From positions 1,550,001 through 1,614,000 of the forward strand of contig NZ_SOCE01000002.1 of assembly GCF_004365175.1 (NCBI RefSeq): 64,000 nucleotides of DNA, given 5' to 3'. Under the pieces are notes generated by a model. The model was given only the letters and a program-made list of their open reading frames with translations, had not been told where the DNA came from and did no database searches. The translations under genes and the position numbers were made by a program. This document shows positions 1 through 64,000 of this stretch, piece after piece; position 1 is the first letter of the stretch, and every line of letters starts with the position of its first letter. Source of the DNA: Kribbella voronezhensis. Its GTDB lineage: Bacteria > Actinomycetota > Actinomycetes > Propionibacteriales > Kribbellaceae.

Positions 1-287
1 GGCTCGTGGACATGGACGACATCGAAGTCCCCCTCGGCAAGCCACGCCCGCACGCGAGCCGCAGTACGAGGGCCGAAGGTGACGCGAGCGACCGAGCCGT
101 TGTACGGAACGCCGACGGCGTGGCCCGAGCTCACGACGTACGGCGGCGCCGGGTGCTCGTCGTCGACGGGTGCCAGCACGGAGACCTCGTGGCCCCGGGA
201 CAGCAGCGCCTCGGCGAGATCGCGAACGTGGTTCTGCACTCCCCCGGGGGTGCCCAGGGAGTACGGGCAGACCAGGCCGATCCTCAT
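1..287 (-). CDS. pimA: PimA-type phosphatidylinositol mannosyltransferase, N-terminal part (partial)
   Basis: GT4-family glycosyltransferase that would move mannose from GDP-mannose onto phosphatidylinositol at the inner membrane face, the first step of PIM synthesis. Only the first 95 or so codons lie in the window; the gene runs off the left edge. The visible start reads MRIGLVCPYSLGTPGGVQNH, with the glycine-rich GTPGGVQ loop typical of the GT-B N-terminal domain, then SVLAP and YNGSVAR segments characteristic of PimA. The ATG overlaps the upstream acyltransferase stop by one base (TGATG), so the two are translationally coupled. Placement after pgsA and the acyltransferase matches the conserved actinobacterial PIM cluster. 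Confidence 0.9.
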   Translation of the reverse strand, partial: MRIGLVCPYSLGTPGGVQNHVRDLAEALLSRGHEVSVLAPVDDEHPAPPYVVSSGHAVGVPYNGSVARVTFGPRTAARVRAWLAEGDFDVVHVHE

Positions 288-1153
288 CAGTCCACGAAGA
301 TCCGTTGCATCATGTGCCAGTCCTGGGGGTGGGCGGCGATCCCCTCGGCGAAGGCGTCCGCGCAGCGCTGGGTCATCGCGGCCAGGCCACCGGCACGCTC
401 GATGGGCTCGTGGAAGGTGATGACCAGCTCCGGGCCGTCGTAGTGCAGCGTGGCCGGGATCAGTGGCGCGCCCGTGCGAACACTCAGCGCCGCCGGACCG
501 GCCGGCATCCGCGACCGCCGGCCGAAGAAGTCGACCGGCACGCCGCGCTCGGACAGATCCCGATCGGCCACCAGGCAGACGAAGCCACCGGCACGAAGGC
601 GCTCGGCCAGTACGCCGAACACGTGCTCGTCGCTGCCGGTGAGCGGCAGGACCTCCATCCCGAGCTTTTTGCGATACGCGACGAACCGGTCGAACAGCGA
701 CTCCGGCCGCAGCCGCTCGGCCACGGTCGACACGGGCATCCCGGTCCGGCCCGCCCAGGCGCCCGCGTGGTCGTAGTTCGCGAGATGCGGAAGCGCGCAG
801 ATCACGCCGCGGCCGGCCGTGTGCGCGTCGCGGAGCACTTTCTCGTTCACGGTCCGGACCCGGCCGACGATCCGCTCGTCGTCCCATTCGGGCAGCCGAA
901 ACGCCTCCTGCCAATAACGCAGGTACGACCGCATTCCGGCCGCGGTCATCGCGTCCAGCTCAGCCGGCGTCGCGGCCGGGCGAACCACGGCGAGATTCGA
1001 GCGAAGCCGCTGAACCCCACGACCGTTCCGGCGTACGACGAAGTCGGCGACCCGGTGGAACAACCAGGTGACGACCGACTCCGGCAACCGGCGTACCAGG
1101 GCCCAGGCGAGCGCGAACGCCAGGTCGACCGCGCGCTGGCGCAAGCGTTCCAC
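287..1153 (-). CDS. patA: Phosphatidylinositol mannoside acyltransferase (LpxL/HtrB family)
   Basis: Predicted 288-residue membrane-associated acyltransferase that acylates the mannose of PIM1/PIM2 using acyl-CoA. It has the family's catalytic HX4D motif (H123-LANY-D128, context LPHLANYDHAG) and an N-terminal hydrophobic segment (LAFALAWALV) followed by basic residues. Length fits the family, about 290-310 residues. The start is GTG at 1153, three bases downstream of the pgsA stop; the stop overlaps the pimA ATG. Its place between pgsA and pimA supports PatA rather than another lysophospholipid acyltransferase. The symbol is by synteny and family resemblance, not by a test of substrate. Confidence 0.88.
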   Translation of the reverse strand: MERLRQRAVDLAFALAWALVRRLPESVVTWLFHRVADFVVRRNGRGVQRLRSNLAVVRPAATPAELDAMTAAGMRSYLRYWQEAFRLPEWDDERIVGRVRTVNEKVLRDAHTAGRGVICALPHLANYDHAGAWAGRTGMPVSTVAERLRPESLFDRFVAYRKKLGMEVLPLTGSDEHVFGVLAERLRAGGFVCLVADRDLSERGVPVDFFGRRSRMPAGPAALSVRTGAPLIPATLHYDGPELVITFHEPIERAGGLAAMTQRCADAFAEGIAAHPQDWHMMQRIFVD

Positions 1154-1156
1154 GGC

Positions 1157-1858
1157 TCAGGAAGTGGCCGGCCGCTGGTTGTCCCCCGGCTGCCCCTCGC
1201 CCGGCGTCGTGGGCCCGGCGGTGGGCGGAGTGCCGAGACCTGCGTTGGCCGGGTCGGACAGCACCTGCTTGCGGACGCTCAGCGTGCGCTGGACGACCGT
1301 GATCGTGCTGGCCACCGCGAGCACGCACAGAACGATCTCGAGCAGGATCGGCAGGTTGAGCACGTCCGAGAAGAACCCGATCACCAGCACCGACACCAGC
1401 CGGTCCGAGCGCTCGGCGAGTCCGCCGCTGGCGTGCAGCCCGAGGCTTTCGGCCTTGGCCCGCGCGTACGACGTGGTCGCGCCCATCACCAGCGCCCACA
1501 GGGTGACCGCGGCCATCCATCGCGAGTGGCCCGCGCTGCCGGCGTAGTACATGACGAGGCCGCCGAAGATCGCGCCGTCGCCGAGCCGGTCCAGTGTGGA
1601 GTCCAGGTACGACCCCCACTTCGACGAGGTGCCCGAGGTACGGGCCATGTAGCCGTCGATCAGGTCGGAGAACACGAAGCAGGTGATCACCACCACGCCC
1701 AGCCAGATGTGGCCGCGCGGGAAGAAGATCAGCGCGCCGGCGCAGACACCGATGGTGCCGACCAGCGTGACGGCGTCGGCGCTCACGCCGAGCTTCAGCA
1801 AGAGGTTGGCGATCGGCGAGATCACCTTGGTCCAGAACTGCCGGAATCTGTTAAGCAT
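1157..1858 (-). CDS. pgsA: CDP-alcohol phosphatidyltransferase (phosphatidylinositol phosphate synthase type)
   Basis: Integral membrane enzyme that joins a CDP-diacylglycerol phosphatidyl group to an inositol phosphate, supplying the lipid acceptor for PimA. The complete CDP-alcohol phosphotransferase signature is present: D65-x2-D68-G69-x2-A72-R73-x8-G82-x3-D86-x3-D90 (counted from the ATG at 1858). Several hydrophobic helices follow; the C-terminal 30 residues are Pro/Gly/Thr-rich and probably disordered. I chose ATG 1858 because MLNRFRQFWTKVISPIANLL matches the usual family start; an in-frame GTG at 1891 would add 11 residues, and neither has a strong Shine-Dalgarno site. Synteny with patA and pimA favours the phosphatidylinositol branch over PgsA for phosphatidylglycerol. 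Confidence 0.9.
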   Translation of the reverse strand: MLNRFRQFWTKVISPIANLLLKLGVSADAVTLVGTIGVCAGALIFFPRGHIWLGVVVITCFVFSDLIDGYMARTSGTSSKWGSYLDSTLDRLGDGAIFGGLVMYYAGSAGHSRWMAAVTLWALVMGATTSYARAKAESLGLHASGGLAERSDRLVSVLVIGFFSDVLNLPILLEIVLCVLAVASTITVVQRTLSVRKQVLSDPANAGLGTPPTAGPTTPGEGQPGDNQRPATS

Positions 1859-1942
1859 GGCGACGCGATCGTAGACCAGGCCGCTCACCACCGGATGACA
1901 GCGCCACCCCGAAGGCGCACCATTGGCTCACTGGGAGGCGAG

Positions 1943-2905
1943 ATGACCGTACGACGTTGCGCCGTGATCCGGCTCTTTCTCGCCCTAGTGCTGATCACCC
2001 TCACCGCCCCCGGCTGCTCCGTCGCGCGCCGGGCGAACGACGCCCGGCCGAACCCTGGCCGGCCGGCGGTGATCGTGCCGGCCGCCGTAGCCCCGCCGCA
2101 GCCGGAAGGCCTCGACGGAACCGCTGGAGCACCTGGTCCACAGGTCTGTACTGCGATCAGCACCGCCCTCGGCAAGGAACTCGGCGTCAAGGTCACTGCC
2201 AAGCGGTACTCCTGGAACGACGGCGGCCTGCCCGCGCTCGATCTGTGCACTCTCCTGCTCGACGACCGGCCCGTGCAGATCGGCGTCAGCGCGCTCCCGA
2301 AACAGCCCGATTCGCTCAGCCGGCTCTCGAGCGGGCTCACCCGCGGCGTCCCCGAGCTCGGCCCGGATGCCCGGCTCGGCACGGCCCGGCTGGCCTTCGC
2401 GGCCGGCGACCGAGTCGTCCGCCTCACGTCGCCGGGCGGGATCGACCGCAGTACGGCGACCGGGATCGATCGCGCCAAGGCGGTCGCGATCGGCCTTGCC
2501 GTGCGCGCCGCACTACCGGCCGTACTACGGAACGCTCGCCAGGTGGACGCCGCGTGCCAGGTGTCCACCTCGGCGGCGGAGCGATTCGTCGGCGCGCAGG
2601 TGCAGTTGCGGCGCGACTACCGGGTGAACGGGGCGCTCACCTGTATCTGGGGCACGTTCGACGCGACCGTGTCGATCGTGGAGTCGTTCGACCAGGAGAC
2701 GATCCCGGAGATCTCCACGACTCCCCCACCGTCGTTCGCCCCGATCGGCGAACCCGGCTACTACCTGCCTGACCAGGGCGAACTCGTGTTCCGCGAAGGC
2801 CGCCGAGTGGTCCGCGTGACCGCGCTGTCCGACCCGGCCAGGCCCGTCTCCCTCGACACCTTGGTAGGCATCGTCGGGCCCCTGCTCCCCCTCTTCATCC
2901 GGTGA
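1943..2905 (+). CDS. Predicted lipoprotein of unknown function
   Basis: A 320-residue protein with a basic N-terminus (MTVRRCAVIR), a hydrophobic core and a lipobox-like LTAPGC at residues 20-25, so probably an exported lipoprotein. The mature part has paired cysteines (VCTAIS, DLCTLL, AACQVS, LTCIWG) that could form disulfides, resembling DUF3558-type actinobacterial lipoproteins only in general form. ATG 1943 is preceded by a good GGGAGG site five bases away. The frame stays open far upstream, but that stretch is antisense to pgsA and is not coding. It lies inverted inside the thrS-to-pimA cluster and converges on the HIT gene with only 15 bases between stops. Confidence 0.75.
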   Translation: MTVRRCAVIRLFLALVLITLTAPGCSVARRANDARPNPGRPAVIVPAAVAPPQPEGLDGTAGAPGPQVCTAISTALGKELGVKVTAKRYSWNDGGLPALDLCTLLLDDRPVQIGVSALPKQPDSLSRLSSGLTRGVPELGPDARLGTARLAFAAGDRVVRLTSPGGIDRSTATGIDRAKAVAIGLAVRAALPAVLRNARQVDAACQVSTSAAERFVGAQVQLRRDYRVNGALTCIWGTFDATVSIVESFDQETIPEISTTPPPSFAPIGEPGYYLPDQGELVFREGRRVVRVTALSDPARPVSLDTLVGIVGPLLPLFIR

Positions 2906-2920
2906 GCGTGCGGCGCTGCT

Positions 2921-3532
2921 TCAGTCGGTCGGCCAGGACTTGGCGAGCAGTGCCCGGGTGTCGGAGAGAAGTTGAGGCAGCACCTTGGTCTGGGCGACGA
3001 CCGGCATGAAGTTGGTGTCGCCTCCCCAGCGCGGCACCACGTGCTGATGCAGGTGCGCCGCGATCCCCGCACCGGCGATCTCGCCCTGGTTCATCCCGAT
3101 GTTGAACCCATGCGCCGCCGAGACGGTGCGCACGGTCTGCATCGCCTGCTGCGTCAGCTTCGCGACATCGGCCACCTCGGCCTGCGTCAGCTCGGTGTAG
3201 TCCGCGACGTGCCGGTACGGAACCACCATCAGGTGACCCGGGTTGTACGGGTAGAGATTCAGCACGGCGTACGCCGACTCCGCGCGCGCCGCGATCAAGC
3301 CGTCCGCGTCGGACAGCCCCGGGATCCGGCAGAACGGGCACCCCGAGCCGGCGTCCGTACTCGTCGGCTTGTTCTCGCCCTCGATGTAGGCCATCCGATG
3401 CGGGGTCCACAACCGCATAAACGGATCGGGCACGCCGACCCCGTCCCGCCCGGCGAGCTCGTCCGGCTCGTACGGCGAGGTGCCTTGCTCGCCCGGCTGG
3501 TCGGCGCCGGGCAGGAGGGGGTTGTCGGTCAT
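2921..3532 (-). CDS. HIT-domain nucleotide hydrolase
   Basis: A 203-residue histidine-triad protein. The triad H160-L-H162-Q-H164-VV is complete, preceded by the family's [12 protein letters not shown] strand-loop and the CPFC pair at residues 65-68. HIT enzymes hydrolyse or transfer nucleotides such as dinucleoside polyphosphates; the position next to thrS is conserved in actinobacteria, where this protein is often annotated as an AP4A phosphorylase-like hydrolase. An N-terminal extension of about 60 residues is Pro/Glu/Gly-rich. The ATG overlaps the thrS stop in an ATGA junction, so it is coupled to thrS. Confidence 0.88.
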
Positions 3533-5553
3533 ACCTGCACGCGCCTCTTCACCGTGTCGACGATCTCGGCGACGGCCTCGGCGATCGGGATGCCGTTCTT
3601 CTGTGAACCGTCGCGATAGCGGAACGAAACGGACGCCATGGCCACATCGTTGTCACCAGCGATCAGCATGTACGGCACTTTCGCCTTCTGGGCATTGCGG
3701 ATCTTCTTCTGCATCCGGTCGTCGGAGGCGTCGATCTCGATCCGGATCCCCTCGGCCTTGAGCTGCGCCGCCACCTCGTACAGGTAGTCCACGTGGCCGT
3801 CGGTGATCGGGATGCCGATGACCTGGACCGGCGCGAGCCACGGCGGGAAGACGCCGGCGTAGTGCTCGGTCAGCACCGCGACGAACCGCTCGATCGAGCC
3901 GAACAAGGCCCGGTGGATCATCACCGGCCGCTGCCGCGAACCGTCCGGTGCCGTGTACTCCAGCTCGAACCGCTCGGGCAGGTTGAAGTCCAGCTGGATC
4001 GTCGACATCTGCCAGGTCCGGCCGATCGCGTCCCGCGCCTGGACGGAGATCTTCGGCCCGTAGAACGCGGCGCCGCCCGGATCCGGGACCAGCTCCAGCC
4101 CGGAACCCTCCGCGACCTCGCGGAGCGTCTCGGTGGCTTCCTCCCAGACCTCGTCGGAGCCGACGAACTTCTCCGGGTTCTTGGTCGACAGCTCGAGGTA
4201 GAAGTCGTCCAGGCCGTAGTCAGCGAGCAGGCCGAGCACGAAGTTCAGCAACCCGCGCAGCTCGTCGCGCATCTGCTCGCGGGTGCAGTAGATGTGCGCG
4301 TCGTCCTGGGTGAAGCCGCGGGCCCGGGTCATCCCGTGGATGACGCCGGACTTCTCCAGCCGGTACACGGTGCCGAACTCGAACAGCCGCATCGGCAGCT
4401 CGCGGTACGACCGGCCGCGCGAGTCGAAGATCAGGTTGTGCATCGGGCAGTTCATCGGCTTCAGGTAGTAGTCCTGGCCCTGCTTGCGGATCTCGCCGTC
4501 CGGCCCGCGCTCCTCGTCCAGGTGCATGGGCGGGTACATGCCGTCGGCGTACCAGTCCAGGTGGCCCGAGGTCTGGAACAGCTGCGCCTTGGTGATGTGC
4601 GGGGTGTAGACGAACTCGTAGCCGTCCTCGACGTGCCGCTGGCGGGAGTAGTCCTCCATCACCTTGCGGAGCACGCCGCCCTTGGGGTGGAAGACCGCCA
4701 GGCCGGAACCGATCTCGTCGGGGAAGCTGAACAGGTCCAGCTCGGTGCCCAGCTTGCGGTGGTCGCGCTTGGCGGCCTCCTCCAGGTGGTTCAGGTACGC
4801 CTTCAGCGCGTCGCGGGTGTCCCACGCGGTGCCGTAGATGCGCTGCAACTGCGGGTTCTTCTCGCTGCCACGCCAGTACGCCGCCGCGACCCGCATCAGC
4901 TTGAAGTTGCCCAGGTAACCGGTGGCCGGGACGTGCGGGCCACGGCACAGGTCCTTCCAGGCGACGGTGTCGTCGCGCCGGACGTTGTCGTAGATCGTCA
5001 GCTCACCGGCGCCGACCTCGACGTTCGCCCCCTCGGCCGCGTCCGCCGACGCGGAGCCCTTGATCCCGATCAGCTCCAGCTTGTACGGCTCGGAGGCGAG
5101 CTCGGTGCGGGCGTCGTCGTCGGAGACCACCCGGCGGCTGAACCGCTGCCGCTCCTTGATGATCTGCTGCATCTTCTTCTCGAGCTTGCCCAGGTCCTCC
5201 GGCGTGAACGGAGTGGCCACGTCGAAGTCGTAGTAGAAGCCGTTCTCGACCGGCGGGCCGATGCCCAGCTTCGCGTCCGGGAACAGGTCCTGCACCGCCT
5301 GGGCCAGGACGTGGGCGGTCGAGTGCCGGATGATGGCGAGGCCGTCGACGGAGTCGGCCTTGACCGGCTCGATCTCGTCACCGTCCTCGACCACCCGGGC
5401 GAGATCGCGCAGCTCGCCGTTGACCTTGGCCGCGATGGCGGAGCGATCCTGACCGAAGAGCTCGGCGAACAGCTCCCCGATCGTCGTCGTCTCGGTCACA
5501 CTCCGCTCAGCCTCGCCCTCGACGCCGATCAGATGGACCTTGACTTCCGGCAC
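3529..5553 (-). CDS. thrS: Threonyl-tRNA synthetase
   Basis: Cytoplasmic class II synthetase that charges tRNA-Thr. Domain order: N-terminal TGS domain (about residues 1-65), tRNA-SAD editing domain with HSTAHVLAQ near residue 80 and the later zinc-site cysteine region, class II catalytic core with KPMNCPMHN (zinc cysteine) and the GxxxxR region, then a C-terminal anticodon-binding domain ([17 protein letters not shown] onward). Length of about 674 residues is normal. GTG 5553 is favoured because GAGGAG lies five bases upstream; the GTG at 5559 sits inside that site. First gene of the PIM cluster. I see no T-box leader upstream. Confidence 0.96.
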
Positions 5554-5690
5554 GTTCACTCCTCAAGTAGGTCGGCCCACAGCAGGCCGTCACACCGGAG
5601 ATGGTATCCACTCCGCCGCCACACCCCGACGCCCCATCCACAGGCCCGGCGGCCGGCGCGGAACCTGACGAAAATGCCGGTCGCGACGTT

Positions 5691-5696
5691 TAGGGT
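5691..5696 (+). promoter_or_regulatory. Candidate -10 box of the hydrolase gene
   Basis: TAGGGT fits the actinobacterial TANNNT -10 consensus and would place transcription start roughly 30 bases before the ATG at 5733. A CTGACG further upstream is spaced 20 bases away, too long for a convincing -35. Confidence 0.35.
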
Positions 5697-5732
5697 GAAA
5701 GCGATCGGACGGCCGCATTCGAGGGAGACCAG

Positions 5733-6554
5733 ATGGACAGTGACGAGGTGAGGGTCGAGCGCGACCTCGTCTACGCGACCGTCGACGGGACAGACCTGCG
5801 CCTCGACATCTACCGTCCCGCCGAGCCGGACACACCGGTCGTCCTCTACGCGCACGGCGGCGGCTGGGCGCGCGGCGACAGAAGCGAAGACGGCGCAACG
5901 CGGCTGGCGCCTCTGGCCGCGTACGGCGTGACGGTGGTCTCGGCCGACTATCGGCTGGCTCCGAAGGCGGTTCTTCCGCAGCAGTTGCACGACCTCAAGG
6001 GGGCGGTGCGATGGTTGCGGGCAGAGGGGCCGAAGTTGGGACTCTCCACGCGGCGCATCGGTGTCTGGGGCGCGTCGGCAGGTGCCTATCTGGGGTCGTT
6101 GCTGGCTCTGTCCGAAGGAGACAGCGCGCTCGAGGGCGCGGTGGGCGGCAACCTCGAGCAGTCCTCCGCGGTCCAGGCGGTCGTGCACTGGTTCGGTCAG
6201 GTCGACCTCGAGGCGTCGGCCGCGCGGAGCCGACTGGAGGCGAAGCTGCTGCCGTTCCGGTTCGAGGCGGACCTGTTGGGCATCGACGATCCGGAACGGC
6301 TGGCTGAGCGGGCCCGGGAATGGAGCCTGCTGACCCGCGTCTCGCCGCAGGCTCCACCCTTCCTGATCGCTCACGGCGATCGCGACCGGATCGTTCCACC
6401 GGGCCAAGGCTCGGCCCTGCACGAAGCGCTGGTCCGCGCCGGCGTACGGAGCCGGTTCGAGCTCGTCGGCGGCGCAGGCCATGAGGACTCCGAGTTCGAC
6501 AGCGCGGCGACCCTTGCCAGTACGGCGGCCTGGCTGCGCGCAGTACTGCGTTGA
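5733..6554 (+). CDS. Alpha/beta hydrolase (BD-FAE/HSL-like esterase)
   Basis: A 273-residue cytoplasmic serine hydrolase. Visible motifs: oxyanion-hole HGGG at 41-44, nucleophile elbow GASAG with Ser115, acidic residue in HGDRDRIVP (Asp218), and catalytic His250 in GAGHED. These place it in the HGGG group of acyl-ester hydrolases (kynurenine formamidase / carboxylesterase-like); the substrate cannot be read from sequence. GGAG lies upstream of the ATG in the stretch CGAGGGAGACCAG. It is divergent from thrS and converges on an SDR gene 17 bases away. Confidence 0.88.
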   Translation: MDSDEVRVERDLVYATVDGTDLRLDIYRPAEPDTPVVLYAHGGGWARGDRSEDGATRLAPLAAYGVTVVSADYRLAPKAVLPQQLHDLKGAVRWLRAEGPKLGLSTRRIGVWGASAGAYLGSLLALSEGDSALEGAVGGNLEQSSAVQAVVHWFGQVDLEASAARSRLEAKLLPFRFEADLLGIDDPERLAERAREWSLLTRVSPQAPPFLIAHGDRDRIVPPGQGSALHEALVRAGVRSRFELVGGAGHEDSEFDSAATLASTAAWLRAVLR

Positions 6555-6571
6555 CGCGCCACCAGGGATGG

Positions 6572-7465
6572 TCAAGACAGCCGAGGGGCCAGCAGGTCGG
6601 TCAGGCCGATGCGTTCGTAGAACTCTTCGCGGATCCGGTCGCCGAGTTCGTTGACCCGCTCGGAGCCGTCGTCGGCCGGGTCGATGTGCACGCGGAACGG
6701 TCTGCTCCCCTTGGGCAGGTCCACGACCCGGGCGATCTGACGTGCGACCTCGGTCGGGTCCGCGGTACTGGGCGCCAGAGCTGCCAGCCGCTGGGCGACC
6801 TGGTCCATCAGACCGGCGTACCGGCTGTCGTAGGCCGCGGCGATGTCGGCGTCCGCGGGATGGCCGGCATGGGCGAAGTGGTTGGTGCCGGTCGTGAAGG
6901 AACCGGGCACGACAATGGTGGTGTCGATGCCGAACCGGGCCAGCTCGGCGGCATAGCTGACCGCCAGCGCGTCCTCGGCAGCCTTCGCCGCGAAGTACGG
7001 CGCGAGGTACGGCGGGGTGCCGCCGCGACTGCTGGATGACCCGACCCAGACCAGCAACCCGTCGCCGAGGTCCCGCAGGTGCGGAAGAACCGCCCGGTTG
7101 ACCCGTTGCGTCGACAGCACGTTGACGTCGTAGACCTCCATCAGCTGCTCCGGCGTGAAGGCCTCGGCGGGGCCCAGCACCATGTGGCCGGCGTTGTGCA
7201 CGACCACGTCGATCCGGCCGGCCTCGGCGAGCACCTCCTTGATCGCGCTGTCGACCGAGTCCTGCGAGGTGACGTCCAGTTCGAGGGCACGGACGTCGAC
7301 CGACCGGCTCTCGGCGTAGCCGGCGAGCTCGGCGACAGCGGCTGCGTTGCGGCTGCTGGTGTTCCGCATCCCGGCGTACACGCGATGACCGGCGTCGGCG
7401 AGGGCGCGTACCGTCATCGCGCCGAACCCGCTCGACGCACCGGTGACGATGATGTTCTTGGACAT
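6572..7465 (-). CDS. Short-chain dehydrogenase/reductase
   Basis: A 297-residue NAD(P)-dependent SDR with TGASSGFG (residues 8-15) for cofactor binding, NAG at 91-93, a serine-rich catalytic strand (VGSSSSRGG) and the YFAAK pair Tyr157/Lys161. The extended C-terminus (about 40 residues beyond the classical fold) resembles the oxidoreductase group often found beside LuxR/AraC regulators. AGGAGGT five bases upstream of the ATG is an excellent ribosome site. It is downstream of a second SDR on the same strand (15-base gap), so the two are probably co-transcribed. Confidence 0.9.
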   Translation of the reverse strand: MSKNIIVTGASSGFGAMTVRALADAGHRVYAGMRNTSSRNAAAVAELAGYAESRSVDVRALELDVTSQDSVDSAIKEVLAEAGRIDVVVHNAGHMVLGPAEAFTPEQLMEVYDVNVLSTQRVNRAVLPHLRDLGDGLLVWVGSSSSRGGTPPYLAPYFAAKAAEDALAVSYAAELARFGIDTTIVVPGSFTTGTNHFAHAGHPADADIAAAYDSRYAGLMDQVAQRLAALAPSTADPTEVARQIARVVDLPKGSRPFRVHIDPADDGSERVNELGDRIREEFYERIGLTDLLAPRLS

Positions 7466-7480
7466 GGCTGACCTCCTGGT

Positions 7481-8230
7481 CTAGATGACGCCGCCGTTGA
7501 CGTAGACGACCTGGCCGTTGACCCAGCGGGCCGGCCCGGCGAGGAAGGAGACCGCCTCAGCGATGTCGGCCGGTACGCCGAGCCGCTGCAGGGGCGCCAG
7601 GTTCGTCAGGTGGTCGATGGTCGCCTGGTCCTTGCCGTCCAGGAACAGCGCTGTCGCGGTGGGACCGGGCGCCACGGCGTTCACGGTGATGTCCCGGCCG
7701 CGCAGCTCGCGGGCGAGGATCAGGGTCATCGCGTCGACCGCGCCCTTGGTGGCCGCATAGCCGGTGTAGCCCTCGAAGGCGAGCTTGACCACCGAGGAGG
7801 AGAAGTTCAGGATCGCCCCACCCGGCCGGACCCGGCGGGCGGCCTGCTGGTTCACGACGAACGTGCCGCGGATGTTGATCCGGTGCATCCGGTCCAGCTC
7901 GTCGAGGTCGAACTCGGTGAGCGGCGACAGCAGCATGATGCCCGCGGTGTGCACCACCACGTCGACACCGCCGTAGCGCTCCTCGACGACGTCGAACAGT
8001 TCGCCGACCTGCTGCTCGTCGGCGACATCGGCGCCGAAGGAGCTGGCGGTGCCACCGTCGTCCGAGATCGCCTTGACGACCTCGTCCGCGGTGACCGGGT
8101 TGCCCGCGTAGTGCACCAGGACGCTCATCCCGTCGGCGGCGAGCCGCTGGGACACCTCGCGCCCGATGCCGCCGGATCCGCCGGTGACGATCGCGACCCG
8201 TGGGCCGGTGCTGGTACCGGGAGTGGTCAT
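7481..8230 (-). CDS. Short-chain dehydrogenase/reductase, 3-oxoacyl-ACP reductase-like
   Basis: A 249-residue classical SDR: TGGSGGIG at 16-23, serine strand NFSSS near 144-146, catalytic Tyr158-x3-Lys162 (YAATK), and the C-terminal WVNGQVVYVNGG typical of FabG-like enzymes. The usual NNAG motif reads HTAG here, a mild departure. ATG 8230 is chosen because GGAGGG stands upstream; longer in-frame starts extend into poorly conserved sequence. It probably forms a two-gene unit with the next SDR and may be under the LAL regulator that ends 129 bases upstream. Confidence 0.88.
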   Translation of the reverse strand: MTTPGTSTGPRVAIVTGGSGGIGREVSQRLAADGMSVLVHYAGNPVTADEVVKAISDDGGTASSFGADVADEQQVGELFDVVEERYGGVDVVVHTAGIMLLSPLTEFDLDELDRMHRINIRGTFVVNQQAARRVRPGGAILNFSSSVVKLAFEGYTGYAATKGAVDAMTLILARELRGRDITVNAVAPGPTATALFLDGKDQATIDHLTNLAPLQRLGVPADIAEAVSFLAGPARWVNGQVVYVNGGVI

Positions 8231-8320
8231 GTCGAGTCCCTCCGATCGGGAAGCCGCGATCTGCGCGGCGGTGCGGATCCCGACACTGTTGCGCCGATCG
8301 GCACCGGTAGCGCCCGTCAT

Positions 8321-8342
8321 ACCCGGGGTTCCGCCCCCGGGT
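8321..8342 (-). terminator. GC-rich hairpin between the LAL gene and the SDR pair
   Basis: An 8-bp perfect stem (ACCCGGGG / CCCCGGGT) with a six-base loop lies just after the LAL stop. No U-tract follows on the minus strand, so termination is uncertain; it may instead separate or partly insulate the SDR transcript. Confidence 0.3.
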
Positions 8343-8359
8343 TTCCAGCCCCCGGCAGG

Positions 8360-11092
8360 TCAGAGGGCGCGGCTGAGCTCGTGCCGGGAGGTGATGCCGA
8401 GCTTGGCGAAGACGTTGCCCAGGTGGTACTCGACGGTGCGCGGACTGAGGAACAACCGGGTACCGATCTCCGGGTTCGACAGGCCGTTCTGCGCCAGCCG
8501 CGCGACTTGTGACTCCCGCGCCGTCAACGCGCCCGCTGTGGTCACCGTGCGCTTCCGCGCCTTCTCCCCCGTCGCCACGAGCTCGTGATGGGCCCGTTCC
8601 GCGAACGCTTCGGCACCCATCGCCGTGAACTGCTCGTGGGCCGCCCGCAACTGCTGCCGGGCATCCAGCCGCCGGCCCTGCCTGCGCAGCCACTCGCCGT
8701 ACAGCAACGTCGTACGGGCCGACTCGGTACCCACTCGGGTCCGCCCGAGCCGGTCGATCGCCTCTTTGTACAGCGCCTCCGCTTGATCACCATCGCTCAG
8801 CAATGCCCGGCAGCGAGCTTCCAGACCGAGCGCCCAGCCGGTGCCACTTGCACCGGTCATGGTGGCGATCCAGTCGAACACCTCGGCAGCAAGATCGCGG
8901 CGGCCGCTCCGGACGGCTGCCTCGATCAGCTCGGCGGCGGCCCAGTTCGCGACGCCCGGGTAGCGCAGGTCGGGGTACTGCTGGTGGCGGAGGGCCTCCT
9001 GGGCGGCGCTCATCGCCTCCGGATAGTTGCCCAGGCCGTTGTGCAGCACCGCATTGGTCCAGTGCGCGACGGCTGTCCCGATACCTTCGCCTCGCCGGGC
9101 CACGTCGGGGATGGTGTCCTCGATGAGGCCCGACACCTCCGCCTCCCGGCCGCAGTACGCCGCAAGGGCCATCGCGCTGTACGGCGCCAGGTTGCTGCTG
9201 GTCGCCTCGGTCACCGCGAGTCCCTCGTCGACCAGCGATCTCGCGTTGGTCAACTCGCCGGCGAACAGCAACATGTATGCGTGCGTGCTCAGGGCCAGCG
9301 GTAGCTCGCTCAGCACCCCGCCGGCGCGCGCCAACTCGACGTACCGGTGGGACAGCGCGTGCCAGGACTCGTCGTCCCACAGGTGCAAGGCCGCCTCAGT
9401 GGCGAGCCACAGCCAACGCAACTCCTCTGCCGGCGACATGCCGGTGCCGAACTCGGCCAGCGCCTGCCGCAGCAAAGGTGCCCCCGCCGCGTAGCCCTCG
9501 GTGAAGTTGGCCGCCAGGCCGTCCAGCAGGAGGTCCGGCGCCCGGGGATTGCTCGACCGGGGCGCTGTAGAGGCAGCCCGGGCCACCTCGAGCGTGCCGC
9601 CTCCAGGGCTGGCCAGCATGCCGACGAACATCGCGGCGGTCAGGCCGTCCAGGTACGTCGCCCGGCACAGCTCGACGTCGATCGGCTCCAGCCGCTGGGC
9701 AGCTTTGAGGAGCAACGGCGGCGCCTCGCGGCCCCGGCTGGTGACGAACGCCAGCTGGGCACGCAGCAGGTCCACGCGTGCCTGGTCCAACTCGCTCAGC
9801 TCTTCGGCCTCGGCCATCGCCAGCAGGTCTCCTGCCGCGTCGAACGCGCCGGCCTGCAACTTGGCCTGGGCCGCGGCCAGCGCACGTCCCGCCCGGCGTC
9901 CCGGATCCGCGGTCAGGACGGCGGCACGTTCGAGGAAGGCGGCCGCCGCGGCCGGCCCGCCCCGCGCCTGCGCCCGCCCGGCAGAGCGCTCCAGTTCGCC
10001 CGCCACCTCTTCGTCCGGACCGCTCGCGGCATGGGCCAGGTGCCAGGCGCGGCGATCCGCGTCGGTGTCCGGATCGGTCACCTCGGCCAGAGCACGGTGC
10101 GCCTCCGCCCGCTGCTCCGGCCTCGCTTCGCGGTAGATCGCCGACCGAACCAGCGGGTGCCGGAAGGTGACCCGCTCATCGATCTCCAGCAGGCCCGCGA
10201 ACCCCGCGGGATCCAGCCCGTCCACCTGGATGCCGAGCTGCCCCGCCGCCCGGCGTACCAGGGACGGATCGCCTACCGGCTCGACCGCGGCGAGCAGGAG
10301 CAGCCGGCGTCGATCCGGCGACAGGGGCGCGAGCCGACGGCGGAAGCTGTCCTCGATCCGCCCGGCCAGACTCTTGGCGTCGAGCAGACCGAAGCCACCG
10401 GCCAGCTGGGTGTAGCTGAGTTCGCGCGGCAGCTCCAGCAGGGCCAGTGGATTGCCGCGCGTCTCGGCGACGATGCGATCACGGACCCGCTCGTCCAGGG
10501 CTCCTGGAATCGCCGCGGCCAGCAGCCGGCGTGCGTGTTCCGTCGGCAGACCAGAAAGCGCCAGTTGCGGCAGGCCACTGAACGACCGCTCGTCCAGCGG
10601 GTCGCGCACCGCGAACACCAGTCCGACGGACTCCGCCAGCAGCCGGCGTCCGACGAATGCGAGGGTCTCCGCGGAGATCCGGTCCAGCCACTGGGCATCG
10701 TCGACGACACAGAGCAGCGGACCCTCGGCCGCGGCGGCAGCCAGCAGGCTCAGCACTGCGAGCCCCACCAGGAAGCGGTCCGGCGGGGCACCGGTCCGCA
10801 GGCCGAACGCGGTGGCAAGCGCGTCCTGCTGAGGCCTTGGGATGCGGTCCAGATGACCCAGCAGCGGCGTACAGAGCAGATGCAGGCCCGCGAAGGCCAG
10901 CTCCGCCTCAGCCTGTACGCCGGCCGCTCGCACCACCCGGCAGCCCGATGCCTCCGCCACCAGATAGCCCAGCAGTGCCGACTTGCCGATGCCGGCCTCC
11001 CCGGAGATCACGAGGGACCGGCTGGCTCCGCCCCGCAGGTCGGCCAGGAGTGCATCGAGTTGCCGGCGCTCGGTGCGCCGGTCCACCAACAT
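8360..11092 (-). CDS. LAL-type LuxR-family transcriptional regulator (large ATPase)
   Basis: A 910-residue MalT/LAL-like regulator. N-terminal ATPase: Walker A GEAGIGKS at residues 31-38 and Walker B LLCVVDDAQW near 130. The middle about 500 residues are TPR-like helical repeats. The C-terminal LuxR helix-turn-helix reads LTARESQVARLAQNGLSNPE and continues to TVEYHLGNVFAKLGI. Such proteins bind ATP and an inducer and activate nearby promoters. It is strikingly like the second LAL gene at 12503-15331, including the extreme C-terminus. Divergent from the NDH-2-like gene with a 123-base spacer; targets could be this gene or the SDR pair downstream. Confidence 0.93.
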   Translation of the reverse strand: MLVDRRTERRQLDALLADLRGGASRSLVISGEAGIGKSALLGYLVAEASGCRVVRAAGVQAEAELAFAGLHLLCTPLLGHLDRIPRPQQDALATAFGLRTGAPPDRFLVGLAVLSLLAAAAAEGPLLCVVDDAQWLDRISAETLAFVGRRLLAESVGLVFAVRDPLDERSFSGLPQLALSGLPTEHARRLLAAAIPGALDERVRDRIVAETRGNPLALLELPRELSYTQLAGGFGLLDAKSLAGRIEDSFRRRLAPLSPDRRRLLLLAAVEPVGDPSLVRRAAGQLGIQVDGLDPAGFAGLLEIDERVTFRHPLVRSAIYREARPEQRAEAHRALAEVTDPDTDADRRAWHLAHAASGPDEEVAGELERSAGRAQARGGPAAAAAFLERAAVLTADPGRRAGRALAAAQAKLQAGAFDAAGDLLAMAEAEELSELDQARVDLLRAQLAFVTSRGREAPPLLLKAAQRLEPIDVELCRATYLDGLTAAMFVGMLASPGGGTLEVARAASTAPRSSNPRAPDLLLDGLAANFTEGYAAGAPLLRQALAEFGTGMSPAEELRWLWLATEAALHLWDDESWHALSHRYVELARAGGVLSELPLALSTHAYMLLFAGELTNARSLVDEGLAVTEATSSNLAPYSAMALAAYCGREAEVSGLIEDTIPDVARRGEGIGTAVAHWTNAVLHNGLGNYPEAMSAAQEALRHQQYPDLRYPGVANWAAAELIEAAVRSGRRDLAAEVFDWIATMTGASGTGWALGLEARCRALLSDGDQAEALYKEAIDRLGRTRVGTESARTTLLYGEWLRRQGRRLDARQQLRAAHEQFTAMGAEAFAERAHHELVATGEKARKRTVTTAGALTARESQVARLAQNGLSNPEIGTRLFLSPRTVEYHLGNVFAKLGITSRHELSRAL

Positions 11093-11215
11093 GGTTCGAA
11101 GCTAACTCTCCTCGGCCCTCCTTAGCCAGAACCTGCCGGCGACGCGGGCCCCCGGTACCCCGGCCCCGTGCCTCCCGGATGCGACGTACGCCGCCGGACC
11201 TGCACGCTGGCCGGC

Positions 11216-12499
11216 ATGAACGCTCCCCGTGTTGTGATCGTGGGGGCCGGCTTCGCCGGCTACCACGCGGCCAGAGGGCTGCAGAAGTCCGCGCCGGACG
11301 CCGAGATCGTCCTGATCAACCCGACGGACTACTTCCTGTACGTTCCGCTGCTGCCCGAGGTGGCCGCGGGGATCCTCGAGCCGCGCCGGATCTGTGTCTC
11401 GCTGCCGGACCGGCTGCCCAAGGTGAAGCTGGTGCTCGGCACGGTCACGGACGTCGACATCGACAACCACCGGGTCGAGTGGGTCGATCCCGAAGGGCGC
11501 CCCGGTGTCATGGACTTCGATCGCCTGGTGCTCGCCGCGGGCAGCGTGAACAAGTTGCTGCCGATCCCTGGCGTGGCCGAGTACGCGCACGGCTTCCGCG
11601 GTATCTCCGAGGCGCTGTACCTCCGCGACCACATCACTCGTCAGTTGGAGCTGGCCGCGATGACGGACGATCGTGACGAACGGGATGCCAGATGTACGTT
11701 CGTCGTCATCGGTGCCGGGTACACGGGCACGGAGGTCGCTGCCCAAGGCCAGTTGTTCACCGCTCGGCTGGTTCGTCAGCTTCCGGCCCTGCGCAACCAG
11801 CCGGTGCGTTGGCTGCTGGCAGACCTGGCCGACCGGCTCCTCCCCGGTCTGAGTCCCCAGATGTCAGCAACCGCCGACCGCGTACTGCGTCGTCGCGGTG
11901 TGGACGTCCGCGTCGGTGAATCCGTCGAGCACGCGGGCCCCGACTGTCTGCGGCTGACGACCGGCGAGGAGATCCGGACCCGTTCGCTGATCTGGTGCGT
12001 CGGCGTACGCCCGGACCCACTGGTCGAGGCGTTGTCGTTGCCCACCGACCGCGGCCGCCTCCAGGTCCACGAGACACTCGTCGTGCGCGGCCGCGCGCAC
12101 GTCTTCGCCTGCGGGGACTGCGCGGCCGTACCCGATCTGACCCGTCCGGGCTCGATCACCGGCATGACCGCCCAGCACGCGCAGCGCCAAGGCGCGCTGG
12201 TCGCCCGCAACGTCGCCGCCTCACTGCGAGGCGATGAGCTCCAGCCCTACAAACATCACGACCTCGGCTTCCTGGTCGACCTCGGCGGCTGGAAGGCGGC
12301 CGCGAACCCACTGCAGCTCCCACTGTCCGGCCCGGCCGCGAAGACAGTGACCAGGGGCTATCACCTGTACTCGCTGCCCGGCAACCGGACTCGTACTGCG
12401 GCGGACTGGGGCATCAACGCACTGATGCCTCCCCGAGCGGTCCAGCTCGGTCTGGTCGGTGCGGACCGGGTCCGGCTGGAATGCACCAGCCCGGGCTGA
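11216..12499 (+). CDS. NDH-2-like NAD(P)/FAD-dependent oxidoreductase
   Basis: A 427-residue two-Rossmann flavoprotein: FAD-binding GAGFAG at 10-15, NAD(P)H-binding GAGYTG near 160, and the FAD-contact motif ACGDCA before the C-terminal region. Overall order and the PLLPEVAAG segment resemble type II NADH:quinone dehydrogenases, which feed electrons to menaquinone at the membrane face without pumping protons; a related disulfide or ferredoxin reductase is possible. ATG 11216 begins MNAPRVVIVG; an upstream in-frame ATG has no support. It sits alone between two LAL regulator genes, diverging from one and converging on the other with three bases between stops. Confidence 0.85.
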   Translation: MNAPRVVIVGAGFAGYHAARGLQKSAPDAEIVLINPTDYFLYVPLLPEVAAGILEPRRICVSLPDRLPKVKLVLGTVTDVDIDNHRVEWVDPEGRPGVMDFDRLVLAAGSVNKLLPIPGVAEYAHGFRGISEALYLRDHITRQLELAAMTDDRDERDARCTFVVIGAGYTGTEVAAQGQLFTARLVRQLPALRNQPVRWLLADLADRLLPGLSPQMSATADRVLRRRGVDVRVGESVEHAGPDCLRLTTGEEIRTRSLIWCVGVRPDPLVEALSLPTDRGRLQVHETLVVRGRAHVFACGDCAAVPDLTRPGSITGMTAQHAQRQGALVARNVAASLRGDELQPYKHHDLGFLVDLGGWKAAANPLQLPLSGPAAKTVTRGYHLYSLPGNRTRTAADWGINALMPPRAVQLGLVGADRVRLECTSPG

Positions 12500-12502
12500 C
12501 GA

Positions 12503-16310
<3,808 letters not shown>

Positions 16311-16325
16311 GCAGGCTCGACATGA

Positions 16326-16348
16326 CCTGACGAAAGTCAGGGGTCGGT
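16326..16348 (+). promoter_or_regulatory. Candidate response-regulator element upstream of the ABC operon
   Basis: Contains the 13-mer CGAAAGTCAGGGG (16331-16343), which recurs exactly at 22932-22944 upstream of the histidine kinase gene. The first bases also form a small hairpin, CCTGAC-GAAA-GTCAGG (16326-16341), so an RNA role is an alternative reading. The shared word suggests a common regulator, most simply the NarL-type system at 20.5-22.9 kb. Confidence 0.5.
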
Positions 16349-16426
16349 GACGCCTGAAGTCCGATGTATCGCCGGGTCCGGATTCCTAGGTTCGTAACCA
16401 CACAACGAACCAGGGAAAGGGCCCTC

Positions 16427-17344
16427 GTGATCAGCCTCGAAGGACTCACCAAGACCTACGGCGAAACCACCGCTGTCGACGCTCTCGATCTCACCGTCGC
16501 GGCCGGCCGGGTGACCGGCTTCCTCGGCCCGAACGGCGCCGGCAAGTCCACCACGATGCGGATGATCCTCGGCCTCGACGCCCCCACCAGCGGCAGCGCG
16601 CTGGTCGACGGCCGCCCGTACGCCGACTGGCCGGTGCCGTTGCGCAAGGTCGGTGCCCTGCTGGACGCGAAGGCCCTGCACCCGCGCCGGAGCGCACGCA
16701 ACCACCTGATCGCGATGGCCCGGAGCAACGGCATCCCGGTCAGCCGGGTGGACGAGGTGATCTCCATCGTCGGCCTGACCACGGTCGAGAGGAAGCGGGC
16801 CGGCCAGTACTCGCTCGGGATGGGTCAGCGGCTCGGCATCGCGGGCGCGTTGCTCGGCGACCCCGAGATCCTGATGTTCGACGAGCCGGTGAACGGCCTC
16901 GACCCGGACGGTGTCCGCTGGGTTCGCGACCTGATGCGCTCGCTCGCCGCGGAGGGCCGGACCGTCTTCGTGTCCAGTCACCTGATGAGCGAGATGCAGC
17001 TCACCGCCGACCAGTTGGCGGTGATCGGGCGGGGCCGCCTCATCGCCGATTCCCCGATCAGCACCGTGATCGCAGGCTCCTCGCGAAGCGCGGTCCACGC
17101 GCGAGTCCCGGTGCCCGCGGACCTCGCAGTACTGCGGGATCGGCTGGCCGGCGAGGCGGAGCAGGTCGAGACGGGCGCCGGGGAGTTGATCGTCACCGGC
17201 GTACCGGCCGAGCGGGTCGGCGATCTCGCGCATGAACTCGGGATCCGGCTGCACGAGTTGCGGACCAAGCAGGCTTCGCTCGAGGAGGCCTACATGGAAC
17301 TCACCGCCGACAGCGTCGAGTACGGCGTGGCGGTGGCCTCGTGA
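16427..17344 (+). CDS. ABC transporter ATP-binding protein (ABC-2 exporter)
   Basis: A 305-residue ATPase: Walker A GPNGAGKST at 34-42, signature YSLGMGQRLGIAGAL, Walker B LMFDEPVNGLDPDG, then the H-loop SSHLMSEM. The C-terminal about 80 residues form the extra domain seen in DrrA/CcmA-like ATPases of antibiotic or lantibiotic exporters. GTG 16427 is chosen because AGGGAAAGG lies upstream and ISLEGLTKTYG is the usual family start; ATG 16364 would add 21 unconserved residues. The stop overlaps the next start (GTGA), beginning a three-gene coupled operon with a DedA protein and the permease. Confidence 0.92.
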   Translation: MISLEGLTKTYGETTAVDALDLTVAAGRVTGFLGPNGAGKSTTMRMILGLDAPTSGSALVDGRPYADWPVPLRKVGALLDAKALHPRRSARNHLIAMARSNGIPVSRVDEVISIVGLTTVERKRAGQYSLGMGQRLGIAGALLGDPEILMFDEPVNGLDPDGVRWVRDLMRSLAAEGRTVFVSSHLMSEMQLTADQLAVIGRGRLIADSPISTVIAGSSRSAVHARVPVPADLAVLRDRLAGEAEQVETGAGELIVTGVPAERVGDLAHELGIRLHELRTKQASLEEAYMELTADSVEYGVAVAS

Positions 17345-17994
17345 GCGACGCGATCCTGCACCTCGCCGAGGAACTGATGTCGTCCTGGTGGATCTATGCC
17401 GCCCTGTTCGGCTTCGCCGCCCTCGACGGATTCTTCCCCGCGATCCCGAGCGAGACCCTGGTCGTGATGGCCGGCGTCTTCGCGGCGACCGGCGAACCCA
17501 ACCTGTACGCCGTGATCGCGGTCGCCGCGGCCGGCGCCTTCGTCGGCGACCACGTCTCCTACGCGTTCGGGCGCGGCGCCGGCGGCCGCCTGATGGACCG
17601 GGCCGAGCCGGGGACCAAGCGGCACGCGATGGTCAGCTGGTCCCGCAACGCACTCGAAGAACGGGGCGGCCTCGTTCTCGTCGTCGCCCGGTACGTGCCG
17701 GGTGGACGCACCGCCGTCACGCTGACGATGGGCGCGGTCCGCTACCCGCTCCGCCACTTCACCTTCTTCGCCGCCCTCGCGGCCGTCTCGTGGGGCTGCT
17801 ACTGCTCACTCGTCGGCTACCTCGGCGGCAAGGCGTTCGAGGACAACCCGCTCAAGGGCGTTGCCCTGGGCATCGGTCTCGCACTCGCCGTCACGGCGAT
17901 CGTCGAGGTCGTCCGGCACCGGCGCCGCTCCCGGCGTACCGGTCAACCTCAGCTTGAGGCTGAGCCCCAATTGGTCAAGGCAGGAGAACGATGA
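17341..17994 (+). CDS. DedA/VTT-domain membrane protein inside the ABC operon
   Basis: A 217-residue membrane protein of the DedA (SNARE-associated, VTT) family. Visible: the FPAIPSETLVVMAG segment, the GxxVGDHVSYAFGR re-entrant region and the family's ARYVPGGRTAVTLTMGAVRYP motif with its conserved arginine and glycines. About five hydrophobic segments; a basic C-terminal tail. DedA proteins are linked to lipid carrier translocation and membrane homeostasis. It starts with GTG overlapping the ATPase stop and ends overlapping the permease start, so it is coupled between the two halves of an ABC exporter. Confidence 0.9.
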   Translation: MSDAILHLAEELMSSWWIYAALFGFAALDGFFPAIPSETLVVMAGVFAATGEPNLYAVIAVAAAGAFVGDHVSYAFGRGAGGRLMDRAEPGTKRHAMVSWSRNALEERGGLVLVVARYVPGGRTAVTLTMGAVRYPLRHFTFFAALAAVSWGCYCSLVGYLGGKAFEDNPLKGVALGIGLALAVTAIVEVVRHRRRSRRTGQPQLEAEPQLVKAGER

Positions 17995-18788
17995 GCACGG
18001 CAACCATCACCGTCCAGCAGAGGTCGACAGGTCTGGCCGGAGCGATCGCGTCGGAATGGACCAAGTTGTGGACGGTCCGGTCGACCTGGCTGAACCTCGT
18101 CGCGGGTGCCGGCCTGACGGGGCTGCTCGGCATCCAGTTCGGCTTCTCCACGGCGTACGACAACGCTCATCGGCCACCAGGTGACTTCCCGGGACAATCC
18201 GCGGTCGGCGGAGTCGGTGTCAGCGCGGTGATCATCATACAGGTCGTCGTCGCCGCCTTCGCGATGCTCCCCGTGACGTCGGAGTACTCGTCCGGCAGCA
18301 TCCGCTCGACAGTCCAGTGGACTCCCGTACGGCGGAACGTCGTGCTGGCCAAGTCGGTTGTCCTCGCACCGGTCTTGTTCGGCTACGGCCTGCTCGTCGG
18401 ATTGCTCGCGGCCGTCTCGGGCGGACTCGCGATGGGGCACTGGGCCGACTGGAGTGTGCGACCCCTGGTCGTCGATCTGCTGTCGATCGCGACCTACCTG
18501 ATGCTGGCCGGGCTCTTCACCGTCGGCATCGCCTTCTTGATCCGCAGTACGGCGGGAACGCTGACCGCCGCGTTCCTGCTGCTGTTGATGATCCCGCTGA
18601 TGCTTGGCGAGAGCAGCATCCGGGCGCTCGTGTGGCTGTCCGCGCTGCTTCCTGGCGGAGCCGGGCAGAACTTTCTCTCGGGCAACACCGATCCGCTCTC
18701 GCCGACACTGAGCCTCGTAGTACTGGTCCTCTGGGCCGTTGCTGGGCTGTGGATCGGCGTGAAGGTGCTGTGCCGACGGGATGCCTGA
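17991..18788 (+). CDS. ABC-2 type permease
   Basis: A 265-residue membrane protein with six predicted hydrophobic segments (starting at WLNLVAGAGLTGLLG, then SAVIIIQVVVAAFAML, VLAPVLFGYGLLVGLLAAVSGG, YLMLAGLFTVGIAFLI, LTAAFLLLLMIPLML, LSLVVLVLWAVAGLWIG) and an N-terminal amphipathic start ASEWTKLWTVRSTW, as in DrrB/YhgE-like permeases. Together with the ATPase it would make an exporter of unknown substrate. The start overlaps the DedA stop (ATGA). A strong terminator follows eight bases after the stop. Confidence 0.9.
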   Translation: MSTATITVQQRSTGLAGAIASEWTKLWTVRSTWLNLVAGAGLTGLLGIQFGFSTAYDNAHRPPGDFPGQSAVGGVGVSAVIIIQVVVAAFAMLPVTSEYSSGSIRSTVQWTPVRRNVVLAKSVVLAPVLFGYGLLVGLLAAVSGGLAMGHWADWSVRPLVVDLLSIATYLMLAGLFTVGIAFLIRSTAGTLTAAFLLLLMIPLMLGESSIRALVWLSALLPGGAGQNFLSGNTDPLSPTLSLVVLVLWAVAGLWIGVKVLCRRDA

Positions 18789-18795
18789 CAACTGA

Positions 18796-18839
18796 AGAAC
18801 CGCAGGCGGTGGCTTTCATCGGCCACCGCCTGCGGTTCT
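18796..18839. terminator. Bidirectional terminator between the ABC operon and the MinD-like gene
   Basis: A perfect 18-bp inverted repeat (18796-18813 with 18822-18839) around an 8-base loop. It lies between converging genes; its edges read TTCT on the plus strand and TTCAG on the minus strand. The extended, fault-free stem makes a terminator the simplest reading. Confidence 0.85.
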
Positions 18840-18852
18840 GTTGTGTGTCAGG

Positions 18853-20373
18853 TCAGCGTGGGACGTTGAGGGCGATCGTGATCTGCTCGGCGACCTTCGC
18901 CGCCAGCTCGAGCGCCGCCCGGCGGGTGGCCGGCTGGAGCGCCGAGTGGTCGAGCGGACCCTCGGCGGCGATGTGCGGATCGGTCGGGATGTCGATCACC
19001 GCGGCCGCCCGCGACTCGAAGTACGGCCGCAGTTGCTTCTCGACGTCCTTGTTGACGTCGCCCGGGCCGTTGCTGACGGCGATCACCGCGCGACGGATCA
19101 ACCGCTGCGCGTCCGGCCCCTGGTGGTCGAGCTCCTCCAGCATCTGCACGGCAGCTGCGCAGGACAGGCTCTTCCACTTGATCGGGATGACCAGGACGTC
19201 CGAGGCCTTCATCGCCTCGCGCCAGTTGCTGGAGCCCTCGTTGTTGCCGGTGTCGATCACCAGCACCTTGTAGAAGCGGCTCAGCAGCCGGTGGATCTGG
19301 TCGAAGTCCTTGGCCTCGATCTGCGCGTATGTCGTGGTGGCGGACGTCAGTACGTCGTACTGGCCGGACACCTGGTGCCGCAGGTACGCGCCGACGTCGC
19401 CGAGGCGCGCGTCCGGCTGGGTGAGCATCGTCATCGCCTGCAGCAGGTCGGTGACCGTGGACCTGGCGTTCGTGTCGTGAGTGCGCAGGTGCATATTGCC
19501 GCGGAGCTCGTTGTTGTCCCAGGCGACGACACCGCCACCGCGGGCCTGACCGAGTGCACCCGCCAGCAGCAGTGTGGTCGGCGTCTTGCCCGAACCGCCC
19601 TTGGGGTTGGCGACAGTGATCGTCACCGGGCGGCGGAAGGCTGTCGCGGCTGTGGCGCGGGCGATCCGCTCACTGCGCTCGGCAGAACCGGGACGCAGCC
19701 GCAGCACGCTACGGACGCCCTTCTCCGCCGGAGCTTCACGGGGCAACGGCAGGGCCTGCAGGAGCTCGTCCGCGCGGTACGAGACCGGCCGGTCGGGCTG
19801 CGGTGCCTGCTGGCCCGGGATGCCCTGCGGGAAGAAGTGCTGCGCGGCCGGGGAGAGTCCGGAGCCGCTCTGCTGCGGCGGGGTCTCGCTCTCGGCGGCG
19901 GGCTGCTTCCAGGGGTCGGCGGCAGCGGCAGGCGTGCTCCACGGGTCCGCGGGCGGCGGGTTGACCGGCTTGGCCGCGCGCCACGGGTCTGTTGGTGCAG
20001 CGTCGTCCTGCGGAGCAGCATGAGCCGACTGGGCGGCACGCCACGGGTCTGCTGGGGCAGCGTCGTCCTGCGGAGCAGCGTGGGCCGGCTGGGCCGTCGG
20101 CTCCGGGTCGGCCGACTTGGCAGCCCACGGCTGGGCCTGCGCCTGCCGTGGCTCGGCCGGGGTGGCCTTGGCGGGCTGCGACCACGTCTCGCCCGGGTAG
20201 TCCTTCGAGAGCGCGTCCGGCTGCTCGTCCTCGGTGACGTCCTCGTCGACCGCTTCGGGCACGGCGTTCGGATCCGGCTGGGTCCAGGAAGGAGTCGGCT
20301 GCCACATCCTCCGGACCTCGGCGGCCGCTGCTTCCCGGTCCTTGTGCTGTCCGGAGTTGTGCGAGTCGGTCAC
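18853..20373 (-). CDS. MinD/ParA-like ATPase with a long Pro/Ala-rich N-terminus
   Basis: A 506-residue protein. Residues 1 to about 240 are disordered, rich in Pro, Ala, Gln, Asp and Trp, with a 20-residue tandem repeat (HAAPQDDAAPxDPWRAA, twice). The C-terminal half is a SIMIBI ATPase with a deviant Walker A, NPKGGSGKTPTT, a DNNELRGN switch segment and VLVIDTGNN as Walker B. The layout resembles mycobacterial EspI and similar proteins with a proline-rich head and MinD-like tail associated with secretion or polar assembly, rather than a chromosomal ParA, for there is no ParB or parS nearby. Transcribed alone; a GC hairpin (20400-20420) lies in its 5' region. Confidence 0.85.
   Translation of the reverse strand: MTDSHNSGQHKDREAAAAEVRRMWQPTPSWTQPDPNAVPEAVDEDVTEDEQPDALSKDYPGETWSQPAKATPAEPRQAQAQPWAAKSADPEPTAQPAHAAPQDDAAPADPWRAAQSAHAAPQDDAAPTDPWRAAKPVNPPPADPWSTPAAAADPWKQPAAESETPPQQSGSGLSPAAQHFFPQGIPGQQAPQPDRPVSYRADELLQALPLPREAPAEKGVRSVLRLRPGSAERSERIARATAATAFRRPVTITVANPKGGSGKTPTTLLLAGALGQARGGGVVAWDNNELRGNMHLRTHDTNARSTVTDLLQAMTMLTQPDARLGDVGAYLRHQVSGQYDVLTSATTTYAQIEAKDFDQIHRLLSRFYKVLVIDTGNNEGSSNWREAMKASDVLVIPIKWKSLSCAAAVQMLEELDHQGPDAQRLIRRAVIAVSNGPGDVNKDVEKQLRPYFESRAAAVIDIPTDPHIAAEGPLDHSALQPATRRAALELAAKVAEQITIALNVPR
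19981..20100 (-). repeat. Two tandem 60-bp repeats within the MinD-like gene
   Basis: Positions 19981-20040 and 20041-20100 align at a period of exactly 60 bases with few differences and code for two copies of a 20-residue Pro/Ala/Asp/Trp unit. In-frame period suggests slippage in a disordered linker. Confidence 0.85.
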
Positions 20374-20548
20374 GACCTCGATCCCCCGATTCTGTGAAAG
20401 GGAGCGGGGCTGCCGCTCCCGGGTTTGCTGGATTGCTCCCAGGCTGGGTCCGCCCGGGAGGCTCCACTATCCCATGACGTGCAGTCCAGACGACGTCACC
20501 CGCCGGAGCGTCGCCCCCCGACTCCCGCTCCTGCCCACCCGTCCACCG

Positions 20549-21217
20549 TCAGCCGGCGACGAGGCCGGCTTCGTAGGCGATGATCGCGGCCTGGACTCTG
20601 TTCTTGACGCCCAGCCGGCCGAGTACGGCGCTGACGTAGGCCTTCACGGTGCCTTCGACCAGGTACAGCCGCCCTGCGATCTCCGCGTTCGACAACCCGG
20701 CGCCGACAAGTGCGAGTACTTCGCGTTCGCGCGGGGTCAACTCGTCGACCTGATCCTTGGCAGCTGCAGCCCGTGCCATCCGCCCGCCGCCCGCACCCGC
20801 GGCTAGTTCGGCGATGACGCGCTGAGCGATCTTCGGCGACAGATAGGCAGCCCCATCGGCAACGGCCTTCAGCCCCGCGATCAGCTCCCGCGGATCGCCC
20901 GATTTCAGCAAGAACCCGTTCGCCCCGTCACCGAGCGCCTTGGCGATGTAGGCGTCCTCGGAGAACGTCGTCAGCATCACCACCGCCGTGTCCGGCGACG
21001 TCCGCTTGATCTCGGCGCCCGCCGCGAGCCCGTCCAACCGCGGCATCCGGATATCGAGTACGGCGACATCCGGCCGATGCCGGTGCACAGCCTCGACCGC
21101 CTCGATCCCGTCGGCCGCCTCGGCAACAACCTCGAACGAGTCGTCCGACCCCAGAATCGCCCGAACACCCGCCCGCACCAACGCTTCGTCGTCGGCCAAC
21201 AGCACCCTGATCACCAC
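20549..21217 (-). CDS. NarL/LuxR-family response regulator
   Basis: A 222-residue two-component regulator. Receiver domain: IRVLLADDEALV (acidic pair), phospho-acceptor Asp in VAVLDIRMPRLDG near residue 55, and Lys in LLKSGDP. The C-terminal HTH reads LTPREREVLALVGAGLSNAE followed by IAGRLYLVEGTVKAYV. GTG start at 21217 with GGGGGAG upstream. It follows the histidine kinase gene on the same strand with a 49-base gap. A Gly/Ala-rich linker (ELAAGAGGGRMARAAAAK) joins the domains. Confidence 0.93.
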   Translation of the reverse strand: MVIRVLLADDEALVRAGVRAILGSDDSFEVVAEAADGIEAVEAVHRHRPDVAVLDIRMPRLDGLAAGAEIKRTSPDTAVVMLTTFSEDAYIAKALGDGANGFLLKSGDPRELIAGLKAVADGAAYLSPKIAQRVIAELAAGAGGGRMARAAAAKDQVDELTPREREVLALVGAGLSNAEIAGRLYLVEGTVKAYVSAVLGRLGVKNRVQAAIIAYEAGLVAG

Positions 21218-21266
21218 GCCACTCCCCCAGTCGTCGCCCGCCGTTCAGTCATCGCCCGCCGTTCAG

Positions 21267-22916
21267 TCATCGCTGGCCTTCAGTCGTCGCCGTGCCTTCG
21301 GGTTCGGACGTGCCCTCGGGGGTGGGCGGTCTCGAACCGGTCTGTACTACGTCCTTCGCCACCAGCCGGTCGTTCTGGAAGCACAGCCGGTACGCATAGG
21401 TGATCGCGAACGGAATGTCCGGCCGGTAGTACCGGCAACTCCACTCGGCCGGCTCTGGCAGCCGACCGGTCGGCGGATCGACCATCTGCATCGCGGGCAG
21501 CACCTTCTCCACTTCGTCGAGCGATTGCCCGAGCTCGATCCGGTCGTACTGCTCGGGCTTCAGGATCGAGCTGTACCCGGCGATCAAGTAGTAGCCGAGG
21601 GCAACGATCCCGACCACGGCGCCCACCGCCAACGGCGCGGCGATCGCGGTGATCAACCCCCGCCGGGCCCGCCGCCGTACGGTATCCCGCTCAGCAGCCG
21701 CCGGCGTCCCCGCCAACTGCTCCGGCTCAGGCTTCCCACCTCTCCGCGGCATCCGCGCCACCACCTCGAACCCGCCACCTACCCGCGGCCCCGCCGTCAG
21801 CATTCCCCCCACCAACCGCACCCGCTCTCCCAACCCAGCCAACCCACGCCCCCCGGACACCACCTCACCCACCACCCGCTCCGCCCCACCATCAACAACC
21901 CGCACCACGACATCTTCCGTGCTGGTTTCGTGGGTGATGGTGACGGTCACCGCAGCACCGGGAGCGTGCTTGCTGGCGTTGGTGAGGGACTCCTGGACGA
22001 CACGGTGGACAGCGCGATCGACCATCGGACTCAGTTCGCCGGTGCCGTGCTGGATCAGCCGTACGGCGAGCCCCGACGCGGCCGCCCGGTCGACCAGATC
22101 CGCCACCGAATCGCGCGCCGGAACCAGCGGTGCCTCGGCGTCCGCGTCGCGCAGTACGCCGATGATCTCGCCAAGACGCTCGGTCGCCGTCGCCGCGGCT
22201 TCGCGAAGTTCTCCGGCAGCCCGGCGATGACGTTCCGGCAACTCGGCGTCGATCTCGAGCGCGGCTGCCCGCAGCGCGATCAGGCTCAGCTCGTGACCGA
22301 CCGAGTCGTGCATGTCCTCAGCGATCCGAGAGCGCTCTCTGAGTCTCTCGCGGTCGATCTCGAGCTGGTGTTCCCGTTCGATCCGCTCGGCCCGGTCCCA
22401 TCCGGCCGACGCGAGCAACACCTGCTGTGCGCGGTACCGGCCGATCAGCCAGGGCAACACGACCACCAGCAACGCGAGGAGCAGCATCAGCAGCCAGCTG
22501 AGTACCGTGCTCGTCACCGCGACATCGCGACGGAAGCCCAGGCCCAGAACGAGCAGCCCGACCAGCCCCCAGCTCACCGTCATCAGGAAGTACCGCGGTT
22601 GGCTCTCCCGCCGACCGGCCAGATAGCTCAGCAACGCGATCGCGGGGACCAGCGCGATCGACACACCATCGGTCGTGCCGAGCGAGATCGCGAGGATCAC
22701 GATCTCCGTACCGCCGACCAGCGCCAGCGCCACCAGCGGATAGGCACGGCGAAGCAGGACGGCCGCGGCGAGAATCGTCAGGTAGCCGGCGCGCAACCAG
22801 TACGAATCGCCTCTGGCGCCGCTCTCACCAAGCACCAGCAGCCCGAGCGCAGCCCACAGTCCGAGGTCACCCGCACGCTTCCACGTCACGGCACCAGACG
22901 CTACACAGCCCGCCAC
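21267..22916 (-). CDS. Sensor histidine kinase (HisKA_3/DesK type) with an extra C-terminal extracytoplasmic domain
   Basis: A 549-residue kinase: N-terminal four to six membrane helices, coiled coil, phospho-acceptor His in EDMHDSVGHELSLIALRAAA, N-box ESLTNASKHAPGA and G-box GGRGLAGLGERVRLVGG. Unusually the protein continues for about 150 residues after the ATPase domain: a basic stretch, one hydrophobic helix (LITAIAAPLAVGAVVGIVAL), then a soluble domain with IELGQSLDEVEKVL and two cysteines (SCRYYRP, RLCFQND), vaguely like SmpA/BamE-fold lipoprotein domains. The start is GTG 22916 or GTG 22889. It pairs with the response regulator downstream. Confidence 0.9.
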   Translation of the reverse strand: MAGCVASGAVTWKRAGDLGLWAALGLLVLGESGARGDSYWLRAGYLTILAAAVLLRRAYPLVALALVGGTEIVILAISLGTTDGVSIALVPAIALLSYLAGRRESQPRYFLMTVSWGLVGLLVLGLGFRRDVAVTSTVLSWLLMLLLALLVVVLPWLIGRYRAQQVLLASAGWDRAERIEREHQLEIDRERLRERSRIAEDMHDSVGHELSLIALRAAALEIDAELPERHRRAAGELREAAATATERLGEIIGVLRDADAEAPLVPARDSVADLVDRAAASGLAVRLIQHGTGELSPMVDRAVHRVVQESLTNASKHAPGAAVTVTITHETSTEDVVVRVVDGGAERVVGEVVSGGRGLAGLGERVRLVGGMLTAGPRVGGGFEVVARMPRRGGKPEPEQLAGTPAAAERDTVRRRARRGLITAIAAPLAVGAVVGIVALGYYLIAGYSSILKPEQYDRIELGQSLDEVEKVLPAMQMVDPPTGRLPEPAEWSCRYYRPDIPFAITYAYRLCFQNDRLVAKDVVQTGSRPPTPEGTSEPEGTATTEGQR

Positions 22917-22931
22917 AGCCCGCAGTACTGC

Positions 22932-22966
22932 CGAAAGTCAGGGGCCGTGCTCCGACTGTCGGACCG
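22932..22966. promoter_or_regulatory. Inverted-repeat element upstream of the histidine kinase gene
   Basis: CCGAAAGTC and GACTGTCGG form 9-bp arms (one mismatch) separated by 14 bases. The left arm lies in the 13-mer shared with the ABC promoter region at 16331-16343. A binding site for the NarL-type response regulator is the natural guess. Confidence 0.5.
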
Positions 22967-22970
22967 GCAA

Positions 22971-24092
22971 TCAGTTGCGCTGGGCATCGATCAGTTCGAA
23001 CGGGACGATCGACAGCTTGGGTACCGACTCGCCGCGGAGTTGTGCGAACAGCAGATCGACCGCCTGCCGGCCCATCTCGGTCTGGTTCTGCCGGACGTGC
23101 AGGTACGGCGGTCCCGCGATCGGATCGCCCGGCGAATCGAAGCAGCTGATCACCAGCTCGCGTGGCTGCCCGAGAGCGCGATCCAGCATCCGGGCCAGGT
23201 TGTACTCGCACGCAACGAACGCGGTCACCGCCGGCACCCTCTCCCGGAATGCCCGGATCAGTTCGAGATCGGAGAGAACGCTCTCTGGCGTGAACGACCC
23301 GGGCAAAGTACTGCGGAGTTCCGTCAACCGGTGTGCTTGATAACTGCCCGGGTCCCGATCGGCGAAGGCGGACCGGAATCCCTCCAGCCGGTCCTCGATG
23401 CTGGATGTGTTCAGCGGCGGCGGCGAGACGAACGCGATCTGCCGGTGACCGAGCTCGAACAGCCGCTCGGTGAGCGCGCGCGATGCCGCCACGTTGTCCG
23501 TGTGCACTGCCGACACCGGAATGCCGGACAGATGCCGATCGACCAGGACCACCGGATACCCGTCGAGAACCTGCCGGAGCAGACTCGCATTGTAGAAGTC
23601 GCCGTGGACCGGGAAGACGATCAGCCCGTCGACACCGTCCATGGCGACCAGAGATTCGACAGCCTGTTCCTCATCGGACTGCCTGCCGCGAGTCCGCCGG
23701 ATGATCAAGTTCGCCCCGTGCTCGGCACATCGCTCCTCGATCGCTTGAAGCAGCTCCAGCCCGTACGCCTCCGACACATCCGGTACGACGAGCGCGATGG
23801 CACCCGGTACGCCGTCCGCGCGAGCGGCTCGCAGCGGCAACCGGCCCTTGAGCGGCAGTGAGATCCGGTCCAGCTCGGGCAGCCGCTTGACCACGAACGA
23901 GCCCTTGCCGCGGATGCGCTCGATCAGGCCGGCCTCCCGGAGTACCTCCAGAGCGCGCTTCGACGTGATCCGGCTGACCTCGAACTGGGCGGCGAGTTCC
24001 ATCTCCGACGCCACCCGGTCGCCGGGACCGAGCACACCGCGCCGGATCTCGTCGAGAACATGCGAGCTGATCTGCTCGTACAGCAGGGCCAT
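22971..24092 (-). CDS. GntR-LacI chimeric transcriptional regulator
   Basis: A 373-residue repressor of the AraR kind: N-terminal GntR winged helix (ALLYEQISSHVLDEIRRGVL, then RVASEMELAAQFEVSRITSK) joined to a LacI/periplasmic-binding sensor domain (GAIALVVPDVSEAYGLELLQ, DGLIVFPVHGDFYN, PVVLVDRHLSGIPVSAVHTD, DRLEGFRSAF). Such proteins bind a sugar-like effector and repress adjacent catabolic genes. A palindrome at 24106-24130 lies right upstream of its start, suggesting autoregulation. The divergent SDR starting at 24293 is the nearest possible target. Confidence 0.93.
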   Translation of the reverse strand: MALLYEQISSHVLDEIRRGVLGPGDRVASEMELAAQFEVSRITSKRALEVLREAGLIERIRGKGSFVVKRLPELDRISLPLKGRLPLRAARADGVPGAIALVVPDVSEAYGLELLQAIEERCAEHGANLIIRRTRGRQSDEEQAVESLVAMDGVDGLIVFPVHGDFYNASLLRQVLDGYPVVLVDRHLSGIPVSAVHTDNVAASRALTERLFELGHRQIAFVSPPPLNTSSIEDRLEGFRSAFADRDPGSYQAHRLTELRSTLPGSFTPESVLSDLELIRAFRERVPAVTAFVACEYNLARMLDRALGQPRELVISCFDSPGDPIAGPPYLHVRQNQTEMGRQAVDLLFAQLRGESVPKLSIVPFELIDAQRN

Positions 24093-24105
24093 CGATCACC
24101 TTCCG

Positions 24106-24130
24106 TGGGACGGGTTGATATACCATCCCA
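24106..24130. promoter_or_regulatory. Candidate operator of the GntR-LacI regulator
   Basis: A 25-base imperfect palindrome, TGGGA-N15-TCCCA, with further inner matches (GG/CC and a central TTGATAT). It begins 14 bases upstream of the regulator's ATG and faces the divergent SDR gene. Confidence 0.6.
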
Positions 24131-24292
24131 GCCGCCCTGACCAGGCACAAGAGGGCCGCTCCGGCATATCGACCTATGCCAACTGCCGTCGCTTGGGCCG
24201 GCAGTGCGCCACCGCCGTACGAACGATGGGTTTCGCCCGTCGACGGAAATTGTCGGAGCCCTCCGGCAGGGTGAGGCCCGAGGTGATCGAGC

Positions 24293-25003
24293 ATGAAGAT
24301 CGAAGGCAAGGTGGCAGTGGTGACGGGCGCCGCTGTCGGCATCGGGCGTGCGATCGCGCAGCGCCTGGCGGCCGAAGGAGCCTCGGTGGTGCTGGCGGAT
24401 ATCGACGAGGCCGGCGGGCGGGAGACGCTTGAGCTGATCGGCGATTCGGCACGCTTCGTTCCGACCGACATGCGGGACGACGAAGCCGTCGCCGAGCTGA
24501 TGGCATGCGAACCACAGATCCTGATCAACAACGCGGGCGGCGGTCCGCAGCTGAGGCCGTGCTTCCCCGAGGCCGACGTCGGCCGCTGGACCGCGTCGCT
24601 CGATCTGAATCTGCGCGCGCCGATGCTCGCCACCCAACTGGCGCTCGAGCCGATGCGCCGTGCCGGCGGTGGAGCGGTCGTCAACCTCGGATCCACCGCA
24701 GGGTTGGGATTCGGGCCGCACGTCTCACCGGAGTACAGCGCCGCCAAGGCTGCACTCATCCGCCTCACCGCGACACTCGGCGTACTGCAGGAAAGCCATC
24801 AGGTGCGGGTGAATTGCTTGGTCCCGGACTGGGTCGCCACGGAACGCGGTCTTGCCGAGCAGGCCGAGCTACCCGAGCCCGGTCCGCCGCTGGTCCCTCT
24901 CGAAACACTCACCGACGCGGTCGTGGACTTCATCGAGGACGACGACCTCGCCGGCCGGGTGATTCTGCTCGACCGTGGCCAACCGCCTCAGCTGTTGGGA
25001 TGA
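24293..25003 (+). CDS. Short-chain dehydrogenase/reductase
   Basis: A 236-residue classical SDR: TGAAVGIG near 11-18, acidic Asp after strand two (VVLADID, suggesting NAD preference), NNAGGG, serine strand NLGSTAG, and the catalytic YSAAK. The C-terminus differs from FabG in lacking the NG-V-DGG loop and ends DLAGRVILLDRGQPPQLLG. It is divergent from the GntR-LacI regulator and probably under its control; the substrate may be a sugar or polyol, but only by context. The intergenic 24131-24292 shows nothing else clear. Confidence 0.88.
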   Translation: MKIEGKVAVVTGAAVGIGRAIAQRLAAEGASVVLADIDEAGGRETLELIGDSARFVPTDMRDDEAVAELMACEPQILINNAGGGPQLRPCFPEADVGRWTASLDLNLRAPMLATQLALEPMRRAGGGAVVNLGSTAGLGFGPHVSPEYSAAKAALIRLTATLGVLQESHQVRVNCLVPDWVATERGLAEQAELPEPGPPLVPLETLTDAVVDFIEDDDLAGRVILLDRGQPPQLLG

Positions 25004-25052
25004 CCATGGCCAAGTCAGCCGGATGGACCTCGACGACTGACAGCATTCCGGC

Positions 25053-26561
25053 ATGACCGCCAGTCGTACGCCGGACGCCGCCGAGGTGCAGCCGTTCGCT
25101 CTCGTTCCCGTGGCCGCGATCGCGGGCACGCTCGCCGTAGTACTGACCGCTCTGTCCGGTCGGTACGGGTTCCACCGCGACGAGCTCTACTTCCTTGTCG
25201 CGGGCAAGCACCTGGCCTGGGGATTCACTGACCAGCCGCCGCTCACCCCGTTGCTGGCGCACATCTCGACGACGATCTTCGGCAACACCCCGATGGGCCT
25301 GCGAGTCCTTTCCACGCTCACAGCCGCCGCGACGATCTTCGTGGTCGCGCTGATCGCGAGAGAGCTCGGCAGCGATCGGCGCGCCCAGACCTTCGCGGCC
25401 GTCTGTGCGGCGATCGCAGGATTCCCGCTCGGCATCGGGCATCTCGCGTCGACCGCGACGTACGACCTGCTGGCGTGGATGGTGATCGGCCTCTTCGCCG
25501 TCAAACTCCTTCGGACCGGCGACGGCCGTTGGTGGGTGGCGATCGGTCTGTCGACGGGAATCGCGTTGGAGAACAAGTACCTGGTGGTCCTCCCGCTCGC
25601 CGCGCTCCTGATCGCCGTACTGATCGTCGGCCCGCGTCCCGTACTGCGAAGTTGGTGGCTCGCCGCCGGTGTCGTCACGGCCGCTTTGATCGCCGTCCCG
25701 AATCTCTGGTGGCAGGCAACGCACGGCTGGCCGCAACTGACGGTCGCCGGCGGCATCAGCGAAGACGACGGCACCGAGAACCGGATCATGTTCATCCCAC
25801 TGCAGATCCTGCAACTGTCGCCGTTCCTGGTGCCGGTGTGGGTGGCCGGCTTCGTCCGGATGTGGCGCTCCCCCACCCTCCGCTGGTCGCGGGCGATCGC
25901 TCTTGCCTACCCGATCCTCTGCGTCATCGTCCTAGCAGTAGGCGGCAAGTCGTACTACGCGCTCCCGCTCCTATTGATCCTCGTCGCAGCCGGCGCCACT
26001 CCGACTCTCGCGTGGCTCGCACGCGGGCGCACCGCCGTACGACGCAGCCTCGTCGCGGCCGGCGTTGTCCTGACGGCGATCACCTCAGCCATCATCGCCC
26101 TCCCCATCCTGCCGCCCTCGGCCGTCAACGCCGTCCTCCCCATCAACCCCGAACAAGGCGAACAGATCGGCTGGCCGGCCCTCACCGCCGCAGTCGCCGA
26201 GGCCTGGCAACAGATCCCCGAGCCGGACCGCTCCCGCGCCACCATCTTCGCCCTCAACTACGGCGAAGCCGGCGCCATCGACCACTACGGCCCCGCCCAC
26301 CACCTCCCGACCCCCTACTCGGGCCACATGTCCTTCATCGACTGGGGCCCACCCCCCAACACCCAAACCGGCCCCGTCCTGCTGATCGAACAAGAACCCA
26401 CCCAGTACTACGAATCCCGCTTCGGCACCTGCCACCAAGTAGGCACCGTCAACACCGGCCACTCAGTAGACAACGAAGAACAAGGCACCCACCTAACCCT
26501 CTGCACCGGCCCCACCCAACCCTGGTCCACCCTCTGGCCCTCCCTCCGCCGCTACTACTGA
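25053..26561 (+). CDS. GT39/ArnT-like membrane glycosyltransferase
   Basis: A 502-residue polytopic protein. The first extracytoplasmic loop carries GFHRDELYFLVAGKHLAWGF and DQPPLTPLL, the acidic/aromatic signature of dolichyl-phosphate-mannose-dependent and undecaprenyl-linked GT39 transferases. About ten hydrophobic segments follow, then a soluble C-terminal part. Such enzymes transfer sugars from polyprenyl carriers on the outer membrane face. From about 26030 the coding strand becomes strongly C-rich with unusual codons (CTA, AAC, CCC runs), unlike the first half. ATG 25053 follows the SDR stop by 49 bases. Confidence 0.88.
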   Translation: MTASRTPDAAEVQPFALVPVAAIAGTLAVVLTALSGRYGFHRDELYFLVAGKHLAWGFTDQPPLTPLLAHISTTIFGNTPMGLRVLSTLTAAATIFVVALIARELGSDRRAQTFAAVCAAIAGFPLGIGHLASTATYDLLAWMVIGLFAVKLLRTGDGRWWVAIGLSTGIALENKYLVVLPLAALLIAVLIVGPRPVLRSWWLAAGVVTAALIAVPNLWWQATHGWPQLTVAGGISEDDGTENRIMFIPLQILQLSPFLVPVWVAGFVRMWRSPTLRWSRAIALAYPILCVIVLAVGGKSYYALPLLLILVAAGATPTLAWLARGRTAVRRSLVAAGVVLTAITSAIIALPILPPSAVNAVLPINPEQGEQIGWPALTAAVAEAWQQIPEPDRSRATIFALNYGEAGAIDHYGPAHHLPTPYSGHMSFIDWGPPPNTQTGPVLLIEQEPTQYYESRFGTCHQVGTVNTGHSVDNEEQGTHLTLCTGPTQPWSTLWPSLRRYY

Positions 26562-26803
26562 AGCCCACGTCGCACCAACGCTCGCCACTCCTCCCACCCA
26601 CCCAGCCCGCGGGCTCCTCCGTCGCCTGCTCCACAAGGCATCCTGGTGCCGCTGGCCTCCGATCGGCATGCACCGTCCGCCGCCCGATCTCCACCCATCG
26701 CAAGCTTCGCCACGAAGCCTGGACAGATTCAACTGACGCTCCCGTTCACGACTGCAAGCAACAGGCGGCCACGAACCCGCGCAGTACAGGACGGCGAATC
26801 CTC

Positions 26804-27712
26804 GTGCGCCAACTGATCGGGCTCGGGCAGACTGCGTTGATGGAGTTAGAGGCCGCCGGTTCGCCGCAGGAGGGGGCTGTGCGGTACGTCGCGTCGCTGT
26901 CCTCCGGGCCTCCTCTGGATCCTGCGCTGCGGGTGACTCTCAACTTTCACCCCGACCGCGTGACAGACGACCGGCCGATCCTCGTCGCGCTCGCCGAGGA
27001 CGGCTCGTACCACTCGCAATTCGTCACCGGCACCAGCAACGGCGGGCTGACGGCGTACGCCGGCGGCGACCGCTGGAACTGGGAGAGCCGAATCTTCGGA
27101 GGCGCCTACGACACGGCATTGGCGACGGAGCGACCCGTGTACGGCGCCCTGAACTTCCACCAGAAGCCTCTCGGTGCCGCGCCACGCTTCGGTTCCGCCC
27201 ACCTTCGACTGACCGCCGACGCAGTCTCCCGAGCCACCTTCTGTTACCCGGACAGCGTCTTCGAGCCGTCCGACTTCGGCGTCGTCACCCGCATGTCCCT
27301 CATCGACCTTGCAGACAAGGACGACCGCGATCTCCTCGACGACTACATCGAGGCCCAGATCCACGGACCGGTCCTGCTCGACCAACACGTCGAGGCGCTG
27401 ATCCTCGATCCCTCGTACCAAGGAACCACCATCGAGGACCAAGCCCGCCATCTGCCCTGCCCACTCGAGTGGCACGCGGGTCTCGAAATCACCATCGACG
27501 AACTGCGACGACATCCGCAGTACCGCGGCCCCGAGTACGTCGCCCTAGCCGCCGAACTGGCTGTCGACGGCCGCCTCACTCCCCGAATCATCGGCGATGC
27601 CGCCCGCACCAACCGCTACGACCAGCAATCCCTCAAGAAGATCTGGCACTACCTGGCCCGCTTCGGCACGCCCCCAACCAAAACCCGAGCGACTCGCAGC
27701 CGGACCACATGA
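26804..27712 (+). CDS. DUF3626-like protein of unknown function
   Basis: About 302 residues (GTG 26804; ATG 26840 would give 290). Recognisable blocks: TLNFHPDR, QFVTGTSNGGLTAYAGGDRW, RPVYGALN, APRFGSAHLRL, DDYIEAQIHGPV and LEWHAGLEI. I recall these from the DUF3626 family, which has no assigned function; the conserved Arg, His and Glu residues look catalytic, perhaps in a nucleotide-modifying fold, but this is a guess. The 240 bases before it hold no gene I can support. Its TGA stop sits within the terminator of the converging tRNA-Val gene. Confidence 0.7.
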   Translation: MRQLIGLGQTALMELEAAGSPQEGAVRYVASLSSGPPLDPALRVTLNFHPDRVTDDRPILVALAEDGSYHSQFVTGTSNGGLTAYAGGDRWNWESRIFGGAYDTALATERPVYGALNFHQKPLGAAPRFGSAHLRLTADAVSRATFCYPDSVFEPSDFGVVTRMSLIDLADKDDRDLLDDYIEAQIHGPVLLDQHVEALILDPSYQGTTIEDQARHLPCPLEWHAGLEITIDELRRHPQYRGPEYVALAAELAVDGRLTPRIIGDAARTNRYDQQSLKKIWHYLARFGTPPTKTRATRSRTT

Positions 27713-27758
27713 CAAAAGCGACCCGGCCTGCGCTTTGCGCGGACTCGAGTCGCTGTCA
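27710..27758 (-). terminator. Terminator of tRNA-Val(CAC)
   Basis: Nested inverted repeat TGACA/TGTCA and GCGAC/GTCGC with a GCGC-AAA-GCGC inner stem and a TTTT run on the minus strand. Its central sequence resembles the terminators after the two tRNA operons at 29.9 and 34.4 kb, marking the three units as related. It overlaps the stop codon of the DUF3626-like gene. Confidence 0.75.
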
Positions 27759-27764
27759 GTGACG

Positions 27765-27836
27765 TGGGCGATACTGGGTTCGAACCAGTGACCTCTTCGG
27801 TGTGAACGAAGCGCGCTACCACTGCGCCAATCGCCC
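27765..27836 (-). tRNA. tRNA-Val (anticodon CAC)
   Basis: 72-nt cloverleaf: acceptor GGGCGAT/ATCGCCC with discriminator A, D-arm with GTGGTAGCGC, anticodon stem CTTCG/CGAAG with loop TTCACAC giving anticodon CAC for GUG codons, and T-loop GGTTCGAACCC. CCA is not encoded. A TATGGT -10 candidate lies at 27881-27886. Confidence 0.95.
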
Positions 27837-27961
27837 GTTCTGGGTGGTGCTGGTGTTCCTGTTGTGGTGGTGCGGGTGAAACCATAGCGCATTGGTCCGC
27901 GACGTACGAAACCGGCCGGGCTACTCTTGCTCCAAGACGGAGACCCCGTCGCGTTGGAGAT

Positions 27962-28528
27962 ATGACTGTGACTTTCTCGCACGACACCGAGCACGCGCTC
28001 GGCACCCTGGTCCGGCTGGTCAATACGCTGCCCGGGCCGAGCAGCCAGGTCGACACGATGGAGACCGTCGAGGACCTGGAGAAGTTCGTCCACGAGCGGG
28101 AGTTCAGCGCGGTCGGAACCTTGACCGAGACGGATCTGCAAGAGGTCCGCGAACTCCGTCCGTTGTTCGCGCCGGTCTTCACGACAGGTTCGGATGCGGA
28201 GGCGGCCGCGATGATCAACGCGATCGTCGCGCGGGGTACGACGACGCCCAGGCTGACGAACCACGACGGTCATCCGTGGCACATCCACTACTCGCGGGAC
28301 GGTTCGTCATTGACGTGCCGGATCACCGTGGAGTGCGGGATCGCGCTCGCGCAGGTGATCTCGGCCGGCGAACGCGAGCGGTTGCGCCGCTGCGAGGCGC
28401 CGGACTGCGACGATGCGCTCATCGACCTGTCCCGCAACCGCTCCAAGCGCTACTGCGACGCCCGCACTTGCGGAAACCGTTTGCACGTGGCGGCCTACCG
28501 AGAACGTCGCAAGTCCGCCGGCGAATAG
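27962..28528 (+). CDS. CGNR zinc-finger (ABATE-domain) regulator
   Basis: A 188-residue protein with an N-terminal ABATE-like stress-linked domain (TEHALGTLVRLVNTL at the start) and a C-terminal CGNR zinc finger. The finger shows two cysteine pairs, RRCEAPDCDD and YCDARTCGNRLHVAAYR, followed by a basic tail, as in proposed DNA-binding regulators of actinobacteria. It is transcribed alone, divergent from tRNA-Val(CAC), and followed by a clear terminator. A second protein of the same type and the same length occurs at 52606-53172. Confidence 0.88.
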   Translation: MTVTFSHDTEHALGTLVRLVNTLPGPSSQVDTMETVEDLEKFVHEREFSAVGTLTETDLQEVRELRPLFAPVFTTGSDAEAAAMINAIVARGTTTPRLTNHDGHPWHIHYSRDGSSLTCRITVECGIALAQVISAGERERLRRCEAPDCDDALIDLSRNRSKRYCDARTCGNRLHVAAYRERRKSAGE

Positions 28529-28540
28529 CTCGAACCCCCA

Positions 28541-28573
28541 AGCGTCCGAAGTACACCCAGTACTTCGGACGCT
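28541..28573 (+). terminator. Terminator after the CGNR gene
   Basis: A perfect 13-bp stem (28541-28553 with 28561-28573) and 7-base loop, starting 12 bases after the stop. Downstream to 28702 the sequence holds two or three degenerate copies of a CTCCGGACGCCGTCGCGCCC-type word but no gene. Confidence 0.75.
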
Positions 28574-28702
28574 GTCGTTCGCGCCCACACCCTGGCACTC
28601 CGGACGCCGTCGCGCCCACACCTCTCGTACTCCGGACGCCCATAGTGCGCACGCACTCATACTCCGAGTCGCCCCGGCGTCGGCGTGTGGCAGTCGGTGG
28701 TT

Positions 28703-29524
28703 CTAGGGGTCGACGTCCTCGGCGGATCGTTCTGCGAAGACCTTGGCTACCGCGGCCGTGACCTCGCCCGGGGTCGACAGGTCGCGGGCGTCGCAGCGGT
28801 GGACGGCCTGGACGTCGCGGGTGGTCGACGTGAGGAAGATCTCGTCCGCCTCTGCCAGCCGCGCCAGCGGCACGTCTCGCTCCACCGCGCCGAACCAGGC
28901 GATCACCAGAGCACGAGTGACCCCGGCCAGCGCGCCCGATTCGAGCGTCGGCGTGACCAGCTCGCCGCCGTACACGCAGAAGATGTTCGACCCGGTTCCC
29001 TCACACAAATCGCCCACGGTGTTCGCGAAGATCGCTTCGCTGCCGCCGCGCTCCTTGGCGTAGGCGAGCGCGCGAACGTTCTCGGCGTACGACGTCGTCT
29101 TCAGACCTGCGACAGCGCTGCGTTCGTTGCGTACCCACGGCACGGTGACGATCGCCGTCGAAGGTGCCGGGCGCTCGATCGGCTGTGTCGCGACGACCAG
29201 CGTCGGGCCGTTGCTACCGCGATCGGACGACAACGGCGAGACGCCACCGGTGTAGGTGATCCGCAGCCGGCCGAACGCGATGTCCGGATCCGCCTTCACG
29301 ACCTCCGCGATCGCGCGCTCGACCTGGTCGCGATCCGGCGCCGGCAGGCCGAGGCCCGTCGCCGACCGCACCAGCCGGTCGAGATGCTTCGACACCGCGA
29401 ACGGCTGCCCGTCGACGATCTTCACCGTCTCGAAAACGCCGTCGCCGGTGGTCAGCCCGTGGTCCAACGGCGACAGGCCGGCAGCCGCCGGATCCTGCAG
29501 TACGCCGTTCAGCCAGATCTTCAT
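28703..29524 (-). CDS. pabC: Aminotransferase class IV, probable 4-amino-4-deoxychorismate lyase
   Basis: A 273-residue fold-type IV PLP enzyme. It begins MKIWLNGVLQDPAAAGLSPL with DHGLTTGDGVFETVKI, contains the PLP lysine in GLKTTSYAENVRAL, the conserved Glu/Asn region EGTGSNIF, and ends with the EIFLTSTTRDVQAV motif that is typical of ADC lyase and D-amino acid transaminases. ADC lyase would make p-aminobenzoate for folate; no pabA/B lies nearby, so the symbol is tentative. ATG 29524 is preceded by GGAAGGAGCAGG. Confidence 0.82.
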   Translation of the reverse strand: MKIWLNGVLQDPAAAGLSPLDHGLTTGDGVFETVKIVDGQPFAVSKHLDRLVRSATGLGLPAPDRDQVERAIAEVVKADPDIAFGRLRITYTGGVSPLSSDRGSNGPTLVVATQPIERPAPSTAIVTVPWVRNERSAVAGLKTTSYAENVRALAYAKERGGSEAIFANTVGDLCEGTGSNIFCVYGGELVTPTLESGALAGVTRALVIAWFGAVERDVPLARLAEADEIFLTSTTRDVQAVHRCDARDLSTPGEVTAAVAKVFAERSAEDVDP

Positions 29525-29615
29525 TCCTGCTCCTTCCAACTGCGGACACCTTAAGCCGCGGCCCGACTACCACCAGGTCATGACTGGCGGGCGGTCCGGA
29601 AGGGGTACCCCCGTT

Positions 29616-29644
29616 TTTGAACTCCGGGACAGATGGGCTAATGT
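29616..29644 (+). promoter_or_regulatory. Promoter of tRNA operon copy 1
   Basis: TTTGAA (29616-29621), 17-base spacer and TAATGT (29639-29644), about 38 bases before tRNA-Gly. The matching promoter of copy 2 is TTCGAA-17-TACTGT, in otherwise similar sequence. Confidence 0.6.
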
Positions 29645-29681
29645 TCTTCTCGCGCCGAGGGGCAGGAAACCCGGTCGCAAC

Positions 29682-29754
29682 GCGGACGTAGCTCAGTTGG
29701 TAGAGCGCAACCTTGCCAAGGTTGAGGTCGCCGGTTCGAACCCGGTCGTCCGCT
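29682..29754 (+). tRNA. tRNA-Gly (anticodon GCC), copy 1
   Basis: 73-nt cloverleaf: acceptor GCGGACG/CGTCCGC with discriminator T, anticodon stem CAACC/GGTTG with loop TTGCCAA (anticodon GCC), T-loop GGTTCGAACCC. First gene of a Gly-Cys-Val operon. Confidence 0.96.
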
Positions 29755-29787
29755 CGGAGAGGGTTCGGCAGGCCAGGCTTTCTCACT

Positions 29788-29858
29788 GGTGGAGTGGCCG
29801 AGAGGCGAGGCAACGGCCTGCAAAGCCGTGTACACGGGTTCGAATCCCGTCTCCACCT
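29788..29858 (+). tRNA. tRNA-Cys (anticodon GCA), copy 1
   Basis: 71-nt cloverleaf: acceptor GGTGGAG/CTCCACC, discriminator T, anticodon loop CTGCAAA (anticodon GCA), T-arm GGGTTCGAATCCC. Middle gene of the operon. Confidence 0.96.
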
Positions 29859-29876
29859 CAACACCCTGCAAAGCTT

Positions 29877-29948
29877 GGACGATTGGCGCAGCGGTAGCGC
29901 GCTTCCCTGACACGGAAGAGGTCACTGGTTCGATCCCAGTATCGTCCA
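29877..29948 (+). tRNA. tRNA-Val (anticodon GAC), copy 1
   Basis: 72-nt cloverleaf: acceptor GGACGAT/ATCGTCC, discriminator A, anticodon stem CTTCC/GGAAG with loop CTGACAC (anticodon GAC), T-loop GGTTCGATCCC. Third gene of the operon. Confidence 0.96.
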
Positions 29949-30006
29949 CGAAAGCGATAGGCGGCTTGTGTCTGCGGAGAGCGCGGACCGGGTCGCTTTC
30001 GTTATT
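29949..30006 (+). terminator. Terminator of tRNA operon copy 1
   Basis: Outer 9-bp stem CGAAAGCGA / TCGCTTTCG (29949-29957 with 29993-30001), inner stem GTCTGCG/CGCGGAC, then TTATTT. The same structure follows copy 2. Confidence 0.8.
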
Positions 30007-30123
30007 TGTGCGCCTGCGCTTCGCCTGGCGCGTTGCAGGGGCTTCGCCACCCGCACCCCCTCCGGCGCGGGGCCGAGGTCGCCGTTCGGCCAACCATCTC
30101 AGCGGGCGTTCTTGGTCGGTGTC
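30002..30123 (+). other. Conserved non-coding tail after tRNA operon copy 1
   Basis: About 120 bases after the terminator are strongly conserved with 34434-34557 after copy 2, including GCGCCTGCGCTTCGC and GGGGCTTCGCCACCCGCACC. No reading frame is shared in a convincing way; the sequence can form GC-rich hairpins. It may be an unrecognised small RNA or simply part of the duplicated block. Confidence 0.6.
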
Positions 30124-30157
30124 TCGCTCTGGCTGAGGTCGCCTGTCCGCGCCGGCT

Positions 30158-30467
30158 GAGGTTGCCGTTCGCCTTCAGCGCCCGGCCGACATCGTCGCTC
30201 CCTCACCTCCCGGCCGAGGTCGTCGTTCGACTACACCCGCGGGCTGAGGTCGTCGCTCGCCTTGACTGCCCGGCCGGCGTCGTCATTCGACTGCACCCGC
30301 CGGGTGAGGTCCTCGCTCCCTCACCTCCCGGCCGAGGTCGTCGTTCGACTGCACCCGCGGGCTGAGGTCGTCACTCCCCCTCACCCCCGGCCGAGGTTGT
30401 CCTTCGACTGCGCCCGCCGGGTGAGGTCGTCGCTCGGCTTCACCCACGGGCTGAGGTCGTCTTGGGG
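30158..30467. repeat. Minisatellite of about 30-bp units
   Basis: Eleven degenerate units beginning GAGGTCGTCG at 30158, 30188, 30216, 30246, 30276, 30306, 30334, 30364, 30393, 30423 and 30453 (last one partial). Two unit types alternate, one ending TTCGACTGCACCCGCGGG and one ending CTCCCTCACCTCCCGGC, giving a 58-60-bp higher-order period. Spacings of 28 and 29 break any frame, so it is not a coding repeat, and there are no unique spacers, so it is not CRISPR. With the tail before it this fills the gap 30007-30525, which holds no gene I can support. Confidence 0.85.
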
Positions 30468-30525
30468 GTGCCATTGATCGCGGCCCACCTGAGGTGGTGG
30501 AGGGGTTTCGGGTGGGTGTTGGCTG

Positions 30526-31374
30526 TTAGATCGTTGAGCGGTAGTGGGCTGCGATCTTGTCGCTGGTTGTGAGCCAGACGTCTGATTGTGAGGTGACGTA
30601 TTCCAAGGCCAGGTCCAGGTACTTCGCGCGGAACGGCTGTCCGATGACGAACGGGTGCAGCGCCAGCGCCATCACCCGGCCGGTGTGCTCGGCGTCGGCG
30701 CGCAGTACGTCGTACTGGTCCTTCACCATCTGCAGGAAGTCCGGGCCGGTGAGGCCGCGGAGGAACAAGCCGAGGTCGTTGAGCTCGACGGTGTACGGCA
30801 CGCTGAGCATGCCGGGGACGTTGAGCTCGTACGGCTGGTCGTCGTTCGTCCAGTCGAGCACGTACTCGAGCCCGAGCTCCGCCAGCAACGCGGGCGTGTT
30901 CGGCGTCTCGGTCAGCGCCGGGCCCATCCACCCCTTCGGACGTCGCCCGGTGGCGGATTCGATCGTGTCGACGATCTCGGCCAGGACCTCGCGCTCCTGG
31001 GCAGGCTCCAGGCCGGTGTGCAGGACAGAGTTCGTCCTGCCGTGGGCGAGCCAGGACCAGTCGCGTTCCACGCCGGCCTTGATGATCTGCGGGTTCTTCT
31101 CGGTCACCAGCGAGTTGAGCAGGGTGCTCGCGCGCACGCCGTATTTGTCCAGGATGTCGATCGTCCGCCAGATCCCGACCCGCGCCCCGTAGTCACGCCA
31201 GCCGGCGTTCAGCGGATCGGGCGACAGCTCGAGCGGCCAGATGCTGGTCGACGGCCGGTCCGGCAGGAAGGTCTCGACGTTCAGGCCGACGTAGAAGGCC
31301 ACCCGCTTGCCTCCCGGCCAGGTCAACCGCGGACGATCGACGATCGGGCTGTAATCGAAGAGTTCAGCTGTCAT
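30526..31374 (-). CDS. Polysaccharide deacetylase family protein (PuuE-like NodB fold)
   Basis: A 282-residue protein of the NodB-homology superfamily. It starts near FDYSPIVDRPRLTWPGGKRV, then AFYVGLNVETFLPD in place of the usual TFDDG, GARVGIWRTIDILDKYGVRA, an RPKGWMGPAL strand and ALALHPFVIGQPFR near the end. These features fit the PuuE/allantoinase-like branch rather than peptidoglycan deacetylases, so it may act on a small amide or sugar; there is no signal peptide. ATG 31374 is favoured because upstream codons lie in the divergent MerR promoter. A palindrome lies 17 bases upstream of the start. Confidence 0.82.
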   Translation of the reverse strand: MTAELFDYSPIVDRPRLTWPGGKRVAFYVGLNVETFLPDRPSTSIWPLELSPDPLNAGWRDYGARVGIWRTIDILDKYGVRASTLLNSLVTEKNPQIIKAGVERDWSWLAHGRTNSVLHTGLEPAQEREVLAEIVDTIESATGRRPKGWMGPALTETPNTPALLAELGLEYVLDWTNDDQPYELNVPGMLSVPYTVELNDLGLFLRGLTGPDFLQMVKDQYDVLRADAEHTGRVMALALHPFVIGQPFRAKYLDLALEYVTSQSDVWLTTSDKIAAHYRSTI

Positions 31375-31390
31375 GCGACCACGGTAAAAT

Positions 31391-31406
31391 CTGACATCAG
31401 TGTCAG
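31391..31406. promoter_or_regulatory. Candidate MerR operator
   Basis: 16-bp inverted repeat CTGACA-TCAG-TGTCAG between the divergent deacetylase and MerR genes, of the size and form typical for MerR-family sites. A TAAAAT at 31385-31390 abuts it. Confidence 0.6.
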
Positions 31407-31432
31407 GTTCAAGCCTTCGAGGAGGACCAGCG

Positions 31433-31831
31433 GTGCGAATCGGCGAACTGGCCCGCCACACCGGCGTCAGCGAGCGCTCTCTGCGGTACTACGAGCAGCA
31501 AGGCCTGCTCGTCTCGGAACGGACCCCCGGCGGCCATCGCGATTACCCCGAGCGCGCCGTCGACCGGGTGATCCTGATCCAGGAACTCCTCGCGGCCGGC
31601 CTGCACAGCAAGAAGATCGCCCAGCTCCTCCCCTGCATGCGCGACCCGGACGGCGCTCCCAACGAGCGCGCCACCCCCGCGTTGCTCCGCGAGCTGAGTG
31701 CCGAACGAGACCGCATCGACCGACTGATGGCAGATCTGGCCACCTCCCGCGCCGTACTCGACGAAGTGATCTCGACCGCCGCCCAGGAATTGTCACCACT
31801 GGACGAGCGAATCGAGCTCTCGGCGGGATAG
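31433..31831 (+). CDS. MerR-family transcriptional regulator
   Basis: A 132-residue regulator with the standard start MRIGELARHTGVSERSLRYY, then EQQGLLVSERTPGGHRDYPE, followed by the RVILIQELLAAGLHSKKIAQ dimerisation helix and a coiled-coil C-terminus. It has no cysteine cluster of the metal-sensing class (one Cys in PCMRD), so an organic effector or stress signal is likely. GTG 31433 is set by GGAGGA seven bases upstream. It shares a short divergent region, with a palindrome, with the deacetylase gene. Confidence 0.92.
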   Translation: MRIGELARHTGVSERSLRYYEQQGLLVSERTPGGHRDYPERAVDRVILIQELLAAGLHSKKIAQLLPCMRDPDGAPNERATPALLRELSAERDRIDRLMADLATSRAVLDEVISTAAQELSPLDERIELSAG

Positions 31832-31839
31832 GAGCGACC

Positions 31840-32472
31840 TCAGGGCCGGGCGACGTTCTCGACCAGCCAACGGCTCAGCGGGCGCAGTTGGGTGACAGCG
31901 GCGAGCACGCGGTCTGCCGCGGCCGGCGTGTGGATCCAGTCGTCGCAACCGAGCGGCCGGGAGGCAATGAGAGTGCGGTGTCTCAGCAACTCCGCCCGCG
32001 GATGATCTGCCGGATAGCCTCGCAGCGGCCGCTTCAGCTGGTCGCCCGAGATCACGAAGCCCTCCCGCTCGAGCTTGCGGATGATCGCCGTCAGCCGCCG
32101 CCCAGAGCCGGGATCCCCCACCGCTGTCCGGTACCGCTCGATCTGTTCTGCAGGCGCGTACCACCACGCAAGGCCGACCTCCAGACCGTCGAGATCGAAC
32201 CGGACACTCAGCTCGACATTCGGTGCCAGCCGGACGATCGCGCTCTGCCGCTGCCACGCCTCCAGCAGAACCTCGCCGTAGCGCCAAACAGCGAAGTCCT
32301 CGTACGCCGGATCCGCTTCCGCCAGCGCGTCGAGCAGCTCGAGCATCGGACGGCGTACCAGCTCTTCCCGATCTCGCCGCCATCGCCGCCTGACCTCGAC
32401 GGAAGGCTCGCCCTCCAACTGGAGCAGCACATCGATGGCCCCGCGCGGCCATCCCTCGAACTTCCCGATCAC
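31840..32472 (-). CDS. DUF2461-like protein
   Basis: A 210-residue protein resembling the DUF2461 (TIGR02453) family: WPRGAIDVLLQL at the start, FAVWRYGE in the middle, GLEVGLAWWYAPAEQIERYR and a C-terminal RPLRGYPADHPRAELLRHRT segment. The family has no firm function. It converges on the MerR gene with eight bases between stops and lies 60 bases downstream of the PPOX-class gene on the same strand, so it may belong to the ECF-controlled transcript. Confidence 0.65.
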   Translation of the reverse strand: MIGKFEGWPRGAIDVLLQLEGEPSVEVRRRWRRDREELVRRPMLELLDALAEADPAYEDFAVWRYGEVLLEAWQRQSAIVRLAPNVELSVRFDLDGLEVGLAWWYAPAEQIERYRTAVGDPGSGRRLTAIIRKLEREGFVISGDQLKRPLRGYPADHPRAELLRHRTLIASRPLGCDDWIHTPAAADRVLAAVTQLRPLSRWLVENVARP

Positions 32473-32532
32473 AACCGGCAGCCTAGCCAGCCGCCGCCGC
32501 GGCGATGACCGAAACTGCTTGCCGGCGAGCGG

Positions 32533-32985
32533 CTAGACGAGCCAGGTGTTGTTCTGCATCAGGGTTCGGCCGGGGAGTTCGTTGGCCTCTCGCCAGGATT
32601 GGAGGGTGTCCGGGGTGAAGCGGAAGTAGAGGTAGAGGGCCGCGGCCTCGCGCGGATCGAAGCCGGTCTTGGTGGCGAAGGCGTCCGCGACTCCGGGAGC
32701 CAGGTCCTCTGCGCGGAGGGTCTCGACGGTGGCCGTGAAGAGGACGACGTCGCGGGTGTGATCAAGCGCGACGTGAGCGCGTCCGGTCGCCTGGAGGTTG
32801 AGGCTGGTCGGGTTCGACGCGGCCGTCGAGAAGAGAAGAGTCTCGCCGTCCCAGAGAAACGAGAGCGGCATCAAGTACGGCGTACCGTCGGCTGAGCTGG
32901 TCGACACCCAGGCATCGACATCCTCGCGCAGCCGCTTGAGCACGTGCTGTTTGCGTACTTCGGGGCTTCGGGCCGGCTCGGTCAC
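32533..32985 (-). CDS. PPOX-class flavin/F420-dependent protein
   Basis: A 150-residue split-barrel protein of the pyridoxamine 5'-phosphate oxidase superfamily: VDAWVSTSSADGTPYLMPLS, FLWDGETLLFSTAA and a C-terminal strand set ending RTLMQNNTWLV. These small proteins reduce or oxidise substrates with FMN or F420; the cofactor is not certain. Its divergent neighbour is an ECF41-like sigma factor gene, and a promoter of the same type faces this gene at 33042-33068, so it is probably the target of that sigma factor. Confidence 0.85.
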   Translation of the reverse strand: MTEPARSPEVRKQHVLKRLREDVDAWVSTSSADGTPYLMPLSFLWDGETLLFSTAASNPTSLNLQATGRAHVALDHTRDVVLFTATVETLRAEDLAPGVADAFATKTGFDPREAAALYLYFRFTPDTLQSWREANELPGRTLMQNNTWLV

Positions 32986-33006
32986 TTCGTGTTCTCCTCA
33001 GCCAGT

Positions 33007-33033
33007 TGTCACATCGCAGCGGCTCGCTACGTC
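33007..33033 (+). promoter_or_regulatory. ECF41-type promoter of the sigma factor gene
   Basis: TGTCACA (33007-33013), 16-base spacer, CGTC (33030-33033). This matches the ECF41 promoter consensus as I recall it and would start transcription near 33040, about 40 bases before the sigma gene ATG. Confidence 0.75.
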
Positions 33034-33041
33034 AACCCGAC

Positions 33042-33068
33042 GACGGAGCTCGGCAGAAAAGTGTGACA
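33042..33068 (-). promoter_or_regulatory. ECF41-type promoter of the PPOX gene, facing the first
   Basis: On the minus strand TGTCACA (33068-33062), 16-base spacer, CGTC (33045-33042). Same elements and same spacing as the plus-strand promoter, so the two are mirror images whose predicted transcripts overlap by a few bases. Confidence 0.75.
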
Positions 33069-33082
33069 GATGGAGTGGTTCC

Positions 33083-33952
33083 ATGACTGAGGACGACTGG
33101 CTCGCGGCACGGTTTGAGGAGAAGCGCGATCACCTCCGGACCGTCGCGGTGCGGATCCTGGGATCGCCGCAGGAAGCCGAGGACGCCGTACAGGAAGCCT
33201 GGATCCGGCTCAGCCGCTGCGACACCGGGGAGATCGACAACCTGGGTGGCTGGCTGACCACGGTCGTCGGGCGGATCTGCCTCGACGTACTGCGTCTTCG
33301 CCGGGGCCGGCCCGAGCAGCCCGTCGACGAGCACTCCCCCGTGCTCGTCGACCCCGAAGTACCGGATCCCGAACTCGAGGCGGTCCAAGCCGAGTCAGTC
33401 GGGTTCGCGCTGCTCGTAGTACTGGAGACCCTCACGCCGGCCGAGCGGCTGGCCTTCGTGCTGCACGACATGTTCGCGGTGCCGTACGAGGACATCGCGC
33501 CGATCGTCGGCCGCTCTCCCGGCGCCGCCCGGCAGCTCGCAAGTCGCGGGCGGCGGCGGGTCCAAGGCCGACCCGAACTGCTCGACACGGACGCGCACCG
33601 TCAGCGCGAACTCGTCACCGCCTTCCTCGCCGCATCCCGCAACGGCGACTTCCAGGCATTGCTGGAGATGCTCGACCCAGGTGTCGTACTGCGTGCCGAT
33701 GGTGCTGCTGCCGATAGAGGTGCGGCACGCCTGGTGCGCGGCGCGGCCGCCGTCGCCGCGAACTTCTCCGGGCGCGCGGCCGCGGCGAGAGTGGCTCTGG
33801 TCGACGGGATCGCAGGCGCGGTCTGGACCTACCGCGGCGAACCGCAGGTGGTCTTCAGGTTCAGCTTCGACGCCGATCGGATCACCGAGATCGAACTGCT
33901 CGGCGACGCCGACTACCTGCGCGAGGTCGAACTCGCGCGGTTCGACGGCTAG
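33083..33952 (+). CDS. ECF41/SigJ-like sigma factor with a SnoaL-like C-terminal domain
   Basis: A 289-residue sigma factor. Region 2: AVRILGSPQEAEDAVQEAWI and RLSRCD; region 4: ALLVVLETLTPAERLAFVLH, then DMFAVPYEDIAPIVGRSPGA. A C-terminal domain of about 110 residues (LVTAFLAASRNGDFQALLEM onward) has the NTF2/SnoaL fold pattern of ECF41 and SigJ, where it acts as a built-in regulator instead of an anti-sigma factor. No separate anti-sigma gene is visible. ATG 33083 has GGAG upstream. Its own promoter and that of the divergent PPOX gene carry the ECF41 motif. Confidence 0.92.
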   Translation: MTEDDWLAARFEEKRDHLRTVAVRILGSPQEAEDAVQEAWIRLSRCDTGEIDNLGGWLTTVVGRICLDVLRLRRGRPEQPVDEHSPVLVDPEVPDPELEAVQAESVGFALLVVLETLTPAERLAFVLHDMFAVPYEDIAPIVGRSPGAARQLASRGRRRVQGRPELLDTDAHRQRELVTAFLAASRNGDFQALLEMLDPGVVLRADGAAADRGAARLVRGAAAVAANFSGRAAAARVALVDGIAGAVWTYRGEPQVVFRFSFDADRITEIELLGDADYLREVELARFDG

Positions 33953-34023
33953 TGGGACTGGTGTGACCTGAGTGGCATTTCGCCGCCTGGACGGCGTCTC
34001 GCGCGACACCCCGGATACCCAGT

Positions 34024-34052
34024 TTCGAACTCCGCGAAAAGTGCGCTACTGT
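34024..34052 (+). promoter_or_regulatory. Promoter of tRNA operon copy 2
   Basis: TTCGAA (34024-34029), 17-base spacer, TACTGT (34047-34052), about 44 bases before tRNA-Gly, equivalent to the promoter of copy 1. Confidence 0.6.
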
Positions 34053-34095
34053 TCTGCTCTCGCACCGAGCAGGACAGCGTCCGGCTCCGCGAGAT

Positions 34096-34168
34096 GCGAA
34101 CGTAGCTCAGTTGGTAGAGCGCAACCTTGCCAAGGTTGAGGTCGCCGGTTCGAACCCGGTCGTTCGCT
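34096..34168 (+). tRNA. tRNA-Gly (anticodon GCC), copy 2
   Basis: 73-nt cloverleaf like copy 1, but the acceptor stem reads GCGAACG/CGTTCGC: a G-C pair has become A-T by two matched changes. Anticodon loop TTGCCAA. Confidence 0.96.
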
Positions 34169-34210
34169 CGGAACTGGCCGGCAGGCCGACACCGCAGGCT
34201 CAGACTCTAT

Positions 34211-34281
34211 GGTGGAGTGGCCGAGAGGCGAGGCAACGGCCTGCAAAGCCGTGTACACGGGTTCGAATCCCGTCTCCACCT
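34211..34281 (+). tRNA. tRNA-Cys (anticodon GCA), copy 2
   Basis: 71 nt, identical over its length to copy 1 as far as I can read; acceptor GGTGGAG/CTCCACC, anticodon loop CTGCAAA. Confidence 0.96.
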
Positions 34282-34309
34282 CGAAAGACCTTCTACACAA
34301 CAGAATCCT

Positions 34310-34381
34310 GGACGATTGGCGCAGCGGTAGCGCGCTTCCCTGACACGGAAGAGGTCACTGGTTCGATCCCAGTATCGTCCA
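34310..34381 (+). tRNA. tRNA-Val (anticodon GAC), copy 2
   Basis: 72 nt, identical over its length to copy 1 as far as I can read; acceptor GGACGAT/ATCGTCC, anticodon loop CTGACAC. Confidence 0.96.
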
Positions 34382-34440
34382 CGAAAGCGATGGCGACTCG
34401 TGTCCGCGGAAAGCGCGGACCGGGTCGCTTTCGTTGTTTG
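34382..34440 (+). terminator. Terminator of tRNA operon copy 2
   Basis: Outer stem CGAAAGCGA / TCGCTTTCG (34382-34390 with 34425-34433), inner GTCCGCG/CGCGGAC stem, then TTGTTTG. Confidence 0.8.
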
Positions 34441-34557
34441 TGCGCCTGCGCTTCGCTTGGCGCGAGCGGGGGCTTCGCCACCCGCACCCCCCTCCGGCGC
34501 GGGGCCGAGGTCGCCGTTCGGCTGACCGTCTCGGCGGGCGTATTTTGTCGGCGTCTT
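34434..34557 (+). other. Conserved non-coding tail after tRNA operon copy 2
   Basis: Counterpart of 30002-30123. It carries only one unit of the GAGGTCGCCGTTCGG type, where copy 1 goes on into a minisatellite. From 34558 to the ArsR promoter region (34690) I see nothing that can be supported. Confidence 0.6.
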
Positions 34558-34692
34558 GGTCTCCGCAACTAGATCCCCGTAACCCCAGCGACGCTGCGAT
34601 ACGTCCGGCACGGCGCTGTGCGACCCGGCAAACGCCGCGATTGGGGCATCCATCGATCTGCAAAAGTGCCGTGACCAGGGGGCTTCACGCCG

Positions 34693-34716
34693 TTGACATC
34701 TATAAGGGTTTCGTTA
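34693..34716 (+). promoter_or_regulatory. Candidate -35 region of the ArsR operon promoter
   Basis: TTGACA at 34693-34698, with AAACAT or TAAACA about 16-17 bases later as a weak -10. The local sequence is much richer in A and T than its surroundings. Confidence 0.4.
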
Positions 34717-34718
34717 AA

Positions 34719-34738
34719 CATTATCCATATGGTTAATG
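34719..34738. promoter_or_regulatory. Candidate ArsR operator overlapping its own start codon
   Basis: A 20-bp palindrome with nine of ten pairs matched (CATTA-t-CCAT / ATGG-t-TAATG), centred between 34728 and 34729, so the ATG at 34729 is in its middle. Confidence 0.6.
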
Positions 34739-35070
34739 ATGTTGATATTGCGTTGGCGGCTTTGGCCGATCCCACTCGGCGTCGCATCGTGGAGCTGCTG
34801 CGCGAGCGGCCGCGGCGGGCGGGCGAACTGGTGGAAGCTTTCGACATGAGCGGACCTGCCGTCAGCCGGCATCTGCGCATCCTTCGCCAAGGCGGGCTGG
34901 TGAATGAGCATGGCCTGGACGAGGACGCCCGGGTGCGGATCTACCGGCTCCGACCGGAGCCGTTTGTCGCCCTGCAGGCCTGGCTGGACCAGGTGCAGGC
35001 CTTCTGGGCCGATCAGCTCGGCGCCTTCAAGGAGCACGCCGAACGTCTGAGCAAAGGATTGAGTGAATGA
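34729..35070 (+). CDS. ArsR-family transcriptional regulator
   Basis: A 113-residue winged-helix repressor: ALADPTRRRIVELLRERPRR, AGELVEAFDMSGPAVSRHLR and ILRQGGLVNE, followed by DEDARVRIYRLRPEPFVAL. No metal-binding cysteines, so it is the SRPBCC-associated ArsR type (SdpR-like). ATG 34729 gives the normal family start. Its stop overlaps the next start (ATGA), making a coupled operon with an SRPBCC protein and an ABM-like protein. Confidence 0.92.
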   Translation: MVNDVDIALAALADPTRRRIVELLRERPRRAGELVEAFDMSGPAVSRHLRILRQGGLVNEHGLDEDARVRIYRLRPEPFVALQAWLDQVQAFWADQLGAFKEHAERLSKGLSE

Positions 35071-35522
35071 GTACAACTGGAGTCGCCAGCGCCGCGGTCG
35101 AGGTGCCGCTGGATCCTGATACCGCCTTCACGGTGTTCACCGCCGACATCGGGACGTGGTGGAAGCGTGGCACCCGCTACTGGAACGACGCTGAACGCGG
35201 CCAGGAGTTGCGATTCGAGCCGGAGGTCGGCGGTCGCCTGATCGAGGTACACGATCTGGACAGCGGTGAGGGTTTCGAGATCGGTCGGGTGCTGGTCTGG
35301 GAGCCGGGTCGGCGGCTGGCGTTCACCTGGCGCCAGGGCGAGTGGGCCGCCACCGAGACCACTGATGTCGAGGTTCGTTTCGAGCCCGTCGGGACCGGCA
35401 CCCTGGTGACCGTCGAGCACGGGGGCTGGGAGCGGGTCGGCTCGGCCAGCCCGGACCTGGCCGAAGGATACGGCCACGGTTGGGCCGAACTTCTCAGCTT
35501 CTATGTCGAGGAGACTCGCTGA
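35067..35522 (+). CDS. SRPBCC (AHSA1-like) protein
   Basis: A 151-residue START/Bet v1-like protein: VEVPLDPDTAFTVFTADIGT, WWKRGTRYWN, FEPEVGGRLIEVHD, VLVWEPGRRLAFTW and a C-terminal helix GYGHGWAELLSFYVEET. Such proteins bind hydrophobic ligands; pairs with ArsR regulators are very common in actinobacteria, often in stress or degradation functions that remain uncharacterised. Overlaps both neighbours (ATGA at the start, TGATG at the stop). Confidence 0.9.
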   Translation: MSTTGVASAAVEVPLDPDTAFTVFTADIGTWWKRGTRYWNDAERGQELRFEPEVGGRLIEVHDLDSGEGFEIGRVLVWEPGRRLAFTWRQGEWAATETTDVEVRFEPVGTGTLVTVEHGGWERVGSASPDLAEGYGHGWAELLSFYVEETR

Positions 35523-35803
35523 TGTTTGTTCACCTCGCCGTACATCACCCCAAGCCCGAACACAGCGACGAACTGCTGGCCTCGATGCATCGCGTCGACG
35601 CCGCCGCCCAGGGCGCCGCAGGCCTTTTGCAGATCGGTGCCTGGAAAGACCAGCGCAGCGACCGCCTGGTCGGCCTCGCCCTCTGGGAGAGTCAGGAAGC
35701 GTTCGAGGCCTCCGCCGAACGTATCTTCCAGGCCGTCGCCGACGACCCGTTCGATCAGTGGTGCCAGCAGCCGCCTGACGTCTTCCACCTCACCCAGGCA
35801 TAG
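35522..35803 (+). CDS. ABM-domain (antibiotic biosynthesis monooxygenase-like) protein
   Basis: A 93-residue dimeric ferredoxin-like protein: MFVHLAVHHPKPEHSDELLA, LVGLALWESQEAFEASAERI and a C-terminal DVFHLTQA. ABM domains act as cofactor-free oxygenases or heme-degrading enzymes, but many are of unknown role. It is the last gene of the ArsR operon, coupled by a one-base TGATG overlap. Confidence 0.78.
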   Translation: MFVHLAVHHPKPEHSDELLASMHRVDAAAQGAAGLLQIGAWKDQRSDRLVGLALWESQEAFEASAERIFQAVADDPFDQWCQQPPDVFHLTQA

Positions 35804-35819
35804 CTGCCGGGCCTAGGGG

Positions 35820-36563
35820 CTACATGCGGAGGTGTGAGCCGCCGTTGAAGTCCAGGACTGTGCCGGTGGCGAACTCGGCCTCGGGAGAAGCGAGGTAGAG
35901 GATGGCGGCGGCTACCTCGTCGGGGGTGGCTACTCGTTCCAGGGGGCTTTCGAGGCGGCGGCGGTTGTAGCCGTCGCCGGCCAGGGCTTCGGCGGCCATG
36001 TCGGTGGTGGTCCAGCCGGGGGCGATCGCGGTGACAGCTATGCCTTCGGGGCCGAGGGCTCGGGCGAGGGACTGGCTGAAGGAGACGATCGCCGCTTTGC
36101 TCGCGCCGTACGCCGGTTGGTTCGGTTCGCCGCGGAACGCGCCGCGCGAGGAGACGTTGACGATTCGGCCGCCGCGACCCATGTGGCGTACTGCGCACCA
36201 GGTGACGTTGGCCGCGCCGACAAGATTCACCCCGAGAGTGTCCGACCAGGCGCGCTGCCATTCGTCGTACGACGTGTCGCGGATCGGGTGGGCCGCGTAG
36301 ATGCCGGCGTTGTTCACCAACACGTCGATGCTGCCCAAAGCCTCAGCGGCGGAGTCGACCATCGAAAGGATCTGTGCAGGATCCGCGAGGTCGGCGTGCG
36401 CCAGGACGTGCCCGTCCCCCGGCAGTTTCGCCAGCACTGCTTCGGCGGCCGAGTGTGACGAGCCGTAGTGCACCGCCACGCGATCCCCTGCTGCGGCGAA
36501 GGCCTGAGCCGCCGCCGCTCCGATTCCTCGTGATGCCCCGGTCACCAGCACTGAACGGTTCAT
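35820..36563 (-). CDS. Short-chain dehydrogenase/reductase (FabG-like)
   Basis: A 247-residue classical SDR: TGASRGIG near 8-15, NNAG, NVSSRGAF, YGASK catalytic pair and the C-terminal TGTVLDFNGGSHL. Good match to 3-oxoacyl-ACP reductase-like enzymes, but substrate unknown. It starts nine bases after the rsgA stop, so it is probably in the rsgA transcript. It converges on the ABM gene with 16 bases between stops. Confidence 0.9.
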   Translation of the reverse strand: MNRSVLVTGASRGIGAAAAQAFAAAGDRVAVHYGSSHSAAEAVLAKLPGDGHVLAHADLADPAQILSMVDSAAEALGSIDVLVNNAGIYAAHPIRDTSYDEWQRAWSDTLGVNLVGAANVTWCAVRHMGRGGRIVNVSSRGAFRGEPNQPAYGASKAAIVSFSQSLARALGPEGIAVTAIAPGWTTTDMAAEALAGDGYNRRRLESPLERVATPDEVAAAILYLASPEAEFATGTVLDFNGGSHLRM

Positions 36564-36572
36564 GCCTCGACC

Positions 36573-37658
36573 CTACTGGCGAGGCTTCACGTCCCGCCGG
36601 TACTCCTTCGTCTGCCGGGCCCAGGCCTTCCGAGCCTCCGCCTGCAACCGGCTGTCCGTACGGCGAGCCATGTACGCCGCCTCTCGCTGCAGCTTCGTCC
36701 AGCTCTCGTACCGCCGCACAGGCAGCGTCCCGTCGTCCAGAGCCTCCTGTACTGCGCAGCCGGGCTCCGTGACGTGCGCGCAGTCCTTGAACCGGCACTG
36801 CTCCGCTAGGGCCGTCACATCCGGGAATGCAGCCGCCAGTCCTTCACCGGACTCCTGCAGGCCAACACCTCGTAGCCCGGGAGTATCGATGACGACACCG
36901 CCACCCGGCAGCACGATCAGCTCACGCCGTACCGACGTGTGCCGGCCCTTGCCGTCCTCGCGGATCGCCTGCACATCCAGTAGCTCCACACCGGCCAGTG
37001 CATTCACCAGTGACGACTTGCCCGCGCCACTGACGCCCAGCAACGCCAGCGTGGCGTTGTTCTCGAGCAGCGCGCGCACTGCCTCCAACCCTTCGCCAGT
37101 AGTCGCACTGCACACCAGTACGTCGGCACCAGGCGCTGCGGTCGCAACGTCTTCTGCCACTGAGTCGGCGTCCATGACCAGGTCTGCCTTGGTCAGTACG
37201 ACGACCGGCCGCGCGCCACTTTCCCAGGCGAGCGCGAGGAACCGTTCGATCCGGCCGATGTTCGGTTCGGGGTGAAGCCCGACCACGATGGCGATCACGT
37301 CGACGTTGGCGGCCAGCACCTGGCCCTTCGACGTACCGCCGACTTCGGCACGCACTATCGCGGTGTGCCGGGGCGCTACGGCCTCGACGGTGATGCGGTC
37401 GTCCGGCCAGCGCCGGAGTGCTACCCAGTCACCGGTACACGGTGTCGCCTGCGAATCGGCGGCGATCGCGGCGAGCACACCGCCGGACCAACTGGCACGA
37501 ACCGGTCCGTCCTCGGTGAGAACGCTGGACAGGCCTTTGTCGACCCGGGCCACGCGCCCAGGAGCGAACTCCGACGAGCCTGGTACCGCGGTGAGGTAGT
37601 CGGCCGTCGGCGTATCGAGACCGAGCGACCGGAGTACTGCGGAGATTTCTGCTGACAT
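36573..37658 (-). CDS. rsgA: Ribosome small-subunit biogenesis GTPase RsgA
   Basis: A 361-residue circularly permuted GTPase that checks late 30S maturation. Order of motifs proves the permutation: G4 TKADL (156-160), then G1 GVSGAGKSS (208-216), then G3 DTPG (258-261). An OB-fold precedes, and the zinc cluster C288-x4-C293-x-H295-x5-C301 follows. The C-terminal helix is basic. A possible 19-codon leader lies 36 bases upstream; an SDR gene follows after nine bases. Confidence 0.95.
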   Translation of the reverse strand: MSAEISAVLRSLGLDTPTADYLTAVPGSSEFAPGRVARVDKGLSSVLTEDGPVRASWSGGVLAAIAADSQATPCTGDWVALRRWPDDRITVEAVAPRHTAIVRAEVGGTSKGQVLAANVDVIAIVVGLHPEPNIGRIERFLALAWESGARPVVVLTKADLVMDADSVAEDVATAAPGADVLVCSATTGEGLEAVRALLENNATLALLGVSGAGKSSLVNALAGVELLDVQAIREDGKGRHTSVRRELIVLPGGGVVIDTPGLRGVGLQESGEGLAAAFPDVTALAEQCRFKDCAHVTEPGCAVQEALDDGTLPVRRYESWTKLQREAAYMARRTDSRLQAEARKAWARQTKEYRRDVKPRQ

Positions 37659-37694
37659 CGTGCGACGAACCTTTCGAGCGGTCCGGCCCCGAGA

Positions 37695-37754
37695 TCAGCT
37701 CAGCGGACGGACGGTGCGGGAGTGGACGGCCCGGTGGGCCTGATCGAAGCTCAT
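37695..37754 (-). CDS. Candidate 19-residue small ORF upstream of rsgA
   Basis: MSFDQAHRAVHSRTVRPLS, with GGGAGG nine bases upstream of the ATG and a stop 36 bases before the rsgA start. The ribosome site is better than chance and the peptide is basic and His/Arg-rich. It could be a leader peptide or a real microprotein. I do not recognise a family. No function can be given. Confidence 0.5.
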   Translation of the reverse strand: MSFDQAHRAVHSRTVRPLS

Positions 37755-37809
37755 GCGGGGTCGCCTCCCTTCTCTGTCTGCCGCCGGATGACGGACTGTC
37801 GCGATGCCC

Positions 37810-39279
37810 TCAGCGTATGTCGTCGCCCTCAGCCTGCGCACCGGATTTTCCGACCCGCTCAGGCTCCCGCTCCGCACCCTCCGGTACTACGGGCGCCGGC
37901 TTCCCCGGACTCGCCATAGCCGCCGCCTTCCGCCCCGCCGGCGCCTCCTCCACCACACCGTTCTCGTCACCAGCGCGCGATCGCTCTGCGTCGGCCGCAG
38001 TGTTCGGGTCGACGGCCCGCGATCGCTTGGCGTTCGCCTCGGTCGGTGTCTCGTCGTGCGATTGCTTCGCGTTCGCCTCGGTCGGTGTCTCGTCGTGCGA
38101 TTGCTTCGCGTTCGCCTCGGTCGGTGTCTCGTCGTGCGATTGCTTCGCGTTCGCCTCGGCTGGCGTCTCGTCGTGGGGAGAGGAGGGTGCCTTGGCGATG
38201 TCCGGCAGCTTCCTCGCCGACGCAGCCTGCTCCTCTACCTCTTCCGCCCCGCCCAGCGCCTCGACCGCACGCGCCATCTCGATCTCCGGCCGCTGCTCCC
38301 CCGGCACGACGACATCCACGTGATGGGGATCCGGCTCGGCCTTCATCACCGGCTCCTGGACTTCCTCCGGCTCTTCCAGTTCCTTGCGCGACTTGTGCGG
38401 CCACAGCCGATCCACCACCGCGTTCAGCGCGGCTCCGATCAACACCGCGATCGCTGTCATGTACAGCCACATCAACACCGCGATCGGCGCCGCCAGCGGC
38501 CCATAGATCGACGTCCCGCCGACAGTGCTCTGCAGGATCCAGCGCAGGACGAAGCTGCCGACGATCCAGATCGACAACGTCAGGAACGATCCCGGCAGAT
38601 CCGACATCCACGGCGTCCGCACCGGCACCGACAAATGGAACAGCGTGTTCAGGAAGCCCGCCGACAGGATCGTGACGACCGGCCAGTACAGCTGGTTCAG
38701 GAAGTCGACCTTCTGCGGCAGCAGCGCGTCGACCGCGTCCGGTCCGGCCAGCACCAGCGGCAGCACGATCACGCCGATCACGAGCGCCCCGCAGTACAGG
38801 CTGAAGGACAGTGCGCGGGTGCGGATGATGCCGCGCTTTCCGCCCATCCCGTACATGATCGTGATCGTGTCGACGAAGACGTTCAGCGCCCGGCTGCCCG
38901 ACCACAGCGACAGCACGAACCCGATCGAGATCACGTCCGGCCGGCCGCCGTCGAGCACCTTGTCGATCGTCGGCACGATGACGGAGTTGATCGAGTCCGC
39001 GGTCAGCGCCCGGCTGGCCAGTTCGGCGATCTGGACCTTGATGCTGTCGATCGTCTCGACCTCGAAGTACTTACCGGCGATGAAGCCGATACTTCCGGCC
39101 AGTCCGAAGATCAGCGGCGGCAGCGAGAGGATGGCGAAGAAGGCGGCCTCCGCCGCGAGACCCGTGACCCGGTAGCGCAAACAGGTGCCGACGGTCTGGG
39201 TGATCAGCTTCCAGGTCGTCGCGGGAATTCGTCGGGCCCATGCCAATGAGACGGAGGTCTCGGACCCAGAGCGTGCCAT
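37810..39279 (-). CDS. YihY/BrkB-family membrane protein with a repeat-bearing C-terminal tail
   Basis: A 489-residue protein. Residues 1 to about 290 form the YihY/BrkB six-helix domain (AAFFAILSLPPLIFGLAGSI, SLWSGSRALNVFVDTITIMY, GPLAAPIAVLMWLYMTAIAV). These proteins are of uncertain role, perhaps envelope transport. The remaining about 200 residues are acidic, disordered and carry four copies of a 13-residue unit (SHDETPTEANAKQ). ATG 39279 is only 18 bases from the start of the divergent aidB-like gene and has no clear ribosome site. Upstream extension of the frame is antisense to that gene and rejected. Confidence 0.88.
   Translation of the reverse strand: MARSGSETSVSLAWARRIPATTWKLITQTVGTCLRYRVTGLAAEAAFFAILSLPPLIFGLAGSIGFIAGKYFEVETIDSIKVQIAELASRALTADSINSVIVPTIDKVLDGGRPDVISIGFVLSLWSGSRALNVFVDTITIMYGMGGKRGIIRTRALSFSLYCGALVIGVIVLPLVLAGPDAVDALLPQKVDFLNQLYWPVVTILSAGFLNTLFHLSVPVRTPWMSDLPGSFLTLSIWIVGSFVLRWILQSTVGGTSIYGPLAAPIAVLMWLYMTAIAVLIGAALNAVVDRLWPHKSRKELEEPEEVQEPVMKAEPDPHHVDVVVPGEQRPEIEMARAVEALGGAEEVEEQAASARKLPDIAKAPSSPHDETPAEANAKQSHDETPTEANAKQSHDETPTEANAKQSHDETPTEANAKRSRAVDPNTAADAERSRAGDENGVVEEAPAGRKAAAMASPGKPAPVVPEGAEREPERVGKSGAQAEGDDIR
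38020..38175 (-). repeat. Four tandem 39-bp coding repeats in the BrkB-like gene
   Basis: Units at 38020-38058, 38059-38097, 38098-38136 and 38137-38175; the two middle units are identical. Each codes for 13 residues of the SHDETPTEANAKQ kind, so copy number can change without breaking the frame. Confidence 0.92.
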
Positions 39280-39297
39280 ACCGCTTACCGTACTGAC

Positions 39298-40923
39298 ATG
39301 GCGGACCCAAACGCTGTAACGAATCAGGCTCCCCCACTCCAGGGGGTGAACTTCTTCACGTCCGACACCGGTCTCGGTGACGCTCTGCGTCCGTACGCCG
39401 ACCTTTCCGCTGATCCCGGGCTGACCGAGATCGGCGAGCTCGCGGGAACGCAGGAAGCGCTCTCTCATGCTCTCCCGGCGAATCAGAACTCCCCGGCCCT
39501 GCGCACCCACGACCGGTACGGGAACCGCATCGACGAGGTCGAGTTCCATCCGTCCTGGCACTGGCTGATGGAGAAGGCCGTCGGCTTCGGACTCCAGGCC
39601 GCGCCCTGGACCAGCGAACGCCCGGCACCACATCTCACCCGCGCAGCCGGCTTCTACGTCTGGTCCCAGGTCGAGCCCGGCCACGGCTGTCCGATCTCGA
39701 TGACCTACGCCGCAGTACCGGCTCTCAAGGCCGACGCCGACCTCGCCGCCGAATGGGTGCCCGGACTGTCCAGTACTGCGTACGACCCGCGGCGGCTGAG
39801 GTCCGCCGACAAGGCGGGCGTGCTGGCCGGGATGGGGATGACCGAGAAGCAGGGCGGCTCCGACGTCCGCGCCAACCTCACTACCGCCACGCCTTCGGGA
39901 AGCGGGACCGAGTACCTGTTGAACGGGCACAAGTGGTTCTGCTCGGCACCGCAGGTGGACGTGTTCCTCGTCCTCGCCCAGGCGCCGGAAGGCCTGACCT
40001 GCTTCGTCGTACCGCGCGTCCTTGCCGACGGCAACCGGAACACGTTTGCCTTGCAGCGCCTGAAGGACAAGCTCGGCAACCGGTCGAACGCGTCCAGCGA
40101 GGTCGAGTTCCACAACACGATCGGCTACCGCCTCGGCGACGAGGGCGCCGGCGTCCGGACGATCATCGAGATGGTCGCCGCCACCCGCCTCGACTGCGTC
40201 CTCGGGTCGGCGGCGTTGATGCGGCGCGCGCTCGTCGAGGCGACCTGGCACACGTCGTACCGGAGTGCGTTCGGCGGGTTGCTGCGGGACAAGCCCGCGA
40301 TGCAGAACGTGCTGGCGGATCTGGCGCTCGAGAGCGAAGCAGCAACCGCTCTCTCGATGCGTCTCGCGGCTGCGGTGGACGCCTCGATCGCGGGTGACGA
40401 ACAGGCCGCGGCGTTCCGGCGGATCGCGCTCCCGTTGGCGAAGTTCTGGGTCTGCAAGCGGACGTCGTTCACCGTCGCGGAAGCCCTGGAATGCCTCGGC
40501 GGCAACGGTTATGTCGAGGAGTCCGGTCTGCCGCTGCTGTTCCGCGAGTCCCCGCTGAACTCGATCTGGGAGGGCTCCGGCACAGTCAACGCCCTCGACG
40601 TACTCCGCGCGCTCCGGCGCCCCGAATCCCTCGAGGCCTGGCTCACCGAGGTCGGTCTCGCCCGCGGTGCCGACCACCGCCTCGACGCGGCCGTGACCGA
40701 CGTACTGGAAGCGCTCTCTGATCTGGAGAACGCCGAAGCAGGCGCGCGCCGCCTGGCCGCCCGGATGGCGGTCTGCCTGCAGGCATCGCTCCTGGTCCGT
40801 CACTCGACACCTGACGTCGCAGATGCCTTCGTGGCGTCCCGCCTGGCCGGCGATTGGGCCGGCGTCTTGGGCACCCTCCCCCGCACCACGCCGTTCGGTC
40901 CGATCCTCGACCGCATCCTCTGA
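39298..40923 (+). CDS. AidB-like acyl-CoA dehydrogenase family protein
   Basis: A 541-residue flavoprotein that follows E. coli AidB along its length: [18 protein letters not shown] at the start, [23 protein letters not shown] (FAD-contact), and [20 protein letters not shown] near the C-terminus. AidB is linked to protection from alkylating agents and binds DNA; isovaleryl-CoA dehydrogenase activity is weak. ATG 39298 is supported by alignment with the AidB N-terminus. Only 18 bases separate it from the divergent BrkB-like start, so its promoter must lie in that gene or the mRNA is leaderless. Confidence 0.9.
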
Positions 40924-40939
40924 CAACGCCATCACACGC

Positions 40940-40945
40940 TAGGGT
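40940..40945 (+). promoter_or_regulatory. -10 box of the glyA transcript
   Basis: TAGGGT, about seven bases before the predicted 5' end of the riboswitch, so transcription would begin right at the aptamer. Confidence 0.55.
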
Positions 40946-40951
40946 TACCGA

Positions 40952-41030
40952 CGTCGCGACTGGCGCTGAGGTGGGATCGACCACCGGGGAGCGAAAAGAC
41001 GCCGGCACCGTGCGCCTGGGTGCCGCGACC
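40952..41030 (+). promoter_or_regulatory. ZTP (pfl) riboswitch upstream of glyA
   Basis: Contains the pfl aptamer pieces in order: GTCGCGACTGGCG, GAGGTGGG-ATCGA-CCACCGGGGAGC (a stem-loop GGTGGG... CCACC), then CCGTGCGCCTGGGTGCC, which matches the conserved 3' CCGCCTGGGCA-type loop. Pfl riboswitches bind ZTP/ZMP, signs of 10-formyl-tetrahydrofolate shortage, and turn on one-carbon genes such as glyA. Terminal bases GTCGCG (40953-40958) and CGCGAC (41024-41029) can also pair, perhaps as part of the expression platform before the AGGAG site. The call is from memory of the consensus; a covariance search would settle it. Confidence 0.82.
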
Positions 41031-41057
41031 GAGTGCAACCTCAGGAGAGAGACGAAG

Positions 41058-42506
41058 ATGACTCAACCCTTCGACGCCGCTGCCGCGTCGGCCGCGTACA
41101 ACAACGCACTTGCGGTGATCGGCGCGGTGGAACCCACCATCGCCGGCGCGATCAAGGCCGAACTGGCCGACCAGCGGTCCTCGCTGAAGCTGATCGCGAG
41201 TGAGAACTACGCCTCCCCGGCGACGCTGCTGACGATGGGCAACTGGCTGTCCGACAAGTACGCCGAGGGCACCATCGGGCACCGGTTCTACGCCGGCTGC
41301 CAGAACGTCGACACCGTCGAGCAGGCCGCCGCGGATCACGCGAAAGCGCTCTTCGACGCGCCGCACGCCTACGTCCAGCCGCACTCCGGCATCGACGCGA
41401 ACCTGGTCGCCTTCTGGGCGATCCTGGCCAACCGGATCGAGTCCCCGGCGCTGGCCGAGGCGGGCGCCAAGCACGTCAACGACCTGTCCGACGAGGACTG
41501 GGCCAAGCTGCGCAAGGCGCTCGGCGACCAGAAGATGCTCGGCATGTCGCTGGACGCCGGCGGCCACCTGACGCACGGCTTCCGGCCGAACATCTCCGGC
41601 AAGATGTTCCACCAGAGCTCGTACGGCACCGACCCGGAGACGGGCCTGCTCGACTACGACAAGGTCGCCGCGACCGCTCGCGAGTTCAAGCCGCTGATCC
41701 TGATCGCCGGCTACTCGGCGTACCCGCGCAAGGTCGACTTCGCCAAGATGCGCGAGATCGCGGACGAGGTCGGCGCCACCTTGATGGTCGACATGGCGCA
41801 CTTCGCCGGACTCGTCGCCGGCAAGGTCTTCACCGGCGACTTCGACCCGGTCCCGCACGCGCACGTCACCACGACCACCACGCACAAGTCGCTGCGCGGT
41901 CCCCGTGGCGGCATGGTGCTCTGCCAGCCGGAGTACGCCGACGCGGTCGACCGTGGCTGCCCGATGGTGCTCGGCGGCCCGCTCAGCCAGACGATGGCCG
42001 CGAAGGCCGTCGCGCTCGCCGAGGCGCGCCAGCCCGAGTTCAAGACCTACGCGCAGAACGTCGCGGACAACGCGGTCGGCCTGGCCGAGGGCCTGATGAA
42101 GCGTGGCGTCAAGCTCGTCACGGACGGCACCGAGAACCACCTGGTGCTGCTCGACGTCTCGTCGTACGGGATCACCGGCCGGCAGGCCGAATCGGCGCTG
42201 CTCGACGCCGGCATCGTGACCAACCGCAACGCGGTCCCCCGCGATCCGAACGGCGCTTGGTACACCTCCGGCGTCCGGATCGGCACGCCGGCGCTCACCA
42301 CCCGCGGGTTCGGCCTGGACGAGTTCGACCGCGTCGCGGAGCTGATGGTCGACGTGCTGTCCAGCGTCACTCCGACCACGACCTCGGCCGGGGCGCCCTC
42401 GAAGGCGAAGTACGTGCTCGCCGACGGCGTCGCCGACAAGGTCCGAGCTGCATCGGCGGAACTGCTCGACAAGCACCCGCTCTACCCAGGTCTCGAACTC
42501 AGCTGA
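41058..42506 (+). CDS. glyA: Serine hydroxymethyltransferase
   Basis: A 482-residue PLP enzyme that converts serine and tetrahydrofolate to glycine and methylene-tetrahydrofolate. Motifs: [41 protein letters not shown] and the PLP-lysine segment [15 protein letters not shown]. It is longer than the usual about 420 residues, with extra loops ([20 protein letters not shown]) and a C-terminal extension, as in the long actinobacterial form. ATG 41058 follows AGGAGAGAG. A ZTP riboswitch sits in the leader and a strong terminator follows. Confidence 0.95.
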
Positions 42507-42510
42507 CCTG

Positions 42511-42560
42511 ACAGCGGCGCCCGTACCGGTTGAAGCCGGTGCGGGCGCCGCTGTTTCTCA
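42511..42560. terminator. Bidirectional terminator between glyA and the MFS gene
   Basis: A 19-bp stem with one G-U pair (42511-42529 with 42536-42554) and a 6-base loop, followed by TTCT on the plus strand. It lies between converging genes and touches the MFS stop. Confidence 0.85.
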
Positions 42561-44111
42561 TCCGGAGATGCCCATCAGAGCATCGTCGGAAGCCTTCGCC
42601 GCCCGCTTCGGCATCAGCACGGCAGCCAGTACCGCGCCCGCGACCCCGATGCCGGCCGATACCCACATCGTCGTGTTCAAGCTGGTCATGAACGCATCCC
42701 GCACCGACGCGAGCAACTCCGCCGAGCCGGTCTTCGCCGCGACCGCGAGACCAGGACCGACGCCCTTCTCGACCGCCTCCGCGGCCTGCGCCGGCAACCC
42801 GCCTGTGCTGACGTGCGACCGGTAGACGGAGTTCAGAACCGTCCCGAGTACGGCGACACCGACCGTGCCGCCGACCTGCCGAAACGCCTGCAGCAGCGCG
42901 GATCCGGTGCCGGCCCGATCCGGGTCCAGTATTCCCAGACCCGCATTCATTGCCTGGGGCATCGAACAACCGAGGCCCAGCCCGACCACCACGATCCAGA
43001 GCGCGGTATAGCCGTAGCCGGTGTCCAGCCCGGTGAACGCTCCCAGCACGAAGCCGACAGCCATCACCAGGAATCCGGCCATCACCAGCACCCGCGTGCC
43101 GGCCTTGGTCTCGAGCGGCTGCGCGATCTTGGCCCCGACCGCCATCCCGCCGATGAACGGCAGCAACTTCAGCCCGGTGTGCAGCGCGTCGGAGCCGTCG
43201 ATGCCCTGGAAGTACTGCGGAATCGTGAACAGCAGGCCGAAGATCGCGAACACGGACACCATCAGCAGCACCGCGCTGCCCGTGAACACCTTGTCTCTGA
43301 ACAGCCCGAGGTCGATCAGCGATCCTGACGGGCGACGCTGCCACGCGATGAACACACCCAGGAGCACAACCGCGGCAGCCAAGAGCACCAGGGTGGTGCC
43401 GTCGGTCCAGGACTTCTCGCCGGCCTTCGTCACGCCGTACACGAGAGCCGCCAGACCGGCGCTGGAGAGCGCGATCCCGGGCCAGTCGATCGCCGGCCGG
43501 TCGGCGCTGCGGGACTCGGGGATGAGCAGCCGGACCGCCAGGGCCGCGAGCACCGCGATCGGGACGTTCATCAGGAAGATCCAGTGCCAGCCGGCGTGGT
43601 CGAGCAGCAGGCCACCGACGATCGGCCCGAGTGGCATGCCGATGCTGTTGGCGACGACGAAGAATCCGAGCGCCTTCTTCCGTTCCTCCTTGGTCCGGAA
43701 CAGCACGGTGATCAGAGAGAGCGCGACCGGGACGATCATCGCCGCTCCGATCCCGAGGGCGGCCCGGGACGCGATGAGTGCCGTGGCGGATCCCGCCAAC
43801 CCACAGGCCAGCGAGGCGGCGCCGAACAGCGTCAGCGCGATCACCATGATCTTGCGTCGCCCGTAGCGGTCGCCGAGCAGGCCCGCCGGGAGCAGCAGCG
43901 CGGCCAGGACCAGGTTGTAGGAGTTCGCCATCCACTGCAGCTGGCTCGTGGAGGCGTCGAGATCGCCGGCCAGCGTGGGTAGGGCGACGTTCAGCACGGT
44001 GGTGTCGAGCCCGAGCACGAGGGTCGCCAGGCAGAGCGCGATCAGTACGCCGAACCGGCGGCCGCCGGTGAGCGTCGTCGCGCCGACGTCGGTTGCGGAG
44101 GAAATGGTCAT
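42558..44111 (-). CDS. MFS multidrug exporter, DHA2 (EmrB/QacA) family
   Basis: A 517-residue 14-helix drug:proton antiporter. Motifs: LDTTVLNVALPTL in helix 1 (motif D1), LGDRYGRRK between helices 2 and 3 (motif A), SIGMPLGPIVGGLL (motif C, typical of antiporters) and the WHWIFLMNVP segment. It is divergent from a MarR/GbsR-family regulator with a 62-base AT-rich intergenic region holding an inverted repeat, so substrate-induced derepression is likely. Confidence 0.92.
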   Translation of the reverse strand: MTISSATDVGATTLTGGRRFGVLIALCLATLVLGLDTTVLNVALPTLAGDLDASTSQLQWMANSYNLVLAALLLPAGLLGDRYGRRKIMVIALTLFGAASLACGLAGSATALIASRAALGIGAAMIVPVALSLITVLFRTKEERKKALGFFVVANSIGMPLGPIVGGLLLDHAGWHWIFLMNVPIAVLAALAVRLLIPESRSADRPAIDWPGIALSSAGLAALVYGVTKAGEKSWTDGTTLVLLAAAVVLLGVFIAWQRRPSGSLIDLGLFRDKVFTGSAVLLMVSVFAIFGLLFTIPQYFQGIDGSDALHTGLKLLPFIGGMAVGAKIAQPLETKAGTRVLVMAGFLVMAVGFVLGAFTGLDTGYGYTALWIVVVGLGLGCSMPQAMNAGLGILDPDRAGTGSALLQAFRQVGGTVGVAVLGTVLNSVYRSHVSTGGLPAQAAEAVEKGVGPGLAVAAKTGSAELLASVRDAFMTSLNTTMWVSAGIGVAGAVLAAVLMPKRAAKASDDALMGISG

Positions 44112-44121
44112 GAATCGAAAT

Positions 44122-44139
44122 TATCAGAACTCTGTGATA
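44122..44139. promoter_or_regulatory. Candidate operator for the MarR-type regulator
   Basis: Inverted repeat TATCA-N8-TGATA in the AT-rich gap between the MFS gene and its regulator. Confidence 0.5.
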
Positions 44140-44173
44140 GTTGCGATAGATATGACTCCGGTAGTGTTCTCGC

Positions 44174-44650
44174 ATGCCTCAGGAACCGTCGCCGGAAGCG
44201 GTCAGCCAGTTCGTCGAACGCTTCGCGAGCGTGATGGCCAACAGCGGCGTCCCGTTCATGTCCGCCCGCGTGATGGGGCGGATGCTGGTCAGCCCGACCG
44301 GAACGATGACGGCCGCCGAGCTCGCCGAGTCACTCCAGATCAGCCAGCCCGCGGTCTCCGGCGCGGTCCGGCAACTCATCCAGGTCGCCTTCATCTCCCG
44401 CGAGCGGATCCCCGGATCCCGCAAGGACCATTACCGCATCCGCGACGACGTCTTCGCCGCCATGCTGGAGCGCCGGAACAACGCCCTCGGCGACTGGGAG
44501 GCCAGCACCCGCTCGGGCGCCGACCTGTTCGGCGCCGACACCGACGTGGGCCGCCGCCTCGGCGAAGCCGCCGACTTCTTCAACTTCATCCGCGACGACC
44601 TGGACCGGATGATCAAGAACTGGCGATCCGAACACCCGCCGACGCCGTAG
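44174..44650 (+). CDS. MarR/GbsR-family transcriptional regulator
   Basis: A 158-residue winged-helix protein: FMSARVMGRMLVSPTGTMTA, AELAESLQISQPAVSGAVRQ and LIQVAFISRERIPGSRKDHY, then a long C-terminal helix pair. The GbsR-like pattern (MGRML at the first helix, SGSRK-type wing) sets it apart from classical MarR. It is divergent from the DHA2 pump, its probable target, and ends five bases before the convergent MFS gene. Confidence 0.9.
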   Translation: MPQEPSPEAVSQFVERFASVMANSGVPFMSARVMGRMLVSPTGTMTAAELAESLQISQPAVSGAVRQLIQVAFISRERIPGSRKDHYRIRDDVFAAMLERRNNALGDWEASTRSGADLFGADTDVGRRLGEAADFFNFIRDDLDRMIKNWRSEHPPTP

Positions 44651-44655
44651 CCGTG

Positions 44656-45981
44656 TCAATCGACGATGTTCATCCGAGCCGCTGACCACAGCATCAGTGC
44701 GGCGAACGCAGCGCCGATCGCCACGCAGGCAACGCCGACGGAGGTGGCCGAGATCAGGAAGCCGAAGGCGGTCATTGCCACCGGCATCAAAGCTTCGTCC
44801 GACAGGCTCGTGATACTGCTCGTCCGGCCCAGGTACGCCGGATCGATCGTCTGCTGGAAGGCGGCCGACAACTGTGCCGACGCGAGGCCGGCCGTGAACC
44901 CGATGGCCGCCATCGCCGCGAACACCCCACCGCGCGGCACCACGCCGATCGCCGCACAACCAGCCGCCTGCAGAATCAACACCAGCAGCCCGGTCCGCGC
45001 CAGATTCCGCGGCTTCCAGCGCATCGCCAGCAGAGCTCCGACAGCGGCGGCGATCCCCGAGCAGGCTTGGAACAACCCGAGCGATCCCGCTCCCCAACCG
45101 GCACCGTGAGTCCGCTGCACGAGCCCGACCGCGAGCACCGGCCCGACACACAGGTTCAGCCCGAAGAAGGCGATCACCAAGGTCCGCGCCGACACCGACC
45201 GGCGCAGATACCCGAACCCCTCCCGGAGGTCGACGAGCACCGAGGCCCCCGACGACGCAGGCTGCGGCAACCGCGGCTTCACCACAACGGCCAGCGCGAC
45301 CGCGATCACCGCGAACGACACCGCGTCCACGACCATCACCGACGCCAGGCCGCCGTGAGCGACGACCACACCACCCAGCGGAGCACCGACGAACACGGCC
45401 AGCCGGTTCGCCAACTGGTTGCCCGCGGCAAGTTTCACCAGGTCGTCACGATGCACCATCCGGCGCGGCAAAGTCCCGGCCGCCGGCCCGTAGATCGCGT
45501 CCACCGCCCCGAACACGACCGCTACGACGAGCAGCAGCGGCAGCGAGACACCCCAGATCCCGATGAACACCGCCGCGAGGGACAGGACGACGATGCGGCC
45601 GAGGTTGGCCACGATCATCGTTCGGCGCGCGTCGATCCGGTCGGCCAGCGCACCGCCGTACAGGAGGGTGAGGGCTTTCGGCAGGGCGCCGATTCCCATC
45701 ACGAGGCCGGCGCCCGCGGGTGTCGTCACCTGGGCGGCGCTCCACGCGAGACCGATGTACCACGCGACGTCGCCGATCTGCGAGACGGCCGCGGAGAAGA
45801 TCCATCCCTGTACCCGCCGATCGCGGGACAGCGGCGGAAAGACCACCGCCCCCGCTTCCTGCTCCGGAGCGGTCACAACTCCACCACGATCACTGCCCAC
45901 CGTCCGCATCTCGCCTCCCGACGCCATCGCCTCGTCACCGCCTGACCCAACGCCACCAGCGCTCCCGCCTTCCCCGCTCAT
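44656..45981 (-). CDS. MFS transporter (DUF894/EntS-like)
   Basis: A 441-residue 12-helix transporter of the group related to macrolide and enterobactin exporters: FSAAVSQIGDVAWYIGLAWS in helix 1, ALPKALTLLYGGALADRIDA, RRTMIVANLGRIVVLSLAAV. A 40-residue Gly/Ser-rich cytosolic head precedes helix 1. ATG 45981 overlaps the stop of the upstream ArsR gene (ATGA); the longer frame upstream is antisense or out-of-frame sequence of that gene. The ArsR protein presumably represses both genes from the 36-bp palindrome. Confidence 0.9.
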   Translation of the reverse strand: MSGEGGSAGGVGSGGDEAMASGGEMRTVGSDRGGVVTAPEQEAGAVVFPPLSRDRRVQGWIFSAAVSQIGDVAWYIGLAWSAAQVTTPAGAGLVMGIGALPKALTLLYGGALADRIDARRTMIVANLGRIVVLSLAAVFIGIWGVSLPLLLVVAVVFGAVDAIYGPAAGTLPRRMVHRDDLVKLAAGNQLANRLAVFVGAPLGGVVVAHGGLASVMVVDAVSFAVIAVALAVVVKPRLPQPASSGASVLVDLREGFGYLRRSVSARTLVIAFFGLNLCVGPVLAVGLVQRTHGAGWGAGSLGLFQACSGIAAAVGALLAMRWKPRNLARTGLLVLILQAAGCAAIGVVPRGGVFAAMAAIGFTAGLASAQLSAAFQQTIDPAYLGRTSSITSLSDEALMPVAMTAFGFLISATSVGVACVAIGAAFAALMLWSAARMNIVD

Positions 45982-46544
45982 GGCCGGGCCGGTACGCCGT
46001 GGGCGAAGACGAACGCGGACTGCACACCCGGTCCGGAATCCGGCGACTCGTGGTACTCCTGGATCAGTTCGCTGATCCGCGCACCGAGCTCGGCGAGCCG
46101 CTCGGGGGTCAATGTGACCCAACTCTCGGTCGCGAACGCCGCCCGCACCCAGGCCTCGTCGTACCCGGTCCGCCGGTCGAACCACTGGCGCACTTTGGCG
46201 GCGTGATGACCGAGATTCGCCTCCTCGGCGGTCGCCGCGACCAGCTCGCCGGCCGGGTCACCGCCGGCGTCGGCGATCGACCACGAGTACGACGCCTTCG
46301 CGCTGCGCCACCACCGCTCGCGGCGGTTCTTGGCCAGCTCGGGCGCCTCCTCGATCACGCCTGCCGCGGCGAGAACCTTCAGGTGGTGACTGATGTTGCC
46401 GACCAGCTCCCCGGTCGACTCGGCCAGTCGCGAAGCGGTGGCCGGGCCGTCGACGCCGAGCAGGTCGATCAGCCGCCGGCGGAGCGGGTGGTGGATCGCG
46501 GCGATGACGGACGCATCGGCCGAACGGCGGTTCGCAGGACTCAT
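45978..46544 (-). CDS. ArsR/HTH_20-family transcriptional regulator
   Basis: A 188-residue regulator: AAIHHPLRRRLIDLLGVDGP, ATASRLAESTGELVGNISHH and LKVLAAAGVIEEA with a wing ending NRRERWWRSAKASY, then an effector domain of about 100 residues. It lacks metal-binding cysteines. ATG 46544 is set by family start and by the palindrome further upstream; no strong Shine-Dalgarno is seen. Coupled to the MFS gene by a 4-base overlap, so a self-regulated efflux operon is likely. Confidence 0.9.
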   Translation of the reverse strand: MSPANRRSADASVIAAIHHPLRRRLIDLLGVDGPATASRLAESTGELVGNISHHLKVLAAAGVIEEAPELAKNRRERWWRSAKASYSWSIADAGGDPAGELVAATAEEANLGHHAAKVRQWFDRRTGYDEAWVRAAFATESWVTLTPERLAELGARISELIQEYHESPDSGPGVQSAFVFAHGVPARP

Positions 46545-46559
46545 ACCGGCGACATTACT

Positions 46560-46595
46560 TTCCACAAGAACTCTTGCGCAAGAGTTCTTGTGGAA
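46560..46595. promoter_or_regulatory. Perfect 36-bp palindrome, probable ArsR operator
   Basis: All 18 base pairs match; each half contains the near-palindromic word CAAGAACTCTTG, giving two sites 14 bases apart around a central CG. It ends 16 bases upstream of the ArsR ATG. There is no U-tract on either side, so it looks like an operator, not a terminator. Confidence 0.75.
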
Positions 46596-46631
46596 CGACT
46601 TTCGAGCGCGAATCAATCTCCACTGTGGCGG

Positions 46632-46637
46632 TAGACT
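46632..46637 (+). promoter_or_regulatory. -10 box of the sulfur operon leader
   Basis: TAGACT, seven bases before an ATG at 46645, a spacing that would give a leaderless transcript. No clear -35 is visible. Confidence 0.45.
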
Positions 46638-46716
46638 TATCCAGATGGCGAGATTGCGTCTCACGATGCAGGAATGGGAGTTGATTTACCGGCGTCCGGC
46701 GCTGAGGCTTATCACC

Positions 46717-46809
46717 ATGCTCGCTGCCCAGTCCACTCATCTCGTAGGTCGGATTCACGTCGACCTCGGGCGGATGCGCAGCGCCATCTGTTGTCCTTCG
46801 ATGTTCTGA
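46717..46809 (+). CDS. Cys-Cys leader peptide of the sulfur operon
   Basis: A 30-residue peptide ending GRIHVDLGRMRSAICCPSMF. The HVDLGRMxSAIC core is the pattern of short leader peptides placed before sulfur genes in actinobacteria. Two adjacent Cys codons (TGTTGT) close to the end would stall ribosomes when Cys-tRNA is short, as for the polycysteine attenuator ORFs described in mycobacteria. A longer in-frame start at 46645 (54 residues) lies exactly where a leaderless mRNA would begin; the 46717 start has GAGG upstream. The following 144 bases to sir hold possible hairpins but no clear terminator. Confidence 0.7.
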   Translation: MLAAQSTHLVGRIHVDLGRMRSAICCPSMF

Positions 46810-46953
46810 CAGCCACCCTGCGGGCCAGCCGATGGCCCCCGATCTCTGATCACCGCTGGGTGCGCACCGCGCAGACCCGAATCGAATCGACGACGCTTCG
46901 AGCTCGCCTCGCGCGGGACGCACCTGTCTCTAGCAGACAAGGACTCGTTCCGG

Positions 46954-48657
46954 ATGACTGGCGTCACCTCTGCTCCCCGTACCGATCCCCCTCGTAAGGC
47001 CGCCCGTCCGCGCAAGGGCAAGGGCGAAGGACAGTGGGCGCTCGGCTATCGCGAGCCGCTGAACAAGAACGAAGAGAACAAGAAGAACGACGACGGCCTG
47101 AACGTGCGGGCCCGGATCGAGAACATCTACGCCCACCGCGGTTTCGACTCGATCGACCCGGCCGATCTGCGCGGCCGGTTCCGCTGGTGGGGTCTCTACA
47201 CCCAGCGCAAGCCCGGGATCGACGGCGGCAAGACCGCGACGCTGGAGCCGGAGGAACTGGACGACAAGTACTTCATGCTCCGGGTCCGGATCGAGGGCGG
47301 CCAGCTGACCACCGAGCAGCTCCGGGTGATCGCCGAGGTGTCCAGCACCTACGCCCGCGACACCGCGGACATCACTGACCGGCAGAACATCCAGCTGCAC
47401 TGGATCCGGGTCGAGGACGTGCCGGCGATCTGGCAGAAGCTGGAGGCCGTCGGGCTCTACACCACCGAGGCCTGCGGCGACGTACCGCGCGTGATCATCT
47501 CCTCCCCCGTCGCCGGGATCGCCGCCGACGAGATCATCGACCCGACGCCGGCCATCGACGAGATCGTCGAGAAGTACATCGGCAGCAACGAGTTCTCCAA
47601 CCTGCCGCGCAAGTTCAAGACCGCGATGACCGGTCACCCGTCGCACGACGTGGTGCCGGAGGTGAACGACATCAGTTTCGTCGGCGTCGTCCACCCCGAG
47701 CACGGTCCCGGCTTCGATCTCTGGGTCGGCGGCGGGCTGTCGACCACGCCGATGCTCACGCAGCGCGTCGGTGCCTGGATCCCGCTGGAGGAGGTGCACC
47801 TGGCCTGGAAGGGCGTCGTCAGCATCTTCCGCGACTACGGCTACCGCCGGCTGCGCAACCGGGCCCGCCTGAAGTACCTGGTCGCGGACTGGGGCATCGA
47901 GAAGTTCCGTGAGGTCCTCGAGAGCGACGAGTACCTCGGCTACAAGCTCATCGACGGACCAGCGCCCGAAATCCCCGCAGTACAAGGCGATCACGTCGGC
48001 GTACACAAGCAGAAGGACGGCCGGTACTACGTGGGCGTGGCTCCCGTGGTCGGACGGGTGTCCGGCAGCTCGCTGGCGAAGGTGGCCGACGTCGTCGCGG
48101 CGCACGGGTCCGACCGGGTCCGCACCACCGCGCAGCAGAAGCTGATCGTGCTCGACGTCGAGGAGTCCCGGGTCGAGTCACTGGTTGCCGCGCTCAACGA
48201 TCTCGGCTACCAGGCCCGGCCGTCGGCCTGGCGGCAGAACACGATGGCCTGCACCGGCATCGAGTTCTGCAAGCTGGCGATCGTCGAGACCAAGGCCCGC
48301 GCCGCCGAACTGATCGGCGAACTGGAGGAGCGGATCCCCGAACTGGACGTGCCGATCACCATCAACGTGAACGGCTGCCCCAACTCGTGTGCCCGGATCC
48401 AGGTCGCCGACATCGGGCTCAAGGGCCAACTGGTCCTCGATGCCGACGGCAACCAGGTTCCGGGGTACCAGGTCCATCTCGGCGGCGGCCTCGGCCTGGA
48501 CGCCGGCTTCGGCCGCAAGCTGCGCGGTCACAAGGTCACCTCCGACGGGCTGGCCGACTACGTCGAACGCGTCACCCAGAACTACCTGAAAGAGCGGTCC
48601 GAGGGCGAGCGCTTCGCCCAATGGGTCGTCCGTGCCGAGGAAGGAGCGTTGCAATGA
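46954..48657 (+). CDS. sir: Ferredoxin-type sulfite reductase (siroheme, 4Fe-4S)
   Basis: A 567-residue hemoprotein that reduces sulfite to sulfide. The iron-sulfur/siroheme ligands are visible as C433-x5-C439 (MACTGIEFCKLA) and C475-x3-C479 (NGCPNSCARIQ). The N-terminal head is Lys/Arg-rich. Two ferredoxin-like repeats (RWWGLYTQRKPG and HVGVHKQKDGRYYVGV starts) are present as in SirA/NirA. A nitrite reductase would look alike, but the cys genes in the same operon fix the role. First gene after the leader; its stop overlaps the next start (ATGA). Confidence 0.95.
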   Translation: MTGVTSAPRTDPPRKAARPRKGKGEGQWALGYREPLNKNEENKKNDDGLNVRARIENIYAHRGFDSIDPADLRGRFRWWGLYTQRKPGIDGGKTATLEPEELDDKYFMLRVRIEGGQLTTEQLRVIAEVSSTYARDTADITDRQNIQLHWIRVEDVPAIWQKLEAVGLYTTEACGDVPRVIISSPVAGIAADEIIDPTPAIDEIVEKYIGSNEFSNLPRKFKTAMTGHPSHDVVPEVNDISFVGVVHPEHGPGFDLWVGGGLSTTPMLTQRVGAWIPLEEVHLAWKGVVSIFRDYGYRRLRNRARLKYLVADWGIEKFREVLESDEYLGYKLIDGPAPEIPAVQGDHVGVHKQKDGRYYVGVAPVVGRVSGSSLAKVADVVAAHGSDRVRTTAQQKLIVLDVEESRVESLVAALNDLGYQARPSAWRQNTMACTGIEFCKLAIVETKARAAELIGELEERIPELDVPITINVNGCPNSCARIQVADIGLKGQLVLDADGNQVPGYQVHLGGGLGLDAGFGRKLRGHKVTSDGLADYVERVTQNYLKERSEGERFAQWVVRAEEGALQ

Positions 48658-48803
48658 GCGAACGTGCTGCGCCGTTGTACTGCCCGTACTGCGGTGACGA
48701 GGACTTGCGTCCTTCCGAAGAAGGGCACGGCGCGTGGGAGTGCCGGCCCTGTGCACGGGTCTTTCAGCTGAAGATGATCGGACTGCGGGTGAGCGTGGAA
48801 TGA
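48654..48803 (+). CDS. Small zinc-ribbon protein of the sulfur operon
   Basis: A 49-residue protein with two CxxC pairs, C10-x2-C13 (LYCPYCGDED) and C30-x2-C33 (WECRPCARVFQLK), spaced like a zinc ribbon or rubredoxin-like knuckle. It is translationally coupled to sir (ATGA) and to cysH (ATGA). The same gene order is familiar from other actinobacteria, but no function is established; a role in iron-sulfur handling or as a regulator of sir is possible. Confidence 0.8.
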   Translation: MSERAAPLYCPYCGDEDLRPSEEGHGAWECRPCARVFQLKMIGLRVSVE

Positions 48804-49483
48804 GTGACTTGAAGACCTTGGCCGAAGAGGCCAACGAACGACTAGCCGACGCCTCGGCGCAGGAAGTACTGGCCTGGGCGCGGGAGACCTTCGGCGACGA
48901 ACTCGTGGTCACCGCCTCGATGGCAGACGGGGCACTCCCCCACCTCGCGGCCGAGGCGGCCCCCGGTGTCGACGTCCTCTTCCTCGACACGGGCTATCAC
49001 TTCCCCGAGACCATCGGTACGCGGGACGCCGTCGCGGCGACGCTGTCGATCAACCTGATCAACGCCACCCCGAAGCAGACCGTCGCCGAGCAGGACGCGA
49101 CGTACGGCAAGGATCTGTTCGCTCGCGAGCCCGACAAGTGCTGCGCTCTCCGCAAGGTCGAGCCGCTGAACCGGGTGCTCTCCGGCTACAAGGCCTGGGT
49201 CACCGGCGTACGCCGGGAGGAGGCGCCGACTCGCGCCAACACCCAGGTCGTCGAGTACGACGCGAAGCGCGACATGGTGAAGCTCAACCCGCTCGCGCCG
49301 TGGACCCAGGAGGACCTCGACGGCTACATCGCCGACAACGGCGTACTGGTGAATCTTCTGCAGTACGACGGCTACCCGTCGATCGGCTGCGCCCCGTGCA
49401 CCAAGCAGGTGGCACCCGGTGAAGATCCGCGCAGTGGCCGCTGGGCCGGCCAGGGCAAGATCGAATGCGGGTTGCACGTATGA
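48800..49483 (+). CDS. cysH: Adenylyl-sulfate (APS) reductase
   Basis: A 227-residue thioredoxin-dependent reductase. Cys114-Cys115 (DKCCALRK) and Cys197-x2-Cys200 (IGCAPCTKQ) are the ligands of the 4Fe-4S cluster that marks APS rather than PAPS reductases, and Cys223 in the C-terminal ECGLH is the catalytic residue. The nucleotide-binding TGYHFPET segment and TGVRREEAPTR loop are intact. Starts within the stop of the zinc-ribbon gene and ends within the cysD start. Confidence 0.96.
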   Translation: MSDLKTLAEEANERLADASAQEVLAWARETFGDELVVTASMADGALPHLAAEAAPGVDVLFLDTGYHFPETIGTRDAVAATLSINLINATPKQTVAEQDATYGKDLFAREPDKCCALRKVEPLNRVLSGYKAWVTGVRREEAPTRANTQVVEYDAKRDMVKLNPLAPWTQEDLDGYIADNGVLVNLLQYDGYPSIGCAPCTKQVAPGEDPRSGRWAGQGKIECGLHV

Positions 49484-50421
49484 CGGCGACGATCGAGGCG
49501 AGTGAGGATCCCGTGACGGCTGCAGTTTCCGCTCCGAGCAGTTTGGACGCGCTGGAGAGCGAGTCGATCTTCGTCTTCCGCGAGGTGGCTGCCGAGTTCG
49601 AGCGGCCGGTGATCCTGTTCTCCGGCGGCAAGGACTCCATCGTGATGCTGCACCTGGCCCGCAAGGCGTTCGCGCCGGCGCCGGTGCCGTTCACGCTGTT
49701 GCACGTCGACACCGGGCACAACTTCCCCGAAGTACTGGCATATCGCGATTCCGTCGTCGAGACGCTGGGGCTGCGGCTCGAGGTCGCCGAGGTGGAGGAC
49801 TACCTCGCCGACGGCCGGTTGCGCGAGCGCCCGGACGGCACCCGGAACCAGCTGCAGACGATTCCGTTGCTCGATGCAATCAACTCGCACCGGTTCGACG
49901 CCGTGTTCGGCGGCGGCCGCCGGGACGAGGAGCGCGCTCGCGCCAAGGAACGGATCTTCAGCCTGCGCGACGAGTTCGGGCAGTGGGATCCGCGCAACCA
50001 GCGGCCGGAGCTGTGGTCGCTGTACAACGGCAAGCACCGGCCGGGCGAGCACGTCCGGGTGTTCCCGCTGTCCAACTGGACCGAGCTGGACATCTGGAAC
50101 TACATCGAGCGCGAAGAGATCGCTCTCCCGAGCATCTACTACGCCCACGAGCGGGACGTGTTCGAGCGCGACGGCATGTTGCTTGCCGTCGGCCCCTATT
50201 CGCAGCCCCGCTCCGGCGAGACCGTTGCCAAGCGCCTGGTCCGCTACCGGACGGTCGGCGACATGTCCTGCACCGGCGCGGTCGCCAGCGCCGCGACGAC
50301 AGCGGCCGACGTCGTCGTCGAGGTGGCGGCGAGTGAGATCACCGAGCGAGGCGCCACCCGGGCCGACGACCGGGCCAGCGAGGCAGCGATGGAAGACCGC
50401 AAACGAGAGGGGTACTTCTGA
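49480..50421 (+). CDS. cysD: Sulfate adenylyltransferase subunit 2
   Basis: A 313-residue ATP sulfurylase subunit that makes APS from ATP and sulfate together with CysN. PP-loop SGGKDS at 48-53, GGGRRDEERARAKERIFSLR and the C-terminal SETxxKRLVRYRTVGDMSCT block are present. ATG 49480 overlaps the cysH stop (ATGA); the first about 25 residues are variable. Its stop shares one base with the cysN ATG. Confidence 0.96.
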   Translation: MTATIEASEDPVTAAVSAPSSLDALESESIFVFREVAAEFERPVILFSGGKDSIVMLHLARKAFAPAPVPFTLLHVDTGHNFPEVLAYRDSVVETLGLRLEVAEVEDYLADGRLRERPDGTRNQLQTIPLLDAINSHRFDAVFGGGRRDEERARAKERIFSLRDEFGQWDPRNQRPELWSLYNGKHRPGEHVRVFPLSNWTELDIWNYIEREEIALPSIYYAHERDVFERDGMLLAVGPYSQPRSGETVAKRLVRYRTVGDMSCTGAVASAATTAADVVVEVAASEITERGATRADDRASEAAMEDRKREGYF

Positions 50422-51707
50422 TGAGCACTCTTCTCCGGCTCGCCACCGCCGGTTCGGTGGACGACGGCAAGTCGACTCTGGTCGGGCGGTTGCTGCACGA
50501 CTGCAAGGCGATCCTGGCCGACCAGATCGCGCATGTGCAGACGGTTTCGGCCGCGCGCGGTGGCGACTTCGACTTCGCCCTGCTGACCGACGGCCTGCGG
50601 GCCGAACGCGAACAGGGCATCACGATCGACGTCGCCTACCGGTACTTCGCGACCGACAAGCGCTCGTTCATCCTGGCCGACTGCCCGGGACACGTGCAGT
50701 ACACCCGGAACACGGTCACCGGCGCGTCGACGGCGGATGTCGTGATCATCCTGGTCGACGCGCGCCACGGCGTACTGGAGCAGACCCGGCGGCACCTCGC
50801 CGTCGCAGGGCTGCTTCGCGTGCCGCACGTCGTACTGGCGGTCAACAAGATCGACCTGGTCGGATACGACGAGGCCGTCTACCGCGGGATCTCCAAAGAG
50901 GTCTCGCAGCTGGCCGACCAGCTCGGGATCGCCGACGTCCAGGCGATCCCGGTGTCGGCGCTGGTCGGCGACAACGTGGTCGAGCGGTCCACCGCGACCG
51001 GCTGGTACGACGGTCCGACGCTGCTGGAGTTCCTGGAGAACGCTTCCGGGCGTTCCGACGCCTCCGGTCAGCCGCTGAGATTCCCGGTTCAGTACGTGAT
51101 CCGGCCGCAGACCGACAACGAGTACCGCGACTACCGCGGCTACACCGGAACCGTTGCCTCAGGCACCCTTTCCGTCGGCGACCAGGTGATCGTGCTGCCG
51201 GCCGGCCGCCGTACGTCGGTCGCCGGGATCGACCGGGCCGTGATCAGCTCGACCTCGACGGCCGTCGCCGAACGGCCGTCCGCGGTCGCCGGTGAGGCGG
51301 TCACCGTCCGGCTCGCGGACGACCTCGACGTCGCCCGTGGCTCGGTCATCGTCTCGGCCGACTCCTCCCCCGGCACCCGCCGGGAACTGTCAGCCACGGT
51401 GTGCTGGCTGTCCGATCGCCCGCTGTCCGTGGGCGCTCGGCTGCTGATCAAGCACACCACCACTACCGCTCAGGCGATCGTCACCAAGATCGGTGGCGTA
51501 CTCGACCTGGACACGCTCGGAGTCATCGACGCCACCGGGCTCGACCTGAACGACATCGGCAAGGTGCAACTCAAGATCGCCGCACCGCTGGCCGCCGATC
51601 CGTACTCCAGCAACAACATCACCGGTTCGTTCCTGCTGATCGACGCCCACGACGGGTGGACGCTGGCCGCAGGCATGATCGACGACGAAGAAGGGGAACT
51701 GCTGTGA
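50421..51707 (+). CDS. cysN: Sulfate adenylyltransferase subunit 1 (GTPase)
   Basis: A 428-residue elongation-factor-like GTPase that drives ATP sulfurylation. G1 GSVDDGKST (11-19), G3 DCPGH, G4 NKID, then EF-Tu-like beta-barrel domains. At this length there is no fused APS kinase (CysC), consistent with the direct APS reductase route. Coupled by TGATG at the start and GTGA at the end. Confidence 0.96.
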   Translation: MSTLLRLATAGSVDDGKSTLVGRLLHDCKAILADQIAHVQTVSAARGGDFDFALLTDGLRAEREQGITIDVAYRYFATDKRSFILADCPGHVQYTRNTVTGASTADVVIILVDARHGVLEQTRRHLAVAGLLRVPHVVLAVNKIDLVGYDEAVYRGISKEVSQLADQLGIADVQAIPVSALVGDNVVERSTATGWYDGPTLLEFLENASGRSDASGQPLRFPVQYVIRPQTDNEYRDYRGYTGTVASGTLSVGDQVIVLPAGRRTSVAGIDRAVISSTSTAVAERPSAVAGEAVTVRLADDLDVARGSVIVSADSSPGTRRELSATVCWLSDRPLSVGARLLIKHTTTTAQAIVTKIGGVLDLDTLGVIDATGLDLNDIGKVQLKIAAPLAADPYSSNNITGSFLLIDAHDGWTLAAGMIDDEEGELL

Positions 51708-52498
51708 CTGCTCCAGCTCTCGTGATCCTCGCCCACGGCAGCCGCGACCCGCGCTCGGCCGCCACCGTCCACTCGCTCGTCAGCTGCCTGCGCGAGCTAC
51801 GGGACGACCTGCGGATCGAAGCCTCCTTCCTCGACCACTGCCCGCCCACGCCGTACCAGGTGATCGACCGGCTCCGTGCCGAAGGTGTCGAAGAGGTCGT
51901 CATCCTGCCGTTGCTGCTGTCGAGCGCCTTCCACGCCCGGGTCGACGTACCGGCCGTGGTCGACGAGGCACGCAGCCGCTTCCCGGACCTGCGGATCATC
52001 GCCTCCGACGTGCTCGGGTACGACGACTCGCTGCTCGATGTCCTCGATCGGCGGATGCGCGCCGAACTGAAGGACGGCCGGGTGCGTGAGCTGGACGCGC
52101 TGGTGCTCGCCTGCGCCGGCTCCAGCGACACCCAGGCGAACGCGGCCGTCGCCCGGCTCGCCCGACTGTGGGGTCAGCGGCACAAGCTGCCCGTTGTGGC
52201 GGCGTTCACCACGGCGGCGACGCCGTCACCGGCCGAAGCCGTTCTCCAGTGGCGCTTGGAGGGCCGTCGCCACGTGGCGGTCGGTTCGTTCTTCCTGGCA
52301 CCCGGCCTGCTGCCGGACCGCGCCGAGCAGACAGCCCGCAAGGCCGGGGCTGTCGCAGTCTCCCGCCCCCTCGGCGTCAGCGCTGAGGTCGCCAGACTCG
52401 CCCTCCTCCGGTACGGCGTAGCCGGCCTCGACCTCCTCACCCTGGACCCAGCCCCCCGCCCGGTCCTGATGCGGCCCGAGTTGGTCCGCACCGCCTAG
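51704..52498 (+). CDS. Sirohydrochlorin chelatase (CbiX/SirB type)
   Basis: A 264-residue double-length CbiX-like protein: catalytic His in VILAHGSRDPRS, VVILPLLLSSAFHARVDVPA (second His region) and a related second half (VLACAGSSDTQANAAVARLA, VAVGSFFLAPGLLPDRA). It would insert iron into sirohydrochlorin to make siroheme for the sulfite reductase, completing the operon. GTG start overlaps the cysN stop. A strong hairpin terminator begins about 100 bases after the stop, with nothing notable between. Confidence 0.88.
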   Translation: MTAPALVILAHGSRDPRSAATVHSLVSCLRELRDDLRIEASFLDHCPPTPYQVIDRLRAEGVEEVVILPLLLSSAFHARVDVPAVVDEARSRFPDLRIIASDVLGYDDSLLDVLDRRMRAELKDGRVRELDALVLACAGSSDTQANAAVARLARLWGQRHKLPVVAAFTTAATPSPAEAVLQWRLEGRRHVAVGSFFLAPGLLPDRAEQTARKAGAVAVSRPLGVSAEVARLALLRYGVAGLDLLTLDPAPRPVLMRPELVRTA

Positions 52499-52597
52499 CG
52501 CAGCCCGGCGGAATCCGCGGCCGACTCGTCCCGATCGCCGCTGCGTCCGTCATCGCGGCTTCGAACGGATCCGGTCCTGCCGGACTCGCCTTCCAAC

Positions 52598-52639
52598 GCA
52601 GCTGCTCACCGCGCCCTTGCGCGGTGAGCAGCTGCTTTT
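52598..52639 (+). terminator. Terminator of the sulfur operon
   Basis: A perfect 17-bp stem (52598-52614 with 52619-52635), CCTT loop and TTTT. The left arm and loop also code for the last codons of the convergent CGNR gene. Confidence 0.9.
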
Positions 52640-53172
52640 ACTCTGCTCTGGCACTGCGGCGAGCAGAATCGCCTTCTGCTGTTCTTCGATTCATCGACGA
52701 ACACCCGATCGCAGTACGGCGCTGCGCACACACCCAACCGCCCCGCCAAATCACTGCCCATCGCGATAGCCAATCCGGCTGCCCACCCCGCCGCCCAGCC
52801 TTTGGCCAACGTCGTGTCGGGTCCATGGAAGTGCAGATTCCACCGACCATCGGCCTTGTCGAGCTGCGGCCTAGCACTGGTGTCGATCAGCAACGCGTTC
52901 ACACCCGCAGCCGCCTGATCGAGGTCGCCGGCATGCGTCGCCTCGAAGATCTCCCGCATCCGCACCGCGACACCCACCAGTACTTCGGCGTCGGCCGCGC
53001 TCACCCGAGGCCGTGGGCGCCCGTCCGCAGAGAGCGCTTCCGCAACGGCCGCAGCCTTCCCCTCTCCGGTCGGAGCATCGACCGGCTGGCCTAGCGCATA
53101 GCCGGCCGTCAGCCGATTCACCGCATCGACCGCCGTCGTCAGCACACTCAACACGTGACTATCGAACTTCAC
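52606..53172 (-). CDS. CGNR-type zinc-finger regulator
   Basis: A 188-residue ABATE/CGNR-like protein. N-terminal helices (HVLSVLTTAVDAVNRLTAGY), central RWNLHFHGPD strand, and a C-terminal finger with CAAPYCDRVFVDESKNSRRR and FCSPQCQSRVKAAAHR. The CGNR box itself reads CQSR, a departure. GTG 53172 is favoured because it gives the same length as the CGNR protein at 27962-28528; a good GAGGGAG lies 12 bases upstream. ATG 53223 would add 17 residues. It is divergent from an MFS gene and probably regulates it. Confidence 0.82.
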   Translation of the reverse strand: MKFDSHVLSVLTTAVDAVNRLTAGYALGQPVDAPTGEGKAAAVAEALSADGRPRPRVSAADAEVLVGVAVRMREIFEATHAGDLDQAAAGVNALLIDTSARPQLDKADGRWNLHFHGPDTTLAKGWAAGWAAGLAIAMGSDLAGRLGVCAAPYCDRVFVDESKNSRRRFCSPQCQSRVKAAAHRARAR

Positions 53173-53255
53173 TTGACCAGTCACTCCCTCAAAACCTAAG
53201 CTCGCCGTGGCGTGACCAACCATAGCTCGTTCATCAGTCACGCGAAGGGAGCGAC

Positions 53256-54536
53256 ATGACGCACACCGACACACCAGGCGATCTCCAGGGCGACCCCCGA
53301 GACGCACGAGACAGCGCTCTCCGGGTTCCCCCCACATGGCGGGAGGCACGGGACGGCGCCCGCCAGGCACCTGCCACGTGGCGAACGCTGCCGGGGACCG
53401 TGCGCATCCTCGTGATCGCCCGAGCCGTGAACCGCCTCGGCGCCTTCACGCTCAGCTTTCTCGCCGTCGTACTGACCGTCGAACTCGGCGCCACCGTCGC
53501 CCAGGCCGGGCTGGTGATGGCAGGCTTCGGCGTGGCGACGATCCCGTCCCGGATGTTCGGCGGCCATCTGGCCGACCGGCTCGGCCGCAAGCGGACCATC
53601 ATCCTCGGCCTCACCGGTTGCGCAGTCGGCCAGACCTGGATCGCCCTCGCGAGCACGCTCTGGTCAGCGGTAATGGCCGCGATCCTGCTCGGGCTGATGT
53701 TCGAGATCTACGAGCCGCCGAGCCAGGCGGTGATCGCCGACGTGACCAGCCCGGAGGACCGGCCCACGGCGTACGGGCTGCTCGGGGCGGCGATGGCTGC
53801 GGCGGCGGTCGCGGCCGGCGTACTGGCTGCCGCGGTGAGCCATTGGGATCTGCGGTGGCTCTTCGCGATCGACGCCGCGAGTTGTTCGGCGTGCGCTCTC
53901 TTGCTCGCAATCGCCTTGCCTGCCGACCGATTCTCGTTCCAGGGCAAAGCGCGAGTAGGTCGCGCCGAAGGCTGGAAGGATGGTCGCCTGCTGCTTTTGT
54001 TTGCCGTAGGCACCGTTTCCGCGACGGTCTTCATGGCGCTGATGCTGGGCCTACCACTCACTTTGATCGAGCGAGGCCTGCCGAGCTACAGCATCGGACT
54101 GATCCTCGCGATCTCGGCTTTGGTCCTCGTCGCGGCCCAACCCCTCCAGCGAACCCAGCGCATCCGCAACCTCGACAACTTCCAAGCCATGACGCTCGGC
54201 TATCTGCTTCTAACCGCCGGCCTCGTCATCAACGCAGTCGCCACCAACCTGCCCGTCTTCATAGCCGCGGCAGTGCTGTGGAGCATCGGCGATCTGTTCC
54301 TGCTGAGCCGCGCCTTCACCATCGTCGCCGGCATCGCCCCCGAGCACGCCCGCGGCCGCTACTTGGCGATCTACGGCCTCAGCTGGGGTATCGCCACCGC
54401 GATCGCCCCGCTCGGCGCCACTCAGCTCCTCACCCACGCGGGGCCCGCCCTCCTCTGGCTCACCTGCGCCTTGGCCGCCACCGCCTTGGCCGCCCTCCAA
54501 CCCGCCCTCCGCCGCCGCATCACGCCAAACATCTAG
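53256..54536 (+). CDS. MFS transporter (MdtH/YceL-like)
   Basis: A 426-residue 12-helix exporter with a 45-residue Arg/Asp-rich cytosolic N-terminus. Motif A GGHLADRLGRKR between helices 2 and 3, and GLMFEIYEPPSQAVIADVTS in helix 4-5, typical of multidrug MdtH-like pumps. Its 3' end is enriched in C-ending codons. It is divergent from the CGNR gene; the 83-base gap contains GTGAC-N20-GTCAC, a loose candidate operator. Confidence 0.9.
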   Translation: MTHTDTPGDLQGDPRDARDSALRVPPTWREARDGARQAPATWRTLPGTVRILVIARAVNRLGAFTLSFLAVVLTVELGATVAQAGLVMAGFGVATIPSRMFGGHLADRLGRKRTIILGLTGCAVGQTWIALASTLWSAVMAAILLGLMFEIYEPPSQAVIADVTSPEDRPTAYGLLGAAMAAAAVAAGVLAAAVSHWDLRWLFAIDAASCSACALLLAIALPADRFSFQGKARVGRAEGWKDGRLLLLFAVGTVSATVFMALMLGLPLTLIERGLPSYSIGLILAISALVLVAAQPLQRTQRIRNLDNFQAMTLGYLLLTAGLVINAVATNLPVFIAAAVLWSIGDLFLLSRAFTIVAGIAPEHARGRYLAIYGLSWGIATAIAPLGATQLLTHAGPALLWLTCALAATALAALQPALRRRITPNI

Positions 54537-54560
54537 CAGCGCCCTCACCTGGACCTAGTG

Positions 54561-54576
54561 AGATATCGTGATATCT
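54561..54576. promoter_or_regulatory. Candidate RHH operator
   Basis: AGATATC-GT-GATATCT, a perfect 7-bp inverted repeat nine bases before the RHH start codon, in otherwise GC-rich surroundings. Confidence 0.65.
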
Positions 54577-54584
54577 TGCTAGCC

Positions 54585-54812
54585 ATGGCAAAGGAAGCGA
54601 CGAAGAACATCCTGCTGCGGTTGGACCCCGAGCTCGCCGAACGATTGCAGGCGGTGGCCGAGGTCGAGGGCCGCTCCGTCTCGGACGTCGCGCGCGAGGC
54701 GATCGCGTCCCTGGTCGAGCACCGACGCAACGACGCGCGATTCAGCCTGCTGCTGGAGGAGAATCTCACCCGGCACGAGCAGTCGCTCCGCCGGCTGCGC
54801 CAGGACGACTGA
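54585..54812 (+). CDS. Ribbon-helix-helix (CopG/Arc-like) protein, antitoxin-like
   Basis: A 75-residue RHH DNA-binding protein: TKNILLRLDPELAERLQAVA, EVEGRSVSDVAREAIASLVE, then a charged tail with a predicted helix (LLLEENLTRHEQSLRRLRQD). ATG 54585 gives the family start. The palindrome just upstream is a natural autoregulatory site. The stop shares one base with the next ATG (TGATG), an arrangement typical of antitoxin-toxin pairs; the downstream protein begins with a Doc-like domain. Confidence 0.85.
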   Translation: MAKEATKNILLRLDPELAERLQAVAEVEGRSVSDVAREAIASLVEHRRNDARFSLLLEENLTRHEQSLRRLRQDD

Positions 54813-55870
54813 TGCAGCACCTCGACCTGTACGACGTACTGGCGGTCGTCGCCCGGGTGATGCAGTGCGACCCGGATGCCGCGATCCGGCGTACGGACCT
54901 GGACGCGGTCGCGCAGGTGCTCTCGGAGGCGACCTCACCACTGTGCCAGGACGACCTCGCCGAGGCGGGCGGGGTGTTGTTGTCGGGACTGGTGAGCCGG
55001 CGGCCGTTCGCCGGTCCGAACCGGACGATCGCGGTCGCCGTCGTCCTGCAACTGGCCGGCCTCAACGACGCCGACCTCGAACTCGAACCGGTCGAGGAAC
55101 TCGATGCGCTCCTCGATCGCGTCAGCTCCGGCCAGGCGCCCATCGCCGAGGTCATCGCCGAGGTCATCGACGTGGTGCGGCACCGACTCCAGTGCCGGGA
55201 GCTGACGCTCTCGAGCCTCGGTTCCGAAGACCAGATCAATCCTGAGGAGAGCGATATGTTCGAGAAGTTCACCGAGCGGGCGCGGCGGGTGATGGTGCTG
55301 GCGCAGGAAGAGGCCAGGAACCTTCAGCACAACTACATCGGCACCGAACACGTCCTCCTCGCGATCCTCGAGGAAGGCGGTGGTACTGCGGCGAAAGTGC
55401 TGGCCAACCTCAACATCTCGACCGCCGCGGCCCGCGCGGTCGTGCTCGAGATCGTCGGTCGCGGCGAGAAGGCGCCGGCCGGCCACATCCCGTTCACGCC
55501 ACGCTCCAAGCGGGTGCTCGAGTACAGCCTGCGGGAAGCCGTGCAGCTCGGGCACCAGAACATCGGCACCGAGCACATCTTGCTGGGCATCGTCCAGGAC
55601 GGCGAAGGCGTCGCGGCGCAGACGCTGGTGAAACTCGGCGTCGACCTCTCGAAGGTGCGCCAACTGATCCGCCACCGGCAGCACTCCGAGGCGGCCGTCA
55701 CCGAGTTCCTTGCCGGCGACAGCGGATCCTTCACCCCGAAGATGCCCGCCCGCAAGCACCACCTGCTCAGCGAACTGGAAAGCCTGATCGACGAGAACGA
55801 CAACCTGTACGAACAGGTCCGCCGCCTCCGCGAGAAGCTGCGTCAGCACAACATCGACCCGGACGACTAG
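54812..55870 (+). CDS. Degenerate Doc-like domain fused to two ClpC N-terminal domains
   Basis: A 352-residue open frame. Residues 1 to about 130 follow the Doc toxin pattern (LDLYDVLAVVARVM, AVAQVLSEA, DLAEAGGVLLSGLVSRRPFA, AVVLQLAGLN, a SGQAPIAEVIAEVI tail). The catalytic HPFxDGNKR box reads RPFAGPNRT, so His, Asp and Lys are lost and it is probably inactive. Residues 149-290 are a tandem Clp_N repeat (FTERARRVMVLAQEEARNLQ, HNYIGTEHVLLAILEEGGG; then SKRVLEYSLREAVQLGHQNI and GTEHILLGIVQDGEG), followed by a coiled coil. No AAA+ domain follows. ATG 55256 (codon 149) has GAGGAG just upstream, so a separate 204-residue Clp_N protein could also be made. Confidence 0.8.
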   Translation: MQHLDLYDVLAVVARVMQCDPDAAIRRTDLDAVAQVLSEATSPLCQDDLAEAGGVLLSGLVSRRPFAGPNRTIAVAVVLQLAGLNDADLELEPVEELDALLDRVSSGQAPIAEVIAEVIDVVRHRLQCRELTLSSLGSEDQINPEESDMFEKFTERARRVMVLAQEEARNLQHNYIGTEHVLLAILEEGGGTAAKVLANLNISTAAARAVVLEIVGRGEKAPAGHIPFTPRSKRVLEYSLREAVQLGHQNIGTEHILLGIVQDGEGVAAQTLVKLGVDLSKVRQLIRHRQHSEAAVTEFLAGDSGSFTPKMPARKHHLLSELESLIDENDNLYEQVRRLREKLRQHNIDPDD

Positions 55871-55968
55871 CCCTCACTACGACTTGCCCGTACGACGCGG
55901 CGCCCGGCAACTCGGGGCTCGCTCGAAGCCACCTCGCGGACGCCACGTAGTACGAGGCTGTTCGGGGG

Positions 55969-56847
55969 TCAGGTCGCGGCGAGGCGGGCCTTCTCTTCGG
56001 CGACGTCGAAATCGGCGGCCGGCCACTGCGGGTCGAGGCCCTTCAACGTCTCCAGAAGCAGGGTGGTGACTGCCCAGTTGCGGTACCACTTGCGGTCGCT
56101 GGGGATCACGTACCACGGAGCATCGGGGGTGTTGCAGTTCTCGAGCGCCGCCTGGTACGCCTCGGCGTACGCGGGCCAGAGTTTGCGCTCGTCGACGTCA
56201 CCCGGGTTGTACTTCCAGTGCTTCGTCGGGTCATCCAGGCGCGCCAGGAGCCGCTCCTTCTGCTGCTCCGGCGAGATGTGCAGGAAGCACTTGACGATCG
56301 TGACCCCGGTGGCCGTCAGCTCGGCCTCGAACTCGTTGATCTCTTCGTACCGGCGGTTCCAGACCGGCGGCGCGACCAGGTTCCGTACCCGGGCGATCAG
56401 CACGTCCTCGTAGTGCGACCGGTCGAAGATCCCGACCATGCCGGGACCGGGCAGCGCCTGGCGGATCCGCCAGAGGAACCCGCGCCGCTTCTCGGCCGGC
56501 GTCGGCGCCTTGAACGAGGTGATCTTCAACCCCTGCGGGTCCATCAACCCCGCACCGTGGCGGATGACACCGCCCTTGCCGGAGGTGTCCATGCCCTGCA
56601 GTACGAGCAGGATCCGGCGCTCGCCACCCTTGCGCCCTTCGGCGAACAGGCGCTCCTGCCAGTCGGACACCTCCGCGCCCACCTCTTCGAGCGCGGCCTT
56701 GCCGTCGGCCTTGTCACCGGAGAACCCGGTGGTGGCGCGAGTGTCATAAGCAGTCAGGTCGACCGCACCAGGCGGGACCCGCAACACGTCCAGCAACTTC
56801 CCGGTCGGTACGTCGACTTCGTCGTGACCGCTCTTCTTCTTCGCCAT
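55969..56847 (-). CDS. Polyphosphate kinase 2 family protein
   Basis: A 292-residue PPK2-type kinase: Walker A LVLQGMDTSGKGGVIRHGAG, lid region FKAPTPAEKRRGFLWRIRQA, Walker B IFDRSHYEDVLIARV and the conserved DDPTKHWKYNPGDVDERKLW. It transfers phosphate between polyphosphate and nucleotides; length fits the single-domain class I/III enzymes (GDP or AMP/ADP substrates not decidable here). ATG 56847 is chosen with CAGGA upstream; longer starts add a low-quality 19-residue head. Confidence 0.92.
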   Translation of the reverse strand: MAKKKSGHDEVDVPTGKLLDVLRVPPGAVDLTAYDTRATTGFSGDKADGKAALEEVGAEVSDWQERLFAEGRKGGERRILLVLQGMDTSGKGGVIRHGAGLMDPQGLKITSFKAPTPAEKRRGFLWRIRQALPGPGMVGIFDRSHYEDVLIARVRNLVAPPVWNRRYEEINEFEAELTATGVTIVKCFLHISPEQQKERLLARLDDPTKHWKYNPGDVDERKLWPAYAEAYQAALENCNTPDAPWYVIPSDRKWYRNWAVTTLLLETLKGLDPQWPAADFDVAEEKARLAAT

Positions 56848-56904
56848 CTGTACATCCTGCCCCATCCCCACCGAAGAACCGACGAGGACAGGGCAGGACA
56901 TCAA

Positions 56905-57636
56905 TCAACGGGTGGTAACAGCGCTACCCAGGTCCCAGCTGATCGAGGTGCTGTACAGAGCGAACCGGTAGTCGCGCAGCTTGCTGTACCGGTAGGCCAT
57001 CGTGACCTCACCCTTGGAGTTCGTGTACACGGACTTCAAGTTCTTCCACGTCGTGGTCCCGCGCTCCCGGAACTGGAACACCCCACCCGCAGACCGCTTG
57101 AAGTAGCTGTTGGTGGTGGTCGAGTAGAGCAACGAGGTGCCCTTCAGGGTCACGACGTCGGCGCTGCGCGACGACGAGATCCACGCACCGGCGGCCAGCT
57201 TCACCGTGACGGGCACGGTGTTCTGGGTGTTGGTCGTGTCGTCCGCGTTGTAGCTTCCCTCCCCGTTGAAAACCATGTTGCCGATCGGGTGGTTGTCCGG
57301 GATGTACCACGAGCCATCGCCGTACTGGTAGGTCTTGTCGAAGACCACCTCGTTGACGTCACCCAGGCTCGGGTGGTGCAGGGCCCAGCCGGAGGCGGCC
57401 GTCGGGGTGTTGCAGGTCCCGCTGACCTTGCCGAACAGAGTCAGCGTCGGCTTGCCGATGGCGACCCGGCTCGGAATGGACAGGTTGCAGGTACCCGCGA
57501 CCACGGTCGACTTCGAAGTCTTGCCATCGAAGTGCAGCGGACGCACAGGGTCAGGTCCTGCGGCCGACGCGGTCAGCGGGAGCAGTGCGGCGATTCCTGC
57601 CGCGGCTGCCGCCGTCGCGAGGGTACGACGAAACAT
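56905..57636 (-). CDS. Secreted protein of unknown function
   Basis: A 243-residue protein with a clear signal peptide (MFRRTLATAAAAAGIAALLP, cleavage near TASAAG). The mature part is rich in Ser, Thr, Tyr and Gly with beta-strand character, a Cys pair (GTCNLS, GTCNTP), and a C-terminal part resembling cell-wall-associated beta domains (GVFQFRERGTTTWKNLKSVY, GEVTMAYRYSKLRDYRFALY). I do not recognise a family. ATG 57636 has AGGAGAG nine bases upstream. Next to ppk2, same strand, 57 bases apart. Confidence 0.75.
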   Translation of the reverse strand: MFRRTLATAAAAAGIAALLPLTASAAGPDPVRPLHFDGKTSKSTVVAGTCNLSIPSRVAIGKPTLTLFGKVSGTCNTPTAASGWALHHPSLGDVNEVVFDKTYQYGDGSWYIPDNHPIGNMVFNGEGSYNADDTTNTQNTVPVTVKLAAGAWISSSRSADVVTLKGTSLLYSTTTNSYFKRSAGGVFQFRERGTTTWKNLKSVYTNSKGEVTMAYRYSKLRDYRFALYSTSISWDLGSAVTTR

Positions 57637-57832
57637 TCGGTAACTCTCCTTGGTGTCATGCATGGATGGCACTGGGACCCCCCTCAGCACCGGGTTCGCG
57701 CGGAGCCTACCGGCCCAAAGGTCTATACCGCTCATCCGCTGCACCAACCTGCAAACGACCCGCGCTTGCTGCGACGACGTCATACCGCAGAGTCACGAAA
57801 CCTCAAGATTTACAGGAGTTTTCGATGAACTC

Positions 57833-58855
57833 TCAGTGATCTGTAACGGCGTTGGCCAGCGCGATGAGCCGGGAGAGGGCTCTCAGGTATTTCTTGCGGT
57901 AGCCGCCCTTGAGCATCTCCGGGGAGAACATCCGGTCGAGTGGGACACCGCTGGTGATCAGCGGGATGTCGCGGTCGTACATGCGATCGGCCAGCACTAC
58001 GAGGCGCAGGGCGACGTTCTCGTCCGTCAGTTCGCGCAGGTCGAGGATGCCGACGGTCCCCACTCCGTCCAGGAGAGCGCCGTACTTGCTCGGATGCAGC
58101 TCGGCAAGATGATGATGCAGGTCGACGAAGTGGTCGCACGAGGCATCCGGTCGTTCGTCGGCCGCCTTCTCGACCAGGGCATCCGGCCAAGGCTCCGGCG
58201 CGACGGGGAGCCCGCGGTGGCGATAGTCGGGCCCATCGATACGTCGTACGTCGAAATGTGCCGCGAGCCCCTGGATCTCGCGCAGGAAGTCGATCGCCTG
58301 GAACCGGCCCTCCCCCAGCCGATCCGGCAACGTGTTCGAGGTAGCCGCCAGTTGCACGCCAGCGGCCACCAACTGCCCGAGCAACCGCGAGATCAACACC
58401 GTGTCCCCGGGATCGTCGAGCTCGAACTCGTCGATGCAGATCAACCTGTACGCCGACAGCGCCTCGACAGCCGGCCGCATCCCCAACGCGCCGACCAGGT
58501 TGGTCAGCTCCACGAAGGTGCAGTACATCTTCGGCCCCGCCGACACGTGCCACAACGATGCCAGCAAGTGCGTCTTCCCCACCCCGAAGCCGCCATCGAG
58601 ATAAATCCCCGGCTTCTCCGGCGCGACCGGCGCCGACCCCCGCAACCGAGACCACAGAGAACGCTCTCTCCGCGGCTCGGCCAGGATCTCACCGCGCTCC
58701 CGCAGTACGCCGAGGGCATCCGCCTGACTGGGCTCACCGGGACCCGGCCGATAGGTCTCGAACCGCACGTCACTGAACCGGGGCGGCGGTACACACTCCG
58801 ACAGCAACCGGTCCGAACTGACCTCCGGCCACCGCTCGCTCAGACGGATCGGCAT
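57833..58855 (-). CDS. zapE: ZapE/AFG1-family ATPase
   Basis: A 340-residue P-loop ATPase of the AFG1/LACE1 group, called ZapE where it affects the FtsZ ring. Walker A GIYLDGGFGVGKTHLLASLW, Walker B LICIDEFELDDPGDT, sensor-like TSNTLPDRLGEGRF, and the RIDGPDYRHRG and HHHLAELHPSKYG segments all match. Divergent from the quinone oxidoreductase. The 196 bases after the stop hold no feature that I can support. Confidence 0.88.
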   Translation of the reverse strand: MPIRLSERWPEVSSDRLLSECVPPPRFSDVRFETYRPGPGEPSQADALGVLRERGEILAEPRRERSLWSRLRGSAPVAPEKPGIYLDGGFGVGKTHLLASLWHVSAGPKMYCTFVELTNLVGALGMRPAVEALSAYRLICIDEFELDDPGDTVLISRLLGQLVAAGVQLAATSNTLPDRLGEGRFQAIDFLREIQGLAAHFDVRRIDGPDYRHRGLPVAPEPWPDALVEKAADERPDASCDHFVDLHHHLAELHPSKYGALLDGVGTVGILDLRELTDENVALRLVVLADRMYDRDIPLITSGVPLDRMFSPEMLKGGYRKKYLRALSRLIALANAVTDH

Positions 58856-58936
58856 GTCCCCACCCTACGAGTTGCCTTGACCTCAAGAGAACTTCAGGTC
58901 CTACCGTCGAGCCGAACCCAACGACCAGGAGGTCCG

Positions 58937-59911
58937 ATGTACGCGATCCAGCTGCACGAGTTCGGCCCGGCGGAGAATCTCGTCTTCGAGGAGGTTCCGG
59001 ACCCCGAGCCCGGCCCCGGCCAGGTCCGCATCAAGGTCGAGGCCGCCGGCGTCCACCTCGTCGACACCGTACTGCGAGCCGGAACCCTCAACGACAGCCC
59101 GATCCCGCGACCGGAACTGCCGACCATCCCGGGACGCGAGGTCGCCGGCACGATCGATGCCGTCGGCCCCGAAACCGACACCTCGTGGATCGGCAAACGG
59201 GTCGTCGTCCACCTCGGCATGGTCCCCGGCGGGTACGCCGAACTGGCCGTCGCCAAGGTCGACTCCCTGCACGAGATCCCACCCCACCTCGATGCGGCGA
59301 GCGCAGTAGCCACCATAGGCACAGGCAGAACCGCCATCGGCATCCTCGAAGACGCAGCCCTGACACCCGACGACGTAGTACTGATCACCGCAGCCGCCGG
59401 CGGCCTGGGCAGCCTCTTCATCCAATCGGCCCGCAACATCGGCGCCACCGTCGTCGCCCTAGCCGGCGGCCCGGAGAAGGTAGCCCAGACCCGCGCCCTA
59501 GGCGCACCTCTCGCCTTCGACTACAACCAACCAGACTGGCCCACCCAAGTTCGCACCGAACTCGGCGACCACCAAGTCACCGTAATCCTGGACGGCGTAG
59601 GCGGCCCCAACGCCCGCCTAGCCTACGACCTCCTCGCTCCCGGCGGCCGCCTCCTCCTCTTCGGCTGGTCCAGCGGCACCCCCCTGGAAATCCCCGCCGA
59701 AACCCTCACCACCCGCAACCAAACAGTCTCCTCCCCCATAGGCGCCAAAGTCCTCCCCCGCCTACGATCCCTAGAATCCAAGGCCCTAACCGAAACCACC
59801 TCCGGCCGCTGGCACCCCCTAACCACCCCCTACCCCCTAGCCAAAGCCGCCGACGCCCACCAAGCCCTAGAAACCCGCCAAACCACCGGCAAGGTCGTCC
59901 TCATCCCTTGA
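58937..59911 (+). CDS. Zinc-binding-type alcohol dehydrogenase/quinone oxidoreductase (MDR family)
   Basis: A 324-residue medium-chain reductase: GroES-like N-terminal domain (MYAIQLHEFGPAENLVFEEV, PTIPGREVAGTI) and Rossmann NADPH domain with AAAGGLGSLFIQSARNIGA. It lacks the zinc-ligand cysteines, so it belongs to the zinc-free quinone oxidoreductase branch. ATG 58937 follows CCAGGAGGTCC. From about 59300 to the stop the coding strand is markedly C-rich, with many CTA, GTA and CCC codons that are rare elsewhere in the window. Confidence 0.92.
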   Translation: MYAIQLHEFGPAENLVFEEVPDPEPGPGQVRIKVEAAGVHLVDTVLRAGTLNDSPIPRPELPTIPGREVAGTIDAVGPETDTSWIGKRVVVHLGMVPGGYAELAVAKVDSLHEIPPHLDAASAVATIGTGRTAIGILEDAALTPDDVVLITAAAGGLGSLFIQSARNIGATVVALAGGPEKVAQTRALGAPLAFDYNQPDWPTQVRTELGDHQVTVILDGVGGPNARLAYDLLAPGGRLLLFGWSSGTPLEIPAETLTTRNQTVSSPIGAKVLPRLRSLESKALTETTSGRWHPLTTPYPLAKAADAHQALETRQTTGKVVLIP

Positions 59912-59940
59912 GACCCTTCGCCTGAAGGACAGTCATCAAG

Positions 59941-60201
59941 ATGGAAACAGCTATCAACGTTCCGCCCTACGATCCTGCAAAAGGTCTGCACCTGGATTGG
60001 GACGACGGCTTCGAAATCGAGGTCAAGTTCCAGGGCAACGAGATCGTCATCGGCGGCAACTCGGCCGGGCTTACCAGTTTGGCGCGGCACCTTCTGGCCC
60101 TAGCTCAAACAGGCGCTCCGGCCGGAGCTCATGTCCACCTCACGGCGAACCAGGAGCTCGAATCGGAGGTAGATCTCATCTTGCAGAAGTCAACCGTGTA
60201 A
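59941..60201 (+). CDS. Imm32-like immunity protein
   Basis: An 86-residue protein whose second half reads GNSAGLTSLARHLLALAQTG, then APAGAHVHLTANQELESEVD and LILQK, matching the Imm32 pattern (G-S-x-GL-x-LA, P-x-G-x-HxHL, LE-GS-x-LIL). Imm32 proteins protect against polymorphic toxins of contact-dependent systems. No toxin gene accompanies it. AAGGA lies upstream of the ATG, with a rather long spacing. First of three consecutive small genes on the same strand. Confidence 0.72.
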   Translation: METAINVPPYDPAKGLHLDWDDGFEIEVKFQGNEIVIGGNSAGLTSLARHLLALAQTGAPAGAHVHLTANQELESEVDLILQKSTV

Positions 60202-60231
60202 GCGATCGGCAACAACATTGATGGTGGAGCG

Positions 60232-60603
60232 ATGGCTGAAGTTGAAGTGCCGCGGATGCGGCGGGATGTGATGGACTCGCTGGCGGTTCTGGCTGACCGC
60301 GAGTACCAGGAGCGGGCATGGGTTCGGAAGGAAGGATTCAAGCTCGGGCAGCACGATGACTTCGACTATCACGTGCACGTCCTGTACGACGACACCGAGG
60401 TTCTCCGTGATCCGAAGGCTGCGATCGGCTCAGTTCTCTTGCCTGGAGACGAAGCGGACCGCCTCGAGGCTCTGGGAGAAGTGCTCGACCGACTCCTCGA
60501 GGAGCATGGAGACGTTGATGACATCGCCTATCTGCGCGACCCACGCTGGCCGGAGGTAGTTCGGCTGGCCGGCCTCGCGTTGGCCGCAATGGTCCGCGAA
60601 TGA
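60232..60603 (+). CDS. SCO4402-like small protein, possible immunity protein
   Basis: A 123-residue acidic protein: SLAVLADREYQERAWVRKEG, FDYHVHVLYDDTEVLRDPKA, IGSVLLPGDEADRLEALGEV, DIAYLRDPRWPEVVRLAGLA. These blocks recall the SCO4402 family, which is frequent near toxin-immunity genes; I am not certain of the family. GGTGGAG precedes the ATG. Sits between an Imm32-like gene and another small gene. Confidence 0.62.
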   Translation: MAEVEVPRMRRDVMDSLAVLADREYQERAWVRKEGFKLGQHDDFDYHVHVLYDDTEVLRDPKAAIGSVLLPGDEADRLEALGEVLDRLLEEHGDVDDIAYLRDPRWPEVVRLAGLALAAMVRE

Positions 60604-60663
60604 GGTTTCGAGCCGTTCCACTAACCCGACTGACTCTCAAGATCGATCGAACAGAAGGTAGTG

Positions 60664-61056
60664 ATGGAAGAGGTTCGATGGCTCGAAATCGGGTTCACCC
60701 GCGAGGAGGCACTTGTACTAGCAGGCTTTCAACGAACTCCAGAGAGTTGGACGCTCGGCGTCGAACTCGCTGTTTGGCGGCAATGGGTCACCGAGATCGA
60801 GCGCGGCGAACTGCATACGCGTGATGAACTTGAAAGCGCGTACGACGTCCGCGACGATATCGAAGACAGCTGTTCAGCCATCGCCAGCGAGTACAGGGAA
60901 CGCCTGTACGACTATCTGGATGAACTCGATCTGACGTTTCGAGATTCAACCGTCCACTTAGCGGACTCGAAAAGAACCGAGCCAAATGGACGCTGGTGGC
61001 GCGGCAGAATCCCTGTTCGCAACCGAGCTCGCGCATATCTTTTCGACGAAGACTAG
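60664..61056 (+). CDS. Small protein of unknown function in the immunity-type cluster
   Basis: A 130-residue acidic protein beginning MEEVRWLEIGFTREEALVLA and rich in Glu, Asp, Arg and Trp (WTLGVELAVWRQWVTEIERG, ERLYDYLDELDLTFRD, NGRWWRGRIPVRNRARAYLF). I do not recognise it. A GTG one codon upstream is an alternative start; GAAGG lies just before. By size, charge and neighbours it could be a third immunity protein. Codon use is less biased than in neighbouring housekeeping genes, suggesting transfer. Confidence 0.6.
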   Translation: MEEVRWLEIGFTREEALVLAGFQRTPESWTLGVELAVWRQWVTEIERGELHTRDELESAYDVRDDIEDSCSAIASEYRERLYDYLDELDLTFRDSTVHLADSKRTEPNGRWWRGRIPVRNRARAYLFDED

Positions 61057-61151
61057 CGAAGCCCGTCGCCGCTCGCCCCCACCTGCGAGCGGCTCCATCG
61101 GTCCCGACCTTGTTATCGCCGTCCGACACCACCTTTACTGAACGGTGGTGG

Positions 61152-61334
61152 TTAGGCGGTGATGTGTTTGCGGGGGGTTCGGCGGGTTGAGGGGCGGGGC
61201 TGGGTCGGGCGGTAGGTGTCCTGGTAGGCGTTGTAGTGGAGGCCCCAGGGGGTGCAGGTGTCCTGTTGGCGGATGTATTGGTCGGCCGTTGCCTGGGGGC
61301 GGATCGTGGTCGCGGTACGTCGGGGTGTGGTCAT
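61152..61334 (-). CDS. Small Thr/Pro/Arg-rich protein of unknown function
   Basis: 60 residues starting MTTPRRTATTIRPQATADQY, with a single Cys and a Trp (DTCTPWGLHYNAYQDTYRPT) and a basic end (RRTPRKHITA). AGGAG lies nine bases before the ATG. The coding strand is extremely C-rich. No family recognised. It may be real because of the good ribosome site, but composition alone could also open this frame. Confidence 0.5.
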   Translation of the reverse strand: MTTPRRTATTIRPQATADQYIRQQDTCTPWGLHYNAYQDTYRPTQPRPSTRRTPRKHITA

Positions 61335-61365
61335 CGCGGGTGCTCCTGTTCGGGTTGGGGAGAAG

Positions 61366-61398
61366 GCCCCCGGGCCGCCTGGTGGGCGGCCCGGGGGC
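61366..61398 (-). terminator. Hairpin after the protease gene
   Basis: A perfect 14-bp GC stem (61366-61379 with 61385-61398), 5-base loop, 11 bases after the protease stop on the minus strand; no U-tract. Confidence 0.55.
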
Positions 61399-61408
61399 GG
61401 GCCGGGTC

Positions 61409-64000
61409 CTACCAGATCGTGTAAGGGAAAGTGGCCTTAACGCTTGCCCCGCCACTGTCCGTTGCAGTCACTGTCGCCGTGTAAGAGCCCCGGCTGGTCG
61501 GGGTGCCTGAGATCACGCCGGTCGTGCTGATCGACAGGCCTGCAGGGAGGCCGGTCGCCCGGTAGGTGATCGGCTGCCCCGAGCTCGAGGTGGCCTTGAT
61601 CTGGAGTGGGAAGCTCGACCAGCCGACGAACCCGTACTGGCTGCCCGGGTTCTGGACGGTCACCGTGCCGGTGGACGTACCGGTCACGGTCAGGGTGTAC
61701 GTCGTGGAGTGGCTGACCGCCCCCGTTCCGGTCACTGTCACCGGGTAGGTGCCTGCGGCAACCGATGCCGTGGTGGTGATCTTGAGGGTCGACGAGCTGC
61801 CCGACGTCACCGACGACGGGGTGAAGGTCGCCGTGGCACCGGTCGGCAGGCCGCTGGCTGCGAGCTGTACCGACTGCGGGTTGCCGCTGCTGGTCGTAGT
61901 ACCCACTGTCGTCTGCACCGAGTCGCCTGCTGCCACAGAGCCCGAGATCGGGTTCAGTGACACGGAGAAGTCGCTGCCGGCCGGCGGGGCATCGCCGACT
62001 GCCAGGTTCCAGACCGCGTACGCCGTAGCGTCGGCAGCGCGGTCCAGCACGGTGGTGTTGATGTTGGTCGGGTACTTGTCGCAGGCCGAGTGGTAGCAGG
62101 AGTCGTACGCCGAGTTCGCCGTACCGCCCCACTTCTGCGCCTGGGCCGTCGTCTTGCGGGCCGAAGCACCGGAGGCGAGACCGCTGGTGGCGATACCGAC
62201 GTTCGAGAACGAAGCGTCGTCGGACCGGCCGGCGCCTTCGACGTCTTCCTCCGGCTGCAGCGAAAGCCCGTCGTAGAAGGCCTTCAGCACTTTGCCGGTG
62301 GTGGAGGTGATGTTGTTGATGAAGTAGCCCGCGTTCGGCGACGCGACCATGTCGAAGTTCAGGTAGGCCTTGATCTTCGAGCGGTCCGTGGAGGACAGCT
62401 GGCCGACGTAGTACTCCGAGCCGTTCAGCCCCTGCTCCTCGTCGGTCCACCAGCCGAAGCGGACGTGCTTGGCCAGTGACGGCTTGTCCTTGGCGAGTCG
62501 CAGCGCGACCTCGAGGATCGTCGCGGAGCCGGACCCGTTGTCGTTGCTGCCCGGACCGGCGCTGACGCTGTCCAGGTGAGCGCCCAGCATGACCACCTGG
62601 CTGGTGTCACCACCGGGGTAGTCGGCGATCAGGTTGTCGGAGGGGTACTGGCAGCTCGTGCAGCGCTGCTTGGCGACCGTGTAGCCGGCGTCGCGCAGCT
62701 TCTGCTCGATGTAGCTCACCGACGCCGTATGTCCGGCGCTCCCGGCGCGGCGGTTGCCACCGTTGTTGTCGGCCGCCTGCTGCAGCGCGGCCAGGTGCGC
62801 CTTGACGTTGTTCACGTCGATGTCCGGTACGCCGGCGGGCGGGGCGGACCCGCCGACGGTCAACCGGTACGTCGCGGTCTTGTCGACGTCCGTGCCGTCC
62901 CCAGTGAGCTTGACGTCGTACGTGCCCTCCGGCGTGCTCGACGCTGTCGCGATCGTGAGCGTCGTCGAGTTGCCCGACTGCAGCGAGCTCGGCGCGAACG
63001 TCGCGGTCGCTCCGGTCGGCAGGCCGCTGGCGGTGAAACGAACGGTCTGGGCCGCGCCACTGCCGATCACGGTGTTCACCGTGGCTGTGGCGGACTCCCC
63101 CGGCTTGACCGTGCCGTTGGCCGGCGACACCGACAGGCTGAAGTCGTTGCCGGTCGCAGTACAGGTTGCTTCGCCGGCTTGAGCGGGCACCGACACGGCG
63201 TCCCAGGCAGCCTTCACCTTGGCGTGCAGCGCACAGGTGGAGTCCAGGTTCTTCGCCGCGGTCAGGGTGGTGGACCGCCACTTGCCGTACGTCATGCCCG
63301 AGGTCTTGCCGAGCATCGCGTTGTAGAACAGCTTGCCGGCTTCCTGGTGGCCGATCCCCATCAACTTGGTGTTGTTGCAGGTCGGGCTGGCCGGCTGGCC
63401 GTCGGTCGGGTTGGTGCCTTCGGCAAGCAAGTAGAACCAGTGGTTCATCGGGCCGGCGGAGGCGTGGATCTCGTTCGGCAGGCTGCTGGAGTTGCAGTCG
63501 GGCATCCCGGAGATCTTGGACGGCTGGTACATGTACCGGATCGGGCCGCTGCCGGTGAGGTTGATCTCCTCGCCGATCTCGTAGTCCGGCGGGTCGTTCG
63601 GGTTGTTCAGGTAGAACTCGGTCAGCGTGCCCCAGATATCGGCGACCGCCTCCTGCGACGGCCAGCCGGACAGGCCGCCCGGCGTCATCGCGTCGAGCCC
63701 GTGGCCGTACTCGTGCGCCACCACGTCGACCGGGGTGATCCAGTTCCGGGCGTTGTTGTACCCGAAGATCACGCCGTCCGGGTTGTACTGCGAACCCCAG
63801 TAGGCGTTCACGTCGCCCAGACCGACCAGCGCGTCGGCCCACTTGCCCTGGCCGTCGAGCCCGTTGCGCCCGTACCAGTTCTTCAGCATGTCCCACTCGC
63901 CGGCCGCGACGTACATGACGTCGGTGCAGCCGGCTTCCTTGTCGGTCTTCGACGTGCTCCCCCACACGTCGTCGGTGCCGGTGTACGTCGTACCGGTGGC
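61409..64000 (-). CDS. Secreted double metalloprotease: M4 (thermolysin-like) and M28 domains with Ig-like modules (partial)
   Basis: At least 863 residues; the N-terminus (signal, propeptide, start of M4) lies beyond the window. Order: M4 catalytic part with HEYGHGLDAM (HExxH) and the distal Glu in QEAVADIWG; an Ig-like module (DFSLSVSPANGTVKPGESAT); an M28 aminopeptidase domain with metal ligands in LGAHLDSVSAGPGSNDNGSG, WTDEEQGLNGSEYYV, NFDMVASPNAG and the CYHSACDKYP His; a second, related Ig-like module (DFSVSLNPISGSVAAGDSVQ); and a final putative-Ig domain (ITYRATGLPAGLSISTTGVI). It would be an extracellular enzyme that cuts proteins and trims the resulting N-termini. Confidence 0.9.
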   Translation of the reverse strand, partial: ATGTTYTGTDDVWGSTSKTDKEAGCTDVMYVAAGEWDMLKNWYGRNGLDGQGKWADALVGLGDVNAYWGSQYNPDGVIFGYNNARNWITPVDVVAHEYGHGLDAMTPGGLSGWPSQEAVADIWGTLTEFYLNNPNDPPDYEIGEEINLTGSGPIRYMYQPSKISGMPDCNSSSLPNEIHASAGPMNHWFYLLAEGTNPTDGQPASPTCNNTKLMGIGHQEAGKLFYNAMLGKTSGMTYGKWRSTTLTAAKNLDSTCALHAKVKAAWDAVSVPAQAGEATCTATGNDFSLSVSPANGTVKPGESATATVNTVIGSGAAQTVRFTASGLPTGATATFAPSSLQSGNSTTLTIATASSTPEGTYDVKLTGDGTDVDKTATYRLTVGGSAPPAGVPDIDVNNVKAHLAALQQAADNNGGNRRAGSAGHTASVSYIEQKLRDAGYTVAKQRCTSCQYPSDNLIADYPGGDTSQVVMLGAHLDSVSAGPGSNDNGSGSATILEVALRLAKDKPSLAKHVRFGWWTDEEQGLNGSEYYVGQLSSTDRSKIKAYLNFDMVASPNAGYFINNITSTTGKVLKAFYDGLSLQPEEDVEGAGRSDDASFSNVGIATSGLASGASARKTTAQAQKWGGTANSAYDSCYHSACDKYPTNINTTVLDRAADATAYAVWNLAVGDAPPAGSDFSVSLNPISGSVAAGDSVQTTVGTTTSSGNPQSVQLAASGLPTGATATFTPSSVTSGSSSTLKITTTASVAAGTYPVTVTGTGAVSHSTTYTLTVTGTSTGTVTVQNPGSQYGFVGWSSFPLQIKATSSSGQPITYRATGLPAGLSISTTGVISGTPTSRGSYTATVTATDSGGASVKATFPYTIW

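Follow-up and report, generated by a model that had tools for sequence, protein, structure and literature searches.

What can become of a toxin-antitoxin (TA) pair when its toxin is joined to a domain of the Clp machinery? An operon of Kribbella voronezhensis raises this question. It lies in a stretch of 64,000 nucleotides (contig NZ_SOCE01000002.1 of assembly GCF_004365175.1, positions 1,550,001 to 1,614,000 of the forward strand), referred to below as the window, and all positions are counted within it unless another locus is named. A small RHH gene is followed by one long frame in which a Doc-like domain, here called Doc*, precedes a domain of the type found at the N-terminus of ClpC (ClpN). 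The identity of each part, its distribution and the products that the operon is predicted to make are considered in turn, followed by the function that these features suggest.

Anatomy of the locus

The preliminary description of this DNA had proposed an RHH gene with a perfect palindrome before its start, a one-base TGATG junction, and a single frame carrying a Doc-patterned domain with a ruined catalytic box and tandem Clp_N domains without an AAA+ module. Its outline is borne out at nearly every point. The RHH protein matches Pfam PF01402 (RHH_1) with 28.1 bits against a cut-off of 20.5, and the palindrome AGATATC-GT-GATATCT is found at 54561-54576 as the left part of a larger conserved block. 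The stop codon TGA of the RHH gene and the ATG of the fusion overlap by one base at 54810-54814. The second frame is open over its entire length, its Clp_N match falls into two stretches, and no AAA+ model is matched. Features and coordinates are collected in Table 1.

Table 1. Features of the RHH-Doc*-ClpN operon in window coordinates
Feature	Position	Strand	Basis
RHH (CopG-type) protein, 75 aa	54585..54812	+	Pfam RHH_1 above cut-off
Doc*-ClpN fusion frame, 352 aa	54812..55870	+	one open frame
Operator/promoter-like block GATATC-GT-GATATC-TT-GCTAGC	54562..54584	+	abuts RHH start
Doc* domain, residues 1-126	54812..55189	+	AlphaFold2, structural matches and box counts
Ruined Fic/Doc box RPFAGPNRT, residues 64-72	55001..55027	+	counts over 29 fusions
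Variable linker, residues 127-148, with internal ribosome-binding site	55190..55255	+	pLDDT
Internal Shine-Dalgarno GAGGAG, 6 bases before ATG 55256	55244..55249	+	predicted pairing
Predicted free ClpN protein, 204 aa, equal to the C-terminal part of the fusion	55256..55870	+	invariant Met149
ClpC N-domain, two Clp_N repeats, residues 149-290	55256..55681	+	Pfam E 4.4e-33
C-terminal helix, residues 312-345, probable coiled coil	55745..55846	+	model helix

Judging from the model, the C-terminal helix is probably a coiled coil for oligomerisation; its leucine-zipper match is weak and under the cut-off (HALZ E 0.0028), and it contains positions that are invariant in 15 orthologues. The full-length model of the fusion has a pTM of 0.48, so the relative placing of the domains is uncertain. 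The anatomy as described, comprising an RHH protein, a dead Doc domain, a ClpN domain and a coiled coil, can be put forward with high confidence.

A Doc-like domain with a ruined catalytic box

Curated family models recognise Doc* of the window protein weakly: no Pfam match is obtained, and DOC_P1 reaches 12.4 bits (E 0.13) against a cut-off of 38.65. Orthologues and structure were used for this reason. Six orthologues were tested, and each has DOC_P1 as its best match, at E-values between 2.6e-5 and 0.046 (the lowest two being 2.6e-5 and 1.9e-4) and with scores under the curated cut-off (best 24.4 bits against 38.65), and Pfam Fic reaches 14.9 bits in one orthologue against a cut-off of 24. 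Compared by sequence with solved structures, the Doc* profile matches a single Doc (E 0.016) and a transferase unrelated to it (E 0.11), and the RHH profile finds nothing convincing (best 0.043). A PADLOC search with the RHH and fusion proteins gives no match at E up to 0.01.

AlphaFold2 models Doc* with a pLDDT of 95.4. In the structural ranking (VIA), entries of P1 Doc occupy the top three places with Z-scores of 13.7 (rmsd 2.4, 114 aligned residues), 13.4 and 12.9, and the Fic proteins that come next have Z 9.6 or less; the best Foldseek match of the same model has an E-value of 1.7e-3. The model was built from 30 rows that include one canonical Doc, and a full-length model built without that row has the same helices. 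The 50 structural matches listed for the full model concern the ClpN part only, and Doc* was hence modelled by itself. The Doc assignment made at first sight thus stands through the orthologues and the predicted structure of residues 1-126, whereas the profile search of the window protein itself does not establish it.

A gapless alignment places the sequence RPFAGPNRT on HAFIDGNKR, the box of a canonical Doc. It is a ruined H-x-F-x-D-G-N-K-R box, in which the catalytic roles of the residues, among them the histidine and the metal-binding aspartate, are taken here from the Doc literature. Across the 29 fusions, the histidine position is occupied by R (26), Q (2) or K (1) and the aspartate position by G (22), A (3), R (2), C (1) or K (1), and both residues, which the box of an active Doc kinase toxin requires, are therefore lost in every fusion. 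The phenylalanine is kept in 29/29 and the asparagine in 28/29, the lysine position is R in 29/29, and the final arginine is lost in 25 and kept in four. In seven close pairs of sequences, the dN/dS of Doc* is 0.05-0.26; it is 0.56 and 0.48 in two more distant ones, for which ClpN gives 0.22 and 0.47. Because the box is destroyed, the Doc fold is confidently predicted and dN/dS is low, catalysis by Doc* should be gone and its fold retained under constraint.

Ancestry and distribution

A similar RHH gene beside an intact Doc is found in G300, a genome from another family of the phylum. Its standalone Doc bears the intact box HAFIDGNKR, scores above the cut-offs of both Pfam Fic and DOC_P1, and lies directly after, or overlaps, the RHH gene. 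The RHH protein of G300 is 49% identical to that of the window over 63 aa, and this stretch takes in the greater part of the C-terminal tail; between the G300 Doc and Doc*, identity is 34% over 110 residues. These similarities support the interpretation of the G300 genes as a pair of the ancestral type and of the window operon as TA-derived, in keeping with the ancestry first suspected. Two features of type II TA systems are also found here: the partner genes overlap, and a palindromic block lies upstream. The overlap is TGATG in 27/27 Kribbella loci, and 1 or 4 bases long in three loci of a second family. The operon therefore resembles P1 Phd-Doc and RHH-Doc pairs in its Doc fold, in the overlapping small DNA-binding partner upstream and in the retained RHH tail, but departs from Doc toxins in the box destroyed in 29/29 fusions, in the added ClpC N-domain and C-terminal helix, and in its stable chromosomal locus.

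A Doc* match is present in 27 of 38 Kribbella genomes, intact in 26 and broken in one (G012, locus L030), where the Doc*-ClpN frame is interrupted and the RHH gene and upstream block are intact; 12 of the 38 genomes are thus without an intact copy of the operon. The RHH gene occurs in the same 27 genomes, and the other 11 have neither; three weak RHH matches elsewhere fall in genomes that already have the RHH gene. A near-identical locus is found in K. monticola. An order-level search gave matches in at least 40 of 293 genomes, made up of the 27 Kribbella genomes, three of the second family and ten of another family. The gene order RHH-Doc*-ClpN, sought in other actinobacteria as the preliminary description had proposed, was found in 26 of the 38 Kribbella genomes and, in the same arrangement, in the three second-family genomes (G444, G447 and G452). 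The ten genomes of the other family have short Doc-like frames, and in the three of them that were read (L060 to L062) the frame is canonical or close to it.

The count of 29 fusions excludes L058 and L059 to L062. L030 enters the upstream-block counts (27 rows) but none of the fusion alignments, box counts or Shine-Dalgarno (SD) tests; alignments A2, A3 and A4 hold 15 of the 26 Kribbella sequences. L058, from G444, is a second Doc-like frame (2443-3159, reverse complement) with the dead box RPFPSDNRE and without ClpN.

At class level, a profile that included one canonical Doc matched at least 146 of 394 genomes. A canonical-type box was found in 18 of the 19 class-level loci read, with no match in L115, by a pattern that demanded a near-canonical box and biased this count towards canonical ones. 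The phylum search (396 genomes) returned the own genome and at least three canonical-type Docs, and for a tail profile among 296 phylum genomes the own genome was the only match listed. The phylum, order and class searches scored the first 10 to 15 candidates per genome, and misses are possible.

The operon is followed by ppk2 in 24 of 27 Kribbella loci, and ppk2 is also present in all 11 Kribbella genomes without the operon. In the window, the convergent ppk2-like neighbour (55969-56904, minus strand) is taken, by eye, to be polyphosphate kinase 2. In one of these 11, G028 (L127), a remnant of the ClpN C-terminal tail lies beside ppk2 (2443-2600, minus strand), which points to loss of the operon by deletion in place. 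Judged by its sequence context, the locus is chromosomal and stable.

The RHH gene and its upstream block

The RHH protein has a mean column identity of 88% (15 rows), and its C-terminal tail is conserved. It is probably an antitoxin-derived autorepressor, whose tail would be the likely Doc-binding part. Conservation extends into the DNA directly before the gene: an alignment of the 27 Kribbella loci has 18 columns of at least 1.27 bits among the 23 between -23 and -1, and between -70 and -24 no column exceeds 0.69 bits. The consensus of this block, GATAKC-GT-GATATC-TT-GATATC or close to it, touches the RHH start codon, and the sequence flanking it upstream varies among these loci. Three GATATC-like half sites with 8-base spacing make up the block of the window, which overlaps an extended -10 shape, TGATATCTT (54569-54577). 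The block is also present before the RHH gene in 3/3 second-family loci.

A 17-base pattern of the block, with up to one mismatch, occurs in 20 of 38 Kribbella genomes, once in each, and the site in every case precedes the RHH gene; the controls gave no match. A regulon sought with this pattern in the 38 genomes was not found, the RHH-gene site being the only one in each matching genome; the seven remaining operon-bearing genomes have more divergent sites that this pattern misses, and weaker sites elsewhere are possible. Control of the operon looks local. The block at 54562-54584 is a putative operator for the RHH protein, and the position of TGATATCTT suggests that the RHH transcript is leaderless.

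The ClpC-type domain and its ligand pocket

The ClpN model matches the N-domain of M. tuberculosis ClpC1 (3wdc) with Z 26.3 and an rmsd of 1.0, at 63% identity over 147 residues, and the shared fold begins at the first methionine. Within its own genome, ClpN of the window is 69% identical to ClpC1 and 36% identical to ClpC2. It differs from ClpC1 in being without AAA+ modules and fused to Doc*, and probably in being made alone as well.

Residues E179, E254 and F228 are invariant in the 29 fusions and K233 is kept in 28. The two glutamates presumably correspond to the phospho-arginine glutamates of ClpC from B. subtilis, as F228 and K233 do to F80 and K85. The F2 and H77 positions, which are assumed to be ligand-pocket residues, carry Tyr in 16/29 and His in 10/29, respectively. 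General ClpC-type binding is likely kept, and the ligand may be other than cyclomarin because the F2 and H77 positions are partly lost.

An internal start and a second product

The fusion and a separate 204-residue ClpN protein had first been treated as alternatives; the evidence favours both products from one gene. Met149 is invariant in 29/29 fusions and aligns to Met1 of M. tuberculosis ClpC1. Over the 29 fusions this internal methionine lies between residues 130 and 163, always in frame. The linker before it is modelled with low confidence (pLDDT below 50 at residues 131-147) and differs among the fusions in sequence and length, and in 29/29 it contains a purine-rich SD-like stretch. This is GAGGAG in Pro-Glu-Glu linkers and TGGAGGGG in Trp-Arg-Gly linkers, with AAGGAGG, GAGGAGG, GGAGGG or GGGGAAA in others.

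Pairing with the anti-SD sequence was scored in the 15 bases from -18 to -4 relative to the internal ATG, with an assumed anti-SD, since the genome copy searched yielded no 16S 3′ end. The predicted energies range from -8.6 to -12.7 kcal/mol in 29/29 fusions and average -11.4; the corresponding means are -3.7 for 10071 in-frame positions elsewhere and -3.8 for 108 further ATGs. Of the three starts, the internal one has the strongest SD in 28/29, the means being -2.1 for the RHH gene and -5.8 for the fusion. When 13 representatives of the linker types were resampled synonymously, the mean was -7.5, and 0/2000 resamplings reached the observed -11.2; with three other anti-SD strings the result was 0/1000 each. 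The sequences compared are related to one another. In the Trp-Arg linkers, 17/17 Arg codons are AGG, against 30/1019 Arg codons elsewhere in the genes. Taken individually, 17/29 linkers beat 95% of their own synonymous resamplings and 12/29 are not unusual at 5%; the linker of the window is not individually unusual, a fraction of 0.658 of its resamplings being equally strong.

Dissimilar linkers all keep the SD, in different codon phases, which argues against a codon constraint. The pattern of conservation indicates that the gene very probably yields both the fusion and, from the internal start, free ClpN. That the ATG at 55256 is used as a second start is considered likely, with good confidence.

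Comparison with ClpC2 and other small Clp proteins

Mycobacterial ClpC2 is among the closest known parallels to this operon. In PMC10030653 it is described as a helical dimer domain joined to a ClpC1-like domain, and as an autorepressor whose operator, CGTCAAC-n5-GTTGACG, lies at the start codon and is bound by ClpC2 itself. Cyclomarin lifts its binding to the promoter, and ClpC2 then acts as a drug sponge (PMC10030653). Among three natural products that bind ClpC1, cyclomarin alone induced ClpC2 in M. tuberculosis, according to PMC12913811.

The operon resembles ClpC2 (Rv2667) in encoding a small protein without AAA+ modules and with a ClpC1-like N-domain, and in having an operator-like block right at the start codon of a probably leaderless, presumably autoregulated transcript. 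It differs in its separate RHH protein, its GATATC block, its Doc domain and its internal start. The C-domain of ClpC2 (8ad9) matches the ClpN model of the window at Z 18.3, and the N-terminal dimer domain (8ada) does not figure among the 46 matches that the window protein gives by sequence (E up to 10). The ClpC2 operator is likewise absent before the RHH gene of the window, where the block is GATATC-based. Identity of the operon with ClpC2 was considered and rejected on the Doc fold of residues 1-126, the other operator, the separate repressor and the ClpN identity of 36%.

A true ClpC2 is encoded elsewhere in the same genome (L003:1465-2184, minus strand). Its N-domain (residues 18-97 of frame 1465-2220, minus strand) matches 8ada at E 7.5e-5, and two CGTCAAC-n5-GTTGACG sites lie directly before its ATG. 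The same N-domain matches RelI chain 9sdc slightly better, at E 3e-5.

Strong ClpC2 matches (over 200 bits) are present in 34 of 38 Kribbella genomes. They include 23 of the 27 operon-bearing genomes, so a decoy role of the operon could be redundant. All 11 operon-less genomes have a strong ClpC2 match, and the four genomes without one (G021, G022, G034 and G037) have the operon; across the 38 genomes, the association between operon and ClpC2 is not significant (Fisher p 0.30). The operon and ClpC2 seem to be one design built twice, by convergence.

ClpC3, compared here by its description, is similarly a small Clp protein that binds ClpC1 ligands, and the excerpt of PMC10864484 mentions no link of it to RHH or Doc proteins. 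ClpN repeats fused to vWA proteins are reported in PMC7159879. Searches of open-licence PubMed Central papers met no description of an RHH-Doc*-ClpN fusion. The start-abutting block, the conserved internal start and the presence of a separate true ClpC2 in the genome are new here.

Proposed function and alternatives

The preliminary description had suggested that a TA module was turned into a Clp adaptor or regulator. A regulator-type reading is retained here, and an adaptor is less likely than a sensor or decoy, since a free ClpC N-domain binds the partners of ClpC rather than docking on ClpC, and since mycobacterial ClpC2 works in that manner. Sequence, models and the analogy with ClpC2 together suggest, at somewhat short of an even chance, that the RHH-Doc pair became an autoregulated sensor or decoy for ligands of the ClpC1 N-domain.

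In such a system, the RHH tail would hold Doc* as in the ancestral pair, and the RHH protein would repress the operon with the fusion as co-repressor. Engagement of ClpN by a ClpC1-binding antibiotic, by an unfolded or arginine-phosphorylated protein, or by an adaptor would then ease repression, as would free ClpN joining the complex via the coiled coil. The derepressed operon would make mostly free ClpN, the predicted best-initiated product, which would compete with ClpC1 for the ligand and lead to a ClpC2-like outcome with different parts. The more specific proposal of a ligand-gated switch, in which the dead toxin is co-repressor, the fused ClpC domain senses ClpC-directed antibiotics or stress, and the sponge made from the internal start is the response, all independently of ClpC2, is speculative and rather doubtful.

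The same parts could instead serve proteolysis, an unlikely account in which Doc* holds the RHH protein and ClpN gathers adaptors or marked substrates, thereby controlling the degradation of RHH by ClpC1P, with the RHH level as output. Antitoxins are degraded by Clp proteases, and 29 fusions tie a putative RHH-binding domain to a docking domain of ClpC type, both of which speak for such a switch. Strongly initiated free ClpN would, however, oppose delivery. Moreover, the N-domain of a ClpC should rival ClpC1 for partners and not dock on it, in line with what PMC10030653 says of ClpC2.

Less probable still is that the operon has remained a TA pair, in which ClpN would be the toxic part, withholding substrates from ClpC1P, and the fusion would be neutralised by the RHH protein via Doc*. 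The gene order, overlap, upstream block and RHH tail are TA-like, and ClpC1 is a known antibiotic target (PMC10030653). Yet free ClpN, being without Doc*, would escape neutralisation; the position beside ppk2 in 24/27 Kribbella loci is unlike that of mobile TA systems; and one genome has lost most of the operon, with a tail remnant left.

It is also improbable that the fusion is the only product and the internal SD is left over from a once separate clpN gene or a by-product of codon constraint in the linker. Two genes may plausibly have fused, Glu, Gly and Arg would be expected to make the linker purine-rich, and the 12/29 linkers that are individually unremarkable fit this explanation; a relic, however, should have decayed over two families, and dissimilar linkers all keep the SD to a degree that none of the 2000 or 1000 resamplings match. 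The converse case, in which free ClpN alone matters and Doc* is a decaying leader, has in its favour the best predicted ribosome-binding site and the greater divergence of Doc* in the two distant pairs, but is made very improbable by the low dN/dS of Doc* in the seven close pairs (0.05-0.26), its intact and confident Doc fold, a frame that is open in 29 fusions and the RHH gene in the same genomes.

Should the sensor or decoy reading be true, a TA pair would have been domesticated into a sensor by loss of catalysis and gain of a protease docking domain. Such an operon would provide a second, independent way to protect ClpC1 besides ClpC2, and it would predict that compounds binding ClpC1, or phage proteins, exert a lasting pressure on soil actinobacteria. 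It would also make testable the idea that a pseudo-toxin and two isoforms of one gene set the output of an operon.

Clp_N relatives in viral contigs

A Clp_N relative was found in 62 viral contigs (IMG/VR, L143-L204), none of which carries the operon's RHH or Doc at E 1e-3; the contigs were scanned with Clp_N peptide patterns, so Doc* alone fell outside the scan. In 45/62 contigs, the relative sits in a closed frame of less than 420 aa, too short for AAA+ modules, and the C-terminal tails are very varied. Phages may carry free ClpC-domain decoys. Examples include L145:3001-3666 and L167:3016-3876, the latter with a tail that, by eye, presumably belongs to a MazG-type pyrophosphohydrolase.
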